A stretch of 64,000 nucleotides of DNA from Kordia algicida OT-1 (GTDB lineage Bacteria; Bacteroidota; Bacteroidia; Flavobacteriales; Flavobacteriaceae), in assembly GCF_000154725.1 (NCBI RefSeq), contig NZ_DS544873.1, positions 4,375,085 to 4,439,084 on the forward strand, written 5' to 3'. Positions 1 through 64,000 of the stretch are shown one piece after another. The translations under genes were made by a program, and so were the position numbers. Position 1 is the first letter of the stretch, and each line of letters opens with the position of its first letter. The notes below the pieces were generated by a model. That model ran no database searches and was not told the origin of the DNA. It worked only from the letters and a program-made list of their open reading frames with translations.

Positions 1-2
1 AA

Positions 3-551
3 GTAGTAAGAATTCCAGGTGAAAAAGCAAAAGTAGCAGTTGATTCTTACGATGATAGAATTGACCCTGTGGGTGCATGTGTGGGAATGAAAGGTTCTCG
101 TATTCACGGAATTGTAAGAGAATTAGGGAACGAAAATATAGATGTAATTAATTACACAACAAACTTACAACTATACATTACACGTGCCTTAAGTCCTGCA
201 AGAGTAAGTTCGCTTAAAATTGATGAAGAAGCGAAACGTGTAGAAGTATTCTTAAAACCAGAAGAAGTATCAAAAGCAATCGGTAAAGGTGGATTCAACA
301 TTCGATTAGCAGGACAACTTACAGGATATGAAATTGATGTATATCGTGAAGGTGTTGAAGAAGATGTTGAATTAACAGAATTCTCTGATGAAATTGAAGC
401 TTGGGTAATAGAAGAATTTAAGAAAATTGGTTTAGATACCGCAAAAAGTGTGCTAGATCAAGAATTGGACTTCCTCGTAAAACAAACGGATTTAGAGGAA
501 GAAACTGTTGGGGAAGTAATACGAATTCTAAAAGAAGAATTCGAAGATTAA
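3..551 (+). CDS. nusA: Transcription termination/antitermination factor NusA (3' part)
   Basis: The reading frame is open from the window edge, so the gene starts upstream and only its C-terminal part (182 residues) is visible. NusA binds RNA polymerase and nascent RNA and controls pausing, termination and antitermination. The visible part begins in the first KH RNA-binding domain, with the hallmark stretch around VGACVGMKGSRIHGIVREL, and continues through the second KH domain with the IGKGGFNIRLA loop. It ends in an acidic tail rich in E and D. A GTG at 69 is an internal Val codon, not a start. infB follows 47 bp downstream, the classical nusA-infB order, so the two are probably co-transcribed. 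The call is secure; only the 5' end is missing. Confidence 0.96.
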   Translation, partial: VVRIPGEKAKVAVDSYDDRIDPVGACVGMKGSRIHGIVRELGNENIDVINYTTNLQLYITRALSPARVSSLKIDEEAKRVEVFLKPEEVSKAIGKGGFNIRLAGQLTGYEIDVYREGVEEDVELTEFSDEIEAWVIEEFKKIGLDTAKSVLDQELDFLVKQTDLEEETVGEVIRILKEEFED

Positions 552-598
552 CAAAAGCAGTTTTTTATTTAAAAAGAGGGTAAAATTTAAAATAGCTT

Positions 599-3415
599 AT
601 GGCTGAACAAAACAAAATAAGGCTTAGTAAAGTACTACGCGAACTAAACATTTCGATCGATAGAGCTGTCGACTTCTTAACGCAGAAAGGTTTTTCTGTG
701 GAAAAAAGACCTACGACCAAAATATCGAAAGAAATATACAATGTGCTACTTGATGGTTTTCAAACCGACAAGAGTAAAAAAGTAGCTTCCAAAGAACTTG
801 GAGAGGAGAAAAGGAAGGAGAAAGAAGCACTAAGAGAACAACTTGCAAAAGAGCAAGAAGAAGCACAGCGTTTACGTGAAGAACGTGAAAAAGTAGTGCG
901 CGCAAAAGCAAACCTTTCTAAACCGAAAACGATTGGAAAAATAGATCTAAACCCTCAAAAAGATACATCGTCTTCAGAAAAGAAAGAAGCTGAAACAGCG
1001 CCAAAAGCTCCTGTTCAAAAAGAGTCTAAGCAAGAAGCTAAAAAAGAAGAAGCAAAACAATCTGCTCCTAAAAAAGAAGCAAAACCGCAAAAAACGCAGA
1101 CAATTTCAAACAGACCAACTTTCTCAAAACCAAAACAGGTTCAGAAAGTTGAACAAAAAGAAAAGCCTGCAAAAAAAGCTCCTGCAAAAGAGGAAGCTAA
1201 AACGGAAACGCCATCTGAGCCAGAGAAAAAAGTAATTGAAACAAAATATCAAAAACTTTCTGGTCCTAAAATGACAGGTCAAAAAATTGACTTGACAAAA
1301 TTTAACAAGGCAAAAAAGAAAAAAGAAGATTCCAAAAAAGAATCGGAAGCAGATAAAAGAAAGAAACGTAAACGTATTTCAAAAACCGGATCAGGAAACA
1401 ATAACCGTTCTGGTGGAAACAATAGATTTGGAGGAAACAAAGGCGGAGGAAATCGTGGTGGAAACCGTAGAGGTGGACAGCGAAAAGCACCTGTTGCTAA
1501 AGTAGAGCCAACAGACGAAGAAGTACAAAAACAAGTACGTGAAACGCTTGAAAAACTTCAAGGGAAAAGCAACAAATCTAAAGGAGCTAAATACCGTAGA
1601 GACAAGCGTGACATCCGTAGGCAGAAAACGGAAGAAGATTTAGAACAACAAGCAGCAGAAAGCAAAGTATTAAAAGCAACAGAATTCGTAACTGTTGGTG
1701 AACTTGCTACAATGATGGATGTTGGAATCAATGACATTATCTCAAAATGTATGATGTTGGGAATCATGGTAACCATGAACCAGCGTTTGGATGCAGATAC
1801 ACTATCAATAGTAGCAGAAGAATTTGGCTTTACAGTTGATTTCGTCGCTGCTGATATTGAAGAAGCAATCCAAGAAGAAGAAGATGCGCCAGAAGATCTA
1901 TCTCCAAGAGCACCAATTGTGACGGTAATGGGACACGTAGATCACGGTAAAACATCATTGCTTGATTACATTCGAAAAGAAAATGTAATTGCAGGTGAAT
2001 CTGGAGGAATCACACAGCACATCGGAGCATACGGAGTGCAGCTAGAAAATGGGCAGCGAATCACATTTCTAGATACGCCTGGTCACGAAGCCTTTACAGC
2101 AATGCGTGCTCGTGGTGCGCAAGTAACGGATATTGCAATTATTGTAATCGCAGCAGATGATGATGTAATGCCGCAAACAAAAGAAGCAATCAGTCACGCG
2201 CAAGCCGCTGGAGTTCCTATTGTTTTTGCAATCAACAAAATTGATAGACCAACAGCAAATCCAGACAAAATTAAAGAGAAACTAGCAGCAATGAATTTGT
2301 TGGTAGAAGATTGGGGAGGAAAAATTCAATCGCATGATATCTCTGCAAAAACTGGATTGGGTGTTGGTGAATTGTTAGAAAAAGTATTGCTTGAAGCAGA
2401 ATTATTAGAACTAAAAGCAAACCCAGATAAAAATGCCGTGGGAACTGTAGTAGAAGCATTCCTTGACAAAGGTCGTGGTTATGTATCAACAATTCTTGTG
2501 CAAAATGGTACCTTAAAAATTGGAGATTACTTATTGGCTGGAAAGCACAGTGGTAAAATCAAAGCGATGTACGATGAGCGTGGTAAAAAAGTAAAAACTG
2601 CCAATCCTTCAACACCAGTATCAATACTTGGTTTAGATGGAGCGCCACAAGCAGGTGATAAATTCAATGTCTTTGAAGATGAAAAAGATGCGAAGCAAAT
2701 TGCCGCAAAACGTACACAATTGCTACGTGAACAATCTGTAAGAACGCAACGTAGAACTACGCTTGGTGATATTGGTAGAAGAATCAAAATTGGAGACTTT
2801 AAAGAGCTTAATATCATTCTTAAAGGTGATGTGGATGGTTCGGTTGAAGCCTTAACAGATTCATTCCAAAAACTATCAACGGAAGAAATTGAAGTAAAAA
2901 TCATTCACAAAGCGGTTGGTGCTATCACAGAAAGTGATGTGTTGTTAGCAAGTGCGTCAGATGCGATTATCATCGGATTTAATGTAAGACCAGCAGGAAA
3001 CGCAAGAATGGTAGCTGATAAAGAAGAAATCGATATCCGTACGTATTCAATCATCTATGATGCTATCAATGATGTAAAAGATGCTATGGAAGGATTGCTA
3101 TCACCAGAAATGAAAGAAGAAATTACTGGAAACGCTGAAATTAGAGAAACATTCAAAATCTCTAAAGTGGGTACAATTGCAGGATGTATGGTGACAGATG
3201 GTAAAATATTTAGAAACTCTAACATCAGATTAATTCGTGATGGAGTTGTAATATTTACTGGTGAATTGGCTTCGTTAAAACGTTTCAAAGATGACGTAAA
3301 AGAAGTAAGTAAAGGGTATGACTGTGGATTGCAAATCAAAAACTACAACGACATCAAAGAAGGTGACATTGTAGAGGCTTTCCAAGAAATTGCAGTAAAG
3401 AAAAAGTTGAAATAA
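599..3415 (+). CDS. infB: Translation initiation factor IF-2
   Basis: IF-2 is the GTPase that places initiator fMet-tRNA on the 30S subunit and promotes subunit joining. The 938-residue protein is long for the family because of a low-complexity linker. Order: an N-terminal IF2_N helical domain (about 1-55); a K/E/A-rich coiled segment (about 60-260); a Gly/Arg/Asn-rich patch near 265-295; a second IF2_N-like domain (about 355-410); then the GTPase with G1 GHVDHGKT at 445-452, G3 DTPGHE near 495 and G4 NKID near 546. The beta-barrel and C-terminal initiator-tRNA-binding domains end at K938. The long charged linker is usual for Bacteroidetes IF-2. It follows nusA and ends at a strong bidirectional terminator. 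Confidence 0.98.
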
Positions 3416-3433
3416 ACTTTCTAAAATATGTAC

Positions 3434-3465
3434 AAAAAAGGATCGCAATTGCGATCCTTTTTTTA
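3434..3465. terminator. Bidirectional terminator between infB and the SPOR gene
   Basis: A perfect palindrome built on GGATCGCAATTGCGATCC, flanked by an A-run on the left and a T-run on the right, is centred between 3448 and 3449. It lies in the 83-bp gap between two convergent genes and can stop transcription from both sides. Confidence 0.9.
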
Positions 3466-3498
3466 TGATATACGATTATTAAATCAATTCAATAATCG

Positions 3499-3900
3499 TT
3501 ACTTTTTCTTCTTCTTTGGAGGTGTAAAAACAAAAGCGTTTGGAAAAGTCTTTTGTACTTCTACTAAATAACGTTCAGCCTCCAAACTCGTTCTAAAATT
3601 TCCTACCCAAACTTTATAATTTGGAGTTTCAAATTTAATATTGGCAGGAATATCATAGTACTTTGCTTCAAATCTAGACTTCACTTTTTGAGCATTTCGG
3701 AGTTTTCCATTGAAGATTTGAATCTTCAAACGCGTGTCGTTATCCGTTTCTTGGTTAATTTCTTTCTGATATGTAAGTAATTTATCAATTTTCGGGTCTT
3801 TGGAGATGTTAATTTCTCCTTGTTGTGCTGTTGCAACTCCCGAATAAAAAAAAGCTGTTAAAGCTAAAATAGCAATCTTTTCTAAAGCTAAAAATCTCAT
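3499..3900 (-). CDS. SPOR-domain secreted protein
   Basis: A 133-residue protein with an N-terminal signal peptide (about 1-25, ending near ATAQ), a short linker, and a C-terminal SPOR-like domain. The domain is recognisable from the phrase YKVWVGNFRTSLEAERYL and the final Lys-rich tail. SPOR domains bind denuded peptidoglycan glycan strands at division sites. A longer start at 3921 is possible, but a TAnnTTTG box on the minus strand at 3919-3926 would put transcription start downstream of it. I therefore use the ATG at 3900. The gene is monocistronic and convergent with infB. Its exact target is unknown. Confidence 0.8.
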   Translation of the reverse strand: MRFLALEKIAILALTAFFYSGVATAQQGEINISKDPKIDKLLTYQKEINQETDNDTRLKIQIFNGKLRNAQKVKSRFEAKYYDIPANIKFETPNYKVWVGNFRTSLEAERYLVEVQKTFPNAFVFTPPKKKKK

Positions 3901-3918
3901 AATGAATACAATTTTATA

Positions 3919-3926
3919 CAAATGTA
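3919..3926 (-). promoter_or_regulatory. Bacteroidetes -7 box for the SPOR gene
   Basis: TACATTTG on the minus strand fits TAnnTTTG and lies about 18 bases before the ATG at 3900. No well-spaced TTG -33 element is visible. It argues for the shorter SPOR start. Confidence 0.5.
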
Positions 3927-4024
3927 AAATATACTAACGAACTTTAGAGTACAAATGTTATTTAGAATTACTATAAATTACAAATTAACAGTTCACTAAC
4001 ATTTCTCAAATTAAACGCTATTTG

Positions 4025-4032
4025 TATTTTTG
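4025..4032 (+). promoter_or_regulatory. Putative -7 box for the act-cox operon
   Basis: TATTTTTG matches TAnnTTTG and lies 81 bases before actA. It would give a leader of roughly 75 nt. The -33 TTG is not at the expected spacing, so support is moderate. Confidence 0.45.
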
Positions 4033-4113
4033 CTCAAATTTGGAACAAGCATGAACGTCTAAGTTCAAACTAAACTTAGAAAAAACCATGCCAAATTAAG
4101 AAGACTTTAAAAT

Positions 4114-5409
4114 ATGAAAAAGGTGAATCACCGTAATTCAATTTCAAGAATTTTAGGAATCGCGCTAGCGCTAATGCTAGCATTTTCAACTTCTATCTTT
4201 GCTCAAGGCGAGGCCGCAATAAAAGAAGGTGAAGCTTTGTTTAAAGCAAATTGTGCTGCTTGTCATAAAATGGATGCCATGTCTACGGGTCCAGCATTAA
4301 GAGGAGTGGAAGCACGTTTGGAGGAAGAAGAAGGCTTAGATCGTGAGTGGTTGTATAAATGGATCAAAAACAGTTCGGCACTAATCAAGTCGGGAGATCG
4401 TTATGCAGTTAAAGTGTACGAAGCTAATGGTAAACGTCAAATGACAGCGTTTCCGCAGTTAAGTAATGAGGATATTGATAATATTCTTGCGTATACTGCT
4501 CAGGAAAAAGCGCCGCCGGTTAATGGTGGTGGTGAGTTGACTCCAGTAGTTGTAGATAATGGAGGTTTCTCAAACAAAATGATTCTTTGGGCGTTAATCG
4601 TGTTATTTGGATTGCTTGCTCTAGGGTTGTTCTTAGTAAATAAAACACTTCGCAAATTTGCAGTTGCCAATGGTACGTTGGTTGTTGAAGAAGAAAAAGG
4701 AACGCCAATATGGAAAGCATTTGTTCAAAATCAATTCTTGGTAATTGTAGCGACTATCTTTTTCTTGTTAGGTTCAGCATATTTTGGGTATGGGTATCTA
4801 ATGCAAGTTGGAGTCGATCAAGGATATCAACCAATTCAGCCAATCCATTACTCACACAGAATTCACGCTGGAGATAATAAAATAGAATGTAAATACTGTC
4901 ACTCGTCAGCGAGAGTAAGTAAGCATTCAGGAATTCCATCATTAAATGTATGTATGAACTGTCACAAAAACATTGCGCAGGTATCTGAAGATGTTCAGAA
5001 AGAAGGTGTAAAGTATGGTGTTGACTACAATGCAGAAATTCAGAAACTCTATGAGGCAACAGGTTGGGATCCAACAAAGCAAGATTATGTAAATGATCCA
5101 AAGCCAGTAAAATGGGTGCGTATTCATAACTTGCCAGACTTTGTGTACTTCAATCACTCGCAACACGTATCTGTAGCAGGAGTTGACTGTCAAACATGTC
5201 ACGGGCAAATTCAAGAAATGGAAATTGTTGAGCAACACTCTCCACTAACAATGGGATGGTGCATCAACTGTCACAGAGAAACAGATGTGAACTTCAGAGG
5301 AAGTGCATACTATGACAAGATTCACGAGCAGTTAAAAGAAAAATATGGTGTTGAATCATTCAAAGCGTCTCAAATGGGAGCGTTAGAATGTGGAAAATGT
5401 CACTATTAA
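4114..5409 (+). CDS. actA: Alternative complex III subunit A, multihaem cytochrome c
   Basis: ActA is the multihaem electron-transfer subunit of alternative complex III (menaquinol:cytochrome c/oxidase oxidoreductase) on the periplasmic face of the inner membrane. The 431-residue protein has a signal peptide (about 1-31) and six CxxCH haem-c motifs: CAACH at 47-51, CKYCH at 259, CMNCH at 280, CQTCH at 359, CINCH at 383 and CGKCH at 426. The first lies in a mono-haem class-I-like cytochrome c domain, separated from the pentahaem C-terminal domain by two hydrophobic segments (about 155-175 and 205-230). It is the first gene of actABCDEF-coxBA and lies 30 bp before actB. The order and motif set make the call secure; the N-terminal cytochrome fusion is worth noting. 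Confidence 0.95.
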   Translation: MKKVNHRNSISRILGIALALMLAFSTSIFAQGEAAIKEGEALFKANCAACHKMDAMSTGPALRGVEARLEEEEGLDREWLYKWIKNSSALIKSGDRYAVKVYEANGKRQMTAFPQLSNEDIDNILAYTAQEKAPPVNGGGELTPVVVDNGGFSNKMILWALIVLFGLLALGLFLVNKTLRKFAVANGTLVVEEEKGTPIWKAFVQNQFLVIVATIFFLLGSAYFGYGYLMQVGVDQGYQPIQPIHYSHRIHAGDNKIECKYCHSSARVSKHSGIPSLNVCMNCHKNIAQVSEDVQKEGVKYGVDYNAEIQKLYEATGWDPTKQDYVNDPKPVKWVRIHNLPDFVYFNHSQHVSVAGVDCQTCHGQIQEMEIVEQHSPLTMGWCINCHRETDVNFRGSAYYDKIHEQLKEKYGVESFKASQMGALECGKCHY

Positions 5410-5439
5410 TAGTAATATAAGAAGCTAATTATATATAAT

Positions 5440-8400
5440 ATGGCATCAAACAAGAAATACTGGAAAAGTGTTGAGGAGCTAAATGAAAATAGCACTATTG
5501 TTGAGACGCTTAGACAGAATGAGTTTGTAGAAGAAGTTCCTGTAGATGAATTCTTAGGGGATAAACAGACTTTAGAGTCTTCTTCAACTTCTCGTAGAGA
5601 CTTTCTTAAATATGTTGGTTTTAGTACAGCTGCTGCAACATTGGCAGCCTGTGAAGGGCCAGTTATTAAATCTATTCCTTATGTAGTGCAACCAGAAACA
5701 ATTGTTCCTGGAGTTGCAGACTACTACGCAACAACAATTGCTGATGGATATGATTTTGCAAGTATTTTAATTAAAACACGAGAAGGTCGTCCAATTAAAG
5801 TTGAAAACAACAAGGAAGCTGTAACTAAAGGAAGTGCAAATGCAAGAGTTCATGCGTCTGTATTATCTTTATATGATAGCATGAGAGTTAAGCAACCTAA
5901 AATTGCTGGTGCAGATGCTTCTTGGGAAACGTTGGATGCTGAAATTGGTCAAAAACTAAACCAAGTAAGTGCTTCTGGAAAGCAAATCGTTTTACTTACA
6001 CAAACTTTTGCAAGTCCTTCAACTGCAAAATTAGTTGGAGAATTTAAAGCAAGATATGGAAACGTAAATCATGTAGTATACGATGCAATCTCAGAATCTA
6101 CAGCATTAGATGCTTTTGAAGCTAAATACGGTCAAAGAGCATTAGCTGATTACGACTTTTCTAAAGCAGAAGTGATCGTGTCTGTCGGAGCTGACTTCTT
6201 AGGAGATTGGCAAGGTGGTGGATATGATGATGGTTATGCTAAAGGTAGAATTCCTACTGGTAAGCATGGTCAGGCAAAAATGTCTAGACATGTGCAGTTT
6301 GAAGCAAACATGACATTATCAGGTGCAAATGCTGATAAGCGTGTGCCGTTATCTCCATCAGATCAAAAAGTTGCTTTAGCAAAAATCTATGCAGGAGTTA
6401 CAGGAAATAGTGTTTCAGGTAGAAAACTATCTGATAAAGTTGAAGATGCGATCAAAAAAGCAGTTGCGCAACTTAAAAAAGCAAATTCTAAAGCAGTTGT
6501 GGTATCAGGAATCAATGATGTTGATGCGCAAAGCTTAGTGTTGGCTATCAATGAAAGCTTAAATAGTGAAGCGTTTGACAAAGATGCGCCACGTAAAATA
6601 AGACAAGGTGATGATAAAGCTGTAGCAAAACTAATCAGTGATATGAAAGCTGGTACTGTTGGAGGAATCATCATGGCTGGAGTAAATCCAGTATATACAT
6701 TGCCAAATGGAGAAGAATTTGGTGAAGCTTTAAGTAAATTAGACTTAGCTGTTACATTCACGCAAAAAGAAGATGAAACAGCATTAAAAACGAAATACGT
6801 AGCTGCTGCTCCACATTATTTAGAATCTTGGGGAGATGTAGAGATCAAAAAAGGTCACTACAGTGTAATGCAACCTACAATTCGTCCATTATTTGATACA
6901 AGACAATTTCAAGACGCTTTATTAAAGTGGACTGGAAATGAAAAAGCATACTACGAATACCTAAAAGAAACATGGACTACAGAAATTCTTGGAGGAACTC
7001 CTTGGAATATAGCTGTTCATGATGGTGTATTCAAAACAACAGCAGAAGTAAGTTTGGCTGATGAAGCCAATGCTGCTATTGAAGAAGCGGAAGCTAACCA
7101 AACAGACGAAGAAGTAGGAGCGACAGCAATGCAAAACACAGATGTTGGTGCGCAAGCTAGAAAATTGGCTTCAACTCCTGCGGCTTCTGGAATGGAGTTG
7201 GTTTTATACGCTAAAACAGGAATGGGAGATGGACAACAAGCTAACAACCCTTGGTTGCAAGAATTCCCTGATCCAATTACTAGAGCTTCTTGGGATAACT
7301 ACTTAACCATATCTCAAGCTGATGCTGATGCAAATGAAATCAAAAACTGGAATGTTGCCAATGGCGGATTAAACGGTAGCTATGTTGATGTTACTGTAAA
7401 TGGTCAGGTAATAAAAAATGTGCCAGTAATCATTCAGCCAGGTCAAGCAAAAGGAACTGTTGGTTTAGCTTTAGGTTACGGTAAAAAAGCCGGAATCAAA
7501 GAAGAAATGCAAACGGGAGTAAACGCTTATAAAATTTACAACAACTTCAATGCAACTCAAAACGTCTCAATCTCACTAGCTGGCGGAACACACGAATTTG
7601 CTTGTGTGCAGTTGCACAATACGCTAATGGGTAGAGGTGACATTGTAAAAGAAACAACATTAGAAATATTCAATACGAAAGATCACCACGAATGGAATCC
7701 AATGCCACATGTGTCTAAAAATCATGAAATGATTGATGCGACAGATCCTGGTGCGGATATGTGGGATGAATTTGATCGTTCTATTGGACATCACTTCAAC
7801 TTAGCTATTGACTTAAACGCTTGTACGGGTTGTGGAGCATGTGTAATTGCATGTCACGCAGAAAACAATGTGCCAGTAGTTGGTAAATCAGAAGTAAGAC
7901 GAAGTAGAGATATGCACTGGTTGCGTATTGATAGATACTATTCATCTGAAGATACTTTCAGTGAAGATGTTGAAAAGAAAGAAAACTTTGGCGGGCTATT
8001 TGGAGACAATGGTTCATTAGGAGGATTTGTTGAAATGGAAGATCCAGCAGAAAATCCACAAGTTGCTTTCCAACCTGTAATGTGTCAGCACTGTAATCAT
8101 GCACCATGTGAAACAGTATGTCCAGTAGCAGCAACATCACACGGTCGTCAAGGTCAAAACCATATGGCATATAACCGTTGTGTTGGAACACGTTACTGTG
8201 CAAACAACTGTCCTTACAAAGTACGTCGATTCAACTGGTTCTTATACAACAAGAATGATGAGTTCGATTATCACATGAATGACGACTTAGGTCGTATGGT
8301 ATTAAACCCAGATGTAGTAGTACGTTCTAGAGGTGTGATGGAAAAATGTTCTATGTGTATTCAAAAAACACAAAAAACAATCCTTGATGCAAAACGTGAT

Positions 8401-8607
8401 GGAAGACCTGTAAAAGACGGTGAATTCCAAACGGCTTGTTCTGCGGCATGTAGTTCAGGAGCAATGACATTCGGAGACATCAATGATAAAGAAAGCAAAG
8501 TTGCTGAATTATTAGAAGATGACCGTATGTATCATTTATTAGAGCATGTTGGGACAAAACCAAACGTACAATATCACGTAAAGGTTAGAAACACTAAAGA
8601 AGCATAA
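5440..8607 (+). CDS. actB: Alternative complex III subunit B, molybdopterin-oxidoreductase-like Fe-S protein
   Basis: ActB is the large peripheral subunit of alternative complex III. It fuses a molybdopterin-oxidoreductase-like domain, which in characterised ACIII carries no Mo cofactor, to a four-cluster ferredoxin domain. In 1055 residues: an internal Tat-like motif SRRDFLK at 51-57 followed by a lipobox-like LAAC (Cys71); the MopB-like region (about 80-760); then the Fe-S domain starting near residue 790. The Fe-S cysteine groups read CTGCGACVIACH, CQHCNHAPCETVCP, CVGTRYCANNCP and CSMCIQK...CSAACSSG. An acidic Ala/Glu-rich insert near 530-590 looks like a surface loop. Both ends and the context agree with family ActB. 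Confidence 0.95.
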   Translation: MASNKKYWKSVEELNENSTIVETLRQNEFVEEVPVDEFLGDKQTLESSSTSRRDFLKYVGFSTAAATLAACEGPVIKSIPYVVQPETIVPGVADYYATTIADGYDFASILIKTREGRPIKVENNKEAVTKGSANARVHASVLSLYDSMRVKQPKIAGADASWETLDAEIGQKLNQVSASGKQIVLLTQTFASPSTAKLVGEFKARYGNVNHVVYDAISESTALDAFEAKYGQRALADYDFSKAEVIVSVGADFLGDWQGGGYDDGYAKGRIPTGKHGQAKMSRHVQFEANMTLSGANADKRVPLSPSDQKVALAKIYAGVTGNSVSGRKLSDKVEDAIKKAVAQLKKANSKAVVVSGINDVDAQSLVLAINESLNSEAFDKDAPRKIRQGDDKAVAKLISDMKAGTVGGIIMAGVNPVYTLPNGEEFGEALSKLDLAVTFTQKEDETALKTKYVAAAPHYLESWGDVEIKKGHYSVMQPTIRPLFDTRQFQDALLKWTGNEKAYYEYLKETWTTEILGGTPWNIAVHDGVFKTTAEVSLADEANAAIEEAEANQTDEEVGATAMQNTDVGAQARKLASTPAASGMELVLYAKTGMGDGQQANNPWLQEFPDPITRASWDNYLTISQADADANEIKNWNVANGGLNGSYVDVTVNGQVIKNVPVIIQPGQAKGTVGLALGYGKKAGIKEEMQTGVNAYKIYNNFNATQNVSISLAGGTHEFACVQLHNTLMGRGDIVKETTLEIFNTKDHHEWNPMPHVSKNHEMIDATDPGADMWDEFDRSIGHHFNLAIDLNACTGCGACVIACHAENNVPVVGKSEVRRSRDMHWLRIDRYYSSEDTFSEDVEKKENFGGLFGDNGSLGGFVEMEDPAENPQVAFQPVMCQHCNHAPCETVCPVAATSHGRQGQNHMAYNRCVGTRYCANNCPYKVRRFNWFLYNKNDEFDYHMNDDLGRMVLNPDVVVRSRGVMEKCSMCIQKTQKTILDAKRDGRPVKDGEFQTACSAACSSGAMTFGDINDKESKVAELLEDDRMYHLLEHVGTKPNVQYHVKVRNTKEA

Positions 8608-8641
8608 AAAATAATTAATAAGAAACAATTATAAACGGATT

Positions 8642-10033
8642 ATGGCGTCGCATTACGAAGCACCTATAAGAAAACCCTTAGTAACTGGAGATAAATCATA
8701 TCATGATGTAACTCTTGATATTGTCGCTCCAGTAGAAGGAAAAGCAAATAAGCAATGGTGGATAGTATTCTCAATTGCTTTGATAGCATTCCTTTGGGGA
8801 ATTGGATGTATCATCTATACAGTATCTACTGGAATTGGAGTTTGGGGTCTTAACAAAACTGTCGGTTGGGCTTGGGATATTACAAACTTTGTATGGTGGG
8901 TTGGTATTGGTCACGCAGGAACCTTAATTTCTGCCGTACTATTACTTTTCCGTCAAAAATGGAGAATGGCAATTAACCGTTCAGCGGAAGCCATGACGAT
9001 CTTTTCAGTAGTGCAAGCGGGACTTTTCCCAATTATTCACATGGGTCGTCCATGGTTAGCATATTGGGTATTACCAATTCCAAACCAATTTGGATCACTA
9101 TGGGTAAACTTTAACTCACCATTACTTTGGGATGTATTTGCAATCTCTACATATTTATCTGTGTCATTAGTATTCTGGTGGACAGGTTTATTGCCAGATT
9201 TTGCAATGATTAGAGACAGAGCTGTAAAGCCTTTCCAAAAGAAAATATACAGTTTAGTAAGTTTTGGATGGAGTGGACGTGCTAAAGATTGGCAACGTTT
9301 TGAAGAAGTATCTTTGGTACTTGCAGGTTTAGCAACACCATTAGTACTTTCTGTACATACCATTGTATCGTTTGACTTCGCAACATCGGTAATTCCAGGA
9401 TGGCATACAACAATTTTCCCTCCTTACTTCGTTGCAGGTGCGATCTTCTCAGGATTCGCAATGGTAAATACACTATTAATCATTATGAGAAAAGTATGTA
9501 ATATGGAAGACTATATTACATTACAACACATTGAATTAATGAACATCGTAATTATGATTACTGGTTCAATTGTTGGATGTGCCTATATAACTGAGTTATT
9601 CATCGCATGGTATTCAGGAGTTGAATACGAACAATATGCATTCTTAAACAGAGCAACTGGTCCTTACTGGTGGGCATATTGGGCAATGATGACATGTAAC
9701 GTGTTCTCTCCACAATTTATGTGGTCTAAAAAATTAAGAACAAGTATCATGTTCTCTTTTATAATCTCTATTGTCGTAAACATAGGAATGTGGTTTGAGC
9801 GTTTCGTAATTATCGTTACATCATTACACAGAGATTACCTTCCATCATCATGGACGATGTTCTCACCAACATTTGTAGACATAGGAATATTTATTGGTAC
9901 GATTGGATTCTTCTTTGTATTGTTCTTGTTATACTCTCGAACATTCCCTGTAATTGCACAGGCGGAAGTAAAATCTATCTTAAAATCATCAGGAGAAAAA
10001 TATAAAAAACTAAGAGACGGTAACCATGAGTAG
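8642..10033 (+). CDS. actC: Alternative complex III subunit C, NrfD-like quinol-binding membrane protein
   Basis: ActC is the polytopic NrfD/PsrC-like subunit that binds menaquinol in the membrane and passes electrons to ActB. The 463-residue protein has about nine to ten hydrophobic helices. Conserved features include GHAGTLISA near the third helix, IIHMGRPWLAYW after it, and the late signature FERF...LHRDYLP with the HRDYLP block at 396-401. It overlaps actD by 8 bp (ATGAGTAG), so translation of the two is probably coupled. A partial look-alike of its C-terminal helices is encoded at 19193-19762. Confidence 0.95.
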   Translation: MASHYEAPIRKPLVTGDKSYHDVTLDIVAPVEGKANKQWWIVFSIALIAFLWGIGCIIYTVSTGIGVWGLNKTVGWAWDITNFVWWVGIGHAGTLISAVLLLFRQKWRMAINRSAEAMTIFSVVQAGLFPIIHMGRPWLAYWVLPIPNQFGSLWVNFNSPLLWDVFAISTYLSVSLVFWWTGLLPDFAMIRDRAVKPFQKKIYSLVSFGWSGRAKDWQRFEEVSLVLAGLATPLVLSVHTIVSFDFATSVIPGWHTTIFPPYFVAGAIFSGFAMVNTLLIIMRKVCNMEDYITLQHIELMNIVIMITGSIVGCAYITELFIAWYSGVEYEQYAFLNRATGPYWWAYWAMMTCNVFSPQFMWSKKLRTSIMFSFIISIVVNIGMWFERFVIIVTSLHRDYLPSSWTMFSPTFVDIGIFIGTIGFFFVLFLLYSRTFPVIAQAEVKSILKSSGEKYKKLRDGNHE

Positions 10034-10550
10034 TAAAGTAATACAAGCAATGTATACCGATGACGATGTGCTAATGTCAGCAGTGAAAAGAGTACGTCAA
10101 GAAAATCATCATATCGAAGAAGTGTATACGCCATTTCCTGTACACGGACTAGACAAAGCTATGGGATTAGAGCCTACGCGACTTGCCATTACAGCATTTA
10201 TGTATGGATGTGTTGGATTATCAGTTGCAATATCAATGATGTATTTTATCATGATTGTTGATTGGCCACAAAATATTGGAGGAAAACCAAGTTTCAGTTT
10301 CTTAGAAAACATGCCAGCATTCGTCCCTATTATGTTCGAAATGACGGTATTTTTTGCAGCCCATTTAATGGTAATCACATTTTACATGAGAAGTAAATTA
10401 TGGCCATTCAAAGAAGCTGAAAACCCAGATCCAAGAACAACAGACGATCACTTCTTAATGGAAGTATCTGTTCATGGAGATGAAGAAGTACTAAAAGCAC
10501 TATTGTTAGAAACTGGTGCTACAGAAATTAAAGTCACTGAAAAGCATTAA
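10026..10550 (+). CDS. actD: Alternative complex III subunit D (DUF3341)
   Basis: ActD is a small two-helix membrane subunit of alternative complex III with a cytoplasmic domain on each side. In this 174-residue protein the two hydrophobic segments lie at about 55-80 and 100-125, flanked by VHGLDKAMGLEPTRL and a C-terminal domain ending in an ATEIKV segment. The start codon lies inside actC (8-bp overlap), and actE follows 8 bp later. Membership in the DUF3341 family is inferred from position and from the central pattern. Confidence 0.92.
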   Translation: MSSKVIQAMYTDDDVLMSAVKRVRQENHHIEEVYTPFPVHGLDKAMGLEPTRLAITAFMYGCVGLSVAISMMYFIMIVDWPQNIGGKPSFSFLENMPAFVPIMFEMTVFFAAHLMVITFYMRSKLWPFKEAENPDPRTTDDHFLMEVSVHGDEEVLKALLLETGATEIKVTEKH

Positions 10551-10558
10551 TAAGAATT

Positions 10559-11131
10559 ATGAAGAGCCTTATAAAAATAGGAGTCGTTTTTGGAGCAGCA
10601 TTGCTAATGACTTCATGCTTTAATAAATCGCAGCCAAACTATCAATATTTTCCAAATATGTATGAGTCTGTAGGATACGAAGCTTACCAAGAAGTAAATG
10701 GAGTGCCTTACGGAGGATTTGCAGAATACAACATGGAAGCACAAATTCCTGCAGAAGGAAGTGTAAAAAGAGGTTGGTTGCCATATGAGTATGATAATAC
10801 TAATGAAGGATATGAAGCTGCAAAAGCAGAATTGATAAATCCGTTACCAGCAACAGAAGAAAACCTTATGGCAGGAAAAGAATTGTACGGAATTTACTGT
10901 GCAATTTGTCACGGAACCAAAGGAGATGGAAATGGAACTTTAGCAAAGCGTGAAAAATTCTTAGGAATTCCAAAATACAACGATCCAGCTAGAGCGATTA
11001 CAGAAGGAAGTATTTATCATGTAATCATGTATGGTAAAAACAACATGGGATCTCACGCAAGTCAAATAAATACAAAAGAGCGCTGGCAAGTGACTCAATA
11101 TGTATTAAAATTGAAAGCAGAATTAAAATAA
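10559..11131 (+). CDS. actE: Alternative complex III subunit E, monohaem cytochrome c lipoprotein
   Basis: ActE is the monohaem cytochrome c subunit of ACIII that hands electrons on to the oxidase or a soluble cytochrome. The 190-residue precursor has a lipoprotein signal ending LLMTSC with Cys20 as the lipidation site, so the protein should be membrane-anchored on the periplasmic side. The haem-binding CAICH is at 114-118, and IYHVIMYGKNNMGSH provides the distal Met region. It sits between actD (8-bp gap) and actF (29-bp gap). Confidence 0.94.
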   Translation: MKSLIKIGVVFGAALLMTSCFNKSQPNYQYFPNMYESVGYEAYQEVNGVPYGGFAEYNMEAQIPAEGSVKRGWLPYEYDNTNEGYEAAKAELINPLPATEENLMAGKELYGIYCAICHGTKGDGNGTLAKREKFLGIPKYNDPARAITEGSIYHVIMYGKNNMGSHASQINTKERWQVTQYVLKLKAELK

Positions 11132-11160
11132 GACCAATAACGATATAGAAATTATATACA

Positions 11161-12594
11161 ATGTATACGTTTTCAAATAGATTAAGACTTTTCGCAATTA
11201 TCTCCTTCGTACTTGGAGCGATCATGGTAGGGCTAAGCTTTGCAAATGTGCCAGGTTCAGTAGAAGATATGAAAGCAATGGAAGCAGCTCATGGACATGG
11301 ACATGGTTCAGATCATGGAGATGCTAAACATGACGATGGTAAAACAGCACATCATGACGAGCATAAAACAAATGCAGCACATGCAACTAGCGATCACGAT
11401 AGTAAAACAGCGTACGATGACGCACATGCTTTAGCTTCAGATCATAAAGCTGGTTCTGGTCATCACGATTCAGCACATCATGATGCGCACAAATTAGGTC
11501 AACTACAAAACAAGCCTTGGGCGGCAATATATATTGCAGCGTTCTTCTTTATGATGATCTCGCTTGGAGTATTGGCATTCTACGCTATTCAAAGAGCAGC
11601 ACAAGCAGGTTGGTCTCCTGTATTATTTAGAGTAATGGAAGGAATTACTGCTTATATCATTCCAGGGACAATCATTATGATAGTTTTAATTGGTATCTCA
11701 GCAATGCATTGGAATCACTTATTCCATTGGATGGAGCCAAGTTTACAAGATCCTTTAAGTGAAAACTATGATAAACTAACTGTTGGAAAAAGCGGTTGGT
11801 TAAACGAAACTGGATTCTTAATCAGAGCAGTAATTTACAGTGCAATTTGGATTGCATATCGTCAAATCTCTAGACGTTTATCTTTACGTCAAGATGAAGC
11901 TAATGACAATAGTAACTTTAAAAAGAATTTTAGAGCAGCTGCAGTATTCTTGGTACTATTCTTAATCTCAGAATCTATGATGTCTTGGGATTGGATCATG
12001 TCTTTCGATCACCACTGGTTTAGTACACTATTCGGTTGGTATGTATTTGCAAGCATGTTTGTATCTGGAATTACGGTAATCGCTTTAATTACAATATATC
12101 TTAAATCTAAAGGATTGTTAGAATATGTAAACGACAGTCACTTACACGATTTAGCAAAGTTTATGTTTGGAGTGAGTATTTTCTGGACATACTTATGGTT
12201 CTCGCAATTCATGTTAATCTGGTATTCAAACATTCCAGAAGAAGTAACATACTTTATCACAAGAATTGAAGATTATAACTTGCCATTCTTCGGAATGCTT
12301 GCATTAAACCTAATATTCCCATTATTAATATTAATGAATAGTGATTACAAAAGACTTAACTGGATTATTGTAATTGCTGGAATCGTGATCTTATTCGGTC
12401 ACTACATAGATGTATTCAATATGGTTATGCCAGCAACAGTTGGACCACACTGGTCACTAGGATTGGCAGAAATAGGAGCAATATTATTGTTTTTAGGACT
12501 ATTTATCTTTGTTGTATTTACAACATTGACAAAAGCACCGTTATTGGCAAAAAGAAATCCGTTTATTGAGGAAAGTAAACAATTTCATTATTAA
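11161..12594 (+). CDS. actF: Alternative complex III subunit F, NrfD-like membrane protein
   Basis: ActF is the second polytopic subunit of ACIII, a structural relative of ActC that stabilises the complex. The 477-residue protein has a first helix (about 8-28), then a strongly His/Asp/Lys-rich hydrophilic loop (about 38-112, with runs such as HGHGHGSDHGDAKHDD), then about nine further helices. The loop is low complexity and could bind metal ions, though that is inference. The protein ends just before coxB (26-bp gap), which physically links ACIII to the oxidase genes. Confidence 0.93.
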   Translation: MYTFSNRLRLFAIISFVLGAIMVGLSFANVPGSVEDMKAMEAAHGHGHGSDHGDAKHDDGKTAHHDEHKTNAAHATSDHDSKTAYDDAHALASDHKAGSGHHDSAHHDAHKLGQLQNKPWAAIYIAAFFFMMISLGVLAFYAIQRAAQAGWSPVLFRVMEGITAYIIPGTIIMIVLIGISAMHWNHLFHWMEPSLQDPLSENYDKLTVGKSGWLNETGFLIRAVIYSAIWIAYRQISRRLSLRQDEANDNSNFKKNFRAAAVFLVLFLISESMMSWDWIMSFDHHWFSTLFGWYVFASMFVSGITVIALITIYLKSKGLLEYVNDSHLHDLAKFMFGVSIFWTYLWFSQFMLIWYSNIPEEVTYFITRIEDYNLPFFGMLALNLIFPLLILMNSDYKRLNWIIVIAGIVILFGHYIDVFNMVMPATVGPHWSLGLAEIGAILLFLGLFIFVVFTTLTKAPLLAKRNPFIEESKQFHY

Positions 12595-12620
12595 TTAATT
12601 TCAAAACAGTATAAAATAAG

Positions 12621-13700
12621 ATGACTACTGGTTTACTAACGTTTATAGTACTTATCCTAATTGCAATCGCAATTTGGCAGCTGACGAAGATATTTGATTT
12701 ATCACAAGCGAAAGCAGATAATACTCAAGTAGCGAATGACAAGGATAATAATATCAATGGATACCTTATGATGGGATTCTTGATGTTCATATACATTATC
12801 ACGATAATTTCTTTTGTAAAATGGGGAGATTTACCATTAATTGGAAACTCAGCCTCAGAACACGGATCAAGCGTAGATACATTGATGATTATATCAATGG
12901 TATTGATATTCTTTGTACAAACAGTTACACAAGCTTTACTACACTACTTCGCTTTCAAATACAGAGGAAAAGAAGGAAGAAAAGCATTATACTATGCAGA
13001 TAATGATAAACTAGAATTTATCTGGACAATCATTCCCGTAATTACATTAGCAGGTTTAATTCTTTACGGATTATTTACTTGGAATGAAATTATGGACGTG
13101 AATATGGATGATGATCCAATCGTAGTAGAATTATATGCGCAACAGTTCAACTGGAAAGCTAGATACGCTGGAAAAGATAACGTATTAGGAAAAGCAAACG
13201 TTCGCTTAATTGACTTAGGTGATAATCCAAATATCTTAGGATTAGACAGAGAAGACAAATATGCTCAAGACGATATCATTGTTCAAGAATTACACTTGCC
13301 TGTAGGTAAAAAGGTAGTATTCAAAATGCGTTCGCAAGACGTATTACACTCTGCTTACATGCCTCACTTCAGAATGCAAATGAACTGTGTTCCTGGAATG
13401 ATTACAGAATTTGCGATGACTCCAACAAAAACAACGAGTCAAATGCGTGAAACGCCTGAAATCATTAATAAAGTAAGACGTATCAATGAAATCAGAGCTG
13501 CGAAAAGCGAAAAGCTTGTAGCTAATAGCGAAGAAGCATTAGAACCTTACGAATTTGATTACCTTTTACTATGTAATAAAATTTGTGGTGAATCTCACTA
13601 CAACATGCAAATGAAAGTAATCGTAGAAAGTCAAGCAGACTATGACAAGTGGATTGCAGCTCAAGAGACTTTCGGAGGAAAAGAAATAACAAAAAAATAA
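12621..13700 (+). CDS. coxB: Cytochrome c oxidase subunit II
   Basis: Subunit II carries the dinuclear CuA centre that accepts electrons from cytochrome c or ACIII. The 359-residue protein has an N-terminal helix, a second and third hydrophobic segment (about 48-68 and 90-115, 130-155), and a periplasmic cupredoxin domain. CuA ligands are visible as His243 and the cluster C318-x3-C322-x3-H326-x2-M329. About 75 residues separate His243 from Cys318, more than in textbook subunit II, because of a charged insert near 270-310. There is no C-terminal cytochrome c domain. It sits between actF and coxA, 22 bp before coxA. Confidence 0.95.
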   Translation: MTTGLLTFIVLILIAIAIWQLTKIFDLSQAKADNTQVANDKDNNINGYLMMGFLMFIYIITIISFVKWGDLPLIGNSASEHGSSVDTLMIISMVLIFFVQTVTQALLHYFAFKYRGKEGRKALYYADNDKLEFIWTIIPVITLAGLILYGLFTWNEIMDVNMDDDPIVVELYAQQFNWKARYAGKDNVLGKANVRLIDLGDNPNILGLDREDKYAQDDIIVQELHLPVGKKVVFKMRSQDVLHSAYMPHFRMQMNCVPGMITEFAMTPTKTTSQMRETPEIINKVRRINEIRAAKSEKLVANSEEALEPYEFDYLLLCNKICGESHYNMQMKVIVESQADYDKWIAAQETFGGKEITKK

Positions 13701-13722
13701 TTAAAAGATATAATATATAGAT

Positions 13723-15522
13723 ATGTCAGCAACAGCAGTACACGCAGGAGATCACGGACACGACGATCACGGACATCATCATAAAGAGACATTCATTACT
13801 AAATATATATTTAGTCAAGATCATAAAATGATTGCCAAGCAGTATCTAATTACAGGTACTATCATGGGAGTTATCGGGATCATGATGTCTATATTTTTCC
13901 GTATGCAAATTGCATGGCCAAAAGAATCATTCACAATTTTCGAAATATTCTTAGGGAATTGGGCGCCAGGTGGTGTAATGAGTGCAGATAAATACCTTGC
14001 ATTAGTTACCATTCATGGAACTATTATGGTATTCTTCGTATTAACGGCTGGATTGAGTGGTACTTTTAGTAACCTGCTAATTCCATTGCAAATTGGAGCT
14101 CGTGATATGGCTTCAGGATTCTTAAACATGGTATCATATTGGTTATTCTTTATCTCAAGTGTAATCATGGTTATCTCTTTATTTGTTGAAGGTGGAGCGG
14201 CATCATCAGGTTGGACAATCTATCCTCCGTTAAGTGCCTTGCCTGAAGCAATTCCTGGTTCAGGATTAGGAATGACACTATGGTTAGTATCAATGGCAAT
14301 ATTTATTGCTTCGTCACTACTTGGTTCATTAAACTACGTAGTAACAGTTATCAACCTTAGAACAAAAGGAATGTCTATGACAAGATTGCCACTTACAATT
14401 TGGGCTTTCTTTGTAACAGCAATTATCGGTATTGTATCATTCCCAGTATTACTATCAGCAGCATTACTATTAATCTTTGATAGAAGTTTTGGAACATCAT
14501 TCTACTTATCAGACATATTTATTCAAGGAGAAGTGTTACACTATCAAGGTGGATCGCCTGTATTATTCGAACACTTATTCTGGTTCTTAGGACATCCAGA
14601 AGTATACATTGTACTACTTCCAGCATTAGGTATTACCTCAGAAATTATTGCTACCAACTCTCGAAAACCGATCTTCGGATACAGAGCCATGGTTGCATCG
14701 ATCTTAGCAATTGCATTCTTATCAACAATTGTTTGGGGTCACCATATGTTTATCTCAGGGATGAATCCATTCCTAGGATCTGTATTTACATTTACAACAC
14801 TATTAATTGCAATACCATCAGCAGTAAAAGCATTCAACTATATTACAACACTCTGGAAAGGAAACTTACAGATGAATCCAGCGATGCTATTCTCAATCGG
14901 ATTGGTATCAACGTTCATCACAGGTGGACTAACAGGAATTATTTTAGGTGATAGTACACTTGATATCAACGTACACGATACATACTTCGTAGTAGCGCAT
15001 TTCCACTTAGTAATGGGAATCTCAGCACTATACGGAATGTTTGCAGGTGTATATCATTGGTTCCCAAGAATGTTTGGAAGAATGATGAACAAAAACTTAG
15101 GATACGTTCACTTCTGGGTAACGGCAGTCTGTGCGTACGGAGTATTCTTCCCAATGCACTTTATCGGAATGGCAGGGTTGCCGAGACGTTACTATACAAA
15201 CTCTGAATTCCCGTTATTTGATGATTTAGCAAACGTAAACGTAGTAATTACAATGTTTGCTATCATTGGAGGAACTTTCCAATTAGTATTCCTATACAAC
15301 TTCTTCGGAAGCATGTTCTATGGAAAAAAAGCACCACAAAATCCTTGGAGATCAAATACGTTAGAATGGACAGCTCCTGTAGAACACATACACGGAAACT
15401 GGCCAGGAGAAATTCCTCATGTACACCGTTGGGCTTATGACTATAGCAAGCCAGGACATGATGACGATTTCGTTCCTCAAAACGTTCCAATGAAAGATGG
15501 TGAAGAAGAAATGCATCACTAA
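13723..15522 (+). CDS. coxA: Cytochrome c oxidase subunit I
   Basis: The catalytic haem-copper oxidase subunit that reduces oxygen and pumps protons. All key residues are present in the 599-residue protein: His98 (low-spin haem), H291-P-E-V-Y295 with Glu293 and the cross-linking Tyr295 (CuB and K-channel entrance), His340-His341 (CuB), His426 (high-spin haem) and His428 (low-spin haem). The GHPEVY form points to an A-type oxidase. The N-terminus is His-rich (residues 7-20). It is the last gene of the act-cox operon and is followed by a small hairpin repeat and a strong terminator. Confidence 0.97.
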   Translation: MSATAVHAGDHGHDDHGHHHKETFITKYIFSQDHKMIAKQYLITGTIMGVIGIMMSIFFRMQIAWPKESFTIFEIFLGNWAPGGVMSADKYLALVTIHGTIMVFFVLTAGLSGTFSNLLIPLQIGARDMASGFLNMVSYWLFFISSVIMVISLFVEGGAASSGWTIYPPLSALPEAIPGSGLGMTLWLVSMAIFIASSLLGSLNYVVTVINLRTKGMSMTRLPLTIWAFFVTAIIGIVSFPVLLSAALLLIFDRSFGTSFYLSDIFIQGEVLHYQGGSPVLFEHLFWFLGHPEVYIVLLPALGITSEIIATNSRKPIFGYRAMVASILAIAFLSTIVWGHHMFISGMNPFLGSVFTFTTLLIAIPSAVKAFNYITTLWKGNLQMNPAMLFSIGLVSTFITGGLTGIILGDSTLDINVHDTYFVVAHFHLVMGISALYGMFAGVYHWFPRMFGRMMNKNLGYVHFWVTAVCAYGVFFPMHFIGMAGLPRRYYTNSEFPLFDDLANVNVVITMFAIIGGTFQLVFLYNFFGSMFYGKKAPQNPWRSNTLEWTAPVEHIHGNWPGEIPHVHRWAYDYSKPGHDDDFVPQNVPMKDGEEEMHH

Positions 15523-15525
15523 AAT

Positions 15526-15563
15526 CTCCATGAAAATGGAGATCTCGTGAAAATGGAGATCTC
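15526..15563 (+). repeat. Short direct repeat with hairpin after coxA
   Basis: TGAAAATGGAGATCTC occurs twice, at 15531-15546 and 15548-15563. ATCTCCAT just upstream pairs with ATGGAGAT, so a small hairpin can form in the mRNA tail before the terminator. Confidence 0.6.
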
Positions 15564-15609
15564 ATAAAGACGAAAATAACAATCTCGCCAAGAGATTTCA
15601 CAAATAATA

Positions 15610-15644
15610 AAAAGCCTTTCTACATAGAAAGGCTTTTCTTTTTT
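15610..15644 (+). terminator. Terminator of the act-cox operon
   Basis: AAAAGCCTTTCT pairs with AGAAAGGCTTTT around an ACAT loop (15622-15625). A T-rich tract follows and runs directly into the ruvB -7 box. Confidence 0.9.
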
Positions 15645-15651
15645 ATCTTTG
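15644..15651 (+). promoter_or_regulatory. -7 box of ruvB
   Basis: TATCTTTG fits TAnnTTTG exactly. It overlaps the end of the upstream terminator tract and lies only five bases before the ATG of ruvB, so the ruvB mRNA may be leaderless or nearly so. No TTG -33 element is evident at 19-21 bases. Confidence 0.5.
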
Positions 15652-15656
15652 TTTTG

Positions 15657-16679
15657 ATGAATGATAACTTAGACCCTACAAATCAAAACTATTCACCTGA
15701 GGAGAATGACATAGAAAAGGCATTGCGCCCGCTTTCCTTTGAAGACTTTACAGGACAAGATCAAGTATTAGAAAATCTTCAGGTATTTGTGCAAGCAGCA
15801 AATCTTCGTGAAGAAGCATTAGATCATACACTCTTTCACGGACCTCCAGGATTAGGAAAAACTACCTTAGCACATATTCTAGCGAGTGAACTAGATGTAA
15901 GTATCAAAGTAACTTCTGGACCTGTACTAGATAAACCGGGAGACTTAGCTGGATTGCTCACAAATCTAGACGAACGTGATGTATTATTCATTGATGAAAT
16001 ACACAGACTCAGCCCAATTGTAGAAGAATATCTCTACTCTGCAATGGAAGATTATAAAATTGATATTATGATTGAATCTGGACCAAACGCAAGAACGGTT
16101 CAAATCAACTTAAATCCATTTACTTTAGTAGGTGCAACAACACGTTCCGGATTGCTCACGGCGCCAATGCGAGCACGTTTCGGAATCGCAAGCAGACTGC
16201 AATACTATTCCACAGAATTGCTATCAACCATTGTACAGCGAAGTGCGCAAATTCTCAATGTACCAATCAGTATGGAAGCTGCAATTGAAATTGCAGGAAG
16301 AAGTCGTGGAACACCACGTATAGCAAATGCATTACTCCGTAGAGTGCGTGACTTTGCTCAAATAAAAGGAAACGGAACGATTGATATTGAAATTGCACGT
16401 TTCGGTCTCAAAGCATTAAACGTAGATGCGTATGGTTTGGACGAAATGGACAACAGAATTCTATCAACCATCATCGATAAATTTAAAGGAGGACCAGTCG
16501 GAATCACAACCTTAGCAACGGCAGTTTCTGAAAGTGGCGAAACCATTGAAGAAGTATACGAACCTTTCTTAATACAACAAGGATTTATCATCCGAACACC
16601 AAGAGGTAGAGAAGTCACCGAACTTGCTTACAAACATCTAGGTAGAGTAAAAGGTGGAATTCAAGGCGGTTTGTTTTGA
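15657..16679 (+). CDS. ruvB: Holliday junction branch migration helicase RuvB
   Basis: RuvB is the hexameric AAA+ motor that drives branch migration of Holliday junctions together with RuvA. The 340-residue protein shows Walker A GPPGLGKT at 62-69, Walker B DEIH at 113-116, the sensor region [18 protein letters not shown], an arginine-finger region, and a winged-helix C-terminus with [20 protein letters not shown] three bases upstream is in frame, but the ATG gives the N-terminus typical of flavobacterial RuvB. ruvA lies about 5.6 kb downstream, so the two are not in one operon. Confidence 0.97.
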
Positions 16680-16697
16680 AATTATAAATATAAAATG

Positions 16698-16727
16698 TGT
16701 CACATCGAGCGCAGTCGAGATGCTGAA
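16698..16727. repeat. Dispersed intergenic repeat of the GCGCAGTCGAG type
   Basis: The segment contains CATCGAGCGCAGTCGAGATG preceded by TGTCA. The same word, read on the other strand as CTCGACTGCGCTCGATGTGACA, is one I know as a recurrent intergenic element in Bacteroidetes genomes. It lies alone in the 230-bp ruvB-P450 gap. Confidence 0.45.
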
Positions 16728-16835
16728 TACTAAATTTTAAATGTAAAAGTTTTTTAAGCAATAAAATCATCACATAAACAAATACACAAAAAATCAATAA
16801 GAAAGTTAGGAGTTTACAAACCTAACGGTATCGAC

Positions 16836-16843
16836 TAAGTTTG
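16836..16843 (+). promoter_or_regulatory. Putative -7 box for the P450 gene
   Basis: TAAGTTTG fits TAnnTTTG. It overlaps a possible TTG start at 16841 and so favours the downstream ATG at 16910, with a leader of about 60 nt. Confidence 0.4.
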
Positions 16844-16909
16844 AAAAATATATCATTAACAAACAACAAACAACAAACATCCAAAGCGACCCAACACCAA
16901 AAACCCAGC

Positions 16910-18244
16910 ATGTATAACTATCCAAATACAATTCCATTCTTCAAGCTATTCTTAAAATCGTCTTCCATCACGCGAAACCCAATTCCGTTTCACAAAAGTG
17001 GTTTTGAAAAACATGGAAATTCATTTGCAATTGCGCCACCATTTGCAAAAAAAGTTATGCTAACACGCGATGCTGAAATCACAAAACACTTACTACGTAA
17101 AAATCATCGGAACTACAACAAATCTAAAATTCAAACGAAATTCCTCTCAAAATACGTTGGGAAAGGATTGTTGACTTCTAGTGGTGATTATTGGTTAAAA
17201 CAACGACGACTCATTCAACCTGCATTTCATAGAGAAAAACTGCAAAAATTAGTCGCGATCATGGAAGGCACTATCGAAAAACAACTCGAAAACATTCAAC
17301 GAAACAAAGTGATCGATTCGTATCCAATCATGAACGAATTGGCGTTTCACGTCGTAGCAAAATCACTATTCAATTATTCTTCGGATGACAATACCATGCA
17401 TCGACTGCAAGAAATTATAGAAACTTTGCAAGATTTTATCATCCGAGAAATTCGTCAGCCACACAAAAAATGGTGGTATCAAATCAGTGGTTTGGTCAAA
17501 AAACACATGGAATTGGTTAAGGAAAGTAGAGACATTATCAACAAAGTTATTGATGAACGTCGTGTGTCCGACAAAGAACATGACGATTTATTAGACATGC
17601 TACTCAAAGCAAAATACGAAGACGATGGAACTTCAATGACCAACGAACAACTTATTGATGAAATACTAATCTTCTTTGTAGCAGGACACGAAACTACAGC
17701 AAATGCGCTCACGTTTACCTTTCATCTCATTGCGAGAAATTCTGAAGTATATAAAAAAGTTGTTGCCGAAATTGATACAATTGACGATGGCTTACCGCCG
17801 ATGGAAAAAATAGCAAAACTCAATTATGTAAAAAACTGTGTGGAAGAAGCCTTGCGCTTATATCCGCCAGCGTGGATTACAGATCGAGTTGCAATAGAAG
17901 ATGACGAATTTGCAGGTTTCAAGATTGAAAAAGGAACGATGATTGGAATCTCGTTCTATGAATTGCATCGAAATCCAACCTATTGGAAAAATCCGAATGA
18001 CTTCATTCCTGAACGTTTCTCCGATGAAAACCGAAAAGAAACCGCAGGCTATTACTTTCCATTTGGCGCCGGACCGCGAATGTGTATCGGAAATAGTTTT
18101 GCACTTTACGAAATGATGTTAACTGTCTATCAAATGCTAAAAAAATATCGCATAGAAACCGATCAGGAAACGGTTGAAATCGCACCATTAATTACGCTAA
18201 AACCGATCAATGTTACGCTGAAATTCAACAAAAGAAACGCTTGA
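16910..18244 (+). CDS. Cytochrome P450 monooxygenase
   Basis: A haem-thiolate monooxygenase. The 444-residue protein has the I-helix AGHETTA at 258-264, the K-helix ExxR (E313-R316), and the haem loop [16 protein letters not shown] with the axial Cys392. The overall pattern resembles the bacterial CYP family with long-chain fatty-acid-hydroxylase-like features, but the substrate cannot be read from sequence. No ferredoxin or reductase gene is near, so partners must be encoded elsewhere. A longer form from TTG 16841 would add 23 polar residues; I prefer ATG 16910. Its stop overlaps the queG start by four bases (TTGA). Confidence 0.92.
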
Positions 18245-19173
18245 AATCTACACAAAAACATACGGAACTCATCAAAGCAGAAGCAAAACGCTTAGGTTTT
18301 TTATCGTGTGGAATCTCAAAATCAGAATTCTTAGAAGAAGAAGCGCCACGACTTGAAACTTGGCTCAATAAAAATATGCATGGCGAAATGAGTTACATGG
18401 AAAATCATTTTGACAAACGATTAGATCCCACAAAATTAGTAGACGACTCAAAATCGGTCGTTTCACTATTGCTCAATTACTATCCATCAGAAACTCAAAA
18501 AGATCCAGAAGCGCCAAAAATCTCAAAATACGCATACGGAACTGACTATCATTTTGTCATAAAAGACAAACTAAAACAACTCTTAAACTTCATTCAAGAA
18601 GAAATCGGAGAAGTTTCAGGACGTGCATTTGTAGACTCAGCACCAGTATTAGACAAAGCTTGGGCAGCAAAAAGTGGTTTGGGTTGGATTGGAAAACACA
18701 GTAACTTACTCACACAAAAAGTTGGTTCGTTCTATTTTATTGCCGAACTCATCATTGATTTAGAACTCGAATACGATTTGCCAGTCACCGATCATTGCGG
18801 AAGCTGTACGGCATGCATAGACGCGTGTCCTACACAAGCCATTGTAGAACCGTATGTGGTTGACGGAAGCAAATGTATATCCTATTTTACCATTGAACTC
18901 AAAAACGAAATTCCAACACACGTGCAAGGGCAATTTGACAATTGGATGTTTGGTTGCGATGTATGTCAAGACGTTTGCCCGTGGAATCGTTTCTCTAAAC
19001 CACACAACGAACCCTTATTCAATCCGCATCCAGAATTACTATCCATGAGTAAAAAAGAATGGGAAGAAATCACTCAAGAAGTCTTTAGTGAAATCTTTAA
19101 AAAATCTGCGGTAAAACGAACAAAATATACAGGTTTGATGCGGAATATTCAGTTCTTAAAAACTGAAAATTGA
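18241..19173 (+). CDS. queG: Epoxyqueuosine reductase QueG
   Basis: QueG is the cobalamin-dependent iron-sulphur enzyme that reduces epoxyqueuosine to queuosine in the wobble position of certain tRNAs. The 310-residue protein has the N-terminal catalytic domain (about 1-180, with [20 protein letters not shown]) and two ferredoxin-type [4Fe-4S] motifs: [12 protein letters not shown], and [11 protein letters not shown] near the C-terminus. The best start is the TTG at 18241, which overlaps the P450 stop codon (TTGA). The N-terminus read from there matches the family, and no in-frame ATG lies close by. Confidence 0.93.
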
Positions 19174-19192
19174 CATTTTAAAGTTTCGAAAA

Positions 19193-19762
19193 ATGGTTCA
19201 AAACACAAACAATATCGTAAGCTTTATATCGGAAAACTTTTTTCTCCCATTTGCTATATACTCAATCATATTCTTTACTCTTTACAGATTTAATAAAGAC
19301 AAAAAAGTACTCAAAGAATTTGATAAAATAGCAATTCAACTTACCATTTGGGTTGCAACTATTTGGATTCTTCTCAAAATCACAGGAATCGTCACATTCT
19401 TAGTTCAAATGAAATTAGAAGATAGCTCAACAACTTTTTCTCAAAATTTATCCTGGTTTATCAGAAAAACGTGGTTTCAAATTTTCTTTTGGATAATTTT
19501 ATCGCAGTTATTACGAATAAAATACATTGCAAAATATCTTTTTCCTAGAATCTTAATTGCCTTCTTTCTTTCCTTTAGTTTTGAAAAAATCACAATGTTA
19601 CTAATTAACATACATCGTGATTATCTTCCTGAATCGGTAAACTTATACACTAATATTCCTTCATTAATAGCTGTATTGCTACTAAAAACACTTATTTTCA
19701 CGCTAATTGTAAGTGTATTTTATCTAGGAAAACGCTTTTTTAAAAATGATAATAGCAAGTAA
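19193..19762 (+). CDS. Orphan multi-pass membrane protein with an ActC/NrfD-like C-terminal signature
   Basis: A 189-residue protein with about five hydrophobic segments (about 12-30, 48-72, 92-108, 118-138, 155-180). I do not recognise it as a named family. Its second half carries F130-E-K, eight residues, then HRDYLP at 141-146. This is the same spacing and motif as ActC (F385-E-R, eight residues, HRDYLP at 396-401), and the preceding helices also align in outline. It lacks the N-terminal half of ActC. It follows queG by 19 bp on the same strand and is probably co-transcribed. Function unknown; a degenerate or miniature NrfD-type quinone-site protein is an inference. Confidence 0.75.
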   Translation: MVQNTNNIVSFISENFFLPFAIYSIIFFTLYRFNKDKKVLKEFDKIAIQLTIWVATIWILLKITGIVTFLVQMKLEDSSTTFSQNLSWFIRKTWFQIFFWIILSQLLRIKYIAKYLFPRILIAFFLSFSFEKITMLLINIHRDYLPESVNLYTNIPSLIAVLLLKTLIFTLIVSVFYLGKRFFKNDNSK

Positions 19763-19831
19763 AACGTACTCATCAACGTTAAATAAAACGAAAGAAACCA
19801 CATTTAATTTTTTCCTTTAAACTCAGACATT

Positions 19832-19839
19832 TAAATTTG
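19832..19839 (+). promoter_or_regulatory. Putative -7 box for maeB
   Basis: TAAATTTG fits TAnnTTTG and lies 41 bases before the first maeB ATG. No clear -33 TTG. Confidence 0.4.
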
Positions 19840-19880
19840 TAAATTCATATTGCCTGTAAAACATCAATCAGTTACAAGCG

Positions 19881-22193
19881 ATGAAACCGATCCATATGAG
19901 CAAAAGCAACAAAGAACGCAAAAGGAGAGAAGCACTAATATACCATGCAAAACCGCAACCAGGAAAAATAAAAGTTGTTCCTACCAAAAGATATTCTACA
20001 CAACGTGATTTATCCTTAGCGTATTCTCCCGGAGTTGCAGAACCTTGCTTAGAAATAGCAAAAGACAAAGCAAACGTTTACAAATACACAACCAAAGCAA
20101 ACTTGGTCGCTGTAATCTCAAATGGAACAGCAGTTTTAGGCTTAGGCGATATTGGTCCTGAAGCTTCAAAACCTGTCATGGAAGGAAAAGGATTGCTCTT
20201 TAAAATCTTTGCGGATATAGATGTGTTTGATATTGAGGTAGATACAAAAGATGTCGATCAATTCATTGAAACGGTCAAAAATATTGCGCCAACTTTTGGA
20301 GGAATCAATTTAGAAGATATTGCAGCTCCAGAAGCATTTGAAATAGAACGCAGACTCATAGAAGAATTAGACATTCCTGTAATGCACGACGATCAGCATG
20401 GAACGGCAATCATTTCTTCGGCAGCGTTAATTAATGCCTTAGAATTGGCAGAAAAAAACATAGAAGATGTACGTTTTGTAGTTTCAGGAGCAGGTTCAGC
20501 AGCAATCTCATGTATGAATCTATACGTAGCGCTTGGTGCGAAACTGGAAAACATTGCTATGTTTGACATTGATGGACTTTTGCACAAAGGTAGAACGGAC
20601 TTATCTCCAATGCAAGCACGCTTTAGAACATCAAAACACTACAACTCGCTAGCAGATGCAATGAAAAATGCAGACGTATTTCTGGGACTTTCTGTAGGAA
20701 ACATAGTGTCGCAAGACATGTTACGCTCTATGGCAGATAATCCAATTGTGTTTGCAATGGCAAATCCGACACCAGAAATATCTTATGCAGAAGCCATTGC
20801 TTCCCGAGAAGATATCATCATGGCAACAGGTCGCTCAGATCATCCAAATCAAGTAAACAATGTACTTGGTTTTCCATTCATATTTCGTGGTGCGTTAGAT
20901 GTGCGTGCCACAAAAATTAACGAAGCAATGAAAATGGCTGCGGTCAAAGCATTAGCGGCATTAGCAAAAGAACCTGTTCCAGAGCAAGTAAACATCGCTT
21001 ATGGTGAAACAAAACTCAACTTTGGAAAAGAATACATCATTCCAAAACCATTTGACCCAAGACTCATTGCCAAAATTCCACCAGCCATCGCAAAAGCAGC
21101 AATGGAATCTGGAGTGGCAACAGAACCTATAGAAGATTGGGCACGTTATGAAGACGAACTCTTACACCGATTAGGTGCCGACAATAAAATAATTCGACTA
21201 CTACACAAAAGAGCTAGAACAAATCCGAAACGTATTGTATTTGCAGAAGCCGATCATTTAGACGTGCTCAAAGCGGCACAATATGTATACGATGAACGAA
21301 TTGCTATTCCTATCCTATTAGGGAACGAAAAAACAATTCACGAACTCAGAGATGAGTTGGAATTTGATGGTGATGTAGAAATAATAGATCCAAAAAGCGA
21401 CGAACAAATAGAACGCAGAGAACGATTTGCAAATATCTATTGGGAATCACGAAAACGCAAAGGTGTTACTATTATAGATGCGCAAAAGAAAATGCGCGAA
21501 CGTAACTACTTTGCCGCAATGTTGGTAAATGATGGATATGCTGACGGATTAATCTCAGGATATTCCAGAAGCTATCCAACTGTGGTAAAACCTATGTTGG
21601 AACTCATCGGAACGGCAAAAGGTGTAAAACGAGTAGCAACCACCAACCTAATGATTACCGAGCGTGGACCTATGTTTCTATCAGATACGTCTATAAATAT
21701 TGATCCATCTGGGCGAGAATTGGCAAAAATTGCACAAATGACAGCATTAACGGTAAAAATGTTTGGACTCGAACCAAATATTGCCATGCTATCATACTCA
21801 AACTTTGGTTCATCGGAACATGAAAATGCTAAAAAAGTAAGTGAGGCAGTAGAATATCTTCATAGATATTATCCAGAAATCAACGTAGATGGAGCATTAC
21901 AATCCGACTTTGCTTTAAACAGAGAAATGCTAGCAGAAAAATTTCCATTCTCAAAACTAGCAGGAAAAGAAGTAAACACACTCGTATTTCCAAATCTCGA
22001 TGCTGCAAACATTACTTATAAATTGATGAAAGAACTAAACAAAGCAGATTCTATTGGACCTATCATGTTAGGAATGAGCAAGCCTGTACACATCTTGCAA
22101 TTAGGCTCAAGCGTTGACGAAATCATAAATATGGCAGCTGTTGCTGTAGTTGACTCACAAGAAAAAGAAAAGTGGCAACACCGAAAAGAGTAA
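19881..22193 (+). CDS. maeB: NADP-dependent malic enzyme with phosphotransacetylase-like domain
   Basis: Oxidative decarboxylation of malate to pyruvate and CO2, giving NADPH. The 770-residue protein is the two-domain MaeB type: malic domain and NAD(P)-binding domain (about 15-420, with STQRDLSLAYSPGVAEPC, HDDQHGTA and FVVSGAGSAAISC), followed by a phosphotransacetylase-like domain (about 430-760). That C-terminal domain is regulatory, binding acetyl-CoA, in studied homologues. A second in-frame ATG at 19896 (MSKSNKERK) is an equally plausible start. Monocistronic in appearance. Confidence 0.95.
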   Translation: MKPIHMSKSNKERKRREALIYHAKPQPGKIKVVPTKRYSTQRDLSLAYSPGVAEPCLEIAKDKANVYKYTTKANLVAVISNGTAVLGLGDIGPEASKPVMEGKGLLFKIFADIDVFDIEVDTKDVDQFIETVKNIAPTFGGINLEDIAAPEAFEIERRLIEELDIPVMHDDQHGTAIISSAALINALELAEKNIEDVRFVVSGAGSAAISCMNLYVALGAKLENIAMFDIDGLLHKGRTDLSPMQARFRTSKHYNSLADAMKNADVFLGLSVGNIVSQDMLRSMADNPIVFAMANPTPEISYAEAIASREDIIMATGRSDHPNQVNNVLGFPFIFRGALDVRATKINEAMKMAAVKALAALAKEPVPEQVNIAYGETKLNFGKEYIIPKPFDPRLIAKIPPAIAKAAMESGVATEPIEDWARYEDELLHRLGADNKIIRLLHKRARTNPKRIVFAEADHLDVLKAAQYVYDERIAIPILLGNEKTIHELRDELEFDGDVEIIDPKSDEQIERRERFANIYWESRKRKGVTIIDAQKKMRERNYFAAMLVNDGYADGLISGYSRSYPTVVKPMLELIGTAKGVKRVATTNLMITERGPMFLSDTSINIDPSGRELAKIAQMTALTVKMFGLEPNIAMLSYSNFGSSEHENAKKVSEAVEYLHRYYPEINVDGALQSDFALNREMLAEKFPFSKLAGKEVNTLVFPNLDAANITYKLMKELNKADSIGPIMLGMSKPVHILQLGSSVDEIINMAAVAVVDSQEKEKWQHRKE

Positions 22194-22265
22194 TCCTAAA
22201 AAAGAGAAGTATAGCATATTAGTATATTAAAGGTGCAAATGGTTAAATAAATGTGAATAAATTTA

Positions 22266-22273
22266 TTACATTT
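22266..22273 (+). promoter_or_regulatory. Putative -7 box for ruvA-sprA
   Basis: TACATTTG fits TAnnTTTG and lies 25 bases before the ruvA start. sprA has no promoter-like gap of its own, so this would drive both genes. Confidence 0.45.
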
Positions 22274-22297
22274 GGAACTTTAACTAGCAACTAATAA

Positions 22298-22879
22298 ATG
22301 ATTACTCATATACAAGGGAAGCTCGTAGAGAAAAATCCAACGGATGTAGTGATTGAATGTAATGGCGTTGGATATTTCATAAATATCTCACTAACTACGT
22401 ATTCTCAAATTCCAAATCAAGAAAACATAAAACTATTTACGCACCTTCATGTTCGTGAAGATGCACAAACCCTGTATGGCTTTTTTCAAAAAGCAGAACG
22501 CGCTGTATTTCGATTGCTAATTTCTGTTTCAGGAATTGGTACAAGTACTGCACGCACCATGCTTTCTTCTCTAACATCCGAACAAATATGTGAAGCAATT
22601 GGCTCAGGAGATGTACCAACCATTCAAGGTGTAAAAGGGATTGGTGCCAAAACTGCACAGCGAGTTATCATAGAATTAAAGGATAAAGTCTTAAAATTAT
22701 ACGATCTTGACGAAGTTTCGATGTCTCAAAACAATACAAACAAAGAAGAAACGTTATCTGCTTTGGAAGTCTTGGGTTACACTCGAAAACAATCAGAAAG
22801 AGTCCTCGATAAAATAATTAAAGAAATGCCAGCTGGAAGTGTAGAACAGTTGATAAAAATGGCGTTAAAAAACTTATAA
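22298..22879 (+). CDS. ruvA: Holliday junction DNA-binding protein RuvA
   Basis: RuvA binds four-way junctions and recruits RuvB. The 193-residue protein has the N-terminal OB fold (MITHIQGKLVEKNPTDVVIE), the central helix-hairpin-helix pairs (VSGIGTSTARTML and VKGIGAKTAQRVIIELKDK), and the C-terminal RuvB-binding three-helix domain (about 140-193). sprA begins five bases after its stop; this ruvA-sprA pairing is characteristic of gliding flavobacteria. Confidence 0.96.
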   Translation: MITHIQGKLVEKNPTDVVIECNGVGYFINISLTTYSQIPNQENIKLFTHLHVREDAQTLYGFFQKAERAVFRLLISVSGIGTSTARTMLSSLTSEQICEAIGSGDVPTIQGVKGIGAKTAQRVIIELKDKVLKLYDLDEVSMSQNNTNKEETLSALEVLGYTRKQSERVLDKIIKEMPAGSVEQLIKMALKNL

Positions 22880-22884
22880 TTACT

Positions 22885-25800
22885 TTGAAAAAAAATACCA
22901 ACCTAATAACAAAGTATTTCAAAAATACGCTTGCCGTATTTGCTTTGCTATTTACCACCATTCTCACGGCGCAAGAACCGACAACGCAGCCGCAAGATAC
23001 AACCAAAACGCAAACGGGTTATGCTATAGGGAAAATAAAACTAAAAGATCCTTCTAGTATTGTCTCAAAATACACGTATGATCCAAAAATTGACCGCTAC
23101 ATCTACACGCAAACGGTTGGTGAATACGATATCAGATATCCATTAATCCTTACGCCACAACAATATCGTGAGTTGTTGCTAAAGGAAAGCATGAAAGGTT
23201 ATTTTAAAGAAAAACTAGATGCTATTGATGGAAAAAAAGATGGCTCAAAAGACGCTCAAAAAAACCTATTGCCTATATGGGAAATCAACTCTAACTTCTT
23301 TGAAACAATCTTTGGCGGAAATACCATTGAAGTCATACCACAAGGTTCAGTAGCAATGGATTTAGGAGTTCGTTTCCAAAAAAATGACAATCCAGCGTTA
23401 TCTCCAAGAAACAGAAGTAATCTAAGTTTTGATTTCGATCAGCGAATCAGCCTAAGCTTACTCGGAAAAGTAGGTGAACGATTAAAAATTAACGCCAACT
23501 ACGATACAGAATCTACCTTTGATTTTCAAAATCAAATCAAACTAGAATACACGCCTACAGAAGATGATATCCTGCAAAAAATTGAAATTGGTAACGTAAG
23601 TATGCCGCTCAACAGTTCACTAATCACAGGAGCACAAAGTCTATTTGGTGTCAAAACACAATTGCAATTTGGAAAAACACGTATTACGGGAGTTTTCTCA
23701 GAACAACGTTCACAGACAAGAACCATTACTGCGCAAGGTGGCGGAACCATTGAAGAATTCGCCTTATTTGCTTTAGACTATGATGAAGATCGTCACTTTT
23801 TCCTATCACAATACTTTAGAGATCGATACAATGTAGCCTTAGAAAACTATCCATTTGTAAACACTCCAGTAGAAATTACAAGGGTAGAAGTTTGGGTAAC
23901 AAACCGTTCGGCGCAAACTCAAAATGTACGTAACATCGTAGGATTGCAGGATTTAGGAGAAGCAGATCCTAACAAAACAAGAATCAATCAGCCGCCAACT
24001 CCAGCGCCACCAGGATTCTTTAACTCAGCAGATCCAAATGCGTTTCCTGATAATGAAAACAATGATTACAATCCAGAAGGAATAGGAACGGCAAACTCAG
24101 TACTAACTGACGATATTAGAGATGTAGCCACCATTCAAAATGGATTTCCAGCAACAATCAATGCGCAACAAGGATTTGACTATGTATATCTTGAAAATGC
24201 TCGTAAACTAAACGAAAATGAATACAAAGTACATACAAAACTAGGATACATTTCTTTAAATCAACGCTTAAGTAATGACGAAGTATTAGCAGTTGCTTTC
24301 CAATACACCGCAAATGGTCAAGTATATCAAGTTGGTGAATTTGCCAATGGAGGAATTGACGCAACGCAGGTAACCAATACAGATACCAACGGGAATCCAA
24401 CACAAATTGACAATCAAAACTTAGTAGTAAAACTGTTAAAAAGCGCAATAACAGAAGTAAACGATCCAATTTGGGATTTAATGATGAAAAACATCTATTC
24501 AACGGATGCATATCAATTAAGTCCTGAAGATTTCAGACTAAACATTCTGTATACCGATCCTTCTCCTGTAAACTACATCACTGCCGTAGATGGTGGTCCA
24601 GCATTGCCAACAGATGTTGCTGATGAAATACTTTTAAAAGTGTTTAATTTAGATCGATTAGACATATACCAAAACCCACAAGCTGGTGGAGATGGTTTCT
24701 TTGATTACTATCCAGGACTTACTGTCGATCAAGAATTTGGACGAATCATATTTACAACGGTTGAACCCTTTGGGGAATTCTTATTTGAAAAACTAAGAAA
24801 TGCCGCGTCAGAAGATTATGATACGCCTGCCAACTACAATGCCAATCAAACACGTTACGTATACCGAAGCATGTATACCGAAACAAAAGCAGGAGCCTTA
24901 GATGATGCCGATTTAAACAAATTCCAATTAAAAGGACGTTACAAATCACAAGGTGGCGACGGAATTCCATTAGGAGCCTTCAACGTACCAAGAGGTTCTG
25001 TAGTGGTAACTGCTGGCGGACGTGTATTGCAGGAAGGAATTGACTATACGGTAAACTATCAATTAGGACGTGTTCAAATACTAGATGAAGCACTAAAAGC
25101 ATCCAACACTCCAATTGACGTTTCAGTAGAAAATAACTCGCTATTTGGGCAGCAAAACAAACGTTTTACAGGAATTAATGTAGAGCATCAATTTAACGAT
25201 AACTTCTTAATTGGAGCAACATACTTAAATCTTAACGAACGACCAATAACGCAAAAAGCAAACTACGGAGCAGAACCTGTAAACAACTCTATCTTTGGGT
25301 TTAACGGAAACTACTCAACAGAAGTTCCTTTCCTAACACGATTGGTAAACAAACTTCCAAATGTTGATACTGATGTCGCTTCAAACGTATCTGTTCGTGG
25401 AGAATTTGCATACCTATTACCAGGAAGTCCAAAAAATGCAGACTTTGAAGGAGAAGCTACTGCGTATGTAGATGATTTTGAAGGAGCACAATCTACCATC
25501 GATATCAAATCACCATTAGGTTGGTTCTTAGCAAGTACGCCAGGAACACAAGGAGATGTACTCGGTGACAACTTGGGTGGACAATTTGGAAATGACGATT
25601 TACAATACGGATTCAACAGAGCAAAACTTGCTTGGTACACAATTGATCCTGTATTTTACGGAAACCAAGCACCAGGCGAAATAGGACCAGAAGACATTTC
25701 TACTAACGAAACACGAAGAATATTTGTAGACGAAATATTTCCGCAAACAGACATTGCACGTGGACAAACTACCATTCAAAACACATTAGATTTAGCATAC

Positions 25801-28800
25801 TATCCAGGCGAAAGAGGTCCGTATAACAACAATCCAAACTTTACAGGGCAGCCAAACGAAGAAAGTTGGGGAGGAATCATGCGACCAGTAACCACCACAA
25901 ACTTTGAGCAAGCCAACGTTGAATACATTCAATTTTGGGTATTAGACCCTTTTTCTGATGAAACAGGAACACCAATTCCAGGTTCTGGAGAATTGGTACT
26001 AAACATTGGAAACATTTCAGAAGATGTCTTAAAAGATGGTCGTAAGCAATACGAAAATGGTTTGCCAGAAGCAGACGCTGTCAATCCTTTAACTACTGAT
26101 ACTGCTTGGGGAGAAGTACCACAAACACAATCGTTAGTTTATGCGTTTGATGCAGATGATGCCAATAGAACCGCACAAGATATTGGTTTAGATGGTTTGG
26201 ACGATGATGAAGAAGGAGCAAAATATACAAACTATGCAACAGAAGCCGATCCAGCAGCAGATAACTATCAATATTTCTTAAATGCCAATGGAGATGTTTT
26301 AAACAGATACAAAAACTACAACGGAACACAAGGAAACTCACCAATTGCAGTAACAGACACCAACAGAGGATCAACAACGGTGCCTGATGTGGAAGATATC
26401 AACCGAGATCAAACAATGAATACTATTGATAATTACTATCAATTTAGAATTCCGTTGCAAGCTGGTTTGGGTACAGCATCACAAACCTACATTACAGATG
26501 TACGTGAAGTACAAGGGTTAGAAACTCCAGATGGTGGAAGTGTAAATGCACGTTGGATTCAGTTCAAAATTCCAATCTCAGAATTCCACAAATCGCCAGA
26601 CGCAAACGTTACTCCAGATGAGAAAATTCCATTAAACGACTTGCGTTCTATCCGTTTCATACGTATGTATATGACAGGATTTTCAGAGCCAACAGTATTG
26701 CGTTTTGCTACGTTAGATTTAATTCGTGGCGATTGGAGACGTTACAATCTTACCTTGCAAGACAACGGAGACGATCCGCAAGATGGAGCAGATGCCAACA
26801 CACAATTTGATGTAAATACGGTAAATATTGAAGAAAACGCCAACAAAACACCAATTGGATACGTAGTTCCGCCAGGAGTTGTACGTGAACAATTAAACAA
26901 CAACAATACAGTAATTCGTCAAAATGAACAATCGCTAGCAATGTCAATTTGCGATTTAGAATCAGGAGATTCCAGAGGTGTGTTCAAAAATATTGATATC
27001 GATTTACGACAATATAAAAATCTTAAAATGTTTGTGCATGCAGAATCATTAGCGGGACAAACACAACAACTTGCCGACCAGCAAGCAGTTGCTTTCTTGC
27101 GATTTGGTAATGACTTTACACAAAACTATTACCAAGTAGAAATTCCACTAAACGTAACGCTTGATAATGAATCTTCTCCTGAAGATGTATGGAAAAACGA
27201 ATTCGACATTCCATTGGCATTATTAACCCGAATCAAAGCAGCAAACTTTAACAACGTGAGTGGTGCCACAGAAGTAGCGTACTACAACGAAAACGCAGAA
27301 CCAATTGCAAACCAGTTTGATCCGTACGGAACTGATGAGCGCATGCGAATTGCCATTATTGGTAATCCAACAATTGGTCGTGTACGTTCGTTAATGGTTG
27401 GTGTTAAAAACTCAACTGCAACAGGTTTGGATGCAACCGATACGCCAATTGGCGGAATTCCAATTTGTGGAGAATTTTGGTTTAACGAATTGCGCTTGGC
27501 AGAATTAGAAAACCGTGGCGGTTGGGCAGCAGTTGGTTCATTAGATGCAAATTTAGCAGACTTTGCTACTGTTTCAGCAACAGGAAGAATCAGTACAGTT
27601 GGTTTTGGAAACATAGAGCAATCTCCAAACGAAAGAAGTAGGGAAGATGTAAAACAATATGATGTAGTAACCAACATCAGTCTTGGACAATTACTTCCGA
27701 AAAAATGGGGAATCAAAATTCCGTTTAACTATAGTGTTGGGGAGGAAATTATTACGCCAGAATTTGATCCATTCTATCAGGATATTCGCTTGGAAGATCG
27801 ATTGGATTTAGCAGAAACACAAGCAGAAAAAGATCGAATCACTGAAGAAGCAATTGATTATACGAAACGAAAAAGCATCAACTTTATTGGAGTTCGTAAA
27901 GAACGTGGCGCAGAACAGAAAGCGCGTTTCTATGATGTAGAAAATTTCACGCTTTCCTATTCATACAACGAAACGGAACACCACGATTACGAAATCAAAT
28001 CTTTACGCGATCAAAATGTTCGTGCAGGAATGGATTATAACTTTAATTTTCAGCCAAAATCAATAGAACCTTTCAAAAAGAACGATTCATTATTTACTGG
28101 AAGATACTGGAAATGGTTAAAAGATTTTAACTTTAATCCATTACCAACAAGTATTTCGTTAAACTCAAACATTACGAGAAGTTTTAACGATCAAATTTAC
28201 AGAGATCCATTATTGCCAGATGCAGATACGGACAACTTACCGCGTTTGCAACAACGTAACTTCTTATTCGATTGGTCGTATGCGATCAATTACAATTTGA
28301 CGAACTCGTTGCGTTTCAACTTTACAGCATCAAACAATAATATTGTCAACAATTATTTTGATGAAAATGGTGACATAGATGTCGATTTCGGAATTTGGGA
28401 TGGATTCTGGGATATTGGAGATCCGAACACACATACGCAATCGCTACAATTAACATACGATTTGCCTCTTAATAAAATACCGACGTTTAGTTTCTTAAAT
28501 GCAACATATAGTTATACAGGAGACTTTAACTGGCAACGTGGTTCGGATGTGTTGCGAGAAGTTTCTGGAGAACGCTTAAACACCATTCAAAACGCAAACA
28601 CGCATAACATCAATGTTTCGTTAGACATGACAAAATTCTACAAGTACATAGGTTTTGTGAGAAAACGTAAAGGAAATAGAAAAACGAATTTGCGTGGAGG
28701 AAGACCAGGAGTTCCAGGAAAAGACAATGCAACAGCAAATCAGGATAAAAAGAAAACTTCCAACAAAGCGAGTGTCGGAACAAAAATATTCAACACCTTA

Positions 28801-30147
28801 GTAGATGTGGTAGGAAGTGTAAAACGAATCAACATTAACTACTCTGAAAACAATGGTAAAGTTTTACCAGGATATACACCTTCTATCGGATTCATTGGAA
28901 CCTTAAAACCTTCTGTCGGATTCGTATTTGGTAGTCAAGCAGATGTGAGATACGAAGCGGCACGTAGAGGTTATTTGACAGAATTTACAGAATTTAACCA
29001 ACAATTTACGCAAGTTCATAACAAAAACTTAGACATAACGGCGCAGGTAGAACCAATGAGAGATTTAAAAATTGACGTAGTTGCCAATCGTAACTATTCA
29101 GAAAATTTCTCAGAACAATTCAACGTTCAAAATGGGGAATACATTTCACTATCGCCAAATGGTGCAGGAAATACCTTTGGAAACTTTGGAATTTCTACCT
29201 TACTCTTAAGAACGGCATTCCAGCAAAGTGATGAAAACAGATCTGTAACCTTTGAACAATTTGAAGAAAATAGGCAAATTATTGCACGTCGTTTGGCAGT
29301 TTCAAACGGACAACCGCTAACAGATACAGATGGTGACGGTTTCCCAGATGGTTACGGAAAAACAAACCAAGCCGTATTGTTGCCAGCATTCTTGGCAGCA
29401 TATACAGGAACGGATGCTAACGACATCAAACTTGGTGCTTTTAGAGATGTGCCAATTCCAAACTGGACCATAAAATACACAGGTTTGATGCGATTAAAAT
29501 GGTTCAAAAAACGTTTCAAGCGTTTCTCATTATCTCACGGATATCGTTCAAGTTATACCATCAACTCGTTCAGAAATAATTTAGATTACGATGCGGCGAA
29601 TCCATTTGCAGATACAAACGTAGATCAAGGAGGAAACTTCCACAATCAAAATATCTTCTCTAACATCAACTTGGTGGAGCAATTCAATCCATTAATTAGA
29701 ATTGATTTTGAAATGAAAAACTCTATCAAAATCTTAGCAGAAGTAAAGCGTGATCGTGCATTGTCTTTAAGTTTTGATAATAACTTATTGACAGAAGTTT
29801 CAGGAAACGAATACATCATGGGATTAGGATATCGTTTCAAAGACGTTCGAATAGATACGCGAATTGCAGGAAAGAAAACCACACTCAAAGGTGACTTAAA
29901 CCTAAAAGCAGATTTATCATTAAGAGATAACATCACCATTATTAGAAGTCTAGATTTATTCAACAATCAAGTAACTGCGGGACAAACGTTATGGTCATTA
30001 AAATTCACAGCAGATTATGCGCTTAGTAGAAACCTAACAGCGCTATTCTACTACGATCATACATTCTCAAAATTTGCAGTCTCTACGGCGTTTCCACAAA
30101 CAACCATTAGATCGGGAATTACACTGCGATACAATTTTGGAAATTAA
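22885..30147 (+). CDS. sprA: Cell-surface protein SprA, type IX secretion translocon
   Basis: SprA forms the very large outer-membrane beta-barrel through which type IX substrates leave the cell, and it is needed for gliding. The 2420-residue length fits the family. A signal peptide occupies about residues 1-29 (ending LTAQ). The body is rich in alternating aromatic and polar strands. SprA repeats show as two similar N-terminal strand sets (for example LGVRFQKNDNPALSP and INANYDTESTFDFQNQIKLE). The chain ends in the barrel-type terminus RSGITLRYNFGN. The start is TTG at 22885: it sits five bases after ruvA, gives a proper signal peptide, and has no competing ATG. A TTG start may keep translation of this giant protein low. 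Confidence 0.96.
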   Translation: MKKNTNLITKYFKNTLAVFALLFTTILTAQEPTTQPQDTTKTQTGYAIGKIKLKDPSSIVSKYTYDPKIDRYIYTQTVGEYDIRYPLILTPQQYRELLLKESMKGYFKEKLDAIDGKKDGSKDAQKNLLPIWEINSNFFETIFGGNTIEVIPQGSVAMDLGVRFQKNDNPALSPRNRSNLSFDFDQRISLSLLGKVGERLKINANYDTESTFDFQNQIKLEYTPTEDDILQKIEIGNVSMPLNSSLITGAQSLFGVKTQLQFGKTRITGVFSEQRSQTRTITAQGGGTIEEFALFALDYDEDRHFFLSQYFRDRYNVALENYPFVNTPVEITRVEVWVTNRSAQTQNVRNIVGLQDLGEADPNKTRINQPPTPAPPGFFNSADPNAFPDNENNDYNPEGIGTANSVLTDDIRDVATIQNGFPATINAQQGFDYVYLENARKLNENEYKVHTKLGYISLNQRLSNDEVLAVAFQYTANGQVYQVGEFANGGIDATQVTNTDTNGNPTQIDNQNLVVKLLKSAITEVNDPIWDLMMKNIYSTDAYQLSPEDFRLNILYTDPSPVNYITAVDGGPALPTDVADEILLKVFNLDRLDIYQNPQAGGDGFFDYYPGLTVDQEFGRIIFTTVEPFGEFLFEKLRNAASEDYDTPANYNANQTRYVYRSMYTETKAGALDDADLNKFQLKGRYKSQGGDGIPLGAFNVPRGSVVVTAGGRVLQEGIDYTVNYQLGRVQILDEALKASNTPIDVSVENNSLFGQQNKRFTGINVEHQFNDNFLIGATYLNLNERPITQKANYGAEPVNNSIFGFNGNYSTEVPFLTRLVNKLPNVDTDVASNVSVRGEFAYLLPGSPKNADFEGEATAYVDDFEGAQSTIDIKSPLGWFLASTPGTQGDVLGDNLGGQFGNDDLQYGFNRAKLAWYTIDPVFYGNQAPGEIGPEDISTNETRRIFVDEIFPQTDIARGQTTIQNTLDLAYYPGERGPYNNNPNFTGQPNEESWGGIMRPVTTTNFEQANVEYIQFWVLDPFSDETGTPIPGSGELVLNIGNISEDVLKDGRKQYENGLPEADAVNPLTTDTAWGEVPQTQSLVYAFDADDANRTAQDIGLDGLDDDEEGAKYTNYATEADPAADNYQYFLNANGDVLNRYKNYNGTQGNSPIAVTDTNRGSTTVPDVEDINRDQTMNTIDNYYQFRIPLQAGLGTASQTYITDVREVQGLETPDGGSVNARWIQFKIPISEFHKSPDANVTPDEKIPLNDLRSIRFIRMYMTGFSEPTVLRFATLDLIRGDWRRYNLTLQDNGDDPQDGADANTQFDVNTVNIEENANKTPIGYVVPPGVVREQLNNNNTVIRQNEQSLAMSICDLESGDSRGVFKNIDIDLRQYKNLKMFVHAESLAGQTQQLADQQAVAFLRFGNDFTQNYYQVEIPLNVTLDNESSPEDVWKNEFDIPLALLTRIKAANFNNVSGATEVAYYNENAEPIANQFDPYGTDERMRIAIIGNPTIGRVRSLMVGVKNSTATGLDATDTPIGGIPICGEFWFNELRLAELENRGGWAAVGSLDANLADFATVSATGRISTVGFGNIEQSPNERSREDVKQYDVVTNISLGQLLPKKWGIKIPFNYSVGEEIITPEFDPFYQDIRLEDRLDLAETQAEKDRITEEAIDYTKRKSINFIGVRKERGAEQKARFYDVENFTLSYSYNETEHHDYEIKSLRDQNVRAGMDYNFNFQPKSIEPFKKNDSLFTGRYWKWLKDFNFNPLPTSISLNSNITRSFNDQIYRDPLLPDADTDNLPRLQQRNFLFDWSYAINYNLTNSLRFNFTASNNNIVNNYFDENGDIDVDFGIWDGFWDIGDPNTHTQSLQLTYDLPLNKIPTFSFLNATYSYTGDFNWQRGSDVLREVSGERLNTIQNANTHNINVSLDMTKFYKYIGFVRKRKGNRKTNLRGGRPGVPGKDNATANQDKKKTSNKASVGTKIFNTLVDVVGSVKRININYSENNGKVLPGYTPSIGFIGTLKPSVGFVFGSQADVRYEAARRGYLTEFTEFNQQFTQVHNKNLDITAQVEPMRDLKIDVVANRNYSENFSEQFNVQNGEYISLSPNGAGNTFGNFGISTLLLRTAFQQSDENRSVTFEQFEENRQIIARRLAVSNGQPLTDTDGDGFPDGYGKTNQAVLLPAFLAAYTGTDANDIKLGAFRDVPIPNWTIKYTGLMRLKWFKKRFKRFSLSHGYRSSYTINSFRNNLDYDAANPFADTNVDQGGNFHNQNIFSNINLVEQFNPLIRIDFEMKNSIKILAEVKRDRALSLSFDNNLLTEVSGNEYIMGLGYRFKDVRIDTRIAGKKTTLKGDLNLKADLSLRDNITIIRSLDLFNNQVTAGQTLWSLKFTADYALSRNLTALFYYDHTFSKFAVSTAFPQTTIRSGITLRYNFGN

Positions 30148-30159
30148 CAATAATTGAGG

Positions 30160-30190
30160 TTGAAAACTTAAACAGAAAGAATTACATTTG
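30160..30190 (+). promoter_or_regulatory. Promoter of gcvH
   Basis: A full Bacteroidetes-type promoter: TTG at 30160-30162, a 20-base spacer, then TACATTTG at 30183-30190. It lies 31 bases before the gcvH ATG and separates gcvH from sprA. Confidence 0.7.
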
Positions 30191-30221
30191 TTCAAATAAT
30201 AACACTTAATAACACACGATA

Positions 30222-30602
30222 ATGAACATACCAGAGAACTTAAAATATACAAAAGACCACGAATGGGTAACCATTGAAGATGATGTTGCTACGGTTGGAA
30301 TTACTGATTTCGCTCAAGGCGAATTGGGAGACATTGTATATGTTGATGTTGACACTTTAGATGAAGAAGTTGATAAAGACGAAGTTTTTGGAACCGTAGA
30401 AGCTGTAAAAACGGTATCTGACTTATTCATGCCACTTACGGGAGAAGTGATTGAGTTGAATGAAAAGTTGGAAGACGATCCAGAATTAGTAAACAAAGAT
30501 CCGTATGGCGAAGGTTGGATGATTAAAATTGCGATCAAAGATTCTTCAGAAATTGACGATTTATTAGACTTTGAAGCCTATAAAGAGCTTGTTGGTGCGT
30601 AA
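30222..30602 (+). CDS. gcvH: Glycine cleavage system H protein
   Basis: The lipoylated carrier that shuttles the aminomethyl group between the P, T and L proteins of glycine cleavage. The 126-residue protein has the lipoyl-domain core with [16 protein letters not shown]; Lys63 is the lipoylation site. The C-terminal phrase [13 protein letters not shown] is also family-typical. No other gcv gene is near. The downstream VanZ-like gene starts inside its last codons. Confidence 0.96.
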
Positions 30603-30987
30603 ATACATATTCTCCTTTGCAGCAATTGCTTGGGTAATAGTCATTACTATATTGAGTTTAATGTCGCTAGAAGGTGTGCCAAAACTTGGCTTTTCTTTTG
30701 CAGATAAACTAGCGCATGCATTGGTATACTTTGTATTTACTATACTTTGGTTTTTAGCCTTTTCAAAAGGAATAACCAATACAATTCTAAAAAATAATGC
30801 AATCGTAGCAAGTGCTATTTTTGCGATTATATACGGTATTTGTGTCGAAATCATGCAAGAAACATTAGTCACCAACCGACAAGGAGATTGGCAAGATGTA
30901 CTAGCAAATACAACTGGCACAATACTTGCAATATTTCTCATAAAATGGTTTATTGCAAACAATAGAAAGTTAAAAACACAGAATTAA
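30595..30987 (+). CDS. VanZ-like family membrane protein
   Basis: A protein of about 130 residues with four hydrophobic helices and the VanZ-family layout: ILSLMSLEG after helix 1, [14 protein letters not shown] around helix 2, and a loop with [17 protein letters not shown] before the last helix. VanZ relatives are poorly understood; the archetype gives low-level teicoplanin resistance, and this says little about the role here. Three non-ATG starts are possible (TTG 30589, TTG 30592, GTG 30595). I chose GTG 30595 because AAAGAG lies seven bases upstream. All of them overlap gcvH, which implies coupled translation. Confidence 0.8.
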
Positions 30988-31019
30988 TTGTTTTTTCTGC
31001 TAATAAATAATTAAATTAG
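30988..31019 (+). promoter_or_regulatory. Possible promoter of the first TonB gene
   Basis: TTG at 30988-30990 and TAAATTAG at 31012-31019, spaced by 21 bases. The second box deviates from TAnnTTTG at one base. Confidence 0.35.
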
Positions 31020-31041
31020 CAACCATTAAAACTATATTATT

Positions 31042-31758
31042 ATGGAAGCAAAAAAGAATCCAGATGTTGATTTAAGGAAAAATAGTCTTTTCTATCTTGC
31101 CCTTGGTCTAGCATTAGTGACATTTCTTATCTGGCAAGGTATGGAGTGGACAGCTTACGATGAAGTAGCAAAAGAAGAAGTTGTTGACATGATCGAAGAC
31201 GACGATGAGGAAATGATTATGACACAACAATTGCAACAACCGCCACCACCGCCACCGCCACCAGCTCCGGAAATAATCGAAGTTGTGGAAGATGAAGAAG
31301 AAGTGGAAGAAACAGTAATTGAATCTACTGAAACAACTGAAGAAGAAGTAATTCAAGAAGTTGAAACTGTTGAAGTTGTTGAAGAAGAAGAAATTATTGA
31401 AGATGTACCTTTCTCAGTAATTGAAGATGCACCAATTTTCCCAGGTTGTGAAAAATACAGCAGCAAAAAGGAACGTAAAAAGTGTATGTCTGAAAAAGTA
31501 CAAAAACACGTAAACAAAAAATTTAATACAGAACTTGCTTCTGACTTAGATTTAGAAGGTGTGCAAAAAATCTTCGTAGTATTTAAGATTGATAGATCAG
31601 GAAATATTACAGATGTTCGTTCAAGAGCACCGCACCCAAGATTAGCAAAAGAAGCTGAAAAGGTAATTAAAAGTTTACCTAAAATGAAGCCAGGAAAGCA
31701 AAGAGGAAAGCCAGTAGGTGTAAACTACACGTTACCAATTGTCTTCAAAGTACAGTAA
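31042..31758 (+). CDS. Energy transducer TonB, paralogue 1
   Basis: TonB passes proton-motive energy from ExbBD to outer-membrane receptors. The 238-residue protein has a short cytoplasmic tail, one transmembrane helix (about 15-33), a periplasmic linker with eight consecutive prolines (residues 68-75) and a long E/V-rich stretch, and a TonB C-terminal domain (about 130-238). That domain starts DAPIFPGCEKY, has two Cys and ends YTLPIVFKVQ. exbB and exbD are not adjacent. Its C-terminal domain is nearly the same as that of the next gene, so the two are tandem duplicates. Confidence 0.93.
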   Translation: MEAKKNPDVDLRKNSLFYLALGLALVTFLIWQGMEWTAYDEVAKEEVVDMIEDDDEEMIMTQQLQQPPPPPPPPAPEIIEVVEDEEEVEETVIESTETTEEEVIQEVETVEVVEEEEIIEDVPFSVIEDAPIFPGCEKYSSKKERKKCMSEKVQKHVNKKFNTELASDLDLEGVQKIFVVFKIDRSGNITDVRSRAPHPRLAKEAEKVIKSLPKMKPGKQRGKPVGVNYTLPIVFKVQ

Positions 31759-31787
31759 GAAAGCTAAAAAATATACAAAATATAAGG

Positions 31788-31822
31788 AAAAGCCTGAGTA
31801 ATTTACTCAGGCTTTCTTTTTT
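31788..31822 (+). terminator. Terminator after TonB paralogue 1
   Basis: AAAAGCCTGAGT pairs with ACTCAGGCTTT, followed by a T-run. Confidence 0.88.
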
Positions 31823-31874
31823 GGTACGTTTCTTGTGACTTAACAGAACATTAACATTATTAAAACCGATTAAT

Positions 31875-32678
31875 ATGAAAAATGTCAATCACACAGAAAA
31901 TGTGAACGCAAATGGTGTACAAGAAAGTCACCTAGCAAGAAAGAACGATTTAAAAGTTCAAAAAAATCCATTACTACGATTCTCAGTGAGTCTCGCACTG
32001 AGTTTATTTATTGTCTACACAATCTTTCAGATTCAAACACCAAAAGAAGCTGAGCTAGCAAACGATGTAACGGTCATTCAAGATGATGCGTACTATATGC
32101 CAGCTTTTACAGCAGAGGTAATTAAGGTTAAAGAACCAAAACCTGAGCCAATTGTAAAGCCAACATTAATTATCGATAAGATAAAACCTGTTGACGACGA
32201 AACTAAAATCAAAGATCAGGTGTTAAAAACATCAGAAGATCCTGTAGAAGTTTCAGATAAGTTTGATCCAAACTCAGTAAATGTAATTGATGAGCCTACT
32301 GACGATCCCGTAGATTTAGAAGTTCCTTTCGCTTTTGTTGAAGACGCACCAATTTTTCCTGGTTGTGAAAAATATAAAAGTAAAAAAGAACAGAAAAAAT
32401 GTATGTCTGAAAAAATTCAAAAACACGTAAACAAAAAATTCAATACTAGAATTGCAGAAGATGTTGGGTTAGAAGAAGGTGTAAAGCGAATCAATGTATT
32501 ATTTACCATTGATGAAAACGGAAACGTAATCGGAATCCAATCAAGAGCGCCACATCCAAAACTACAAAAAGAAGCAGAACGTGTCGTACGTTTATTGCCA
32601 AAAATGACACCAGGAAAGCAAAGAAATCAAAATGTAAAGGTAAAATATACGTTGCCGATTATCTTTAGAGTAGATTAA
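31875..32678 (+). CDS. Energy transducer TonB, paralogue 2
   Basis: A second TonB of 267 residues. The cytoplasmic tail (1-36) is longer than in paralogue 1, followed by a transmembrane helix (about 37-56), a Pro/Lys/Asp-rich linker and the C-terminal domain (about 155-267) with DAPIFPGCEKYKSKKEQKKC and a YTLPIIFRVD end. It has its own upstream region and a terminator on each side, so it is probably transcribed alone. The tail and upstream region are echoed in the relic at 32790. Confidence 0.93.
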   Translation: MKNVNHTENVNANGVQESHLARKNDLKVQKNPLLRFSVSLALSLFIVYTIFQIQTPKEAELANDVTVIQDDAYYMPAFTAEVIKVKEPKPEPIVKPTLIIDKIKPVDDETKIKDQVLKTSEDPVEVSDKFDPNSVNVIDEPTDDPVDLEVPFAFVEDAPIFPGCEKYKSKKEQKKCMSEKIQKHVNKKFNTRIAEDVGLEEGVKRINVLFTIDENGNVIGIQSRAPHPKLQKEAERVVRLLPKMTPGKQRNQNVKVKYTLPIIFRVD

Positions 32679-32712
32679 TTTCTAAACAGGGAACATAAGA
32701 TATAAAAAAAGG

Positions 32713-32740
32713 AAAACCGAGTTATTCACTCGGTTTTTTA
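32713..32740 (+). terminator. Terminator after TonB paralogue 2
   Basis: AAAACCGAGT pairs with ACTCGGTTTT around a TATTC loop, followed by a T-run. Confidence 0.88.
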
Positions 32741-32789
32741 GGTATACTTTCTGTGACATATCATTACATTAACATTAAAACCGATTATT

Positions 32790-32903
32790 ATGAAAAATGT
32801 CAACTTAAAGCCTTTTGTAAATGTTACCAAGACTTACAAAGGTCATTTAATCAGAAAGTATGCTACAAAAGTACGAAAAACAAACGTACTCCGCTTTCAT
32901 TAA
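32790..32903 (+). pseudogene. Decayed third TonB paralogue, cytoplasmic tail only
   Basis: A 37-codon reading frame starts MKNVN and aligns without gaps to the first 37 residues of TonB paralogue 2, with 17 identities by my count, including HL-x-RK, KV-x-K and the final LRF. It stops exactly where the transmembrane helix should begin. The 30 bases before its ATG (ACATTAACATTAAAACCGATT) closely match those before paralogue 2. The 218 bases downstream, up to remB, hold no recognisable TonB sequence. It could be expressed as a short peptide, but a relic of tandem duplication is the simpler reading. Confidence 0.6.
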
Positions 32904-33093
32904 GTTGAATTAATACGTTTTATCGTTATATATTTACTTTTTTAAGGTAAAAAACAATCATTTTACATACATACTATCTTAATATAACGAAAAAAGCACT
33001 TTAAAATTTGCTTAAAAATGTTAAAAATGAGTTTCATTTTTAAAAAACAGTCATCATAAGTAGCGGAATGAATCAGTTTTTATGAAAATATAG

Positions 33094-33101
33094 TATCTTT
33101 C
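33094..33101 (+). promoter_or_regulatory. Weak -7-like box before remB
   Basis: TATCTTTC differs from TAnnTTTG only in its last base and lies 21 bases before the remB start. Confidence 0.3.
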
Positions 33102-33121
33102 GCATTCATAAATCCTCAAAT

Positions 33122-35233
33122 ATGCAACGACTCAAAACGTCTACTTTCCTACTTTTATTTTTTACGTTTCAAATAACGATTGCTCAAACGTTGAGTAGCG
33201 ATTATGAAAAATATCCTGTATTTCCTGAATGCGAAAATGTTGCCATAGATGATTTAGAAAATTGTTTCAATACTACACTGAGAACATTCGTCAGTAATAA
33301 TTTTAAACAACCTGAAATTATCAGTAAAGAAAATTACAAAGGTGATTTTGTAGTCTTGTTTGAAGTAACTAAAGAAGGGAAATTTAAAGTTTTGTATGTA
33401 GATGCAGTTTACGAAGAAATAAAAACAGAAATCAAACGTGTTTTTGGGTTATTACCAACCATTACGCCACCAACATATAGTAGCAAACCAGCTTACATGC
33501 AGTTTACTTTAAAACTGGGAATTCCTTTGGGAAGTTTGGAAACAATAGAAAACCCAAAAACGCTTGAAGAAAAAGAAAATGAACTTGAAGTTGCTGCAAA
33601 AAAGGAATTTGAAGCGGTAAATAAAGAGCTTGAACCGTATGAAGACGATTTGTACAAAAGTAACTTGAACATTCCGTTTTCGCACGATATGTATTCGTAT
33701 TTCGATCGACAAGTAAATTTGGTAGGAACCAACAGTCATACAGCGTCAAAACCTTTTTTATACAACACTGTTTCTAAATATTACGATTTCAATGCGCAAC
33801 AGTCAAAACTCAAAAAAGACGCTGCTACTTGGCTTGGTCGCAAACTCTGGAACGAACACATGGTAACGGTAAAAGGAAAAAACTATTGGTTTGTGTTAGA
33901 TCCGATTGTCGATTTGCAACTTGGAAAAAACACAGGTGGCGAAGTCGATTATACATACAATAATACTAGAGGAGTTCAAGTACAAGGAGGATTGGGCAAA
34001 GGATTAAATTTTTCGGCAACAGTATTTGAAAGTCAAGGACGATTTGCAGATTACTTTAACAGATATGCAGAAAGTATTAGACCTGCTGGTGGAAATCCAG
34101 CGATCATTCCTGGACGTGGAATTGCCAAAGAATTTAAAGAAGATGCGTACGATTATCCAGTGGCAGAAGGTTATATTTCGTATGCGCCAAACGAAACCTT
34201 CAACATGCAATTAGGACACGGAAAGAATTTTATTGGAGATGGTTATCGTTCCTTGTTTGTTAGTGATGCAACCAGTCCGTATCCTTTCTTCAAACTAAAC
34301 ACATCTTTCTGGAAAATAAAATATACCAACACGTGGATGTGGTTGCGTGATGTACGCCCTGAAGTCACGGAAGATGGCGCATTCTTAACAAAATACATTG
34401 CGAATCATTATTTAAGTTGGAATGTCTCCAAAAAACTAAATATTGGACTTTTTGAATCGGTTATTTGGAAAAATGACAACAATCGCGGATTTGATTTCAA
34501 CTATATCAATCCAGTGATTTTTTACAGAGCTATCGAGTTTTCTACGGGTTCACGATCGGGAAATGCCATTGTTGGACTGAGTTCAAAATACAAATGGAAT
34601 GACAATGTAAATTTCTACGGACAGTTTATTTTGGATGAATTTTCGTTAAATGATATCAAAGCAGGCAATCAAAGTTGGAAAAATAAATTTGGTTTTCAGT
34701 TGGGCGCAAAATATTACAACGCATTCAAAGTGAAAAATTTATTCTTGCAATTTGAATACAATCAAGTGCGTCCATACACATATTCGCACAACATCGTAGC
34801 TACAAATTACGGACATAATAATCAGTCATTAGCACATTTATGGGGTGCAAACTTTCGTGAAGTGATCGGAATAGCGCGTTATAACTACAATCGTTGGTAC
34901 GGAAGCGCAAAACTCATTTACGGACAAAGAGGTTTGGATTTTGATCCAACTATCGACAATACTAGCTACGGAAGCAATATTTATCTTGATAATGACAACC
35001 GAAGTGGCGATACTGGCGTTGAATTATTGCAAGGAAACAAAACAAATGTACTTATTGGTGATGTAAACGTAGGATACCTTATCAATCCAAAAACCAACCT
35101 AAAAATCTTTGCAAATGTTACTTATAGGAGCTTTAATCCTGAAGCAGATACCTTAATAGACTTTAAAGAAAATACAACTTGGTTTAATTTTGGAATCAGA
35201 ACAGATATTTTTAACTGGTATTTTGATTTTTAA
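33122..35233 (+). CDS. remB: Gliding motility protein RemB (Wzi-like outer-membrane protein)
   Basis: The 703-residue protein has a signal peptide (1-22, ending IAQ), an N-terminal domain of about 120 residues, a charged coiled linker (about 140-180), and a large beta-rich region (about 190-703). That last region has the layout of the Wzi/capsule-assembly barrel family to which flavobacterial RemB belongs. In Flavobacterium johnsoniae RemB supports gliding on some surfaces. The N-terminal domain (YPVFPECEN..., a second Cys about 13 residues on, and a terminal TFKLG-like strand) resembles the TonB C-terminal domain of the two genes just upstream. The name rests on overall recognition. Confidence 0.82.
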   Translation: MQRLKTSTFLLLFFTFQITIAQTLSSDYEKYPVFPECENVAIDDLENCFNTTLRTFVSNNFKQPEIISKENYKGDFVVLFEVTKEGKFKVLYVDAVYEEIKTEIKRVFGLLPTITPPTYSSKPAYMQFTLKLGIPLGSLETIENPKTLEEKENELEVAAKKEFEAVNKELEPYEDDLYKSNLNIPFSHDMYSYFDRQVNLVGTNSHTASKPFLYNTVSKYYDFNAQQSKLKKDAATWLGRKLWNEHMVTVKGKNYWFVLDPIVDLQLGKNTGGEVDYTYNNTRGVQVQGGLGKGLNFSATVFESQGRFADYFNRYAESIRPAGGNPAIIPGRGIAKEFKEDAYDYPVAEGYISYAPNETFNMQLGHGKNFIGDGYRSLFVSDATSPYPFFKLNTSFWKIKYTNTWMWLRDVRPEVTEDGAFLTKYIANHYLSWNVSKKLNIGLFESVIWKNDNNRGFDFNYINPVIFYRAIEFSTGSRSGNAIVGLSSKYKWNDNVNFYGQFILDEFSLNDIKAGNQSWKNKFGFQLGAKYYNAFKVKNLFLQFEYNQVRPYTYSHNIVATNYGHNNQSLAHLWGANFREVIGIARYNYNRWYGSAKLIYGQRGLDFDPTIDNTSYGSNIYLDNDNRSGDTGVELLQGNKTNVLIGDVNVGYLINPKTNLKIFANVTYRSFNPEADTLIDFKENTTWFNFGIRTDIFNWYFDF

Positions 35234-35341
35234 CAGTCATATTTAAATTTTTTTTAATAGATTTGTTAGATAGCCTCGATAATTATAACCCAAACCCACA
35301 AGATATCTTACTATCTTGTTTGCCCAAACCTATTAGTAAAA

Positions 35342-35545
35342 ATGATTAAGCCGTTTTTCGTTTTTTTATTGATTATTCCCTTCATTTATTTAGGATACAA
35401 ATCTCTCGATTTATCTGTTTATAAAAGAACCAGAGGTTCCAATTATATGATAAAAGAATACCCAGTGTTTCTACTGGGCTGTATATTTTTTGGAATAGCA
35501 GGAGTAATTGTTGTTAACTTCAAATATTTATTGAACTTTTTGTAG
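35342..35545 (+). CDS. Small two-helix membrane protein, unknown
   Basis: A 67-residue protein with two hydrophobic helices (about 4-22 and 43-64) joined by a basic loop. I recognise no family. It is a credible gene because it has an ATG start, a membrane-protein composition and a good position in the gap after remB. Its last 18 bases overlap the 3' end of the convergent hydrolase gene. Confidence 0.5.
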   Translation: MIKPFFVFLLIIPFIYLGYKSLDLSVYKRTRGSNYMIKEYPVFLLGCIFFGIAGVIVVNFKYLLNFL

Positions 35546-36430
35546 GCTTCTATAAAACGTTTTTCGTAAAACTTCTCCAGAAATAAACCAATCACCATAT
35601 TTTAAGTCGTCATACTTCTTTGTGAGTGCAGTATTCTTAGTGACTTCTTCTTCGGTTTTTCCAGCGTTTATCTCTGTAATGATCTTTTTTTCAATACGTT
35701 CTAGCATTTCCAAATACGCTTGTAATTCTGCTTTCGTTGAAAGACTTCTATGACCAGGAATCACTTTTGTATCATCGTTAATTAACAACAATGCTTTTTT
35801 TATAGCGGCAATATATCCTTGAGTGCTTCCGCCAGAATTCAAATCGATATACGGATATTTTCCTTGAAAATAAGTATCTCCCATATGCAACACATTACTT
35901 TTTGTAAAATATACCATAGCATCACCATCTGTATGCGCTTCATGCACATGGAAAATAAAAATATCTTCATCATTAAAATGAAAAGAAACATCTTTTGAAA
36001 ATGTTACCACAGGCAAAGCACCTTTTGGAGAAGCTGGCGTAGTACGATTACGATCTTTATTAAATTGCGCTACACTCATACGTTTTCGTACATTTTCATG
36101 TGCAACAATTACGGCACCTTCCTTATTCATATTTTCATTTCCGCCAGTATGATCGCCATGCCAATGCGTATTAATTAAAAATTTTACAGGTTTGTCAGTA
36201 ACAGTAGCAATAGCTTCTAAAATTTTTGGAGTTAGATGCGCAAATTGGTCATCAATCATAAAAACACCATCTTCTCCAACGGAAATCGCAATATTTCCAC
36301 CTTGTCCGATAAGCATATATACATGATCGGTCACCTTATGTACTTTAATTTGAATCTCTTTCTTCTGAGCAAATCCAGCAAAAGTTATCAAAAAGAAGGT
36401 AAGAAACAGGGTGATTTTTAGAAATTTCAT
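35528..36430 (-). CDS. Secreted metallo-beta-lactamase-fold hydrolase
   Basis: The 300-residue precursor has a signal peptide (1-21, ending GFAQ) and the metallo-beta-lactamase fold. Zinc ligands are visible as H89-x-H91-x-D93-H94 (HWHGDH), a later His in the HVHEAHTDGDAM block, and the IPGHRS His. The pattern resembles periplasmic MBL-fold hydrolases of the subclass B1/B2-like or cyclase-related sort; a true lactamase activity cannot be claimed. Tail-to-tail overlap with the small membrane protein gene. Divergent from cyoE, with promoters for both in the 158-bp gap. Confidence 0.88.
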   Translation of the reverse strand: MKFLKITLFLTFFLITFAGFAQKKEIQIKVHKVTDHVYMLIGQGGNIAISVGEDGVFMIDDQFAHLTPKILEAIATVTDKPVKFLINTHWHGDHTGGNENMNKEGAVIVAHENVRKRMSVAQFNKDRNRTTPASPKGALPVVTFSKDVSFHFNDEDIFIFHVHEAHTDGDAMVYFTKSNVLHMGDTYFQGKYPYIDLNSGGSTQGYIAAIKKALLLINDDTKVIPGHRSLSTKAELQAYLEMLERIEKKIITEINAGKTEEEVTKNTALTKKYDDLKYGDWFISGEVLRKTFYRSLQKVQ

Positions 36431-36477
36431 AAGATTTTAATTTGAAACAGTAGTCGTTTAGAAATGAACTTCCTTTC

Positions 36478-36485
36478 CAAAGATA
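36478..36485 (-). promoter_or_regulatory. -7 box of the MBL-fold hydrolase gene
   Basis: TATCTTTG on the minus strand, 47 bases before the start codon, in the divergent gap with cyoE. Confidence 0.45.
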
Positions 36486-36538
36486 AAAATAGAAAAGCAA
36501 TAAGTATTCAGAAAAGCTGTAAAACTATTTGAAAATCA

Positions 36539-36569
36539 TTGCGTACAATGTATTTGTAGGCTATCTTTG
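36539..36569 (+). promoter_or_regulatory. Promoter of the cyoE-oxidase cluster
   Basis: TTG at 36539-36541, a 20-base spacer, then TATCTTTG at 36562-36569. It fits the Bacteroidetes consensus fully and lies inside the upstream extension of the cyoE frame, so it fixes the start at ATG 36589. Confidence 0.7.
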
Positions 36570-36588
36570 CAGGAATTTAGCAAGGTTG

Positions 36589-37500
36589 ATGAAAACGGCA
36601 TTGAACACACTCAAAAAAACATACACATTTGCTTCAATAATTGAAGATTTTAAACAGCTTACCAAAGTAGGTTTGGCACTAAGTGTAGTATTTTCTTCTT
36701 TAGCAGGATATTTATTAGCTGTCGGAGCAGATGGTTTTAGTTTCAATGTACTAGCATTGCTCGCTTTGGGCGGTTATTTTATGGTTGGAGCTTCCAATGC
36801 ATTCAATCAAATCATTGAAAAAGATTTGGATGCAAAAATGGATCGTACCAAAGACAGACCTGTTGCTTCGGGTCGTATGTCAGTAACAACAGCTTTCATC
36901 ATTGCTTCCGTATTTACCGTAGCTGGAATTGCAATTTTGTATACAATCAATCCAAAAACAGCAATGTTTGGAGCAATTTCAATCTTCTTATATACCTGTG
37001 TATATACACCATTAAAAACAATCACGCCATTGGCTGTATTTGTTGGAGCTTTGCCAGGAGCCATTCCGTTTATGTTAGGTTGGGTTGCGGCAACAGGTAG
37101 CTTTGGAATTGAACCAGGAATTCTATTTATGATACAATTCTTCTGGCAATTTCCACACTTTTGGGCAATTGGTTGGTTTTTATTTGACGATTACAAAAAA
37201 GGAGGTTTCTTTATGTTGCCTACAGGAAAAAAGAACAAAGCAACTGCTTTACAAATCATAATGTATACCGTTTGGCTAATTTTAATCTCTATATTTCCAG
37301 TTTCAGGACTTACGGGAGAATTAAAATTATCCATCGTAGCAGCAATTTTAGTATTCTTGTCAGGAATCGGATTGTTGTATTATGGAATCCGTTTGTATAG
37401 AAATATGGATAATAAATCTGCAAAAGCGCTGATGTTGGCAAGTGTTGGTTACATTACGTTGATGCAGATCATATATGTAGTAGATAAATTTTTACAATAA
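36589..37500 (+). CDS. cyoE: Protohaem IX farnesyltransferase (haem O synthase)
   Basis: Attaches a farnesyl group to protohaem to make haem O, the precursor of haem A for the oxidase. The 303-residue protein is a UbiA-type prenyltransferase with about nine helices and two Asp-rich motifs: N-x3-D-x2-D-x3-D-R-T-K-D-R-P in the first loop, and DDYKKGGFFMLP in the second. The frame stays open to a TTG at 36529, but a full promoter lies between, so I start at ATG 36589. It leads the second oxidase cluster, three bases before the first subunit III gene. Confidence 0.95.
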   Translation: MKTALNTLKKTYTFASIIEDFKQLTKVGLALSVVFSSLAGYLLAVGADGFSFNVLALLALGGYFMVGASNAFNQIIEKDLDAKMDRTKDRPVASGRMSVTTAFIIASVFTVAGIAILYTINPKTAMFGAISIFLYTCVYTPLKTITPLAVFVGALPGAIPFMLGWVAATGSFGIEPGILFMIQFFWQFPHFWAIGWFLFDDYKKGGFFMLPTGKKNKATALQIIMYTVWLILISIFPVSGLTGELKLSIVAAILVFLSGIGLLYYGIRLYRNMDNKSAKALMLASVGYITLMQIIYVVDKFLQ

Positions 37501-37503
37501 AAT

Positions 37504-38085
37504 ATGGATTTAACGCAAGGAACAATTCAAGAGAAGCGCACAAGATCAAAAAAGATGATGTTGTGGTTTGCAATGATTAGTATGTTTATGATGTTTGCGG
37601 GATTAACAAGTGCATACATTGTGAGTCAAGAACGTCCTGATTGGTTAAAAGGATTTCAAATACCAACTGCTTTTTATTACAGTACTATTGTAATTTTGGC
37701 GAGTAGCGTTACCTTTCACTTGGCAAAAAGCGCCATCCAAAAAGGACTGCAAGGTGCAACAGGATTATATTTGTTAGTAACTTTGGCATTGGGAATTTCA
37801 TTTGTAATATTACAATTTGCAGGATTCAATGAAATCATCGCAAATCAATTTTATTTTACAGGCGAGCAAAGTACAGTCACAACCTCTTTTATCTATATTA
37901 TCACAGTAACGCACTTAATGCACGTCGCTGCTGGTATTTTGGTATTATTGGTTGTAATTTATAATCATTTTAAACAAAAGTATAAACAAGGGCAAACACT
38001 TGGTTTAGAACTAGGTGCAATGTTTTGGCATTTCCTAGATTTTCTGTGGGTCTTCTTGTTTTTATTTTTATATTTCTTAAGATAA
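37504..38085 (+). CDS. Haem-copper oxidase subunit III (first copy)
   Basis: A 193-residue membrane protein of the cytochrome oxidase subunit III family with five hydrophobic helices. Typical landmarks are IVSQERPDWL after helix 1, THLMHVAAGI, and the terminal WHFLDFLWVFLFLFLYF. Subunit III stabilises subunit I and its proton uptake. It follows cyoE by three bases and precedes a second, larger subunit III gene; paired subunit III genes are common in this group. Whether both join the same complex as CoxA/CoxB at 12.6-15.5 kb is inferred. Confidence 0.9.
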   Translation: MDLTQGTIQEKRTRSKKMMLWFAMISMFMMFAGLTSAYIVSQERPDWLKGFQIPTAFYYSTIVILASSVTFHLAKSAIQKGLQGATGLYLLVTLALGISFVILQFAGFNEIIANQFYFTGEQSTVTTSFIYIITVTHLMHVAAGILVLLVVIYNHFKQKYKQGQTLGLELGAMFWHFLDFLWVFLFLFLYFLR

Positions 38086-38095
38086 GAAAAAAACG

Positions 38096-38103
38096 TAAAT
38101 TTG
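38096..38103 (+). promoter_or_regulatory. Possible internal -7 box before the second subunit III gene
   Basis: TAAATTTG, 29 bases before the ATG at 38132, in the only sizeable gap of the cluster. Confidence 0.35.
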
Positions 38104-38131
38104 AACAATTTTTTAAAAATGCATACTTTTT

Positions 38132-39217
38132 ATGGAAGCTACTGTTTCAAATACAGGTACAGAAGGTAAAGTTTGGGGAGGCGGAAACAAGCCGCTTAAC
38201 GCCAGCTACGGAAAAATGATGATGTGGTTCTTCATCTTATCTGATGCACTAACATTCTCAGGATTTTTAGCGGCATACGGATTTTCAAGATTTAAATTCA
38301 TTGACTCATGGCCAATTGCGGATGAAGTGTACAATCACTTTCCAGGCTTACACGGAGATCATCCGATGTATTTCGTTGCCTTAATGACATTTATATTAAT
38401 TGCTTCTTCAGTAACAATGGTATTGGCTGTTGATGCTGGACACCATATGGACAAGAAGAAAGTAACCTTTTACATGTTCCTTACCATTATTGGTGGAGCA
38501 ATCTTCTTAGGTTCACAAGCGTGGGAGTGGACAAACTTCATTCAAGGATATTACGGAGCTGTAGAAACAAAAGGAGGACAAATTCTTCAGTTTGTTGATG
38601 CAGATAAAAAAGATAGTCACGATAAAATGCTTCGTGTGTATGTGGATGACTTCGTAACAGCTTCTCACAAAGAAAGAGTACAGCACGAAAGTAAAAAAGG
38701 ACTTTGGTTCGTATCAGAACCTGCATTACCAGAATATTCTGTTCAAGATGTTATTACAGGTTTCAACGCACATCCAAATTTGGCTGTTCGTACACAAGAA
38801 TTAATGCCAAATATTGCTGAACTTGAAGCTTCAACAAATCCAGCGGATGTTGCCAAAGCTGAACGTATGAAATCAATGTATGTAAATACAGATCAAACTG
38901 GGCAAAAAGGAGTATTAAACAGAGCAGCCTCTGAAAAAGCATTGAAAGATGCCGTTGTGTACGTTAAAGGCGCAAACCTTATACACAACGAATACGGAAA
39001 CAGACTCTTTGGAGACTTTTTCTTCTTCATTACTGGATTTCATGGATTTCACGTATTCTCAGGAGTTGTTATCAACATAATTATCTTCTTTAATGTCATC
39101 TTAGGAACATATGAAAGAAGAAAAAATAACTATGAAATGGTAGAGAAAGTTGGACTGTATTGGCACTTTGTCGATTTAGTTTGGGTATTCGTATTTACAT
39201 TCTTCTACTTAGTTTAA
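38132..39217 (+). CDS. Haem-copper oxidase subunit III (second copy, with large insert)
   Basis: A 361-residue subunit III. N-terminal helices (about 28-50, 78-100, 112-132) and C-terminal helices (about 293-330 and 340-361, ending WHFVDLVWVFVFTFFYLV) are standard. Between them, about 145-285, lies a hydrophilic insert of roughly 140 residues rich in K, D, E and A that family members of usual length (near 200-260 residues) do not have. The C-terminal GFHGFHVFSG motif is intact. The insert should lie outside the membrane between two helices. Confidence 0.9.
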   Translation: MEATVSNTGTEGKVWGGGNKPLNASYGKMMMWFFILSDALTFSGFLAAYGFSRFKFIDSWPIADEVYNHFPGLHGDHPMYFVALMTFILIASSVTMVLAVDAGHHMDKKKVTFYMFLTIIGGAIFLGSQAWEWTNFIQGYYGAVETKGGQILQFVDADKKDSHDKMLRVYVDDFVTASHKERVQHESKKGLWFVSEPALPEYSVQDVITGFNAHPNLAVRTQELMPNIAELEASTNPADVAKAERMKSMYVNTDQTGQKGVLNRAASEKALKDAVVYVKGANLIHNEYGNRLFGDFFFFITGFHGFHVFSGVVINIIIFFNVILGTYERRKNNYEMVEKVGLYWHFVDLVWVFVFTFFYLV

Positions 39218-39247
39218 TAAAATATATCAAAGAAATTATAATATATC

Positions 39248-39646
39248 ATGGCACACGATCACGGACATACTGAACATAAATTAGCCATATTCAGAGGGAG
39301 ACTAAAATTTAAATCAAACGTTCAAAAAATTTGGGGCGTATTGATCTTCTTATCAATCATAACAATTATAGAAGTAGCATTTGGTATCTTTAAACCCGCT
39401 TTTTTAGTTGATAACTATTTCCTCGGAATGAAATTATTAAACTGGGTATTTATCATTTTAACCTTAGTAAAAGCATATTATATTGCTTGGGACTTTATGC
39501 ACTTACGTGACGAAAAAAGTTCATTGCGTAGAGCTGTTGTTTGGACCGCAGTATTTTTAATTGCATACTTATTGTTCATCTTATTACAAGAAGGAACTTA
39601 TATTGAAGGTGTAAAAGCAAACGGATTCATTAAGTGGGATTTCTAA
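39248..39646 (+). CDS. Cytochrome oxidase subunit IV, prokaryotic type
   Basis: A 132-residue protein with a His-rich N-terminus (AHDHGHTEH) and three hydrophobic helices (about 30-48, 60-80, 95-118), as in prokaryotic cytochrome C oxidase subunit IV. It follows the second subunit III gene by 30 bp and ends at a terminator. The motif IAWDFMHLRDEKSSLRRAV before helix 3 is typical. Confidence 0.9.
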   Translation: MAHDHGHTEHKLAIFRGRLKFKSNVQKIWGVLIFLSIITIIEVAFGIFKPAFLVDNYFLGMKLLNWVFIILTLVKAYYIAWDFMHLRDEKSSLRRAVVWTAVFLIAYLLFILLQEGTYIEGVKANGFIKWDF

Positions 39647-39668
39647 AAATTCACTACAAAATATAAAG

Positions 39669-39698
39669 AAAAGCGATACAATATGTGTCGCTTTTTTT
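39669..39698 (+). terminator. Terminator after the subunit IV gene
   Basis: GCGATAC pairs with GTGTCGC (one wobble), extended by A/T pairs and a T-run. Confidence 0.82.
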
Positions 39699-39791
39699 AT
39701 GAATACTAATCACAGGAAAATTACAGCATAAAAATCATCTTAAAAAGTAAAAAAAACGAAAGATTATAGCGTTAAATAGCGAATCGATTTT

Positions 39792-39799
39792 TATTTTTG
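39792..39799 (+). promoter_or_regulatory. Putative -7 box of the oxidase-maturation genes
   Basis: TATTTTTG fits TAnnTTTG and lies 56 bases before the ATG at 39855. Confidence 0.4.
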
Positions 39800-39854
39800 T
39801 ATTCGCTAAAGTTATGATGCTTATATAACTGATTACGAACGTTAAAACGTACAA

Positions 39855-40562
39855 ATGAAAAAGAAGATTATCTTAGGAGTTTTATTCTTATTGCCAGTAT
39901 CTATTGTATTAATTCTTCTTTTTACCACACACAATTATACACCACTTCCCGTAATCAAAATGAACGTTTCCGAGCTAGTAAACTATGACTCCATAGAGGA
40001 ACGAGACATTCAATTTGAAGGGAAAATTACCATACTTGGATTTTTAGGAAACAATGTAAAAGACAGAAAGATCAACGTATTAAATCTGAATCAAAAGATA
40101 TACAAGCGTTTTAGTGGCTTCAAACATTTTCAATTAGTCATGTTGGTCACGCCAGGACAACGCGAAGAAATCGAAGAATTAAAATTTCAAATCAGTCGTT
40201 TTGCTGATGAATTGAAATCATGGAATTTCGTTGAAGTTGATGATCGTGAATTAACCCGAATTTTTGAAGGACTCGATTCTCCACTTACGTTAGATCAATA
40301 CAATAGTTCTGACTTTGTATACATTATTGACAAAGACAAAAACTTGCGCGGACGTTTTGACGATCGTTCTAAAACAGAAATACAAGAAGAAGCAACGCCA
40401 TACATGTTGTACGGATATAATACAACATTAATCTCGGAACTCTCAGGGAAAATGACAGACGATATCCGAATTCTATTTGAAGAATATCGAGGAAAATCAA
40501 AAAAAGAACAATCGCAAGACCGTAGAAAAGAAATCATCGAAGTTGACAAAAACGAAAAATAA
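39855..40562 (+). CDS. SCO-like thioredoxin-fold protein lacking the copper ligands
   Basis: A 235-residue protein with an N-terminal membrane anchor (about 4-24). I recognise no named family. Its order of segments parallels the SCO protein that follows: GKITILGFLG where SCO has GKVTVMEFFF; FQLVMLVTPG where SCO has FAIASFTIDP; and FVYIIDKDKNLRGRFDD where SCO has YFALVDKNGFIRSRRDN. The CxxxC pair and the C-terminal His of SCO are absent, and the mature part has no Cys. One base separates its stop from the SCO ATG. A structural partner or inactive paralogue of SCO is an inference. Confidence 0.8.
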   Translation: MKKKIILGVLFLLPVSIVLILLFTTHNYTPLPVIKMNVSELVNYDSIEERDIQFEGKITILGFLGNNVKDRKINVLNLNQKIYKRFSGFKHFQLVMLVTPGQREEIEELKFQISRFADELKSWNFVEVDDRELTRIFEGLDSPLTLDQYNSSDFVYIIDKDKNLRGRFDDRSKTEIQEEATPYMLYGYNTTLISELSGKMTDDIRILFEEYRGKSKKEQSQDRRKEIIEVDKNEK

Positions 40563-40563
40563 T

Positions 40564-41265
40564 ATGAACAAAAATTATTCATACATAGGAATTGCTTTTA
40601 TCATCTTAGTCTTTGGAATTATTTTTATTCCTAGAATCGTAAATACTGTCAAAGAAGAATCGATTGTAGAAAAAGACCGTATGAACATTGAAGGGAAAGA
40701 GCGAAACAAAAAGTTACTCTATCTTAAAATAAACGGAAAAGCGCGAAGTGTGCCCGATTTTTTATTTACAAATCAAGATGGTTTACAAATTTCAAATGAT
40801 GACTTTAAAGGGAAAGTAACCGTAATGGAATTTTTCTTCACAACGTGTCCAACAATTTGTCCCGTAATGAATAGCAACATGCGAACGCTAGATGAAGAAT
40901 TTCACGAAAGAGACGATTTTGCTATTGCTTCTTTTACGATAGATCCAGAAACGGATACGCCAAAAAAACTAAAAGAATATGCAGAACGTTATGGTGTCAA
41001 ATCGCTAAACTGGCATTTTTTAACAGGCGATTTAGAAAAAATACACGAACTCTCCAATACTGGATTCAATATTTTTGCGGGAATCAACCCAGAAGTTGCA
41101 GGCGGATTTGAGCATCAAGGATATTTTGCACTCGTAGATAAAAATGGATTCATACGTTCGCGTAGAGACAATCATGGAAATCCTAAAATTTACTACCAAG
41201 GAACAGACGTTAAAGAAGTAGCAATGCTAAAAGAAGACATCAAAAACTTATTAGAAGAAGAATAG
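40564..41265 (+). CDS. SCO1/SenC family copper chaperone
   Basis: SCO proteins deliver copper to, and reduce, the CuA site of oxidase subunit II. The 233-residue protein has an N-terminal membrane anchor (about 6-24) and a thioredoxin fold with C95-P-T-I-C99 and His184 (FEHQGYF), the three copper ligands. IDPETDTPKKLKEYA is also family-typical. An open frame extends to 40477 inside the upstream gene, but the ATG at 40564, one base after that gene's stop, is the natural start. Translation is probably coupled. Confidence 0.94.
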   Translation: MNKNYSYIGIAFIILVFGIIFIPRIVNTVKEESIVEKDRMNIEGKERNKKLLYLKINGKARSVPDFLFTNQDGLQISNDDFKGKVTVMEFFFTTCPTICPVMNSNMRTLDEEFHERDDFAIASFTIDPETDTPKKLKEYAERYGVKSLNWHFLTGDLEKIHELSNTGFNIFAGINPEVAGGFEHQGYFALVDKNGFIRSRRDNHGNPKIYYQGTDVKEVAMLKEDIKNLLEEE

Positions 41266-41269
41266 AATT

Positions 41270-41830
41270 ATGGAAGCGACCAATGACATTGAGAAAAAAT
41301 ACAAAGTGTGGATTATCATTTTATCCATCGCCATACCATTAGTAGTAGCCGTATTATTTGGTGTAAAAATACCAAACGCAAAGCCACTAATGTTTTTACC
41401 ACCAATTTATGCTACCATTAACGGACTTACGGCAGTTTTATTAGTTGCTGCGGTAATGGCAATCAAAAACAAAAAAGTAAAATTGCATGAAACGCTGATG
41501 AAAATCTGTATTGGACTTTCCGTACTTTTCTTAGGAATGTATGTTGCGTATCACATGACTTCTGAATCTACAAAATTTGGAGGCGAAGGATTGATAAAAG
41601 GAATTTATTTCTTCATCCTAATCACGCACATAGTATTAAGTATTGCAATTATTCCTTTGGTATTAATAACGTACGTAAAAGCGTTGGCAAAACGTTTCGA
41701 CAAGCACAGAAAAATAGCAAAAATCACGTTTCCAATTTGGTTATATGTTGCGGTAACAGGAGTTATTGTGTATCTAATGATTTCTCCGTATTACAAAACT
41801 GCGGAAGAAGTTGTAAACGCAATTCAATAA
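41270..41830 (+). CDS. DUF420 family membrane protein (oxidase assembly)
   Basis: A 186-residue protein with five hydrophobic helices and conserved His residues (KLHETLMK, YVAYHMTSES, ITHIVLSI, FDKHRKIAK), the layout of DUF420. To my knowledge this family includes CtaM/YozB, a factor needed for aa3-type oxidase in Firmicutes. Its place between SCO and a CxxC membrane protein supports a role in oxidase assembly. Its stop codon shares a base with the next start (TAATG). Confidence 0.85.
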   Translation: MEATNDIEKKYKVWIIILSIAIPLVVAVLFGVKIPNAKPLMFLPPIYATINGLTAVLLVAAVMAIKNKKVKLHETLMKICIGLSVLFLGMYVAYHMTSESTKFGGEGLIKGIYFFILITHIVLSIAIIPLVLITYVKALAKRFDKHRKIAKITFPIWLYVAVTGVIVYLMISPYYKTAEEVVNAIQ

Positions 41831-42063
41831 TGAAAAAAAAATATACAATACTATTCGTCATTCTAATGCTCAGTATCGTTTCTGCAGATGCTCAATGCGC
41901 TATGTGTAGAGCTGTATTGGAGTCCGAAGCAGATTTATCGCAAGCCAAAGGTGTCAACAATGGCATAGTATATCTCATGGCAATTCCGTATGTATTAGTA
42001 GCAATCACAGTATTTTTCATCTACAAAACATTTAATAAAAAAACAAAAACGAAAAAAATCTAA
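41830..42063 (+). CDS. Small CxxC membrane protein coupled to the oxidase-maturation genes
   Basis: A 77-residue protein: signal-like segment (1-21, ending ADAQ), then C-A-M-C at about 23-26, a short hydrophilic stretch ending NNGIVYLMA, one transmembrane helix (about 47-66) and a Lys-rich cytoplasmic tail. The frame is open upstream to 41737, but the TAATG overlap with the DUF420 stop marks the true start. I know no characterised function. The exported CxxC and the context suggest a thiol or copper-handling accessory of oxidase assembly, which is inference. Confidence 0.8.
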   Translation: MKKKYTILFVILMLSIVSADAQCAMCRAVLESEADLSQAKGVNNGIVYLMAIPYVLVAITVFFIYKTFNKKTKTKKI

Positions 42064-42182
42064 CTTTTTTTGTAACGAATTCATAGTTGATTAGTCTTAT
42101 AACAAAATAAGATTAACACAATATTATAAAACTTGTAATCGCAAATAAGTAATATTGTTAAACTAACATAACCTAACCAATT

Positions 42183-42884
42183 ATGATTCAGATAAAGGAA
42201 TTGCACAAGTCCTATCGTATGGGAAGTAACCATCTTCACGTACTCAAAGGAATCAATCTCGACATAAAAGAAGGAGAATTTGTTTCCATAATGGGTTCTT
42301 CAGGTTCAGGAAAATCTACCTTATTAAATATCATTGGAATGTTGGACGAAGCCGAAAAAGGTTCGTACATATTAGACGATGTTCCAATCAAAAACCTAAG
42401 TGAAAAGAAAGCAGCGATCTATCGTAACAAATTCTTAGGATTCATCTTTCAATCATTCAACTTGATTAACTATAAAAATGCCGCAGAAAATGTAGCGTTG
42501 CCATTATACTATCAAGGAGTTCCAAGAAAAATCAGAAAAGAAAAATCATTATACTACTTAGAAAAAGTAGGTTTGGCTGATTGGGCGCATCACTTACCAA
42601 GTGAACTTTCTGGAGGACAAAAACAGCGTGTTGCCATTGCGCGTGCACTGGCTTCAGAGCCAAAAGTATTGCTTGCCGATGAGCCAACAGGAGCGTTAGA
42701 CACCAAAACCTCGTATGAAGTAATGGATTTTCTTCAAGGAATTAATGATGAAGGAAAAACCATATTAGTCGTAACGCACGAACCAGACATTGCCGATATG
42801 ACCAAACGTATTGTCATGCTAAAAGATGGTGTCATTGAAGAAGATAAAGTTGTAGAACAAGTAAGAGCTTCACAATATGTTTGA
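42183..42884 (+). CDS. MacB/LolD-type ABC transporter ATP-binding protein
   Basis: The ATPase of a type VII (MacB-like) ABC system. The 233-residue protein has Walker [10 protein letters not shown] at 38-46, the Q-loop near 90, the signature LSGGQKQR at 142-149, Walker B LLADEP at 163-168, and the H-loop THEP. It overlaps the first permease gene by 8 bp and begins a five-gene operon: ATPase, two permeases, adaptor and TolC. Confidence 0.93.
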
Positions 42885-44109
42885 TTTAGATCGTTGGCGA
42901 GAAATATTCCAAACCATCAATAAAAACAAGCTAAGAACATTATTAGCTGGTTTTACGGTAACGCTCGGTATTTTGATCTTTACCATACTTTTTGGAATGG
43001 GAAATGGTCTCAAAAATACATTCTATGAGTCTTTTCAAGACGATGCACAAAATACCATTTTTATCTATCCTGGTTTTGCAAAAAAACCATTCAAAGGATT
43101 TAAAGAAAACAGACGTATCGAATTTAAAAATGAAGACTTAGAACTTCTCAAAGAGAAATTTGGAGATCGTATCGAATACATTACCGCAAGAATCTCAGAC
43201 GGAGTTACGGTAAAATATAAAAGTGAATACGGAAACTACACGGTAAGAGCGGTACATCCTTCGCATCAATACTTAGAGCAAACAGACATTGAAAAAGGAC
43301 GCTACATCAACGAAAACGATATTAAAAACGACGCACGTGTAGCTGTAATTGGACGTTTGGTTGAAGAAGATTTATTTGGACGAGACAACGCCGTTGGAAA
43401 ATACTTTACGCTCAACAAAATTGTTTACAGAGTCATTGGTGTATTTAGTGATATTGGAAGTGGCGATAGGGAAGAACGGAACATTTATACACCTGTAACT
43501 ACACAACAACTCATTTACAAAAACACCGACAAAATAGATCAGATCAACTTGTCCTATAACATGTCTATTGGTGCAAGTGGCGCGCGTAGACTTTCTAAAG
43601 ACATCGAAAAACTACTTAAAAACAAGCATAATATTGCGCCGAGCGATCAAAACGGAATCTATATAGAAAGTGTTATTGAAGATTTAGAACAAACCTTACA
43701 GTTCGCCAATGTATTACAAATCATTGTATTTTTTATCGGTTTCGGAACCTTATTAGCAGGTGTGATCGGAATTAGTAATATCATGGTGTATATCGTAAAA
43801 GAACGTACCAAAGAACTCGGAATTCGAAAAGCATTAGGCGCAAAACCAAGTGCTGTAATCGGAATGATTTTACAAGAAACAGTGGTCATTACCATGATAT
43901 TTGGATATATAGGATTACTCATAGGAAACTTTATACTCAAATCTATGGGAAGAAAACTAGAAGATTGGTTCATTACCAATCCAAATGTAAGTCAAGGAAT
44001 TATCATCTTTGCTACAGTAACTCTAGTATTGGCAGGTTTAATTGCAGGATACATACCTGCGCGTAGAGCTGCAAAAGTAAAACCAATTGTAGCGCTAAGA
44101 GACGAATAA
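42877..44109 (+). CDS. MacB-type ABC transporter permease 1
   Basis: A 410-residue FtsX/MacB-type permease. One N-terminal helix (about 20-42) is followed by a large periplasmic domain (MacB_PCD, about 45-270) and three C-terminal helices (about 285-308, 330-352, 370-398). The family motif KERTKELGIRKALGAKP lies between the first two of these. It begins within the ATPase gene and precedes permease 2 by 16 bp. Two different permeases with one ATPase suggest a heterodimeric exporter. The substrate is unknown. Confidence 0.92.
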   Translation: MFDLDRWREIFQTINKNKLRTLLAGFTVTLGILIFTILFGMGNGLKNTFYESFQDDAQNTIFIYPGFAKKPFKGFKENRRIEFKNEDLELLKEKFGDRIEYITARISDGVTVKYKSEYGNYTVRAVHPSHQYLEQTDIEKGRYINENDIKNDARVAVIGRLVEEDLFGRDNAVGKYFTLNKIVYRVIGVFSDIGSGDREERNIYTPVTTQQLIYKNTDKIDQINLSYNMSIGASGARRLSKDIEKLLKNKHNIAPSDQNGIYIESVIEDLEQTLQFANVLQIIVFFIGFGTLLAGVIGISNIMVYIVKERTKELGIRKALGAKPSAVIGMILQETVVITMIFGYIGLLIGNFILKSMGRKLEDWFITNPNVSQGIIIFATVTLVLAGLIAGYIPARRAAKVKPIVALRDE

Positions 44110-44125
44110 AAAACCAAGAACGAAC

Positions 44126-45388
44126 ATGAAATTTATATTTACAAGAGATACTTGGCAAGAAATTTTCGGAACCATTCGTAAAAATAAATTACGAACGGCG
44201 ATCACGGTCATTGGTGTATTTTGGGGAATTTTACTCTTTATAGGCTTACAAGGCGCAGCAAAAGGTGTCGAAAACGGATTTGATATGGCTTTCAAAGATA
44301 TGGCAACAAATAGTATCTTTCTTTGGGGACAACAAACAGGAATTCCGTATGCAGGTTACAACCGAAATCGCAGTGTTCGTATTGAATTAAGTGATACTTA
44401 TAGAATTGCCAATCAAGTAGAAGGTGTGCAATTTGTAGCACCAAGAAACGCAAAAGGAATCTTTGATGGAGCGCCACCATTAGTAGTAAACAAACTAAAA
44501 TCAGGAAACTACAAAGTTTTTGGAGACTATCCTGTAATTGACAAAGTATCAAAGAAAAAAATACGAAAAGGACGCTTCCTTAACCAAAAAGATATTGACG
44601 AAAAACGAAAAATATGTGTCATAGGAGAACGTATTCAAAAAGAACTCTTTGAAAAAGATGAAGATCCAATAGGACAATATATCAAAATAAGCAACATTTA
44701 CTTTCAGGTAGTTGGCGTGTACAAAAAAAATAATACAGATTTTTTTGAAGGTGACAACTCAGTATTCATTCCATTTACAACCTTCAAAAGAGTTTTCAAT
44801 ACAGGAAATAGAATTGGTTGGATGGTTATTGCAGGATATCCAGATGAAGATATTGTAGCGATTGAAGAAAAAACAAAAACATTGCTCAAAAGAAGGTACG
44901 ACGTACATCCAGATGACGAAAGAGCCTTTGGAGCCGCAAACTTAGGAGAAATGTTTGGGAAAATTACAGGATTCGTAAAAGGACTAAAATTTACAGCATT
45001 AATTGTTGGAATTGCCACGATACTCGCAGGAGTCATTGCCATTGGAAACATTCTACTGATAACCGTAAAAGAACGTACCAAAGAAATAGGAATTAGACGT
45101 GCGCTAGGAGCAAAGCCAGGAGAAATCAGAGGACAAATTATACTCGAATCCGTTTTCCTAACATTAGTAGCTGGAATATTTGGAATCACCATTGGCGGCT
45201 TATTGCTGTCAACTTTAAATGGTTGGACGCAAAGCCTAGAAGATTTCCCATTTGTCAATCCAACGGTAAGTTTAGAATACATAGGAATGGCACTTGGACT
45301 CATGGTAGTACTTGGAACACTCATAGGGCTCATACCAGCGCAACGTGCCGTAAATGTCCGACCTATTGAAGCATTAAGAGAAGAATAA
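44126..45388 (+). CDS. MacB-type ABC transporter permease 2
   Basis: A 420-residue paralogue of permease 1 with the same plan: helix at about 20-40, periplasmic domain, three C-terminal helices, and KERTKEIGIRRALGAKP. Paralogy with the preceding gene is visible at both ends (RDTWQEIFGTIRKNKLRTA against RWREIFQTINKNKLRTL). The adaptor follows 41 bp later. Confidence 0.92.
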   Translation: MKFIFTRDTWQEIFGTIRKNKLRTAITVIGVFWGILLFIGLQGAAKGVENGFDMAFKDMATNSIFLWGQQTGIPYAGYNRNRSVRIELSDTYRIANQVEGVQFVAPRNAKGIFDGAPPLVVNKLKSGNYKVFGDYPVIDKVSKKKIRKGRFLNQKDIDEKRKICVIGERIQKELFEKDEDPIGQYIKISNIYFQVVGVYKKNNTDFFEGDNSVFIPFTTFKRVFNTGNRIGWMVIAGYPDEDIVAIEEKTKTLLKRRYDVHPDDERAFGAANLGEMFGKITGFVKGLKFTALIVGIATILAGVIAIGNILLITVKERTKEIGIRRALGAKPGEIRGQIILESVFLTLVAGIFGITIGGLLLSTLNGWTQSLEDFPFVNPTVSLEYIGMALGLMVVLGTLIGLIPAQRAVNVRPIEALREE

Positions 45389-45429
45389 CTATAACATCAA
45401 TCAATATTATAATTTAAGAACTAAGAAAA

Positions 45430-46599
45430 ATGAAGAAAATTTTATTAATCCTATTATTAATAGTATTTATCTTAGGAGCATTTGGAGCAGCATCATACTT
45501 TATCAGTTCAAATAAAAAAAGTACTGAAACTTTTGAAACGGAAACGCCTTTTAGGACTTCAATCGTTAGAAAAACAGTAGCCGCAGGAACAGTAATTCCT
45601 GAAGATGAAGTAGAAATCAAACCTCAAATCTCTGGAATTATTGAAAAAATACACGTTGAAGAAGGTGAAAAAATCAAAACAGGAGATTTAATTGCAAGCA
45701 TCAAAGTTGTTCCTAATGAGCAATCATTAAACAGTGCTAGAAATAGAATTAAAAACTCACAAATAGTATTAAACAACGCAAAAATTGCGTACGATAGAAA
45801 CAAATCACTTTTTGACAAAGGAATCATTTCAAGTCAGGAATTTGAACGAGCAGAATTGTCATACGATCAAGCAAAACAGGAAGTTCGCAATGCACAAAGC
45901 GATTTGCAAATCATCAAAAAAGGTTCTGTAGGAGGTTCTTCGGCAAACACAAACGTAAGAGCAACTGTTTCAGGAACGATCTTAGTCATTCCTGTAAAAG
46001 AAGGAGATCAAGTAATTGAAAGTAACAACTTCAATGCAGGAACAAGTATTGCAACTATTGCTGATCTTAGCAAAATGATCTTTGAAGGAAAAGTAGATGA
46101 AGCAGAAGTTGGAAAACTAAAGCCAGACTCAGAACTAAAAGTAAGTCTTGGAGCAATTGAAGACAAAGAATTTGATGCACAACTTACATTTGTTGCGCCA
46201 AAAGGAGTAGAAGAAAGTGGAGCTGTTCAATTCAAAATTAGAGCAGATGTTGCACTTGATGATGATTACTTTATCAGAGCAGGATACAGTGCAAATGCTT
46301 CTATTGAACTTGAAAAAAAGGAAGATGTTTTAGTTATTGACGAAGGTTTGTTGCGTTTCGATTCTAGAAATGAAGACAAGCCTTATGTTGAAGTAAAAAC
46401 CGGAGAACAAAAATTCAAAAAACAATTCATAGAAGTCGGTATCTCTGATGGTAAAAACATTGAAATCCTTTCTGGTTTAGAAGAAAAAGACGAAATAAAA
46501 GTCTGGAACAAAAAAGCTAAAAAAATAGACGACGAAGACAATAATGACAAGGAAAATGGCGATGAGGATAATACTGACGAAGACGAAATAAACGATTAA
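45430..46599 (+). CDS. Periplasmic adaptor (HlyD/MacA-like) subunit
   Basis: The membrane-fusion protein that bridges the ABC permeases and TolC. The 389-residue protein has an N-terminal helix (about 4-22), biotinyl-lipoyl halves (IIEKIHVEEGEKIKTGDLIA, and the second near GTILVIPVKEGDQVI), a coiled-coil hairpin between them (about 95-160) and a beta-barrel domain. The C-terminal tail (about 360-389) is almost entirely D, E, N and K. It lies 21 bp before the TolC gene. Confidence 0.92.
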   Translation: MKKILLILLLIVFILGAFGAASYFISSNKKSTETFETETPFRTSIVRKTVAAGTVIPEDEVEIKPQISGIIEKIHVEEGEKIKTGDLIASIKVVPNEQSLNSARNRIKNSQIVLNNAKIAYDRNKSLFDKGIISSQEFERAELSYDQAKQEVRNAQSDLQIIKKGSVGGSSANTNVRATVSGTILVIPVKEGDQVIESNNFNAGTSIATIADLSKMIFEGKVDEAEVGKLKPDSELKVSLGAIEDKEFDAQLTFVAPKGVEESGAVQFKIRADVALDDDYFIRAGYSANASIELEKKEDVLVIDEGLLRFDSRNEDKPYVEVKTGEQKFKKQFIEVGISDGKNIEILSGLEEKDEIKVWNKKAKKIDDEDNNDKENGDEDNTDEDEIND

Positions 46600-46620
46600 C
46601 ACCGAAACATTACATACCAC

Positions 46621-48054
46621 ATGAAAAAAGTTTTAACATTTATATTGCTCATTGCTGCCACAACAGCAACAATGCATGCACAGAAAAAATGGACATTAAA
46701 AGAATGTGTTGATTATGCGCTCGATAACAGTATTTCAATCAAACAAGCACAACTCAACCGCGAATCTACCGAAATAGATAAAAGTGATGCCGTAGGTAAC
46801 TTTTTACCTTCCATAAATGCATCATCTTCCCATTCATGGAATATTGGTTTAAACCAGAATATTACTACAGGTATTTTAGAAAATCAGACCACTCAAAATA
46901 CGTCTGTAGGTCTTAATATGAATGTAACGCTATTTGATGGTTTGCAAAATGTAAACAGATTGCACAGAGCTAATTTAGCAATTTTGGCAAATCAATATCA
47001 GTTAGATGACATTAAAGACAATACCTCTTTACAAGTGGTACAAGCATTCTTGCAGATTCTATTCAACAAAGAATCACTAAAAGTGCTTGAAGCGCAATAT
47101 GCAGTAACTAAAGCAGAATTAGAACGTACAAATGAACTTGTAAAAGAAGGTGTATTGCCACGTGGCGATAAATTCGAAATCGAAGCCAACCTGGCTACAC
47201 AAGAGCAACAAATAGTGAATGCAGAAAATGCGTTACGTTTCTCTAAAATATCCTTGGCACAATTGCTACTAATTACCGACTACGAAAACTTTGATATCGC
47301 TGAAGGTAATTACATGATTCCATCAACAACAATCATGAACAACACACCACGACAAATCTTTGAAAAGTCTATGGAAGTTCGTAACAACATAAAAATATCT
47401 GAAGCAAACATTCAATTGGCAGAATACGACTTAAAAATAGCTAAAGGGCAACGTTATCCAACTCTTTCAGGATTTTACAGTTTCAATACCAGAGCAACCA
47501 ACTCAGATATTTTCGCTGGCTTTATTCCAGATACAGAAGATCCATTCAATACTATTGGTTTTGTAGAAGGAACAGGAGAAAACGTATTAACCCCAAATTT
47601 TTTAAGAGTTACGGAAAAATCTGATCCACTATTCGATCAATTCAGCGACAATAAAGGTCACTCATTCGGCTTGCAATTAAGCATTCCTATATTTAATGGT
47701 TTTAGAACAAGTAACAATGTAAAACGAAGTGAAATTGCCATAGAAAGAGCAAAATATAATTTAGAGCAGTCAAAAATCGATTTAGAAGCAACTGTAAATC
47801 AAGCATACAATGATGCCAAAGGCGCACTAAAAGCCTACGAAGCTGCCGAAAAAACATTATTAGCACGACGTGAAGCACATAGAAATTCAACTGACAGATT
47901 TAGTGAAGGAATGATGAACTCTTTCGATTTCAGTCAGTCAAAACAACGTTTAGAATCAGCAGAATCCGATGTCGTACGAACAAAATACGATTACATCTTC
48001 CGATTAAAAATACTAGAATTCTATTTCGGACTTCCGCTCACAGATTTGCAATAA
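46621..48054 (+). CDS. TolC-family outer-membrane efflux protein
   Basis: A 477-residue outer-membrane channel with a signal peptide (1-20, ending MHAQ) and two OEP repeats of long helices (about 25-220 and 230-470). Typical phrases are WTLKECVDYALDNS at the start and FNGFRTSNNVKRSEIA in the second half. It completes the efflux operon, which ends at the terminator that abuts the tsaB promoter. Confidence 0.93.
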   Translation: MKKVLTFILLIAATTATMHAQKKWTLKECVDYALDNSISIKQAQLNRESTEIDKSDAVGNFLPSINASSSHSWNIGLNQNITTGILENQTTQNTSVGLNMNVTLFDGLQNVNRLHRANLAILANQYQLDDIKDNTSLQVVQAFLQILFNKESLKVLEAQYAVTKAELERTNELVKEGVLPRGDKFEIEANLATQEQQIVNAENALRFSKISLAQLLLITDYENFDIAEGNYMIPSTTIMNNTPRQIFEKSMEVRNNIKISEANIQLAEYDLKIAKGQRYPTLSGFYSFNTRATNSDIFAGFIPDTEDPFNTIGFVEGTGENVLTPNFLRVTEKSDPLFDQFSDNKGHSFGLQLSIPIFNGFRTSNNVKRSEIAIERAKYNLEQSKIDLEATVNQAYNDAKGALKAYEAAEKTLLARREAHRNSTDRFSEGMMNSFDFSQSKQRLESAESDVVRTKYDYIFRLKILEFYFGLPLTDLQ

Positions 48055-48073
48055 AAATCATCATAAAACACAT

Positions 48074-48113
48074 AAAAAAGCATCAATACTTTCAAAAAGG
48101 TTGGTGCTTTTTT
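48074..48113 (+). terminator. Terminator of the efflux operon
   Basis: AAAAAAGCATCAA pairs with TTGGTGCTTTTTT (one G-T wobble) around a 14-base loop. The T-run continues into the tsaB -7 box. Confidence 0.82.
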
Positions 48114-48120
48114 ACTTTTG
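48113..48120 (+). promoter_or_regulatory. -7 box of tsaB
   Basis: TACTTTTG fits TAnnTTTG, starts on the last T of the upstream terminator, and lies 18 bases before the tsaB ATG. Confidence 0.45.
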
Positions 48121-48138
48121 TCAAAAATTACGCAGTTC

Positions 48139-48831
48139 ATGGCAATACGATTATACATAGAAACTTCTACAACCAATTGTTCGGTGTGTTTGGCAGATGA
48201 TGAAAAAGTGCTCTATTTTAAGGAAGAAAACAACAAAAACTATTCACATTCAGAAAAGTTGCATGTATTTATCAAAGAAGCTTATGAAACAGCAAAAATA
48301 ACTCCAGAAGCTGTTGATGCTATTGTCGTGGGAAAAGGTCCAGGATCATACACAGGATTACGTATTGGAGTTTCTACGGCAAAAGGATTGTGTTTTGCTT
48401 CTGATGTAAATTTAATGGCAATCGAAAGTCTAGAAATTCTTGCGCGTTCACTAAAAATTGAAGAAGGCGTAATTTTACCATTATTAGATGCGCGTCGTAT
48501 GGAAGTATATTCGGCAGTATTTGATAAAAATTATACACAAATCAGAGAAACGCGTGCAGAAGTAGTTGCAGAAACTTCATTTGCCGAATATCTAGCCAAA
48601 GGAAAGGTTCATTTTATCGGGAATGGTGCAGAAAAATGCAAAGAAATCATCACGCATGAAAATGCTGTTTTTTATGATGAGGTATACTTTCCATCTACAG
48701 AACAAATGATTCCAATAGCGATAGAAAAGCACAAAAAAAACGACATCGAAGATGTCGCTTATTTTGAACCGTATTACCTAAAAGATTTTGTAGTTACTAA
48801 ACCTAAAAAGAAAAATCCTGCTTCAACATAA
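48139..48831 (+). CDS. tsaB: tRNA threonylcarbamoyladenosine biosynthesis protein TsaB
   Basis: TsaB partners TsaD and TsaE to place threonylcarbamoyl on A37 of ANN-decoding tRNAs. The 230-residue protein is of the ASKHA fold: LYIETSTTNCSVCLADD at the start, VVGKGPGSYTGLRIGVSTAKG near 70-90, and DARRMEVYSAVF near 120. The frame is open to TTG 48118, but that lies inside the terminator/promoter segment, and ATG 48139 gives the usual N-terminus. Confidence 0.93.
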   Translation: MAIRLYIETSTTNCSVCLADDEKVLYFKEENNKNYSHSEKLHVFIKEAYETAKITPEAVDAIVVGKGPGSYTGLRIGVSTAKGLCFASDVNLMAIESLEILARSLKIEEGVILPLLDARRMEVYSAVFDKNYTQIRETRAEVVAETSFAEYLAKGKVHFIGNGAEKCKEIITHENAVFYDEVYFPSTEQMIPIAIEKHKKNDIEDVAYFEPYYLKDFVVTKPKKKNPAST

Positions 48832-48850
48832 TGAAACAGGATATTTTATT
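48814..48850 (+). terminator. Hairpin spanning the tsaB stop
   Basis: ATCCTG-C-TTCA pairs with TGAA-A-CAGGAT with one internal mismatch and is followed by a T-rich tract. The stop codon lies in the loop. Confidence 0.5.
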
Positions 48851-48852
48851 TT

Positions 48853-48883
48853 AGTCTAACAGTCTAACAGTCTAACAAGTCTA
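48853..48883. repeat. Octamer tandem repeat AGTCTAAC x3
   Basis: Three exact AGTCTAAC units (48853-48876) are followed by AAGTCTA, whose last bases form the mscS stop codon (minus strand TAG). It shares the TCTAACAG word with the arrays at 53.0-53.3 kb and 59.6-60.3 kb. Confidence 0.75.
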
Positions 48884-49732
48884 TTCTCCTTTATGAATTT
48901 CAACACTATGTGGATAAGGAATTTCAATTCCAGCTGCATCAAGTGCAATCTTAGCATCTTCTAAAACCTTAAAATACACATCCCAATAATTTGCAGTAGT
49001 AGACCATGGTCGTACAGCAAAATTCACAGAACTATCTGCCAATTCAGAAACATTTACCGTTGGTGCAGGATCTTTTAATACTTTATCATTTGCTTGCATT
49101 ACTTGCATCAATACTTCTTTCGTTTGTTTAATGTCCGCATCATACGAAACACCAATTACGTGATCGACTCTTAAAATACCTTCTGCCGAATAATTGATAA
49201 TATTTCCATTCGATAAAGAACCATTTGGTATAATTGCTAACTTATTTCCTGGAGTGTTTAATTGAGTAGTAAAAATTTGAATTTCCTTCACAACACCAGT
49301 GACACCTTGTGCTTCAATCAAATCGCCAATTTTAAATGGCTTGAAAATCATAATTAACACACCACCTGCAAAATTTGATAACGAACCTTGTAAAGCTAAA
49401 CCTATTGCCAAACCAGCAGCACCAATAACAGCGGCAAACGAAGTTGTTTCTACACCTAATTTTGAAGCAACTATGACAAATAATAAAATTTTCAGTGTCC
49501 AGCTGAGTAAATTCCCTAAAAACTTCTGTAAAGTAGCATCAAGTCCACGTTTTTCCATAACGCGCTTAGCCAATTTTACCACCATATTGATAACAAACAA
49601 ACCTACAATCAGTATTACCAATGCAGCAATTACTGCAGGTGCATATTCAATAATTACATTTTTCAATTGTGTGAGCCAATCTGTGGCAGTTTCTGTTTCT
49701 ACTTCAGGAGTATTTGTGTTTCCGTCTTGCAT
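48881..49732 (-). CDS. Small-conductance mechanosensitive channel (MscS family)
   Basis: A 283-residue osmotic-safety channel of the MscS family. Helices lie at about 33-53, 73-93 and 97-125. The third is the Gly/Ala-rich pore helix (AVIGAAGLAIGLALQGSLSNFAGG), followed by the beta domain (FKIGDLIEAQGVTGVVKEI) and an alpha-beta C-terminal domain. It is convergent with tsaB, and its stop is overlapped by the AGTCTAAC repeat. Confidence 0.92.
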   Translation of the reverse strand: MQDGNTNTPEVETETATDWLTQLKNVIIEYAPAVIAALVILIVGLFVINMVVKLAKRVMEKRGLDATLQKFLGNLLSWTLKILLFVIVASKLGVETTSFAAVIGAAGLAIGLALQGSLSNFAGGVLIMIFKPFKIGDLIEAQGVTGVVKEIQIFTTQLNTPGNKLAIIPNGSLSNGNIINYSAEGILRVDHVIGVSYDADIKQTKEVLMQVMQANDKVLKDPAPTVNVSELADSSVNFAVRPWSTTANYWDVYFKVLEDAKIALDAAGIEIPYPHSVEIHKGE

Positions 49733-49757
49733 AATATTTTTAGTTTTTTTGATGAAA

Positions 49758-49765
49758 CAAAATTA
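49758..49765 (-). promoter_or_regulatory. Putative -7 box of mscS
   Basis: TAATTTTG on the minus strand, 25 bases before the start codon. Confidence 0.35.
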
Positions 49766-49822
49766 AAAATTTGGGTAATTTTTAGGTAAAATTATAAAAT
49801 GAAACGATAAGGTTTCTACAAA

Positions 49823-50191
49823 CTACATTAAAAATCTGTTAAACAACATCACTGCTAAAGCCAAAAAAGCAGGTATTCCTTGTACAATTAAAATACGTTT
49901 GCTTTTAGTAGAGTAAGCGCCGTACAACGCAGCGACACAAACACAAATAATAAAAAATAAACTTACATCTGTGTCTTCGGTGTACAAAGACCAAAATAAT
50001 CCTGCGGCTAAAAAACCGTTGTACAATCCTTGGTTTGCGGCGAGAGTTTTAGTTTCTTCTGCAAATTCTTTCGATTTCAATCCGAAGGTTTTCATGCCTT
50101 TGGGTTTTGTCCATAAAAACATTTCTAGATATAAAATGTATACGTGTTCTATTGCGACAAGTGCAATAAGAATGGTTTGTAGAATTTTCAC
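49823..50191 (-). CDS. DUF1304 family membrane protein
   Basis: A 122-residue protein with four helices, matching DUF1304: ALVAIEHVYILYLEMFLW in helix 1, then LAANQGLYNGFLAAGLFW, and AALYGAYSTKSKRILIVQGIPAFLAL. The biochemical role of this family is unknown. It is separated from dodecin by a terminator, so it is probably transcribed alone. Confidence 0.88.
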   Translation of the reverse strand: MKILQTILIALVAIEHVYILYLEMFLWTKPKGMKTFGLKSKEFAEETKTLAANQGLYNGFLAAGLFWSLYTEDTDVSLFFIICVCVAALYGAYSTKSKRILIVQGIPAFLALAVMLFNRFLM

Positions 50192-50262
50192 AAGTTTCGA
50201 TTTTGATGGTTGGTTGAAAAAAAATTTCCTTTTGAAAAGGTATGGAAAATCTATGAAGATAA

Positions 50263-50292
50263 AAAAGCGTTACCAAACCTGATAACGCTTTT
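50263..50292 (-). terminator. Terminator of the dodecin gene
   Basis: AAAAGCGTTA pairs with TAACGCTTTT around a 10-base loop. On the minus strand a T-run follows, just after the dodecin stop. Confidence 0.85.
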
Positions 50293-50313
50293 GTATATAT
50301 GATAGGTATATTT

Positions 50314-50514
50314 TTATTTTACTTCAAACGTAAGTTTTAAGTTTACGCGGTATTCCGTTACTGCATCTCCGTTTACAATAGCACTTTGCTCTTGTACGTA
50401 TACAGATCTGATGTTTTTTACAGACTTAGAAGCCTGTTTTACAGCTTTTGCCGTAGCATCTTCCCAACTTTTCTTAGAATTAGAAAGTACTTCAATTACT
50501 TTTAATACTGCCAT
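50314..50514 (-). CDS. Dodecin-family flavin-binding protein
   Basis: Dodecins are small dodecameric proteins that store or buffer flavins or CoA. The 66-residue length and the pattern fit: VLKVIEVLSNSKKSWEDA, a helix with AVKQASKSVKNIRSVYVQEQ, and the final strand YRVNLKLTFEV. It is a single-gene unit on the minus strand with its own terminator. Confidence 0.93.
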   Translation of the reverse strand: MAVLKVIEVLSNSKKSWEDATAKAVKQASKSVKNIRSVYVQEQSAIVNGDAVTEYRVNLKLTFEVK

Positions 50515-50591
50515 AATATTAGGTGTTTAAAGGTTAAATAATTTATGAAACCATTAAATTACGGCAATTCTTTCAATTAAAAAAATAGGAT

Positions 50592-51497
50592 TTATCCATT
50601 TATGGCAACAACTTCGCTCACTTGCCCTTTTAATAAATTCTTCAACGTATTTTCAATACCACTTTTTAACGTCATTGTTGAAGATGGACAACCGCTACAT
50701 GCACCTTGCAATACTACTTTGACAATTTTAGAATTTGGATCGTATGAATCAAACATAATATTTCCACCATCACTAGCAACCGCTGGTTTGATGTATTCTT
50801 CTAAAATATTGACAATTTCTTTTGAGATGTCGTCCAATTCTTCAAAACTTTCATCAGAAATTTGAATCTTCTCTTTTTGTTCAACAGGAATATCTTTTGA
50901 AATGACTTCTCTTCCTTCTTGAATGTAATTACGGATAAATTCGCGAATTTCCATTGTAATATCATTCCATTCTACCATATCGTATTTGGTAATTGAAATG
51001 TAATTTTTATCTAAAAAGATTTCTTTCACAAACGGAAAGTGAAACAATGATTGTGCAAGTGGCGCGTATTTTGTTTCGTCGATATTCTTAAATTCAAAAA
51101 TACGATCAACTATCTTTTTATTGGCAACAAACTTCATTACCGTTGGGTTTGGTGTACTTTCGGCATAAATCGTTACAGGAACTACCTTTTTTGGTGAGGC
51201 CGATTCGCTAATGACTTCCTTTCCTTCATTAATGTAATTTTGAATTTGCTCAGCAACTTCATCTTGTACGTCTTCCCAAGTCACAATATTATAACGCTCA
51301 ATAGCAATAAAGTTTCCAGAAATAAAAATGGTTTTTACAAATGGAAGATAAAATAATTGCTGTGCTAACGGAGAATCTTTAGCCTCGTCAATGTTTTTAA
51401 ATTCGTAACTATTATGTCGGGAAAGAAACGTGCTTGCTTCAAATTTTATAATTGCGGGATTGCTTGTTTTTTCGATACTTATCGTAATACCACTCAT
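50592..51497 (-). CDS. NifU/Nfu-type iron-sulphur carrier with duplicated N domain
   Basis: Nfu proteins carry [4Fe-4S] clusters to target enzymes. The 301-residue protein has two tandem Nfu_N domains (about 1-95 and 107-200) that repeat the same phrases: SNPAIIKF / TPNPTVMKF, EFKNIDEAKDSPLAQ / EFKNIDETKYAPLAQ, and PFVKTIFI / PFVKEIFL. A linker and the NifU domain follow (about 220-301), with C267-x2-C270 (GACSGCPSS). Usual Nfu proteins have one N domain. The best start is the ATG at 51497. Confidence 0.92.
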   Translation of the reverse strand: MSGITISIEKTSNPAIIKFEASTFLSRHNSYEFKNIDEAKDSPLAQQLFYLPFVKTIFISGNFIAIERYNIVTWEDVQDEVAEQIQNYINEGKEVISESASPKKVVPVTIYAESTPNPTVMKFVANKKIVDRIFEFKNIDETKYAPLAQSLFHFPFVKEIFLDKNYISITKYDMVEWNDITMEIREFIRNYIQEGREVISKDIPVEQKEKIQISDESFEELDDISKEIVNILEEYIKPAVASDGGNIMFDSYDPNSKIVKVVLQGACSGCPSSTMTLKSGIENTLKNLLKGQVSEVVAING

Positions 51498-51513
51498 GGT
51501 TTCAAATTTTTTA

Positions 51514-51521
51514 CAAAAGTA
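51514..51521 (-). promoter_or_regulatory. -7 box of the nfu gene
   Basis: TACTTTTG on the minus strand, 16 bases before the start codon. Confidence 0.45.
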
Positions 51522-51932
51522 ACCATTATCGTTGTATTTTGTAAATGGACAGCAGTAAATTATGCTATGGTAACAGCAAGTTTCAAGTAAAATTATATTT
51601 TATGTTAAAATAATTAATAAATAATTACGTTTTTAATAAATTGACGCCCAAAATTAAGGATGCCAGAAACTTGTTTTGTTAAAATGAGATTCTAACTGGT
51701 CAACATTGATAATAAATTCAGTTAAGAATTACATTCTTATCAAATAATTTATATATTTGACCAAATGTGTGGCATTTTTCAATGCGAAAACACCTATTTT
51801 TAAGGAGTATTGCATATAACTAATTGAAACACAATAATTAAAGGCCTCGTTATCAAATAATAAGTTGCATTGAATGTTCGGTACAACATGACGTATGTAT
51901 TGTTCATTTTTTACACAAAAAGATAAACACTA
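51522..51932. other. Intergenic region between nfu and the PorP/SprF gene
   Basis: A strongly AT-rich gap with no convincing reading frame. It holds a TAnnTTTG box, TATATTTG at 51752-51759, which would give the PorP/SprF-family gene an untranslated leader of about 170 bases. I found no clear riboswitch or strong hairpin by eye. Confidence 0.5.
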
Positions 51933-52937
51933 ATGAATTTTAAAAAATACTTAGCTATTGTTGCCATCGCATTTGGAGTGCAATGTTCTTTTTCGCAAGA
52001 TGGACTTCCTGTTTATGTAGACTATCTTTCAGATAATTTATACCTCATACATCCATCAATGGCAGGAGCGTCTTCTTCGTCAAAAATTAGATTGACAGCA
52101 AGACAACAATGGTTTGATGTAGATAATGCACCATCATTACAAACCTTGAGTTTTAATACACGTGTTGGTGATAAAGTAGGTTTCGGAGCAATTGTGTATA
52201 ACGATGAAAATGGTAACTTTTCTCAACAAGGTGCCTATCTTACTTTTGCCTATCACTTATTACTTTCAAGAAATAGAGTAGATTTAAATCAATTATCATT
52301 TGGTATTAGTACAGGATTTACACAAGGTACGTTAGACGAAACAGGTTTTGATATCATCAACAATCCTGATCCAATTATTTCTGGAACACAACAAAATGCA
52401 ACGTATTTTAATGTTGATTTCGGAGCTTCTTACTATTTCTTGGACTTTTATGCGCATTTAACTATTAAAAATGCTTTGCCAACAAAAAGAGATTTGTTTT
52501 CTCAAGAATTTGAATCAAAAAATCAACGTCGCTATTTGGCTTCTGCTGGATATGTTTTTGGAGCATACGACAGCGATTGGCAATACGAACCTTCTTTTAT
52601 GTTTCAATATACAGACGAAACACAAGAATCTTCTATTGATGCAAACATTAAAGTGTACAGAAGTATGGAATTCGGAACAATTTGGGGAGGATTGTCATAC
52701 AGAAGAAGTTTAGATGGAGCAGAATTTGTAAACGGAACACAAGTTGACAACCAAAAACTACAGTATATCACACCGTTTGTAGGTATTAACTATAACAAGT
52801 TTATGTTTGCATATACATATTCATACCAAGCAAACTCTCTTGTACTTTCAAATGGAGGATATCACCAAGTTACGTTAGGATATGACTTTGGAAGCAGACG
52901 TGATCCTTACGATTGTAACTGTCCTGCAATTAATTAA
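51933..52937 (+). CDS. PorP/SprF-family type IX secretion membrane protein
   Basis: A 334-residue outer-membrane protein of the PorP/SprF family: signal peptide (1-22, ending SFSQ), then LPVYVDYLSDNLYLIHPSMAGASSSSKIRLTAR in which the N/HPAxAG-type turn is characteristic, followed by a barrel of alternating strands ending VTLGYDFG. Family members usually act with type IX substrates, and many are encoded next to a giant adhesin. Here no such partner is adjacent, so its client is unknown. Confidence 0.9.
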   Translation: MNFKKYLAIVAIAFGVQCSFSQDGLPVYVDYLSDNLYLIHPSMAGASSSSKIRLTARQQWFDVDNAPSLQTLSFNTRVGDKVGFGAIVYNDENGNFSQQGAYLTFAYHLLLSRNRVDLNQLSFGISTGFTQGTLDETGFDIINNPDPIISGTQQNATYFNVDFGASYYFLDFYAHLTIKNALPTKRDLFSQEFESKNQRRYLASAGYVFGAYDSDWQYEPSFMFQYTDETQESSIDANIKVYRSMEFGTIWGGLSYRRSLDGAEFVNGTQVDNQKLQYITPFVGINYNKFMFAYTYSYQANSLVLSNGGYHQVTLGYDFGSRRDPYDCNCPAIN

Positions 52938-52960
52938 GACAACATAACATTACAACATAA

Positions 52961-52995
52961 AAAAGGCTTGCAACATCATTGCAAGCCTTTTTATT
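52961..52995 (+). terminator. Terminator of the PorP/SprF-family gene
   Basis: AAAAGGCTTGCAA pairs with TTGCAAGCCTTTT around a five-base loop, followed by a T-rich tract. Confidence 0.9.
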
Positions 52996-53010
52996 TTTAT
53001 ACATTAGTCT

Positions 53011-53094
53011 AAATCGAGCGAAGCGATTCTGAAAGCTTCGCAAGAAGCGTTCTAACAGCAAAGTGGTCTAAAGTCTAACAGCAAAGCGATCTAA
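53011..53094. repeat. 84-bp direct repeat, copy A
   Basis: Differs from copy B (53218-53301) at four positions by my reading. It contains GCGAAGC and GCTTCGC, which can pair, and the words TCTAACAGCAAAG and AAGCGATCTAA found also at 59.6-60.3 kb. Confidence 0.85.
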
Positions 53095-53217
53095 CTCCAA
53101 AGTACTTCTCGATACATTTTTTCTCCGTTTCCTTCCAAAAAAACACTCGCAATGAACGATTAGAATTTCAAAAATCAATTAATGATATCAGAAAAAACCT
53201 TAGATCATTCAATCTTT

Positions 53218-53301
53218 AAATCGAGCGAAGCGATTCTAAAAGCTTCGCAAGAAGCGTTCTAACAGCAAAGCGGTCTCAAGTCTAACAGCGAAGCGATCTA
53301 A
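53218..53301. repeat. 84-bp direct repeat, copy B
   Basis: Second copy of the element at 53011-53094, 80 of 84 bases identical. It ends two bases before the stop codon of the vWA gene. The 123 bases between the copies hold nothing I recognise. Confidence 0.85.
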
Positions 53302-53303
53302 TA

Positions 53304-54482
53304 CTACCATGTATAGTTTTTACGCGCCGCCTGTGTCTTAATTGCTTTAATCATGGCGCTTTCCAAATCGTCTTTACCATCTTTTTTACTTTTTTCAGAA
53401 ATATACGCTTTACGTTTGGCATCTAATTCACGAATATTACGCTGAATCTCTTTACGTTCCTTTTGTTTTTTAGCAACATATGCTGCAATCTGTTCTTTCG
53501 ACTTTCCTTTTAGTTCTTTTGGCAATTCAGCTTCTGTTAATTCTTCAAGTTTTACTGAATCGTTGGCAATTCCGTCAACCAAATCCCAAGAAGAATTAGT
53601 GTAAAAGCTAGAACTTTTAGAAACAGCACGATCTACAGCAATTTCTTCGTTAATAGAATTTGCATTAAAATCCTGTGTTGCTTGCTGTGTTACTTTATAA
53701 CTTCCACGTGAACCATAGGCAATATACGTTTTGTTTAATTGTGTATTATATTCCATAATCTTCTGATCGTATGGCGTTTTTACATACACGATATTTCTAT
53801 TGTGCGCAATAGTCATATAATCACCTTTTCCTTGTACAGCACCATCTTTCCACATTCCAGAAATTCCTTGTTGATAGTTTCCGCAAAAAATCGTGTTAAT
53901 TACCACATCTTTTTCACAAGCATTCGTAATGGCATCTCTATAATTTACTTTTCCTTGTGTAAATGGCTCATTTCCAGCAATAAAAAGCAGTTTTAAATCT
54001 TTCGGATTATTTCCCCAATTCAATTCGTCCATGGATGTTTGAATCACATGTCCGCAAAACTCACTTCCGCCACTTGTGGTCAATGAAAATAATTTCTCAG
54101 AAATTTCATCCAAATCATTGCTAAACCCTAGTACTTGTCTGATATAACCTTCTTCCGCAGACAAAGTAGAGTTTCCATATTCATACAAGGCAATTTCTAA
54201 TTTTGGTTTTTCGTCATCACATTTCGCGTATGACAATTCATTAATAATCTCCCACAATTGTGCTTTTGCTTGATGAATTAATCCATCCATACTATTACTC
54301 GTATCTAACAATAACGCTACTTTAATTGTGTTTTGTTTCTTAGTTTGCAACAAATCTTTGCTTTCAATAACTGCTGTCGTAGTTTTTGCTTCGTTCAGTA
54401 AAGCGGTGTCGTTTTTTGAATTTCCTTTGCATGACATCGTAAATAGCAATGCTCCTGCAAAAAGTACATTTAATGTTTTCAT
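53304..54482 (-). CDS. von Willebrand factor A domain lipoprotein
   Basis: A 392-residue protein with a lipoprotein signal (LLFTMSC, Cys18) and a vWA domain from about 53 to 240 with the MIDAS motif D60-T-S62-N-S64. A Lys/Glu/Arg-rich helical tail (about 310-385) follows. vWA domains bind metal ions and partner proteins; this one should sit in the periplasm or on the outer membrane. It lies 52 bp after the SIMPL-domain gene on the same strand, so they may share a transcript. The partner is unknown. Confidence 0.85.
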   Translation of the reverse strand: MKTLNVLFAGALLFTMSCKGNSKNDTALLNEAKTTTAVIESKDLLQTKKQNTIKVALLLDTSNSMDGLIHQAKAQLWEIINELSYAKCDDEKPKLEIALYEYGNSTLSAEEGYIRQVLGFSNDLDEISEKLFSLTTSGGSEFCGHVIQTSMDELNWGNNPKDLKLLFIAGNEPFTQGKVNYRDAITNACEKDVVINTIFCGNYQQGISGMWKDGAVQGKGDYMTIAHNRNIVYVKTPYDQKIMEYNTQLNKTYIAYGSRGSYKVTQQATQDFNANSINEEIAVDRAVSKSSSFYTNSSWDLVDGIANDSVKLEELTEAELPKELKGKSKEQIAAYVAKKQKERKEIQRNIRELDAKRKAYISEKSKKDGKDDLESAMIKAIKTQAARKNYTW

Positions 54483-54534
54483 GTGTTTCTTTTTTAAGTT
54501 TTTAAATCAAGTCTGGTATAAACTTTTGGTGTAG

Positions 54535-55560
54535 CTAGTTACTTGTATTCAGTTGTTTTACGTCAATCTTTCCGTCAGGAGAAATCACATAATATTTATG
54601 TTCTGTTTTTACTTCTGTTTTTGGAGGTTTTACTTGTTCTTTTGGTTTTGGCGAATAGATCAATTTAATCTGCATTCCAACTTGTACAACAGGTTCTAAA
54701 ATGGCAGGATTTATCACAATGTCATAATTTTCAGTAGAAATTGGCTGATAGTAATACGAAGTCTGTTTCTTGGCTTTGGTCACACCTTTATTCTTCTTTA
54801 ACGCTTCAAAAGAAACGCTATTAAACGCTTGATAATTTTTGTAAAAATCTTTTGGGAAATAGCAATACTTATCATCTGCCATCACTACATTATAATTTGC
54901 CAAATCAAAACCTAACACGTCATAATATTCTTTCTGCTCCTTAATGAGTTCTAATAAGGATTTTTGAAGCTTTTTATACACTTCGCGAATATTCTCCACA
55001 AAATAATCCACCTTTACCAAGTTGTAAATTTCATTCGTTGCGCAAGCCGCTAAAATTTTCTCAAACTGTTGTGTTTTTTTAAATTGAATATGAATGTTTT
55101 GTTGCAATTCAAAACCTTTAGGAACTTCATTATACTTAGTGCTAAACAGCTTTTTCTCTACTTCAATTTCATATACTGGAACAAACGAAATGACATCAAT
55201 GGCAATATCTTCTTCCTTAATTCCAGCCGTAAGCAATTCGTTACGAACATTATCAATTCGCTCATTTACCAATTTATGTGTTTCGTCGGCTGTTGGACCA
55301 ATTTGAGAAATATTAAAAACGGCAGTATACGAACTTGCTTTGGCATTGTACAACGCGTGAACGTCTAGCGTAATATTAGCATTCGGGTTTACATTTCGCC
55401 TCGGATTGGACGTTTGCGGACCATAACGTTGTGCATTTCCATACGCAGTTGTTGCCACATTTTGACGCGAAATTTGAACATTTTGGTCATAATTCCCTTT
55501 GTGTTGCGCAAATATGATCTGGGAAATCAGTAGGCACAATAATAAAGTTATTTTTTTCAT
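54535..55560 (-). CDS. SIMPL (DUF541) domain exported protein
   Basis: A 341-residue protein with a signal peptide (1-18, ending IFAQ). Its central region (about 60-290) fits the SIMPL/DUF541 family: ITLDVHALYNAKASSYTAVFNISQIG, then VNERIDNVRNELLTAGIKEEDIAIDVISFVPVYEIE. The C-terminus (about 300-341) is a Lys/Pro-rich linker with a short polar end. Function in this group is unknown; SIMPL proteins are periplasmic. It probably forms a two-gene unit with the vWA lipoprotein. Confidence 0.8.
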   Translation of the reverse strand: MKKITLLLCLLISQIIFAQHKGNYDQNVQISRQNVATTAYGNAQRYGPQTSNPRRNVNPNANITLDVHALYNAKASSYTAVFNISQIGPTADETHKLVNERIDNVRNELLTAGIKEEDIAIDVISFVPVYEIEVEKKLFSTKYNEVPKGFELQQNIHIQFKKTQQFEKILAACATNEIYNLVKVDYFVENIREVYKKLQKSLLELIKEQKEYYDVLGFDLANYNVVMADDKYCYFPKDFYKNYQAFNSVSFEALKKNKGVTKAKKQTSYYYQPISTENYDIVINPAILEPVVQVGMQIKLIYSPKPKEQVKPPKTEVKTEHKYYVISPDGKIDVKQLNTSN

Positions 55561-55761
55561 CGGATTTTAATTTTGTTTAAAAGTACCTGCAAAGAAATCC
55601 GTAAAAAACGAGCAATGAGTTAATGACTATTTTGAATGAGTAAACGGCAATCTTAAATGAGAGAAGCAATAAAAAATCAGTCAAAAACTTCCTAAAAACA
55701 AGGTTTTAAGTCAATGCACATTTTAGTATATCGGCGAAAGTACGTATGTTTATCATTCATA

Positions 55762-58002
55762 ATGAAAAAGATAATGAAAAAGCTATTCGCTATATTTTTA
55801 TTCATAAGCTTATTTTCTTTTCAGGAAAGTACTGCGCAAAACTCTAAAGAAGTAGAAGAAAAAGCGGCTGCCTATTTTACAGTACGCGGAGAAATTAGAG
55901 GAGAAATAAACAGAACACCTGTCGAAGATGCAACGGTTCGTGTTGTTGGAGGAGAAGTGGTCAAAACAAATGCCTTTGGTCGTTTTACCATTCGTACGCG
56001 TATTGGCGATCAATTGGTAATAGAACATCCGAGTTTTGGGAAAGAATTTCACACGGTAACAAGTGGCGAATCTATAGAAGTATTGGTCAAAGGTTATGAT
56101 GAAGAAACCGACAATCAAGACCGTAAAAAAAGTGAAAACAAACGAGAATCTGACTTAAAACAACACAAAATATTATTGGATTCTGCGGTAATGTTTAAGA
56201 AAAAAGACATCGATAAAAGTATTCAATACATTGAAAAAGCGCTTGAAAATTTATACGATAATAGAGACGAAAAACAACTGTCGGACTCGTATAGCGTTTT
56301 AGGTGATATTTATGTGTATTGGAAACAATACGATTTGGCAATTAGTAATTACGAAATCGCACTAAAAATGTACAGTACGAGTCGTTTGTGGATTTCTCTT
56401 GGATTGACACAATTGTTAAACGAACAATATCAAGAAGCGATAACTTCTTTCAATAGAATTCTACGAAATAACTTATCAAGATATCAGCAAGCTACCGTAT
56501 ATGAAGGTTTGGGTGATGCATATAATGCGTTAAAGAAATACGAAAAAGCGCTAGAGAATTATAACAAAGGCTTGGAAATTGCCAAAGAAGACTTAATTAC
56601 GCCAAAAATTACAGATTTAAACTCTAAAATTGCTGAAAATTATGCGGAAAGCGGGAAGATTCAAATTGCCAACAATTACTACAACAACTCTTTAAATCTT
56701 GCTTCTGAGCAAAACCTAAATCGTGCCATTGTAGAACAAGATCGTGTGGCAGATTTCTATAATTCTACAAATTTGTATGACAAAGAAATTGAATTACGAA
56801 AGAAGAATTTAGAAGATTTAGAAAAATCGGGCGTACAAACTCAAACGTCAAAAGGGTTTTTAAAAGATTCTGTAGTCATTAGCTCTCAGCGAATTAATTA
56901 TAAAATTGGAAATGCATTCTTGCAACAACAAAAATATGATGAAGCACTTCCGTATTTTGAAAAAAGTGCTTCAGAAGCTAACAAGAAAGAAGATTTAATT
57001 GTTCAAAAAGATGCCACTCGAAAACTATCGGAAACACTGGAGTCACTTGGAGATTTTGACGCCGCACGAAAAACTTTTGAAGAATATGTAGAGTTGGTCA
57101 ATGAATTGGTATTGCGAAAAGAACAAGAAATTTCACAAGCAAATCGCTTCCGAAAAAACATCCAAGACAACCAAATTCGGATTATGAGTTTGGAAGCCGA
57201 TCGTACCCTAGAAAATGATCGAAAAAGAATTTATATGCGTGAGCAACTTCTAATTGAAGAAAGCAACAAACGCCAACAATACACGATTTATTCGCTGATT
57301 TTTGGAATGACTTTGCTCGTCATCACGATCTATCTATTATATCGAAACAGCAAACAACAGAAATTGGCAAACAATCTATTGGCGTTAAAATCATTGCGTA
57401 CGCAGATGAATCCGCACTTTATCTTCAATGCTTTAAATTCTGTAAACAATTACATTGCGCTCAATGATGAACGAAATGCGAATCGTTATTTATCTGAATT
57501 TTCAACCTTAATGCGTTCGGTTTTGGAAAATTCGGATGAAGATTTTATTCCATTATCAAAAGAATTAGAACTGCTTGAATTGTATGTGCGATTAGAACAC
57601 ATGCGCTTTCAGGATAAATTTGACTATGAAATTAATGTTGACGAACAATTGAAAGTTTCTGAATTTCAAATTCCGCCAATGTTACTACAACCTTATATTG
57701 AAAATGCAATTTGGCACGGATTGCGTTACAAGGAAGAAAAAGGGAAACTCCGTATTTCCATTTCAGCAAAAAACGATGAAACGCTCGAAATTTGTATTGA
57801 AGATGACGGAATTGGCAGAAAACGTTCTATGGAATTAAAGACCAAAAATCAGTTGCGTCAAAAGTCAAAAGGAATGGGAAATATCAAAAAACGTATTGCT
57901 ATTTTGAACGATATGTACAAAGACAAAGTAGATGTTACCATCGCAGATGTTTCGAAAGATGGACAAGGAACCAAAGTTATATTAACGCTTAAAAAAGACT
58001 AA
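55762..58002 (+). CDS. TPR-containing LytS-type sensor histidine kinase
   Basis: A 746-residue membrane kinase: signal peptide, a carboxypeptidase-regulatory-like beta domain (about 35-105, with VRGEIRGEINRTPVEDATVRVV), a run of TPR helices (about 120-450), a coiled segment, one transmembrane helix (about 506-530), and the His_kinase core. His552 is the phospho-acceptor (QMNPHFIFNALNSVNNY), ENAIWHGL is the N-box, and EDDGIGRKRS the G-box. The frame begins at ATG 55714, but ATG 55762 gives a proper signal peptide (ATG 55774 is a third option). Its stop directly abuts the start of the regulator gene. Confidence 0.92.
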   Translation: MKKIMKKLFAIFLFISLFSFQESTAQNSKEVEEKAAAYFTVRGEIRGEINRTPVEDATVRVVGGEVVKTNAFGRFTIRTRIGDQLVIEHPSFGKEFHTVTSGESIEVLVKGYDEETDNQDRKKSENKRESDLKQHKILLDSAVMFKKKDIDKSIQYIEKALENLYDNRDEKQLSDSYSVLGDIYVYWKQYDLAISNYEIALKMYSTSRLWISLGLTQLLNEQYQEAITSFNRILRNNLSRYQQATVYEGLGDAYNALKKYEKALENYNKGLEIAKEDLITPKITDLNSKIAENYAESGKIQIANNYYNNSLNLASEQNLNRAIVEQDRVADFYNSTNLYDKEIELRKKNLEDLEKSGVQTQTSKGFLKDSVVISSQRINYKIGNAFLQQQKYDEALPYFEKSASEANKKEDLIVQKDATRKLSETLESLGDFDAARKTFEEYVELVNELVLRKEQEISQANRFRKNIQDNQIRIMSLEADRTLENDRKRIYMREQLLIEESNKRQQYTIYSLIFGMTLLVITIYLLYRNSKQQKLANNLLALKSLRTQMNPHFIFNALNSVNNYIALNDERNANRYLSEFSTLMRSVLENSDEDFIPLSKELELLELYVRLEHMRFQDKFDYEINVDEQLKVSEFQIPPMLLQPYIENAIWHGLRYKEEKGKLRISISAKNDETLEICIEDDGIGRKRSMELKTKNQLRQKSKGMGNIKKRIAILNDMYKDKVDVTIADVSKDGQGTKVILTLKKD

Positions 58003-58734
58003 ATGCAATTACAAACCATTATTGTTGAAGACGAAGAAATCAGCAGAGAAATTCTAAAAAAATACATCGCAAAATACTGTCCGAATATCAACATTGTTGG
58101 CGAAGCGGCAAATATTGATGATGCTTTAATTTTAATTAGAAACAATGAATTGGATTTGGTGTTTTTAGATGTAGAAATGCCTTTTGGAAATGCTTTTGAT
58201 TTGCTCGAAAAAGTGGGCGATCGTTCGTTTGAAACTATTTTTGTAACGGCATACGATCATTATGCGATTGAAGCCTTAAACAGTCATGCGTCATACTATT
58301 TGCTAAAACCGATTTCTATTGATGAATTGATAAAGGCAGTCGATCATGTAATTTCCATCAAAAGTAAAGAAGAACGTTTAGCAGATGATGTCATTTCTAC
58401 CAATATTGATACAATTAACGGAAAAATAACCATTCCGCAACAAGATGGTTTTCAAGTGTTAAATGTTTCCGAAATCGTGTATTGCAAAGCTGATGATAAT
58501 TATACGGAAATCTATGTAAACGATTCCAGAATTGTGGTCAGTAAAACCTTAAAGTACTTTGAAGAAGCACTGAGTCAATATCCTTTTGCACGCGTTCATA
58601 AATCATATTTAGTCAATGTCAATGCTGTGGTAAAATACAGAAAAGGGAAAGGCGGAAGTGTTGTTTTAAGCAACGGTAAAGAAGTGATGGTTTCGGCTAC
58701 GAAAAAAGCAAACTTGTTGTCGTATTTTAAATAG
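58003..58734 (+). CDS. LytTR-family response regulator
   Basis: The partner of the upstream kinase. The 243-residue protein has a receiver domain (about 4-120) with the phospho-acceptor Asp56 (DLVFLDVEMP) and KPISIDELIKAV, and a LytTR DNA-binding domain (about 145-243) with IVYCKADDNYTEIYV and FARVHKSYLVNV. The ATG follows the kinase stop without a gap, so the pair is one translational unit. Targets are not visible. Confidence 0.94.
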   Translation: MQLQTIIVEDEEISREILKKYIAKYCPNINIVGEAANIDDALILIRNNELDLVFLDVEMPFGNAFDLLEKVGDRSFETIFVTAYDHYAIEALNSHASYYLLKPISIDELIKAVDHVISIKSKEERLADDVISTNIDTINGKITIPQQDGFQVLNVSEIVYCKADDNYTEIYVNDSRIVVSKTLKYFEEALSQYPFARVHKSYLVNVNAVVKYRKGKGGSVVLSNGKEVMVSATKKANLLSYFK

Positions 58735-58781
58735 ATGGAAATTGAACTTGAATTTGAATTTGAAGTTGAAAACGTTTGAAA

Positions 58782-58814
58782 CGTCCTTGCGAGGAAGCAT
58801 GACGAAGCAATCTG
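58782..58814. repeat. Dispersed repeat of the TTGCGAGGAAG...GAAGCAATCTG type
   Basis: The words CTTGCGAGGAAGCATGACG and GACGAAGCAATCTG occur together in the gap before the gamma-carbonic anhydrase gene. A close form (CGTCATTGCGAGGAACGAAGC...) is familiar to me as an intergenic repeat in Bacteroidetes. Single copy here. Confidence 0.45.
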
Positions 58815-58852
58815 TTTCTAATAAAACTGAACTTGAAAATATTTGATACCTT

Positions 58853-58908
58853 AAAACCCAAAACCCAAAACCCAAAACCCAAAACCCAAAACCCAAAACC
58901 CAAAACCC
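58853..58908 (+). repeat. Heptamer microsatellite AAAACCC x8 abutting a start codon
   Basis: Eight uninterrupted AAAACCC units end at 58908; the ATG of the gamma-carbonic anhydrase gene starts at 58909. The first codons (ATA AAA CCC) continue the theme. No Shine-Dalgarno-like sequence fits before the ATG, and the array replaces the normal ribosome-binding region. Units of this kind can gain or lose copies by slippage. Confidence 0.9.
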
Positions 58909-59421
58909 ATGATAAAACCCGTAAACGGAAAACATCCACAAATAGGAAATGATTGTTTTATTGCCGAAAATGCTACGATAGTTGGCGAAGTTACCATGGG
59001 AAATCAATGTAGTATTTGGTTCAATGCCGTATTGCGTGGCGATGTACATTTTATCAAAATGGGCGATAAAGTAAACGTGCAAGATGGCGCTGTCATTCAC
59101 GCAACCTATCAAAAATCACCAACAACCATTGGAAACAATGTTTCTATCGGACATAACGCAATTGTACACGGTTGCACGATTCACGATAATGTATTAATCG
59201 GAATGGGAAGTATTGTGATGGACGATTGTGTTGTAGAAAGTAATAGTATTATTGCGGCGGGCGCAGTTGTAACTAAAAATACGCATATCAAATCAGGAAG
59301 TATTTATGCAGGCGTTCCTGCGAAAAAGGTAAAAGATATTAGTGACGAACTCATCTCAGGAGAAATCAATCGTATTGCAGATAATTATGTGGAATATTCG
59401 AGTTGGTTTAAGAAGGAATGA
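58909..59421 (+). CDS. Gamma-class carbonic anhydrase family protein
   Basis: A left-handed beta-helix trimer that hydrates CO2 in characterised members. The 170-residue protein shows hexapeptide turns throughout (ENATIVGEVTM, NNVSIGHNAIVHGCTIHDNVLIGMG) and candidate zinc ligands His64, His82 and His87. The fold is certain; activity is not proven in this short YrdA/PaaY-like type. The start lies directly after the AAAACCC array. Confidence 0.9.
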   Translation: MIKPVNGKHPQIGNDCFIAENATIVGEVTMGNQCSIWFNAVLRGDVHFIKMGDKVNVQDGAVIHATYQKSPTTIGNNVSIGHNAIVHGCTIHDNVLIGMGSIVMDDCVVESNSIIAAGAVVTKNTHIKSGSIYAGVPAKKVKDISDELISGEINRIADNYVEYSSWFKKE

Positions 59422-59539
59422 ATTAGGTGTTGGGGATTTGGAATTAGGTATTAGTATTTTCAAAGGAAACTCATTACTTCTGTAGTAGATTTCGATACAA
59501 TTTTCTTCATTTTATTTCGAAAATCACTCAATCAGACGG

Positions 59540-60255
59540 TTTTGAATACAAAGAGAATCAGGATGTTTCTTATAAGATTTTACGTCAAAAAAACATCCGA
59601 GTAAGCATCTAAAAGCGAAGCGATCTAACATCTAACAGCGCCAGCGGTCTATAAGCAAAGCGATCTAACATCAAAGCGATCTCAAAAAAGAATCAAGACT
59701 TTTAGAGCCAAGAATCAGGAATCAGGATGTTTCCAAGATAATTTCTGCATAAATAGAAACTTAAAGTATTTCAAGGTTCGTTCTTAATGACAAAGTGTAA
59801 TAAATAGGAGCTGCGTCAAACTGAACTTGATTCAGTTTCTCAAAAGAGTAGCATCAATTTTTACGTCAAAAAAACATCCGAGTAAGCATCTAAAAGCGAA
59901 GCGATCTAACAGCAAAGCGATCTCAAAAAAGAATTAAGACTTTTAGAATCAAGAATCAAGAATCAGGAATCAGGAATCAGGATGTTGCTCACAAGATTAG
60001 CGGCAATTTTAACATCAAAAAAACATTCGAGTAAGCATCTAAAAGCGCAGCGATCTAACATCTAACAGCGCCAGCGGTCTATAAGCAAAGCGATCTAACA
60101 TCAAAGCGATCTCAAAAAAGAATTAAGACTTTTAGAATCAAGAATCAGGAATCAGGATGTTGCTCACAAGAGTAGCGGCAATTTTAATATCAAAAAAACA
60201 TTCGAGTAAGCATCTAAAAGCGAAGCGATCTAACATCTAACAGCAAAGCGGTCTA
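59540..60255. repeat. Degenerate tandem array in the gamma-CA/murI gap
   Basis: The 837-bp gap between convergent genes is mostly a repeat array. At least four partly deleted copies of one unit can be recognised by AAACATTCGA/AAACATCCGA at 59591, 59872, 60021 and 60196, spaced 281, 149 and 175 bases. Each unit has a leader with GTAAGCATCTAAAAGCG, an AGCGAAGCGATCTAAC mini-repeat, CAAAGCGATCTC, a run of AATCAAG/AATCAGG heptamers, and GGATGTTGCTCACAAG. Copy 2 lacks the middle section present in copies 1 and 3. No reading frame of note. Confidence 0.85.
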
Positions 60256-60258
60256 GTA

Positions 60259-61038
60259 TCAAAAGTCCAAAGCTTCCACAGAAAAATCATGCTTCAAAAT
60301 ATGCTGTAAAATTTCAGGATTTCCGTTACTATAAAAAATACAATTGCCGCGAGTTTCTTCTTGCGTAGACAAGTCATGTTTTGCCAAAATAGCTTCTGTT
60401 TGTCTTGCAACTGCAATTCCAGAATCAATAATCTTTACATGTTTCGGTAAGAAGCTTTGCAACTTCGGAATTAAATACGGATAATGACTGCAACCCAATA
60501 CCAAATAATCAATATTTGCATGCAACATTGGTGTCAAATATAATTTTAAAAGTTTTTCCATTTCTGGACTTTCAATCTTTCCATTTTCAATCAACGGCAC
60601 CAAACCTTCGCCAACTTGTTCAATGATTTGTACGCCGTTTGCATACAAATCAGAGGTTTTGTGAAACAATTCGCTTGACAATGTACCTTTTGTCGCCAAA
60701 ATGCCAATCGTTCCAGATTTCGTCTGCAAAGCCGCAGGTTTAATCGCAGGTTCAATTCCGATAAACGGAACATCATAATTTTTTCGCAGATGACGAATGG
60801 CATTTGTAGTAGCAGTATTGCAAGCCACTACGATCATTTTGCAACCCTTTTTCAGTAATAATTCGGTATTTTTTACGCTGAGGTCAATAATTTTTTCTTT
60901 TCCTTTTGGTCCGTACGGTGCATTTTTGCTATCCGCTAAATAAATGGTGTGTTCGCTAGGCAAGCGTTTGTGAATTTCTCGCCAAATAGAAGTGCCGCCA
61001 ACACCAGAATCGAAAATACCAATCGGGGAATTGCTCAT
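60259..61038 (-). CDS. murI: Glutamate racemase
   Basis: Converts L- to D-glutamate for peptidoglycan. The 259-residue protein has the family start IGIFDSGVGGTSIWREI, the catalytic Cys73 (VACNTATTNA) and Cys183 (LGCSHYPYL), and PYGPKGKEKI near 41. The mini-repeat array ends immediately after its stop codon. Confidence 0.95.
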   Translation of the reverse strand: MSNSPIGIFDSGVGGTSIWREIHKRLPSEHTIYLADSKNAPYGPKGKEKIIDLSVKNTELLLKKGCKMIVVACNTATTNAIRHLRKNYDVPFIGIEPAIKPAALQTKSGTIGILATKGTLSSELFHKTSDLYANGVQIIEQVGEGLVPLIENGKIESPEMEKLLKLYLTPMLHANIDYLVLGCSHYPYLIPKLQSFLPKHVKIIDSGIAVARQTEAILAKHDLSTQEETRGNCIFYSNGNPEILQHILKHDFSVEALDF

Positions 61039-61123
61039 AATGGTAAAAATAAGTAAAAAAATAGCGTCTTCTAAATGATTTGATCTCAGAGCGGAATTTT
61101 TTATAAAAAGACAGTGTTTCTCT

Positions 61124-61172
61124 CAAAAAAATAATCCGTTTTCAAAAACTGTAAAAGCTTTTAAAAACGGAT
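61124..61172 (-). terminator. Terminator of the TonB-plug protein gene
   Basis: ATCCGTTTT (61134-61142) pairs with AAAACGGAT (61164-61172). Inside lies a second small palindrome, TAAAAGCTTTTA. On the minus strand a T-run follows at the 61124 end, downstream of the gene's stop. Confidence 0.75.
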
Positions 61173-61194
61173 CAATCAATAGTGTGTTTATGTA

Positions 61195-63561
61195 TTAACG
61201 AACTTGAAGTGTTCTTTGCTCAGAAATCAAATCACCATCTTCTGAAATTCCCTCAATAAATAAGGTAATGTTTTCAGCGTTGGTATCGTAAATTTTGAAA
61301 TCTGTCGCTTGTGCAGTTTCCAATTTCAATTCTGGAATCCAAGAAATTACACCATATTCTTTGTAGCCTTGATTGTTAAAAGAACTGTAATTTGGCGAAT
61401 AATATTCTTTTGGAGCTTTAAATGCATACGGCGCAGTAGAAGCAATGTACATTTTCTCCGAAGGATTGTTTTTGAATAATGGCGATCTGCGTGTGATGAT
61501 TTTAATTACGCCACCACCAAATCGTGTTGCGTTTACAACTTCACCTGCTACCGATTTGTCAATGATGATTTTTTCAACATTCGCTAACGAAAAACTGCTT
61601 AAAATATCGAAAGTAGACAATCGCACGCCATCCAAATATACCAACGGTCTTGCAAAAACGGTTCTGTCTCTACCATTACTACGTCCTGGCGTTGTGATAA
61701 GTACTTCTCCTAGTCGTTCTGTAACGTAGAAACCGTTGAAGCGTAAAAACTGCGGAATGTCATAAAAGCGGTGATAATCTTCCACGGAGATTTCCTTAAC
61801 GCGTCCATTTACCGAAATTTCATCTCTATATTCTCTTTTCTTCTTCATTTTTAACGCTACAGGATCTAATTGCTCTGTTTTGTTATAATAGAAATCTGCT
61901 GGCAATGAAAAACTTACTTTTTCAGTATCTGTCAACGTAGAGTTTTCTAAAATCATTTCAGAAATTTGATCTGCTTTGTCGTTTACGTTAAAGCGCAAAT
62001 ACATGCTTGGTTTTTTGAAGTTTCCTTTTTTATCGGCATACGAGAAACGAATTTCTTCACCTTCTTCCAAGAAGAAATTATCCAATCTAAATTCTTGATT
62101 TTCGTCTAATTCAATAAATCTAGGTTTGTGATTTTTTGTTCCGTACAAAAAGATACTTTTAATGCCTTCGTTTGGTTTGTTGACACGTCCTGTGATCGAA
62201 ATTCCGTTTTCAAAACGATTTAAAGCATTTGGTTTTTCTTCAAAAATATCATTCCAATCGTAACGACTCCAACCTTGTGTTAATAATAAAATATCCAATT
62301 CGTATTTTTTCTTTCTGTCCATGTTTCGGAAGTAATATTGCGGATTTTCCACATAACCACGCACATGAGGCTTTAGGTAAAAGTTAGAAAGAATGTTGTG
62401 TTCAGGATTGTAACTTTTGGTCGTTTCTGGCAATATCGAAATACTTACGTTGGCATCTTTTTGCAACGCTAATTCGTCAATAGAAAGTACTAAGGAATCT
62501 TTCACTTTCGTGAGATGTGACACTTTGATGTCTGATTTTTTTACAAAATAATCATTGAAGAATAAACGCTCTAAAATAGGATTGTCGTTATGATCGAAAA
62601 CAGTTACGGTATTGACACCTTTAAATAAATCTTTCTTAGGAACGCTAATGGTTTTTTCAGTTCCGTCAAACGTAAGATTGATTGTTTTTAGGTTTCCACT
62701 TTGATGCACCAAAACTTTGTATTGTTTCGTTGGATTGTATGCAAGTGTTTCTTCATTTGTGCTAAAATTGATGATAATTTTATCTTCAAACGGATTGTTT
62801 AAAATCATGGAAACACCTTTTTGGTCTGCTTTTGGCAACGTTTCTGTGATTGTCGTCCCGTTTTCTAGCTTAATTTCAGCAGTATATTGAATATTCTGTT
62901 TTGGTTGAAATAAAAATTTCCCCATTCCAAGCGTGTTGCTTTCAAAAGAAGCGACTTGATTTTGATATTCATCATACACAATTCCAGAAACGGCAACACC
63001 TTTTCCGTTCATATCAATTACTTTAAAACCAACATTGCTCAAGGTGTTGGCAACAATATGTCCACCTTCTGGTAAAAACTGAAAATCGAATGATTCTGTA
63101 GTTTCTACAAAAGAGTCAGGCGTTTTTTTATCGGTAATAATTTCAATTTTTTGGACATACGCATCACTTTCTTTAAAGTTTTTCATCCAGTTGGTCTCTG
63201 CTTTGATGAAATACGTTCCAGCCGTAAAAGTAGAATCAACGGCAAAATTTCCTTTCGTAATTCCGTTGTTGGCTTTAAATAATGCTTTTTTAATTTGATT
63301 TCCTTCTGCATCATAAATACCAACATTGATATTTGTAGTTGCTTTTGAAGTCAGCTGATTTTTTTGATCGTAGGTATACCCTTTGAACCAAATTTCTTCA
63401 CCAGCTAGATAGCTCGTTTTGTTTAAATGTAAATACACGGATTCTCTTGGTAACTTAAAGTATGCTGCGTATTCGTCTTCAACAGTTTGTGGCTGTTGCG
63501 CGTTGACGCTGAATACAATAGAGAACGTAATGAGTAGTAAAAACAGATGTTTTTTTTTCAT
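61195..63561 (-). CDS. Large exported protein with MG2-like and TonB-plug-like domains
   Basis: A 788-residue protein with a signal peptide (about 1-22, ending VNAQ). The N-terminal part (about 35-140) resembles an MG2/alpha-2-macroglobulin-type domain: SVYLHLNKTSYLAGEEIWFKGY, and TAGTYFIKAETNW. A long beta-rich middle follows, then a TonB-receptor plug-like stretch near 650-705 (PLVYLDGVRLSTFDI, NVEKIIIDKSVAG, GGGVIKIITRR). No full receptor barrel follows. The frame is open to 63603, but ATG 63561 gives a clean signal peptide. Such proteins are common in Bacteroidetes; their substrate is unknown. Confidence 0.85.
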   Translation of the reverse strand: MKKKHLFLLLITFSIVFSVNAQQPQTVEDEYAAYFKLPRESVYLHLNKTSYLAGEEIWFKGYTYDQKNQLTSKATTNINVGIYDAEGNQIKKALFKANNGITKGNFAVDSTFTAGTYFIKAETNWMKNFKESDAYVQKIEIITDKKTPDSFVETTESFDFQFLPEGGHIVANTLSNVGFKVIDMNGKGVAVSGIVYDEYQNQVASFESNTLGMGKFLFQPKQNIQYTAEIKLENGTTITETLPKADQKGVSMILNNPFEDKIIINFSTNEETLAYNPTKQYKVLVHQSGNLKTINLTFDGTEKTISVPKKDLFKGVNTVTVFDHNDNPILERLFFNDYFVKKSDIKVSHLTKVKDSLVLSIDELALQKDANVSISILPETTKSYNPEHNILSNFYLKPHVRGYVENPQYYFRNMDRKKKYELDILLLTQGWSRYDWNDIFEEKPNALNRFENGISITGRVNKPNEGIKSIFLYGTKNHKPRFIELDENQEFRLDNFFLEEGEEIRFSYADKKGNFKKPSMYLRFNVNDKADQISEMILENSTLTDTEKVSFSLPADFYYNKTEQLDPVALKMKKKREYRDEISVNGRVKEISVEDYHRFYDIPQFLRFNGFYVTERLGEVLITTPGRSNGRDRTVFARPLVYLDGVRLSTFDILSSFSLANVEKIIIDKSVAGEVVNATRFGGGVIKIITRRSPLFKNNPSEKMYIASTAPYAFKAPKEYYSPNYSSFNNQGYKEYGVISWIPELKLETAQATDFKIYDTNAENITLFIEGISEDGDLISEQRTLQVR

Positions 63562-63622
63562 AGTGTTTCGGTTTTTGTTAATATTCTTTATGAAAAGTGT
63601 CACAAAAACTGTGCTAAAACGA

Positions 63623-63656
63623 AAAAACTTCGAAAGTTCATACTTTCGAAGTTTTT
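63623..63656 (-). terminator. Terminator of groL
   Basis: AAAAACTTCGAAAGT pairs with ACTTTCGAAGTTTTT around a four-base loop, just beyond the groL stop on the minus strand. Confidence 0.9.
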
Positions 63657-63682
63657 ATAATACTCATAAATATTTCTTATGC

Positions 63683-64000
63683 TTACATCATTCCAGGCAT
63701 TCCTCCGCCCATTGGTGGCATACCGCCTCCAGCAGGAGCTTCCTCTTTGATGTCGATCAACGCACATTCTGTAGTTAAGATCATTCCAGATACAGAAGCA
63801 GCATTTTCTAGTGCAATACGTGTTACTTTTTTAGGATCGATGATTCCTGCTTTTAACATATCAACGTATTCGTCTGTTTTTGCATTGTATCCGAAGTCTT
63901 TTTCGCCTTCCATTACTTTTGAAACGACAACGCTTCCTTCGCCACCTGCGTTTGAAACAATGGTACGCAATGGTTCTTCAATAGCACGCGCAATAATTTT
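63683..64000 (-). CDS. groL: Chaperonin GroEL (3' part)
   Basis: The C-terminal 105 residues of the 60-kDa chaperonin. The frame runs off the right edge of the window, so the 5' part is missing. Landmarks: [20 protein letters not shown], the equatorial-domain phrase [19 protein letters not shown], and the flexible Gly/Met-rich tail ending GGMPGMM. A start near 63970 would be an internal Leu codon and is not real. Confidence 0.97.

Follow-up and report, generated by a model that had tools for sequence, protein, structure and literature searches.

What is a 189-residue membrane protein with a signature of ActC, a subunit of alternative complex III (ACIII), doing by itself outside the act operon? 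The question is raised by a gene in the 64,000-nucleotide stretch of Kordia algicida OT-1 DNA analysed here (the window), whose product we call half-ActC. Its translated frame reads F130-E131-K132, eight residues and H141-R-D-Y-L-P146, and the window ActC reads F-E-R, eight residues and H-R-D-Y-L-P (E386, H396), both as a sequence-only reading of this DNA had stated. That reading was also right in placing the gene outside any respiratory operon and in finding such a protein unusual, although the act-cox cluster is still close: coxA ends at 15522, only 3.7 kb upstream, and actC lies 9 kb away. The gene begins 19 bp after the stop codon of queG, and read-through from queG is our guess; 118 bp separate its own stop from a downstream gene which, naming it by eye, we take to encode a malic enzyme (maeB-like). 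Coordinates are given in Table 1. In the open-licence literature we found no paper on ActC fragments or truncated ActC paralogues.

Table 1. Features of the window (window coordinates). Helices are those of an AlphaFold2 (AF2) model of half-ActC.
Feature	Position	Strand	Remark
half-ActC gene	19193..19762	+	ATG start, intact frame, 189-aa stand-alone membrane protein
F-E-K through HRDYLP loop, residues 130-146	19580..19630	+	F-E-K corresponds to the ActC pair Glu394/Arg395
queG, upstream neighbour	18241..19173	+	
presumed malic-enzyme gene (maeB-like), downstream neighbour	19881..22193	+	name assigned by eye
ActC, parent subunit	8642..10033	+	9425-9937 aligns with the stand-alone profile
CoxA, parent of the mini-CoxA family of relatives	13723..15522	+	
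right-hand junction	19763..19800	.	sequence shared with genus relatives L142, L138, L140
model helix 2-33, TM6 equivalent	19196..19291	+	AF2 model; register from sequence match
model helix 37-76, TM7 equivalent	19301..19420	+	AF2 model
model helix 79-106, region of helix 7a and TM8	19427..19510	+	AF2 model
model helices 110-114, 116-127, 130-141, TM9 equivalent with E/K pair	19520..19615	+	AF2 model
model helix 155-188, TM10 equivalent	19655..19756	+	AF2 model

Searches with the single sequence yielded little. The window protein alone had no Pfam match at E<=10, a chance match only in NCBIfam, and nothing relevant in a phmmer search of the PDB; a scan of genome contigs gave 61 stretches, none of them confirmed. 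The window ActC itself matches Pfam NrfD at 3.6e-19. Among 60 related genomes, clear kin was found only in G008 (32% identity, 9e-22), and a weak match in G002 (0.56) turned out, once read, to be an ORF of the same size with the signature. These two and the window protein made up profile A2; ten stand-alone proteins, the window protein included, made up profile A3. A2 matches 385 of 397 Flavobacteriaceae genomes at E<=0.01. Among the matches listed, the frames that are not stand-alone measure 322-625 aa and were taken as ActC; their E is typically near 1e-12, with alignments that span positions 11-178 of the 192-position model. A3 finds the window ActC at 4.6e-23, in agreement with the description of the product as a half-size ActC/NrfD-like protein. 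In the PDB it matches four different sequences, each of them an ACIII subunit C (F. johnsoniae 6btm_C, 2.3e-22; R. marinus 6f0k_C, 1.5e-18; Roseiflexus 6lod_C, 1.7e-10; Chloroflexus 8k9e_C, 2e-10), with no ActF and no PsrC at E<=10.

The relation is independent of the six-residue motif, since ActC is still found with the signature columns removed. When the 21 columns FER..HRDYLPSSW were taken out, the window ActC scored 3e-6 and the top-scoring ActC 2.5e-12; a profile cut down to the columns that precede the signature gave 1.8e-8 and 7e-13 (3116 ORFs in both cases). The profile comparison that had been proposed together with the sequence-only reading thus gives a clear match outside the motif. 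Judged from these profiles, half-ActC is a real homologue of the C-terminal half of ActC, with which it aligns over TM6-TM10 across most of its own length. The N-terminal half is absent, as had been noted, only TM6-TM10 being matched. Where the sequence-only reading spoke of the last four ActC helices, the match takes in TM6-TM10. With ActC (PDB 6btm_C, 6f0k_C; NrfD family PF03916) half-ActC has in common the sequence of TM6-TM10, the Glu/Arg gate position and the HRDYLP loop. Unlike ActC, it is devoid of TM1-TM5, hence of the quinol site and the cytoplasmic half-channel, lies outside the act operon and has diverged far faster. Its 189 aa and five helical stretches of membrane-crossing length fall short of the two-bundle layout (8-10 TMH) of NrfD proteins.

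An AlphaFold2 model of the window protein, built on ten stand-alone sequences, has a mean pLDDT of 82.5 and a pTM of 0.75. Fold searches with it listed generic helix bundles among their matches, and 6btm_C stood at rank 17 (Z 7.2, 123 residues, 4.1 A), not above unrelated rows, with model residues 1-131 overlaid on 257-385, near the register of the sequence match. A less diverged protein from Mangrovimonas (L044) was modelled with the same alignment, L044 on top, and reached a pLDDT of 86.7. For this model Foldseek placed 6btm_C first at probability 0.98 and 27% identity, but with an E of 0.16, a TM-score of 0.45 and an rmsd of 9.8 A over 170 columns. VIA-align also placed 6btm_C first (Z 10.4, 127 residues, 3.6 A, 3-131 on 256-385); its next, unrelated row is at Z 9.3, helical bundles can attain Z values of this order, and the overlay leaves TM10 and the loop uncovered. 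An overlay on ActC, likewise proposed as a check of the reading, is therefore non-specific for the window model, and favourable, not decisive, for the L044 model. With loop limits set by hand, the window protein carries 14 Lys and Arg in the three loops expected inside versus 4 in the three outside. This bias fits the orientation of ActC TM6-TM10 with the loop outside, and we infer an N-out/C-in insertion of half-ActC that places HRDYLP at the periplasmic face of the membrane.

We then asked which functional residues of ActC are retained. Published work on R. marinus places the quinol site of ActC in the first bundle (His139, Asp169, Asp253 and others) and gives the second bundle a periplasmic proton half-channel of Tyr270, Tyr323, Glu326, Glu338, Glu394 and Arg395 (PMC5928083). 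The F-E-R of ActC is Glu394/Arg395 of this half-channel, and the homologous stretch begins only at residue 270 of 6f0k_C, so that His139, Asp169 and Asp253 precede it. Because the quinol-site residues so assigned fall in the missing part, the signature is not the quinone-site-like element that it had been called, and half-ActC should neither oxidise quinol nor be an enzyme by itself. A small quinone- or haem-binding protein, as had also been suggested, is a most improbable identity for it: descent from a quinol-oxidising subunit would suit such a role, but the site named in that source (PMC5928083) lies before the homologous stretch and the only His of the window protein sits in the loop.

Window ActC numbering runs eight below that of R. 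marinus in the second half (Y262, E386). Conservation was counted in 23 stand-alones, a set that leaves out L018 (a copy of L017), L026, the second gene of G066, L147-L150 and L252-L254. E386 is kept in 22 of the 23, R387 as Arg in 14 and as Lys in 6 more (R/K in 20), and each residue of H396-R397-D398-Y399-L400-P401 in 21-23. The other half-channel residues are mostly lost: Y262, Y315 and E318 (Tyr270, Tyr323, Glu326) are kept in 4, 3 and 0 proteins, and E330 (Glu338) in 7, with an acidic residue in 13. At the six half-channel positions the window protein has S, K, G, D, E and K, the alignment before TM8 being unsure, and its gate Arg is Lys. The loop is not universal either, as L026 (G423) ends in LHKYFASF and L252 (G535) reads FNRDYQQSNW in its place. 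The genome G066 (L027 / L163) holds two half-ActC-like genes in tandem, one with LRDYLPSS for HRDYLPSS and the second with no loop.

A study of NrfD-like proteins describes the Arg395 position as a gate common to most of them, Lys in one DsrP, and the proteins themselves as two repeats of a four-helix bundle (PMC8076601). On that description, a homodimer of one repeat is conceivable, and half-ActC might be an autonomous 5-TM protein of which two copies rebuild the two-bundle NrfD arrangement, forming an ion-conducting or sensing unit unrelated to ACIII. Such a unit would make sense of the kept gate pair, but sits poorly with the loss of most other half-channel residues, and we consider it quite unlikely.

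The family is sporadic. At least 15 of 397 Flavobacteriaceae genomes have a stand-alone frame of 149-218 aa (profile A2), and among the matches listed for 395 genomes of the class, stand-alone frames outside the family measure 202 and 242 aa (G535, G726). All 15 of these genomes also have a long frame with the ActC N-half, and a split ActC with a stand-alone N-half partner was rejected on this ground. Small TM1-TM2 ORFs, present only in G423 and G227 of the 15, were likewise rejected as too short for the missing half. The N-half search also returned four further long frames (407-433 aa, 1.6e-8 to 5.4e-8), taken as other NrfD-like proteins.

A tree of the 23 stand-alones and 32 ActC C-halves has one label change (support 99/98, 98% of bootstrap trees), and by this tree the stand-alones split once from ActC. 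Their end branches run up to 3.8, whereas those of ActC measure 0-0.32. No row has diverged further than the window protein (3.76); it groups with stand-alones, apart from its own ActC, in a seven-row clade (98/96) with at least three other genera (g56, g60, g122), the order inside the stand-alones being unsure as long branches meet in the tree. A half-ActC from the window's genus (L002) is 77% identical over 132 residues to one of another genus (L020) but only 29% identical to the window protein, as would be expected if the gene had moved between genera. Four genus relatives (G005, G001, G010, G003; L147, L148, L149, L150) have kin of 132-142 aa without HRDYLP, in the same neighbourhood in all four, and G009 has a 199-aa kin frame reading HRDYYNSS.

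The family is under purifying selection. Nei-Gojobori dN/dS is 0.10-0.48 in the 15 computable of 17 pairs, two having saturated dS; 14 of the 15 lie at 0.10-0.36 and the remaining one at 0.48. Pairs with the window protein give 0.32 and 0.48, at large distances, and three pairs of the loopless genus kin 0.15-0.30; the L017/L018 pair is 99% identical and its dN/dS says little. Low dN/dS argues against decay. A decaying, functionless fragment of a duplicated actC, the decayed paralogue of the sequence-only reading, could be imagined from the missing half, the fast divergence, the nearness of actC (9 kb) and kin that are shorter still. It is nonetheless very improbable, given the intact frame, these dN/dS values and a window copy that does not group with its own ActC.

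The genomic surroundings offer no constant partner. A link to queG had been proposed, but across 11 genus genomes, all of which have queG, a stand-alone profile match lies beside it only in the window's genome, and the genus does not bear out a functional link. The queG-maeB gap (window 19173-19881) is variable in the genus: in the seven gaps read it holds half-ActC in the window, is short in L138 and L140, and has other sequence in L136, L137, L142 and L145. At the right-hand junction, CAACGTTAAATAAAAC recurs at the same site in L142, whose gap has other sequence, and GTTAAATAA recurs in the short-gap relatives L138 and L140. Among the neighbours in other carriers, as named by eye, are what we take to be tsaD, trmL, MoxR/DUF58 genes, UbiA, aconitase and more. 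The presumed UbiA prenyltransferase occurs in two cases (G002 and L082), which suggested a prenyl/quinone link. No peripheral iron-sulfur partner was seen among genes named by eye at the half-ActC loci read, the window included. One locus is probably common to three Flavobacterium species, and a different one to two; overall, the family is found at mostly unrelated genomic places.

In some relatives half-ActC rides as an integron-type cassette. In G073 and G294 it stands within a row of mostly single genes parted by repeats of about 160 nt, which in G073 run from L214 8118 to L188 9208, about 69 kb. In 17 cassettes from a 19.5-kb piece of the G073 array, the first bases compared with the reverse complement of the last gave a mean of 9.3 matched, with 10 complementary bases in 12 of the 17; as controls, random pairs gave 4.7, and comparing both ends of a single repeat gave 4.4 (n=16). 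When folded as single-stranded DNA, one repeat has a z of -3.8. The first repeat is preceded, at a distance of 0.5 kb, by a 381-aa tyrosine recombinase; it passes NF040815 and is below the TIGR02249 cut-off (204 of 265 bits), matched in two parts. The recombinases of G147 and G126 pass neither model. The G073 array extends through L214 6464-19001, L186, L154, L187 and L188 (G073:C1:3128463-3199208), behind a XerA/IntI-like recombinase.

Repeats accompany the gene elsewhere as well. A model of G073 repeats only finds one at the 3' end of half-ActC in G008 (8.7e-15) and G135 (1.1e-4) and one upstream of it in G394 (2.7e-6). A broader model, trained partly on the G008 and G135 copies, places a repeat at 5 (L002, L017, L018, L020, L043) of 28 half-ActC loci, many of the 28 having only 1.5 kb of flank, and a second one further off in G008 and G135. 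The window's own genome has a recombinase (G000:C1:4231909-4233204) about 142 kb before the window, followed by three repeats (1.1e-7 to 2.8e-6; L217 7910-13473, G000:C1:4231909-4237472); it scores 231 bits against NF040815 (cut-off 220) and 195 against TIGR02249 (cut-off 265). Beside the window gene there is no attC-like repeat (window 17501-21500, E<=0.01). G073 and G294 thus resemble integron gene cassettes and CALIN elements in their single genes between repeats, and G073 also in its complementary ends and the tyrosine recombinase at the array head. They differ from integrons in that the G073 recombinase scores under the integron-integrase cut-off TIGR02249 and the window gene is without an attC-like site. 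These arrays suggest an integron-like system in Flavobacteriaceae. Literature searches for flavobacterial integrons and cassette decoys gave no relevant result among open-licence papers.

A parallel case is provided by the oxidase. Beside half-ActC, locus L051 has a 148-aa frame (8579-9010) with the CoxA loop DINVHDTY. It belongs to a family (mini-CoxA; L051, L166-L185, L188, L200) whose members each correspond, as separate proteins, to the C-terminal third of cytochrome oxidase subunit I. Among the matches listed, 24 of 199 genomes have small mini-CoxA frames (104-169 aa), not counting a 261-aa frame close to the end of a contig in G169; in the window's genome the one match is the full CoxA. 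HDTY is exact in 14 of the 21 read (the 24 genomes without G223, G153 and G152) and YDTY, KDTY or HATY in 7. Run against the PDB, a profile of 13 mini-CoxA found oxidase subunit I (53 sequences at E<=1, best 7.2e-12); it found the window CoxA at 3.4e-22, and still at 2.1e-11 after the motif had been taken out. Mini-CoxA is present in 5 of 10 genomes with half-ActC versus 19 of 189 others (Fisher p 0.003, kinship ignored). The two genes are adjacent once (L051) and share one G073 cassette array, and mini-CoxA lies beside repeats in G147, G140 and G126.

A third, rare kind of mini-protein, of 84-107 aa, matches the ActC TM1-TM2 loop NKTVGWAWDITN. It was found in G227 and G163 among 199 genomes and also in G423; the G163 case (G163:C1:817958-818194) was identified from its score and the length of its frame, and three frames (136, 143 and 251 aa, in G171, G076 and G203) were set aside as likely cut ActC. 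Two such ORFs (L257 4252-4572, L258 4166-4429) lie between the same two genes, with an extra ORF in L257.

What might these proteins do? We propose, tentatively and as a possibility short of the probable, that half-ActC is an accessory gene made from the C-half of ActC, sporadic in Flavobacteriaceae and partly carried in cassettes, that modulates ACIII/aa3 by mimicry. The family would have split from the ActC C-terminal half (the second four-helix bundle with TM10), losing the quinol site, and would then have become an accessory gene spread in part as integron-type cassettes. The protein may imitate its own part of ActC towards a partner of ActC, namely ActF, ActB or CoxA; bound where ActC binds, it could tune, block or shield the ACIII-cytochrome aa3 assembly. 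As selection mostly keeps the loop and gate pair and the mini-families come from neighbours, the reading we find likeliest is that half-ActC binds in ActC's place. An action of some kind on the respiratory chain is probable. The genes beside it vary between most loci, and genomic context therefore singles out no partner; as nearly all Flavobacteriaceae have ACIII, finding it in all carriers means little.

A map of the ACIII-caa3 supercomplex at 20 A has oxidase subunit I/III fitted beside ActC (PMC5928083), and on that placement the two mini-families come from neighbours. A wider reading, which we regard as somewhat unlikely, is that half-ActC, mini-CoxA and the rare ActC TM1-TM2 proteins form a mobile set from neighbouring terminal-chain subunits, mostly with one periplasmic loop motif kept and partly in integron-like arrays, that would either plug into the ACIII-cytochrome aa3 supercomplex as regulators or stand in for it as decoys.

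The main rival to modulation by mimicry is a protective copy of the target. The ActC periplasmic loop on half-ActC would draw an outside antagonist (a small-molecule inhibitor, bacteriocin, effector or phage factor) away from ACIII, and mini-CoxA would do likewise for the oxidase. It would explain why the best-kept residues of half-ActC form the periplasmic loop, why HDTY or a one-letter variant is found in all 21 mini-CoxA read, and why the third mini-protein keeps the ActC NKTVGWAWDITN loop. But no antagonist is known to us, kin without the loop exist, and a PADLOC search (library of 2023) with five proteins matched no family. PHROGs gave no match for three proteins, and an alignment scan of viral contigs gave 150 stretches, none confirmed. 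A loose precedent is given by peptide deformylase, a drug target of which accessory copies in integron cassettes reduce susceptibility (PMC12690207). Like half-ActC, these are paralogues of an essential protein carried as cassettes. Unlike it, they are whole proteins, active where tested in that source, whereas half-ActC and mini-CoxA are fragments that could not replace the target. Taken together, we judge such a decoy role unlikely.

Mobile accessory genes are rarely expected to derive from core subunits of respiration. Should ACIII or cytochrome aa3 prove to be the target of the mini-proteins, these would offer a means of probing a complex that is not yet understood in mechanism, and would hint that the respiratory chain of flavobacteria has natural antagonists. 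Variation of the loop also extends to ActC itself: a second act-cluster copy in a genus relative (L151, G010:C25:1-6000), ended by the contig end, encodes a divergent ActC with LSKGHLPSTW where the window ActC has LHRDYLPSSW.
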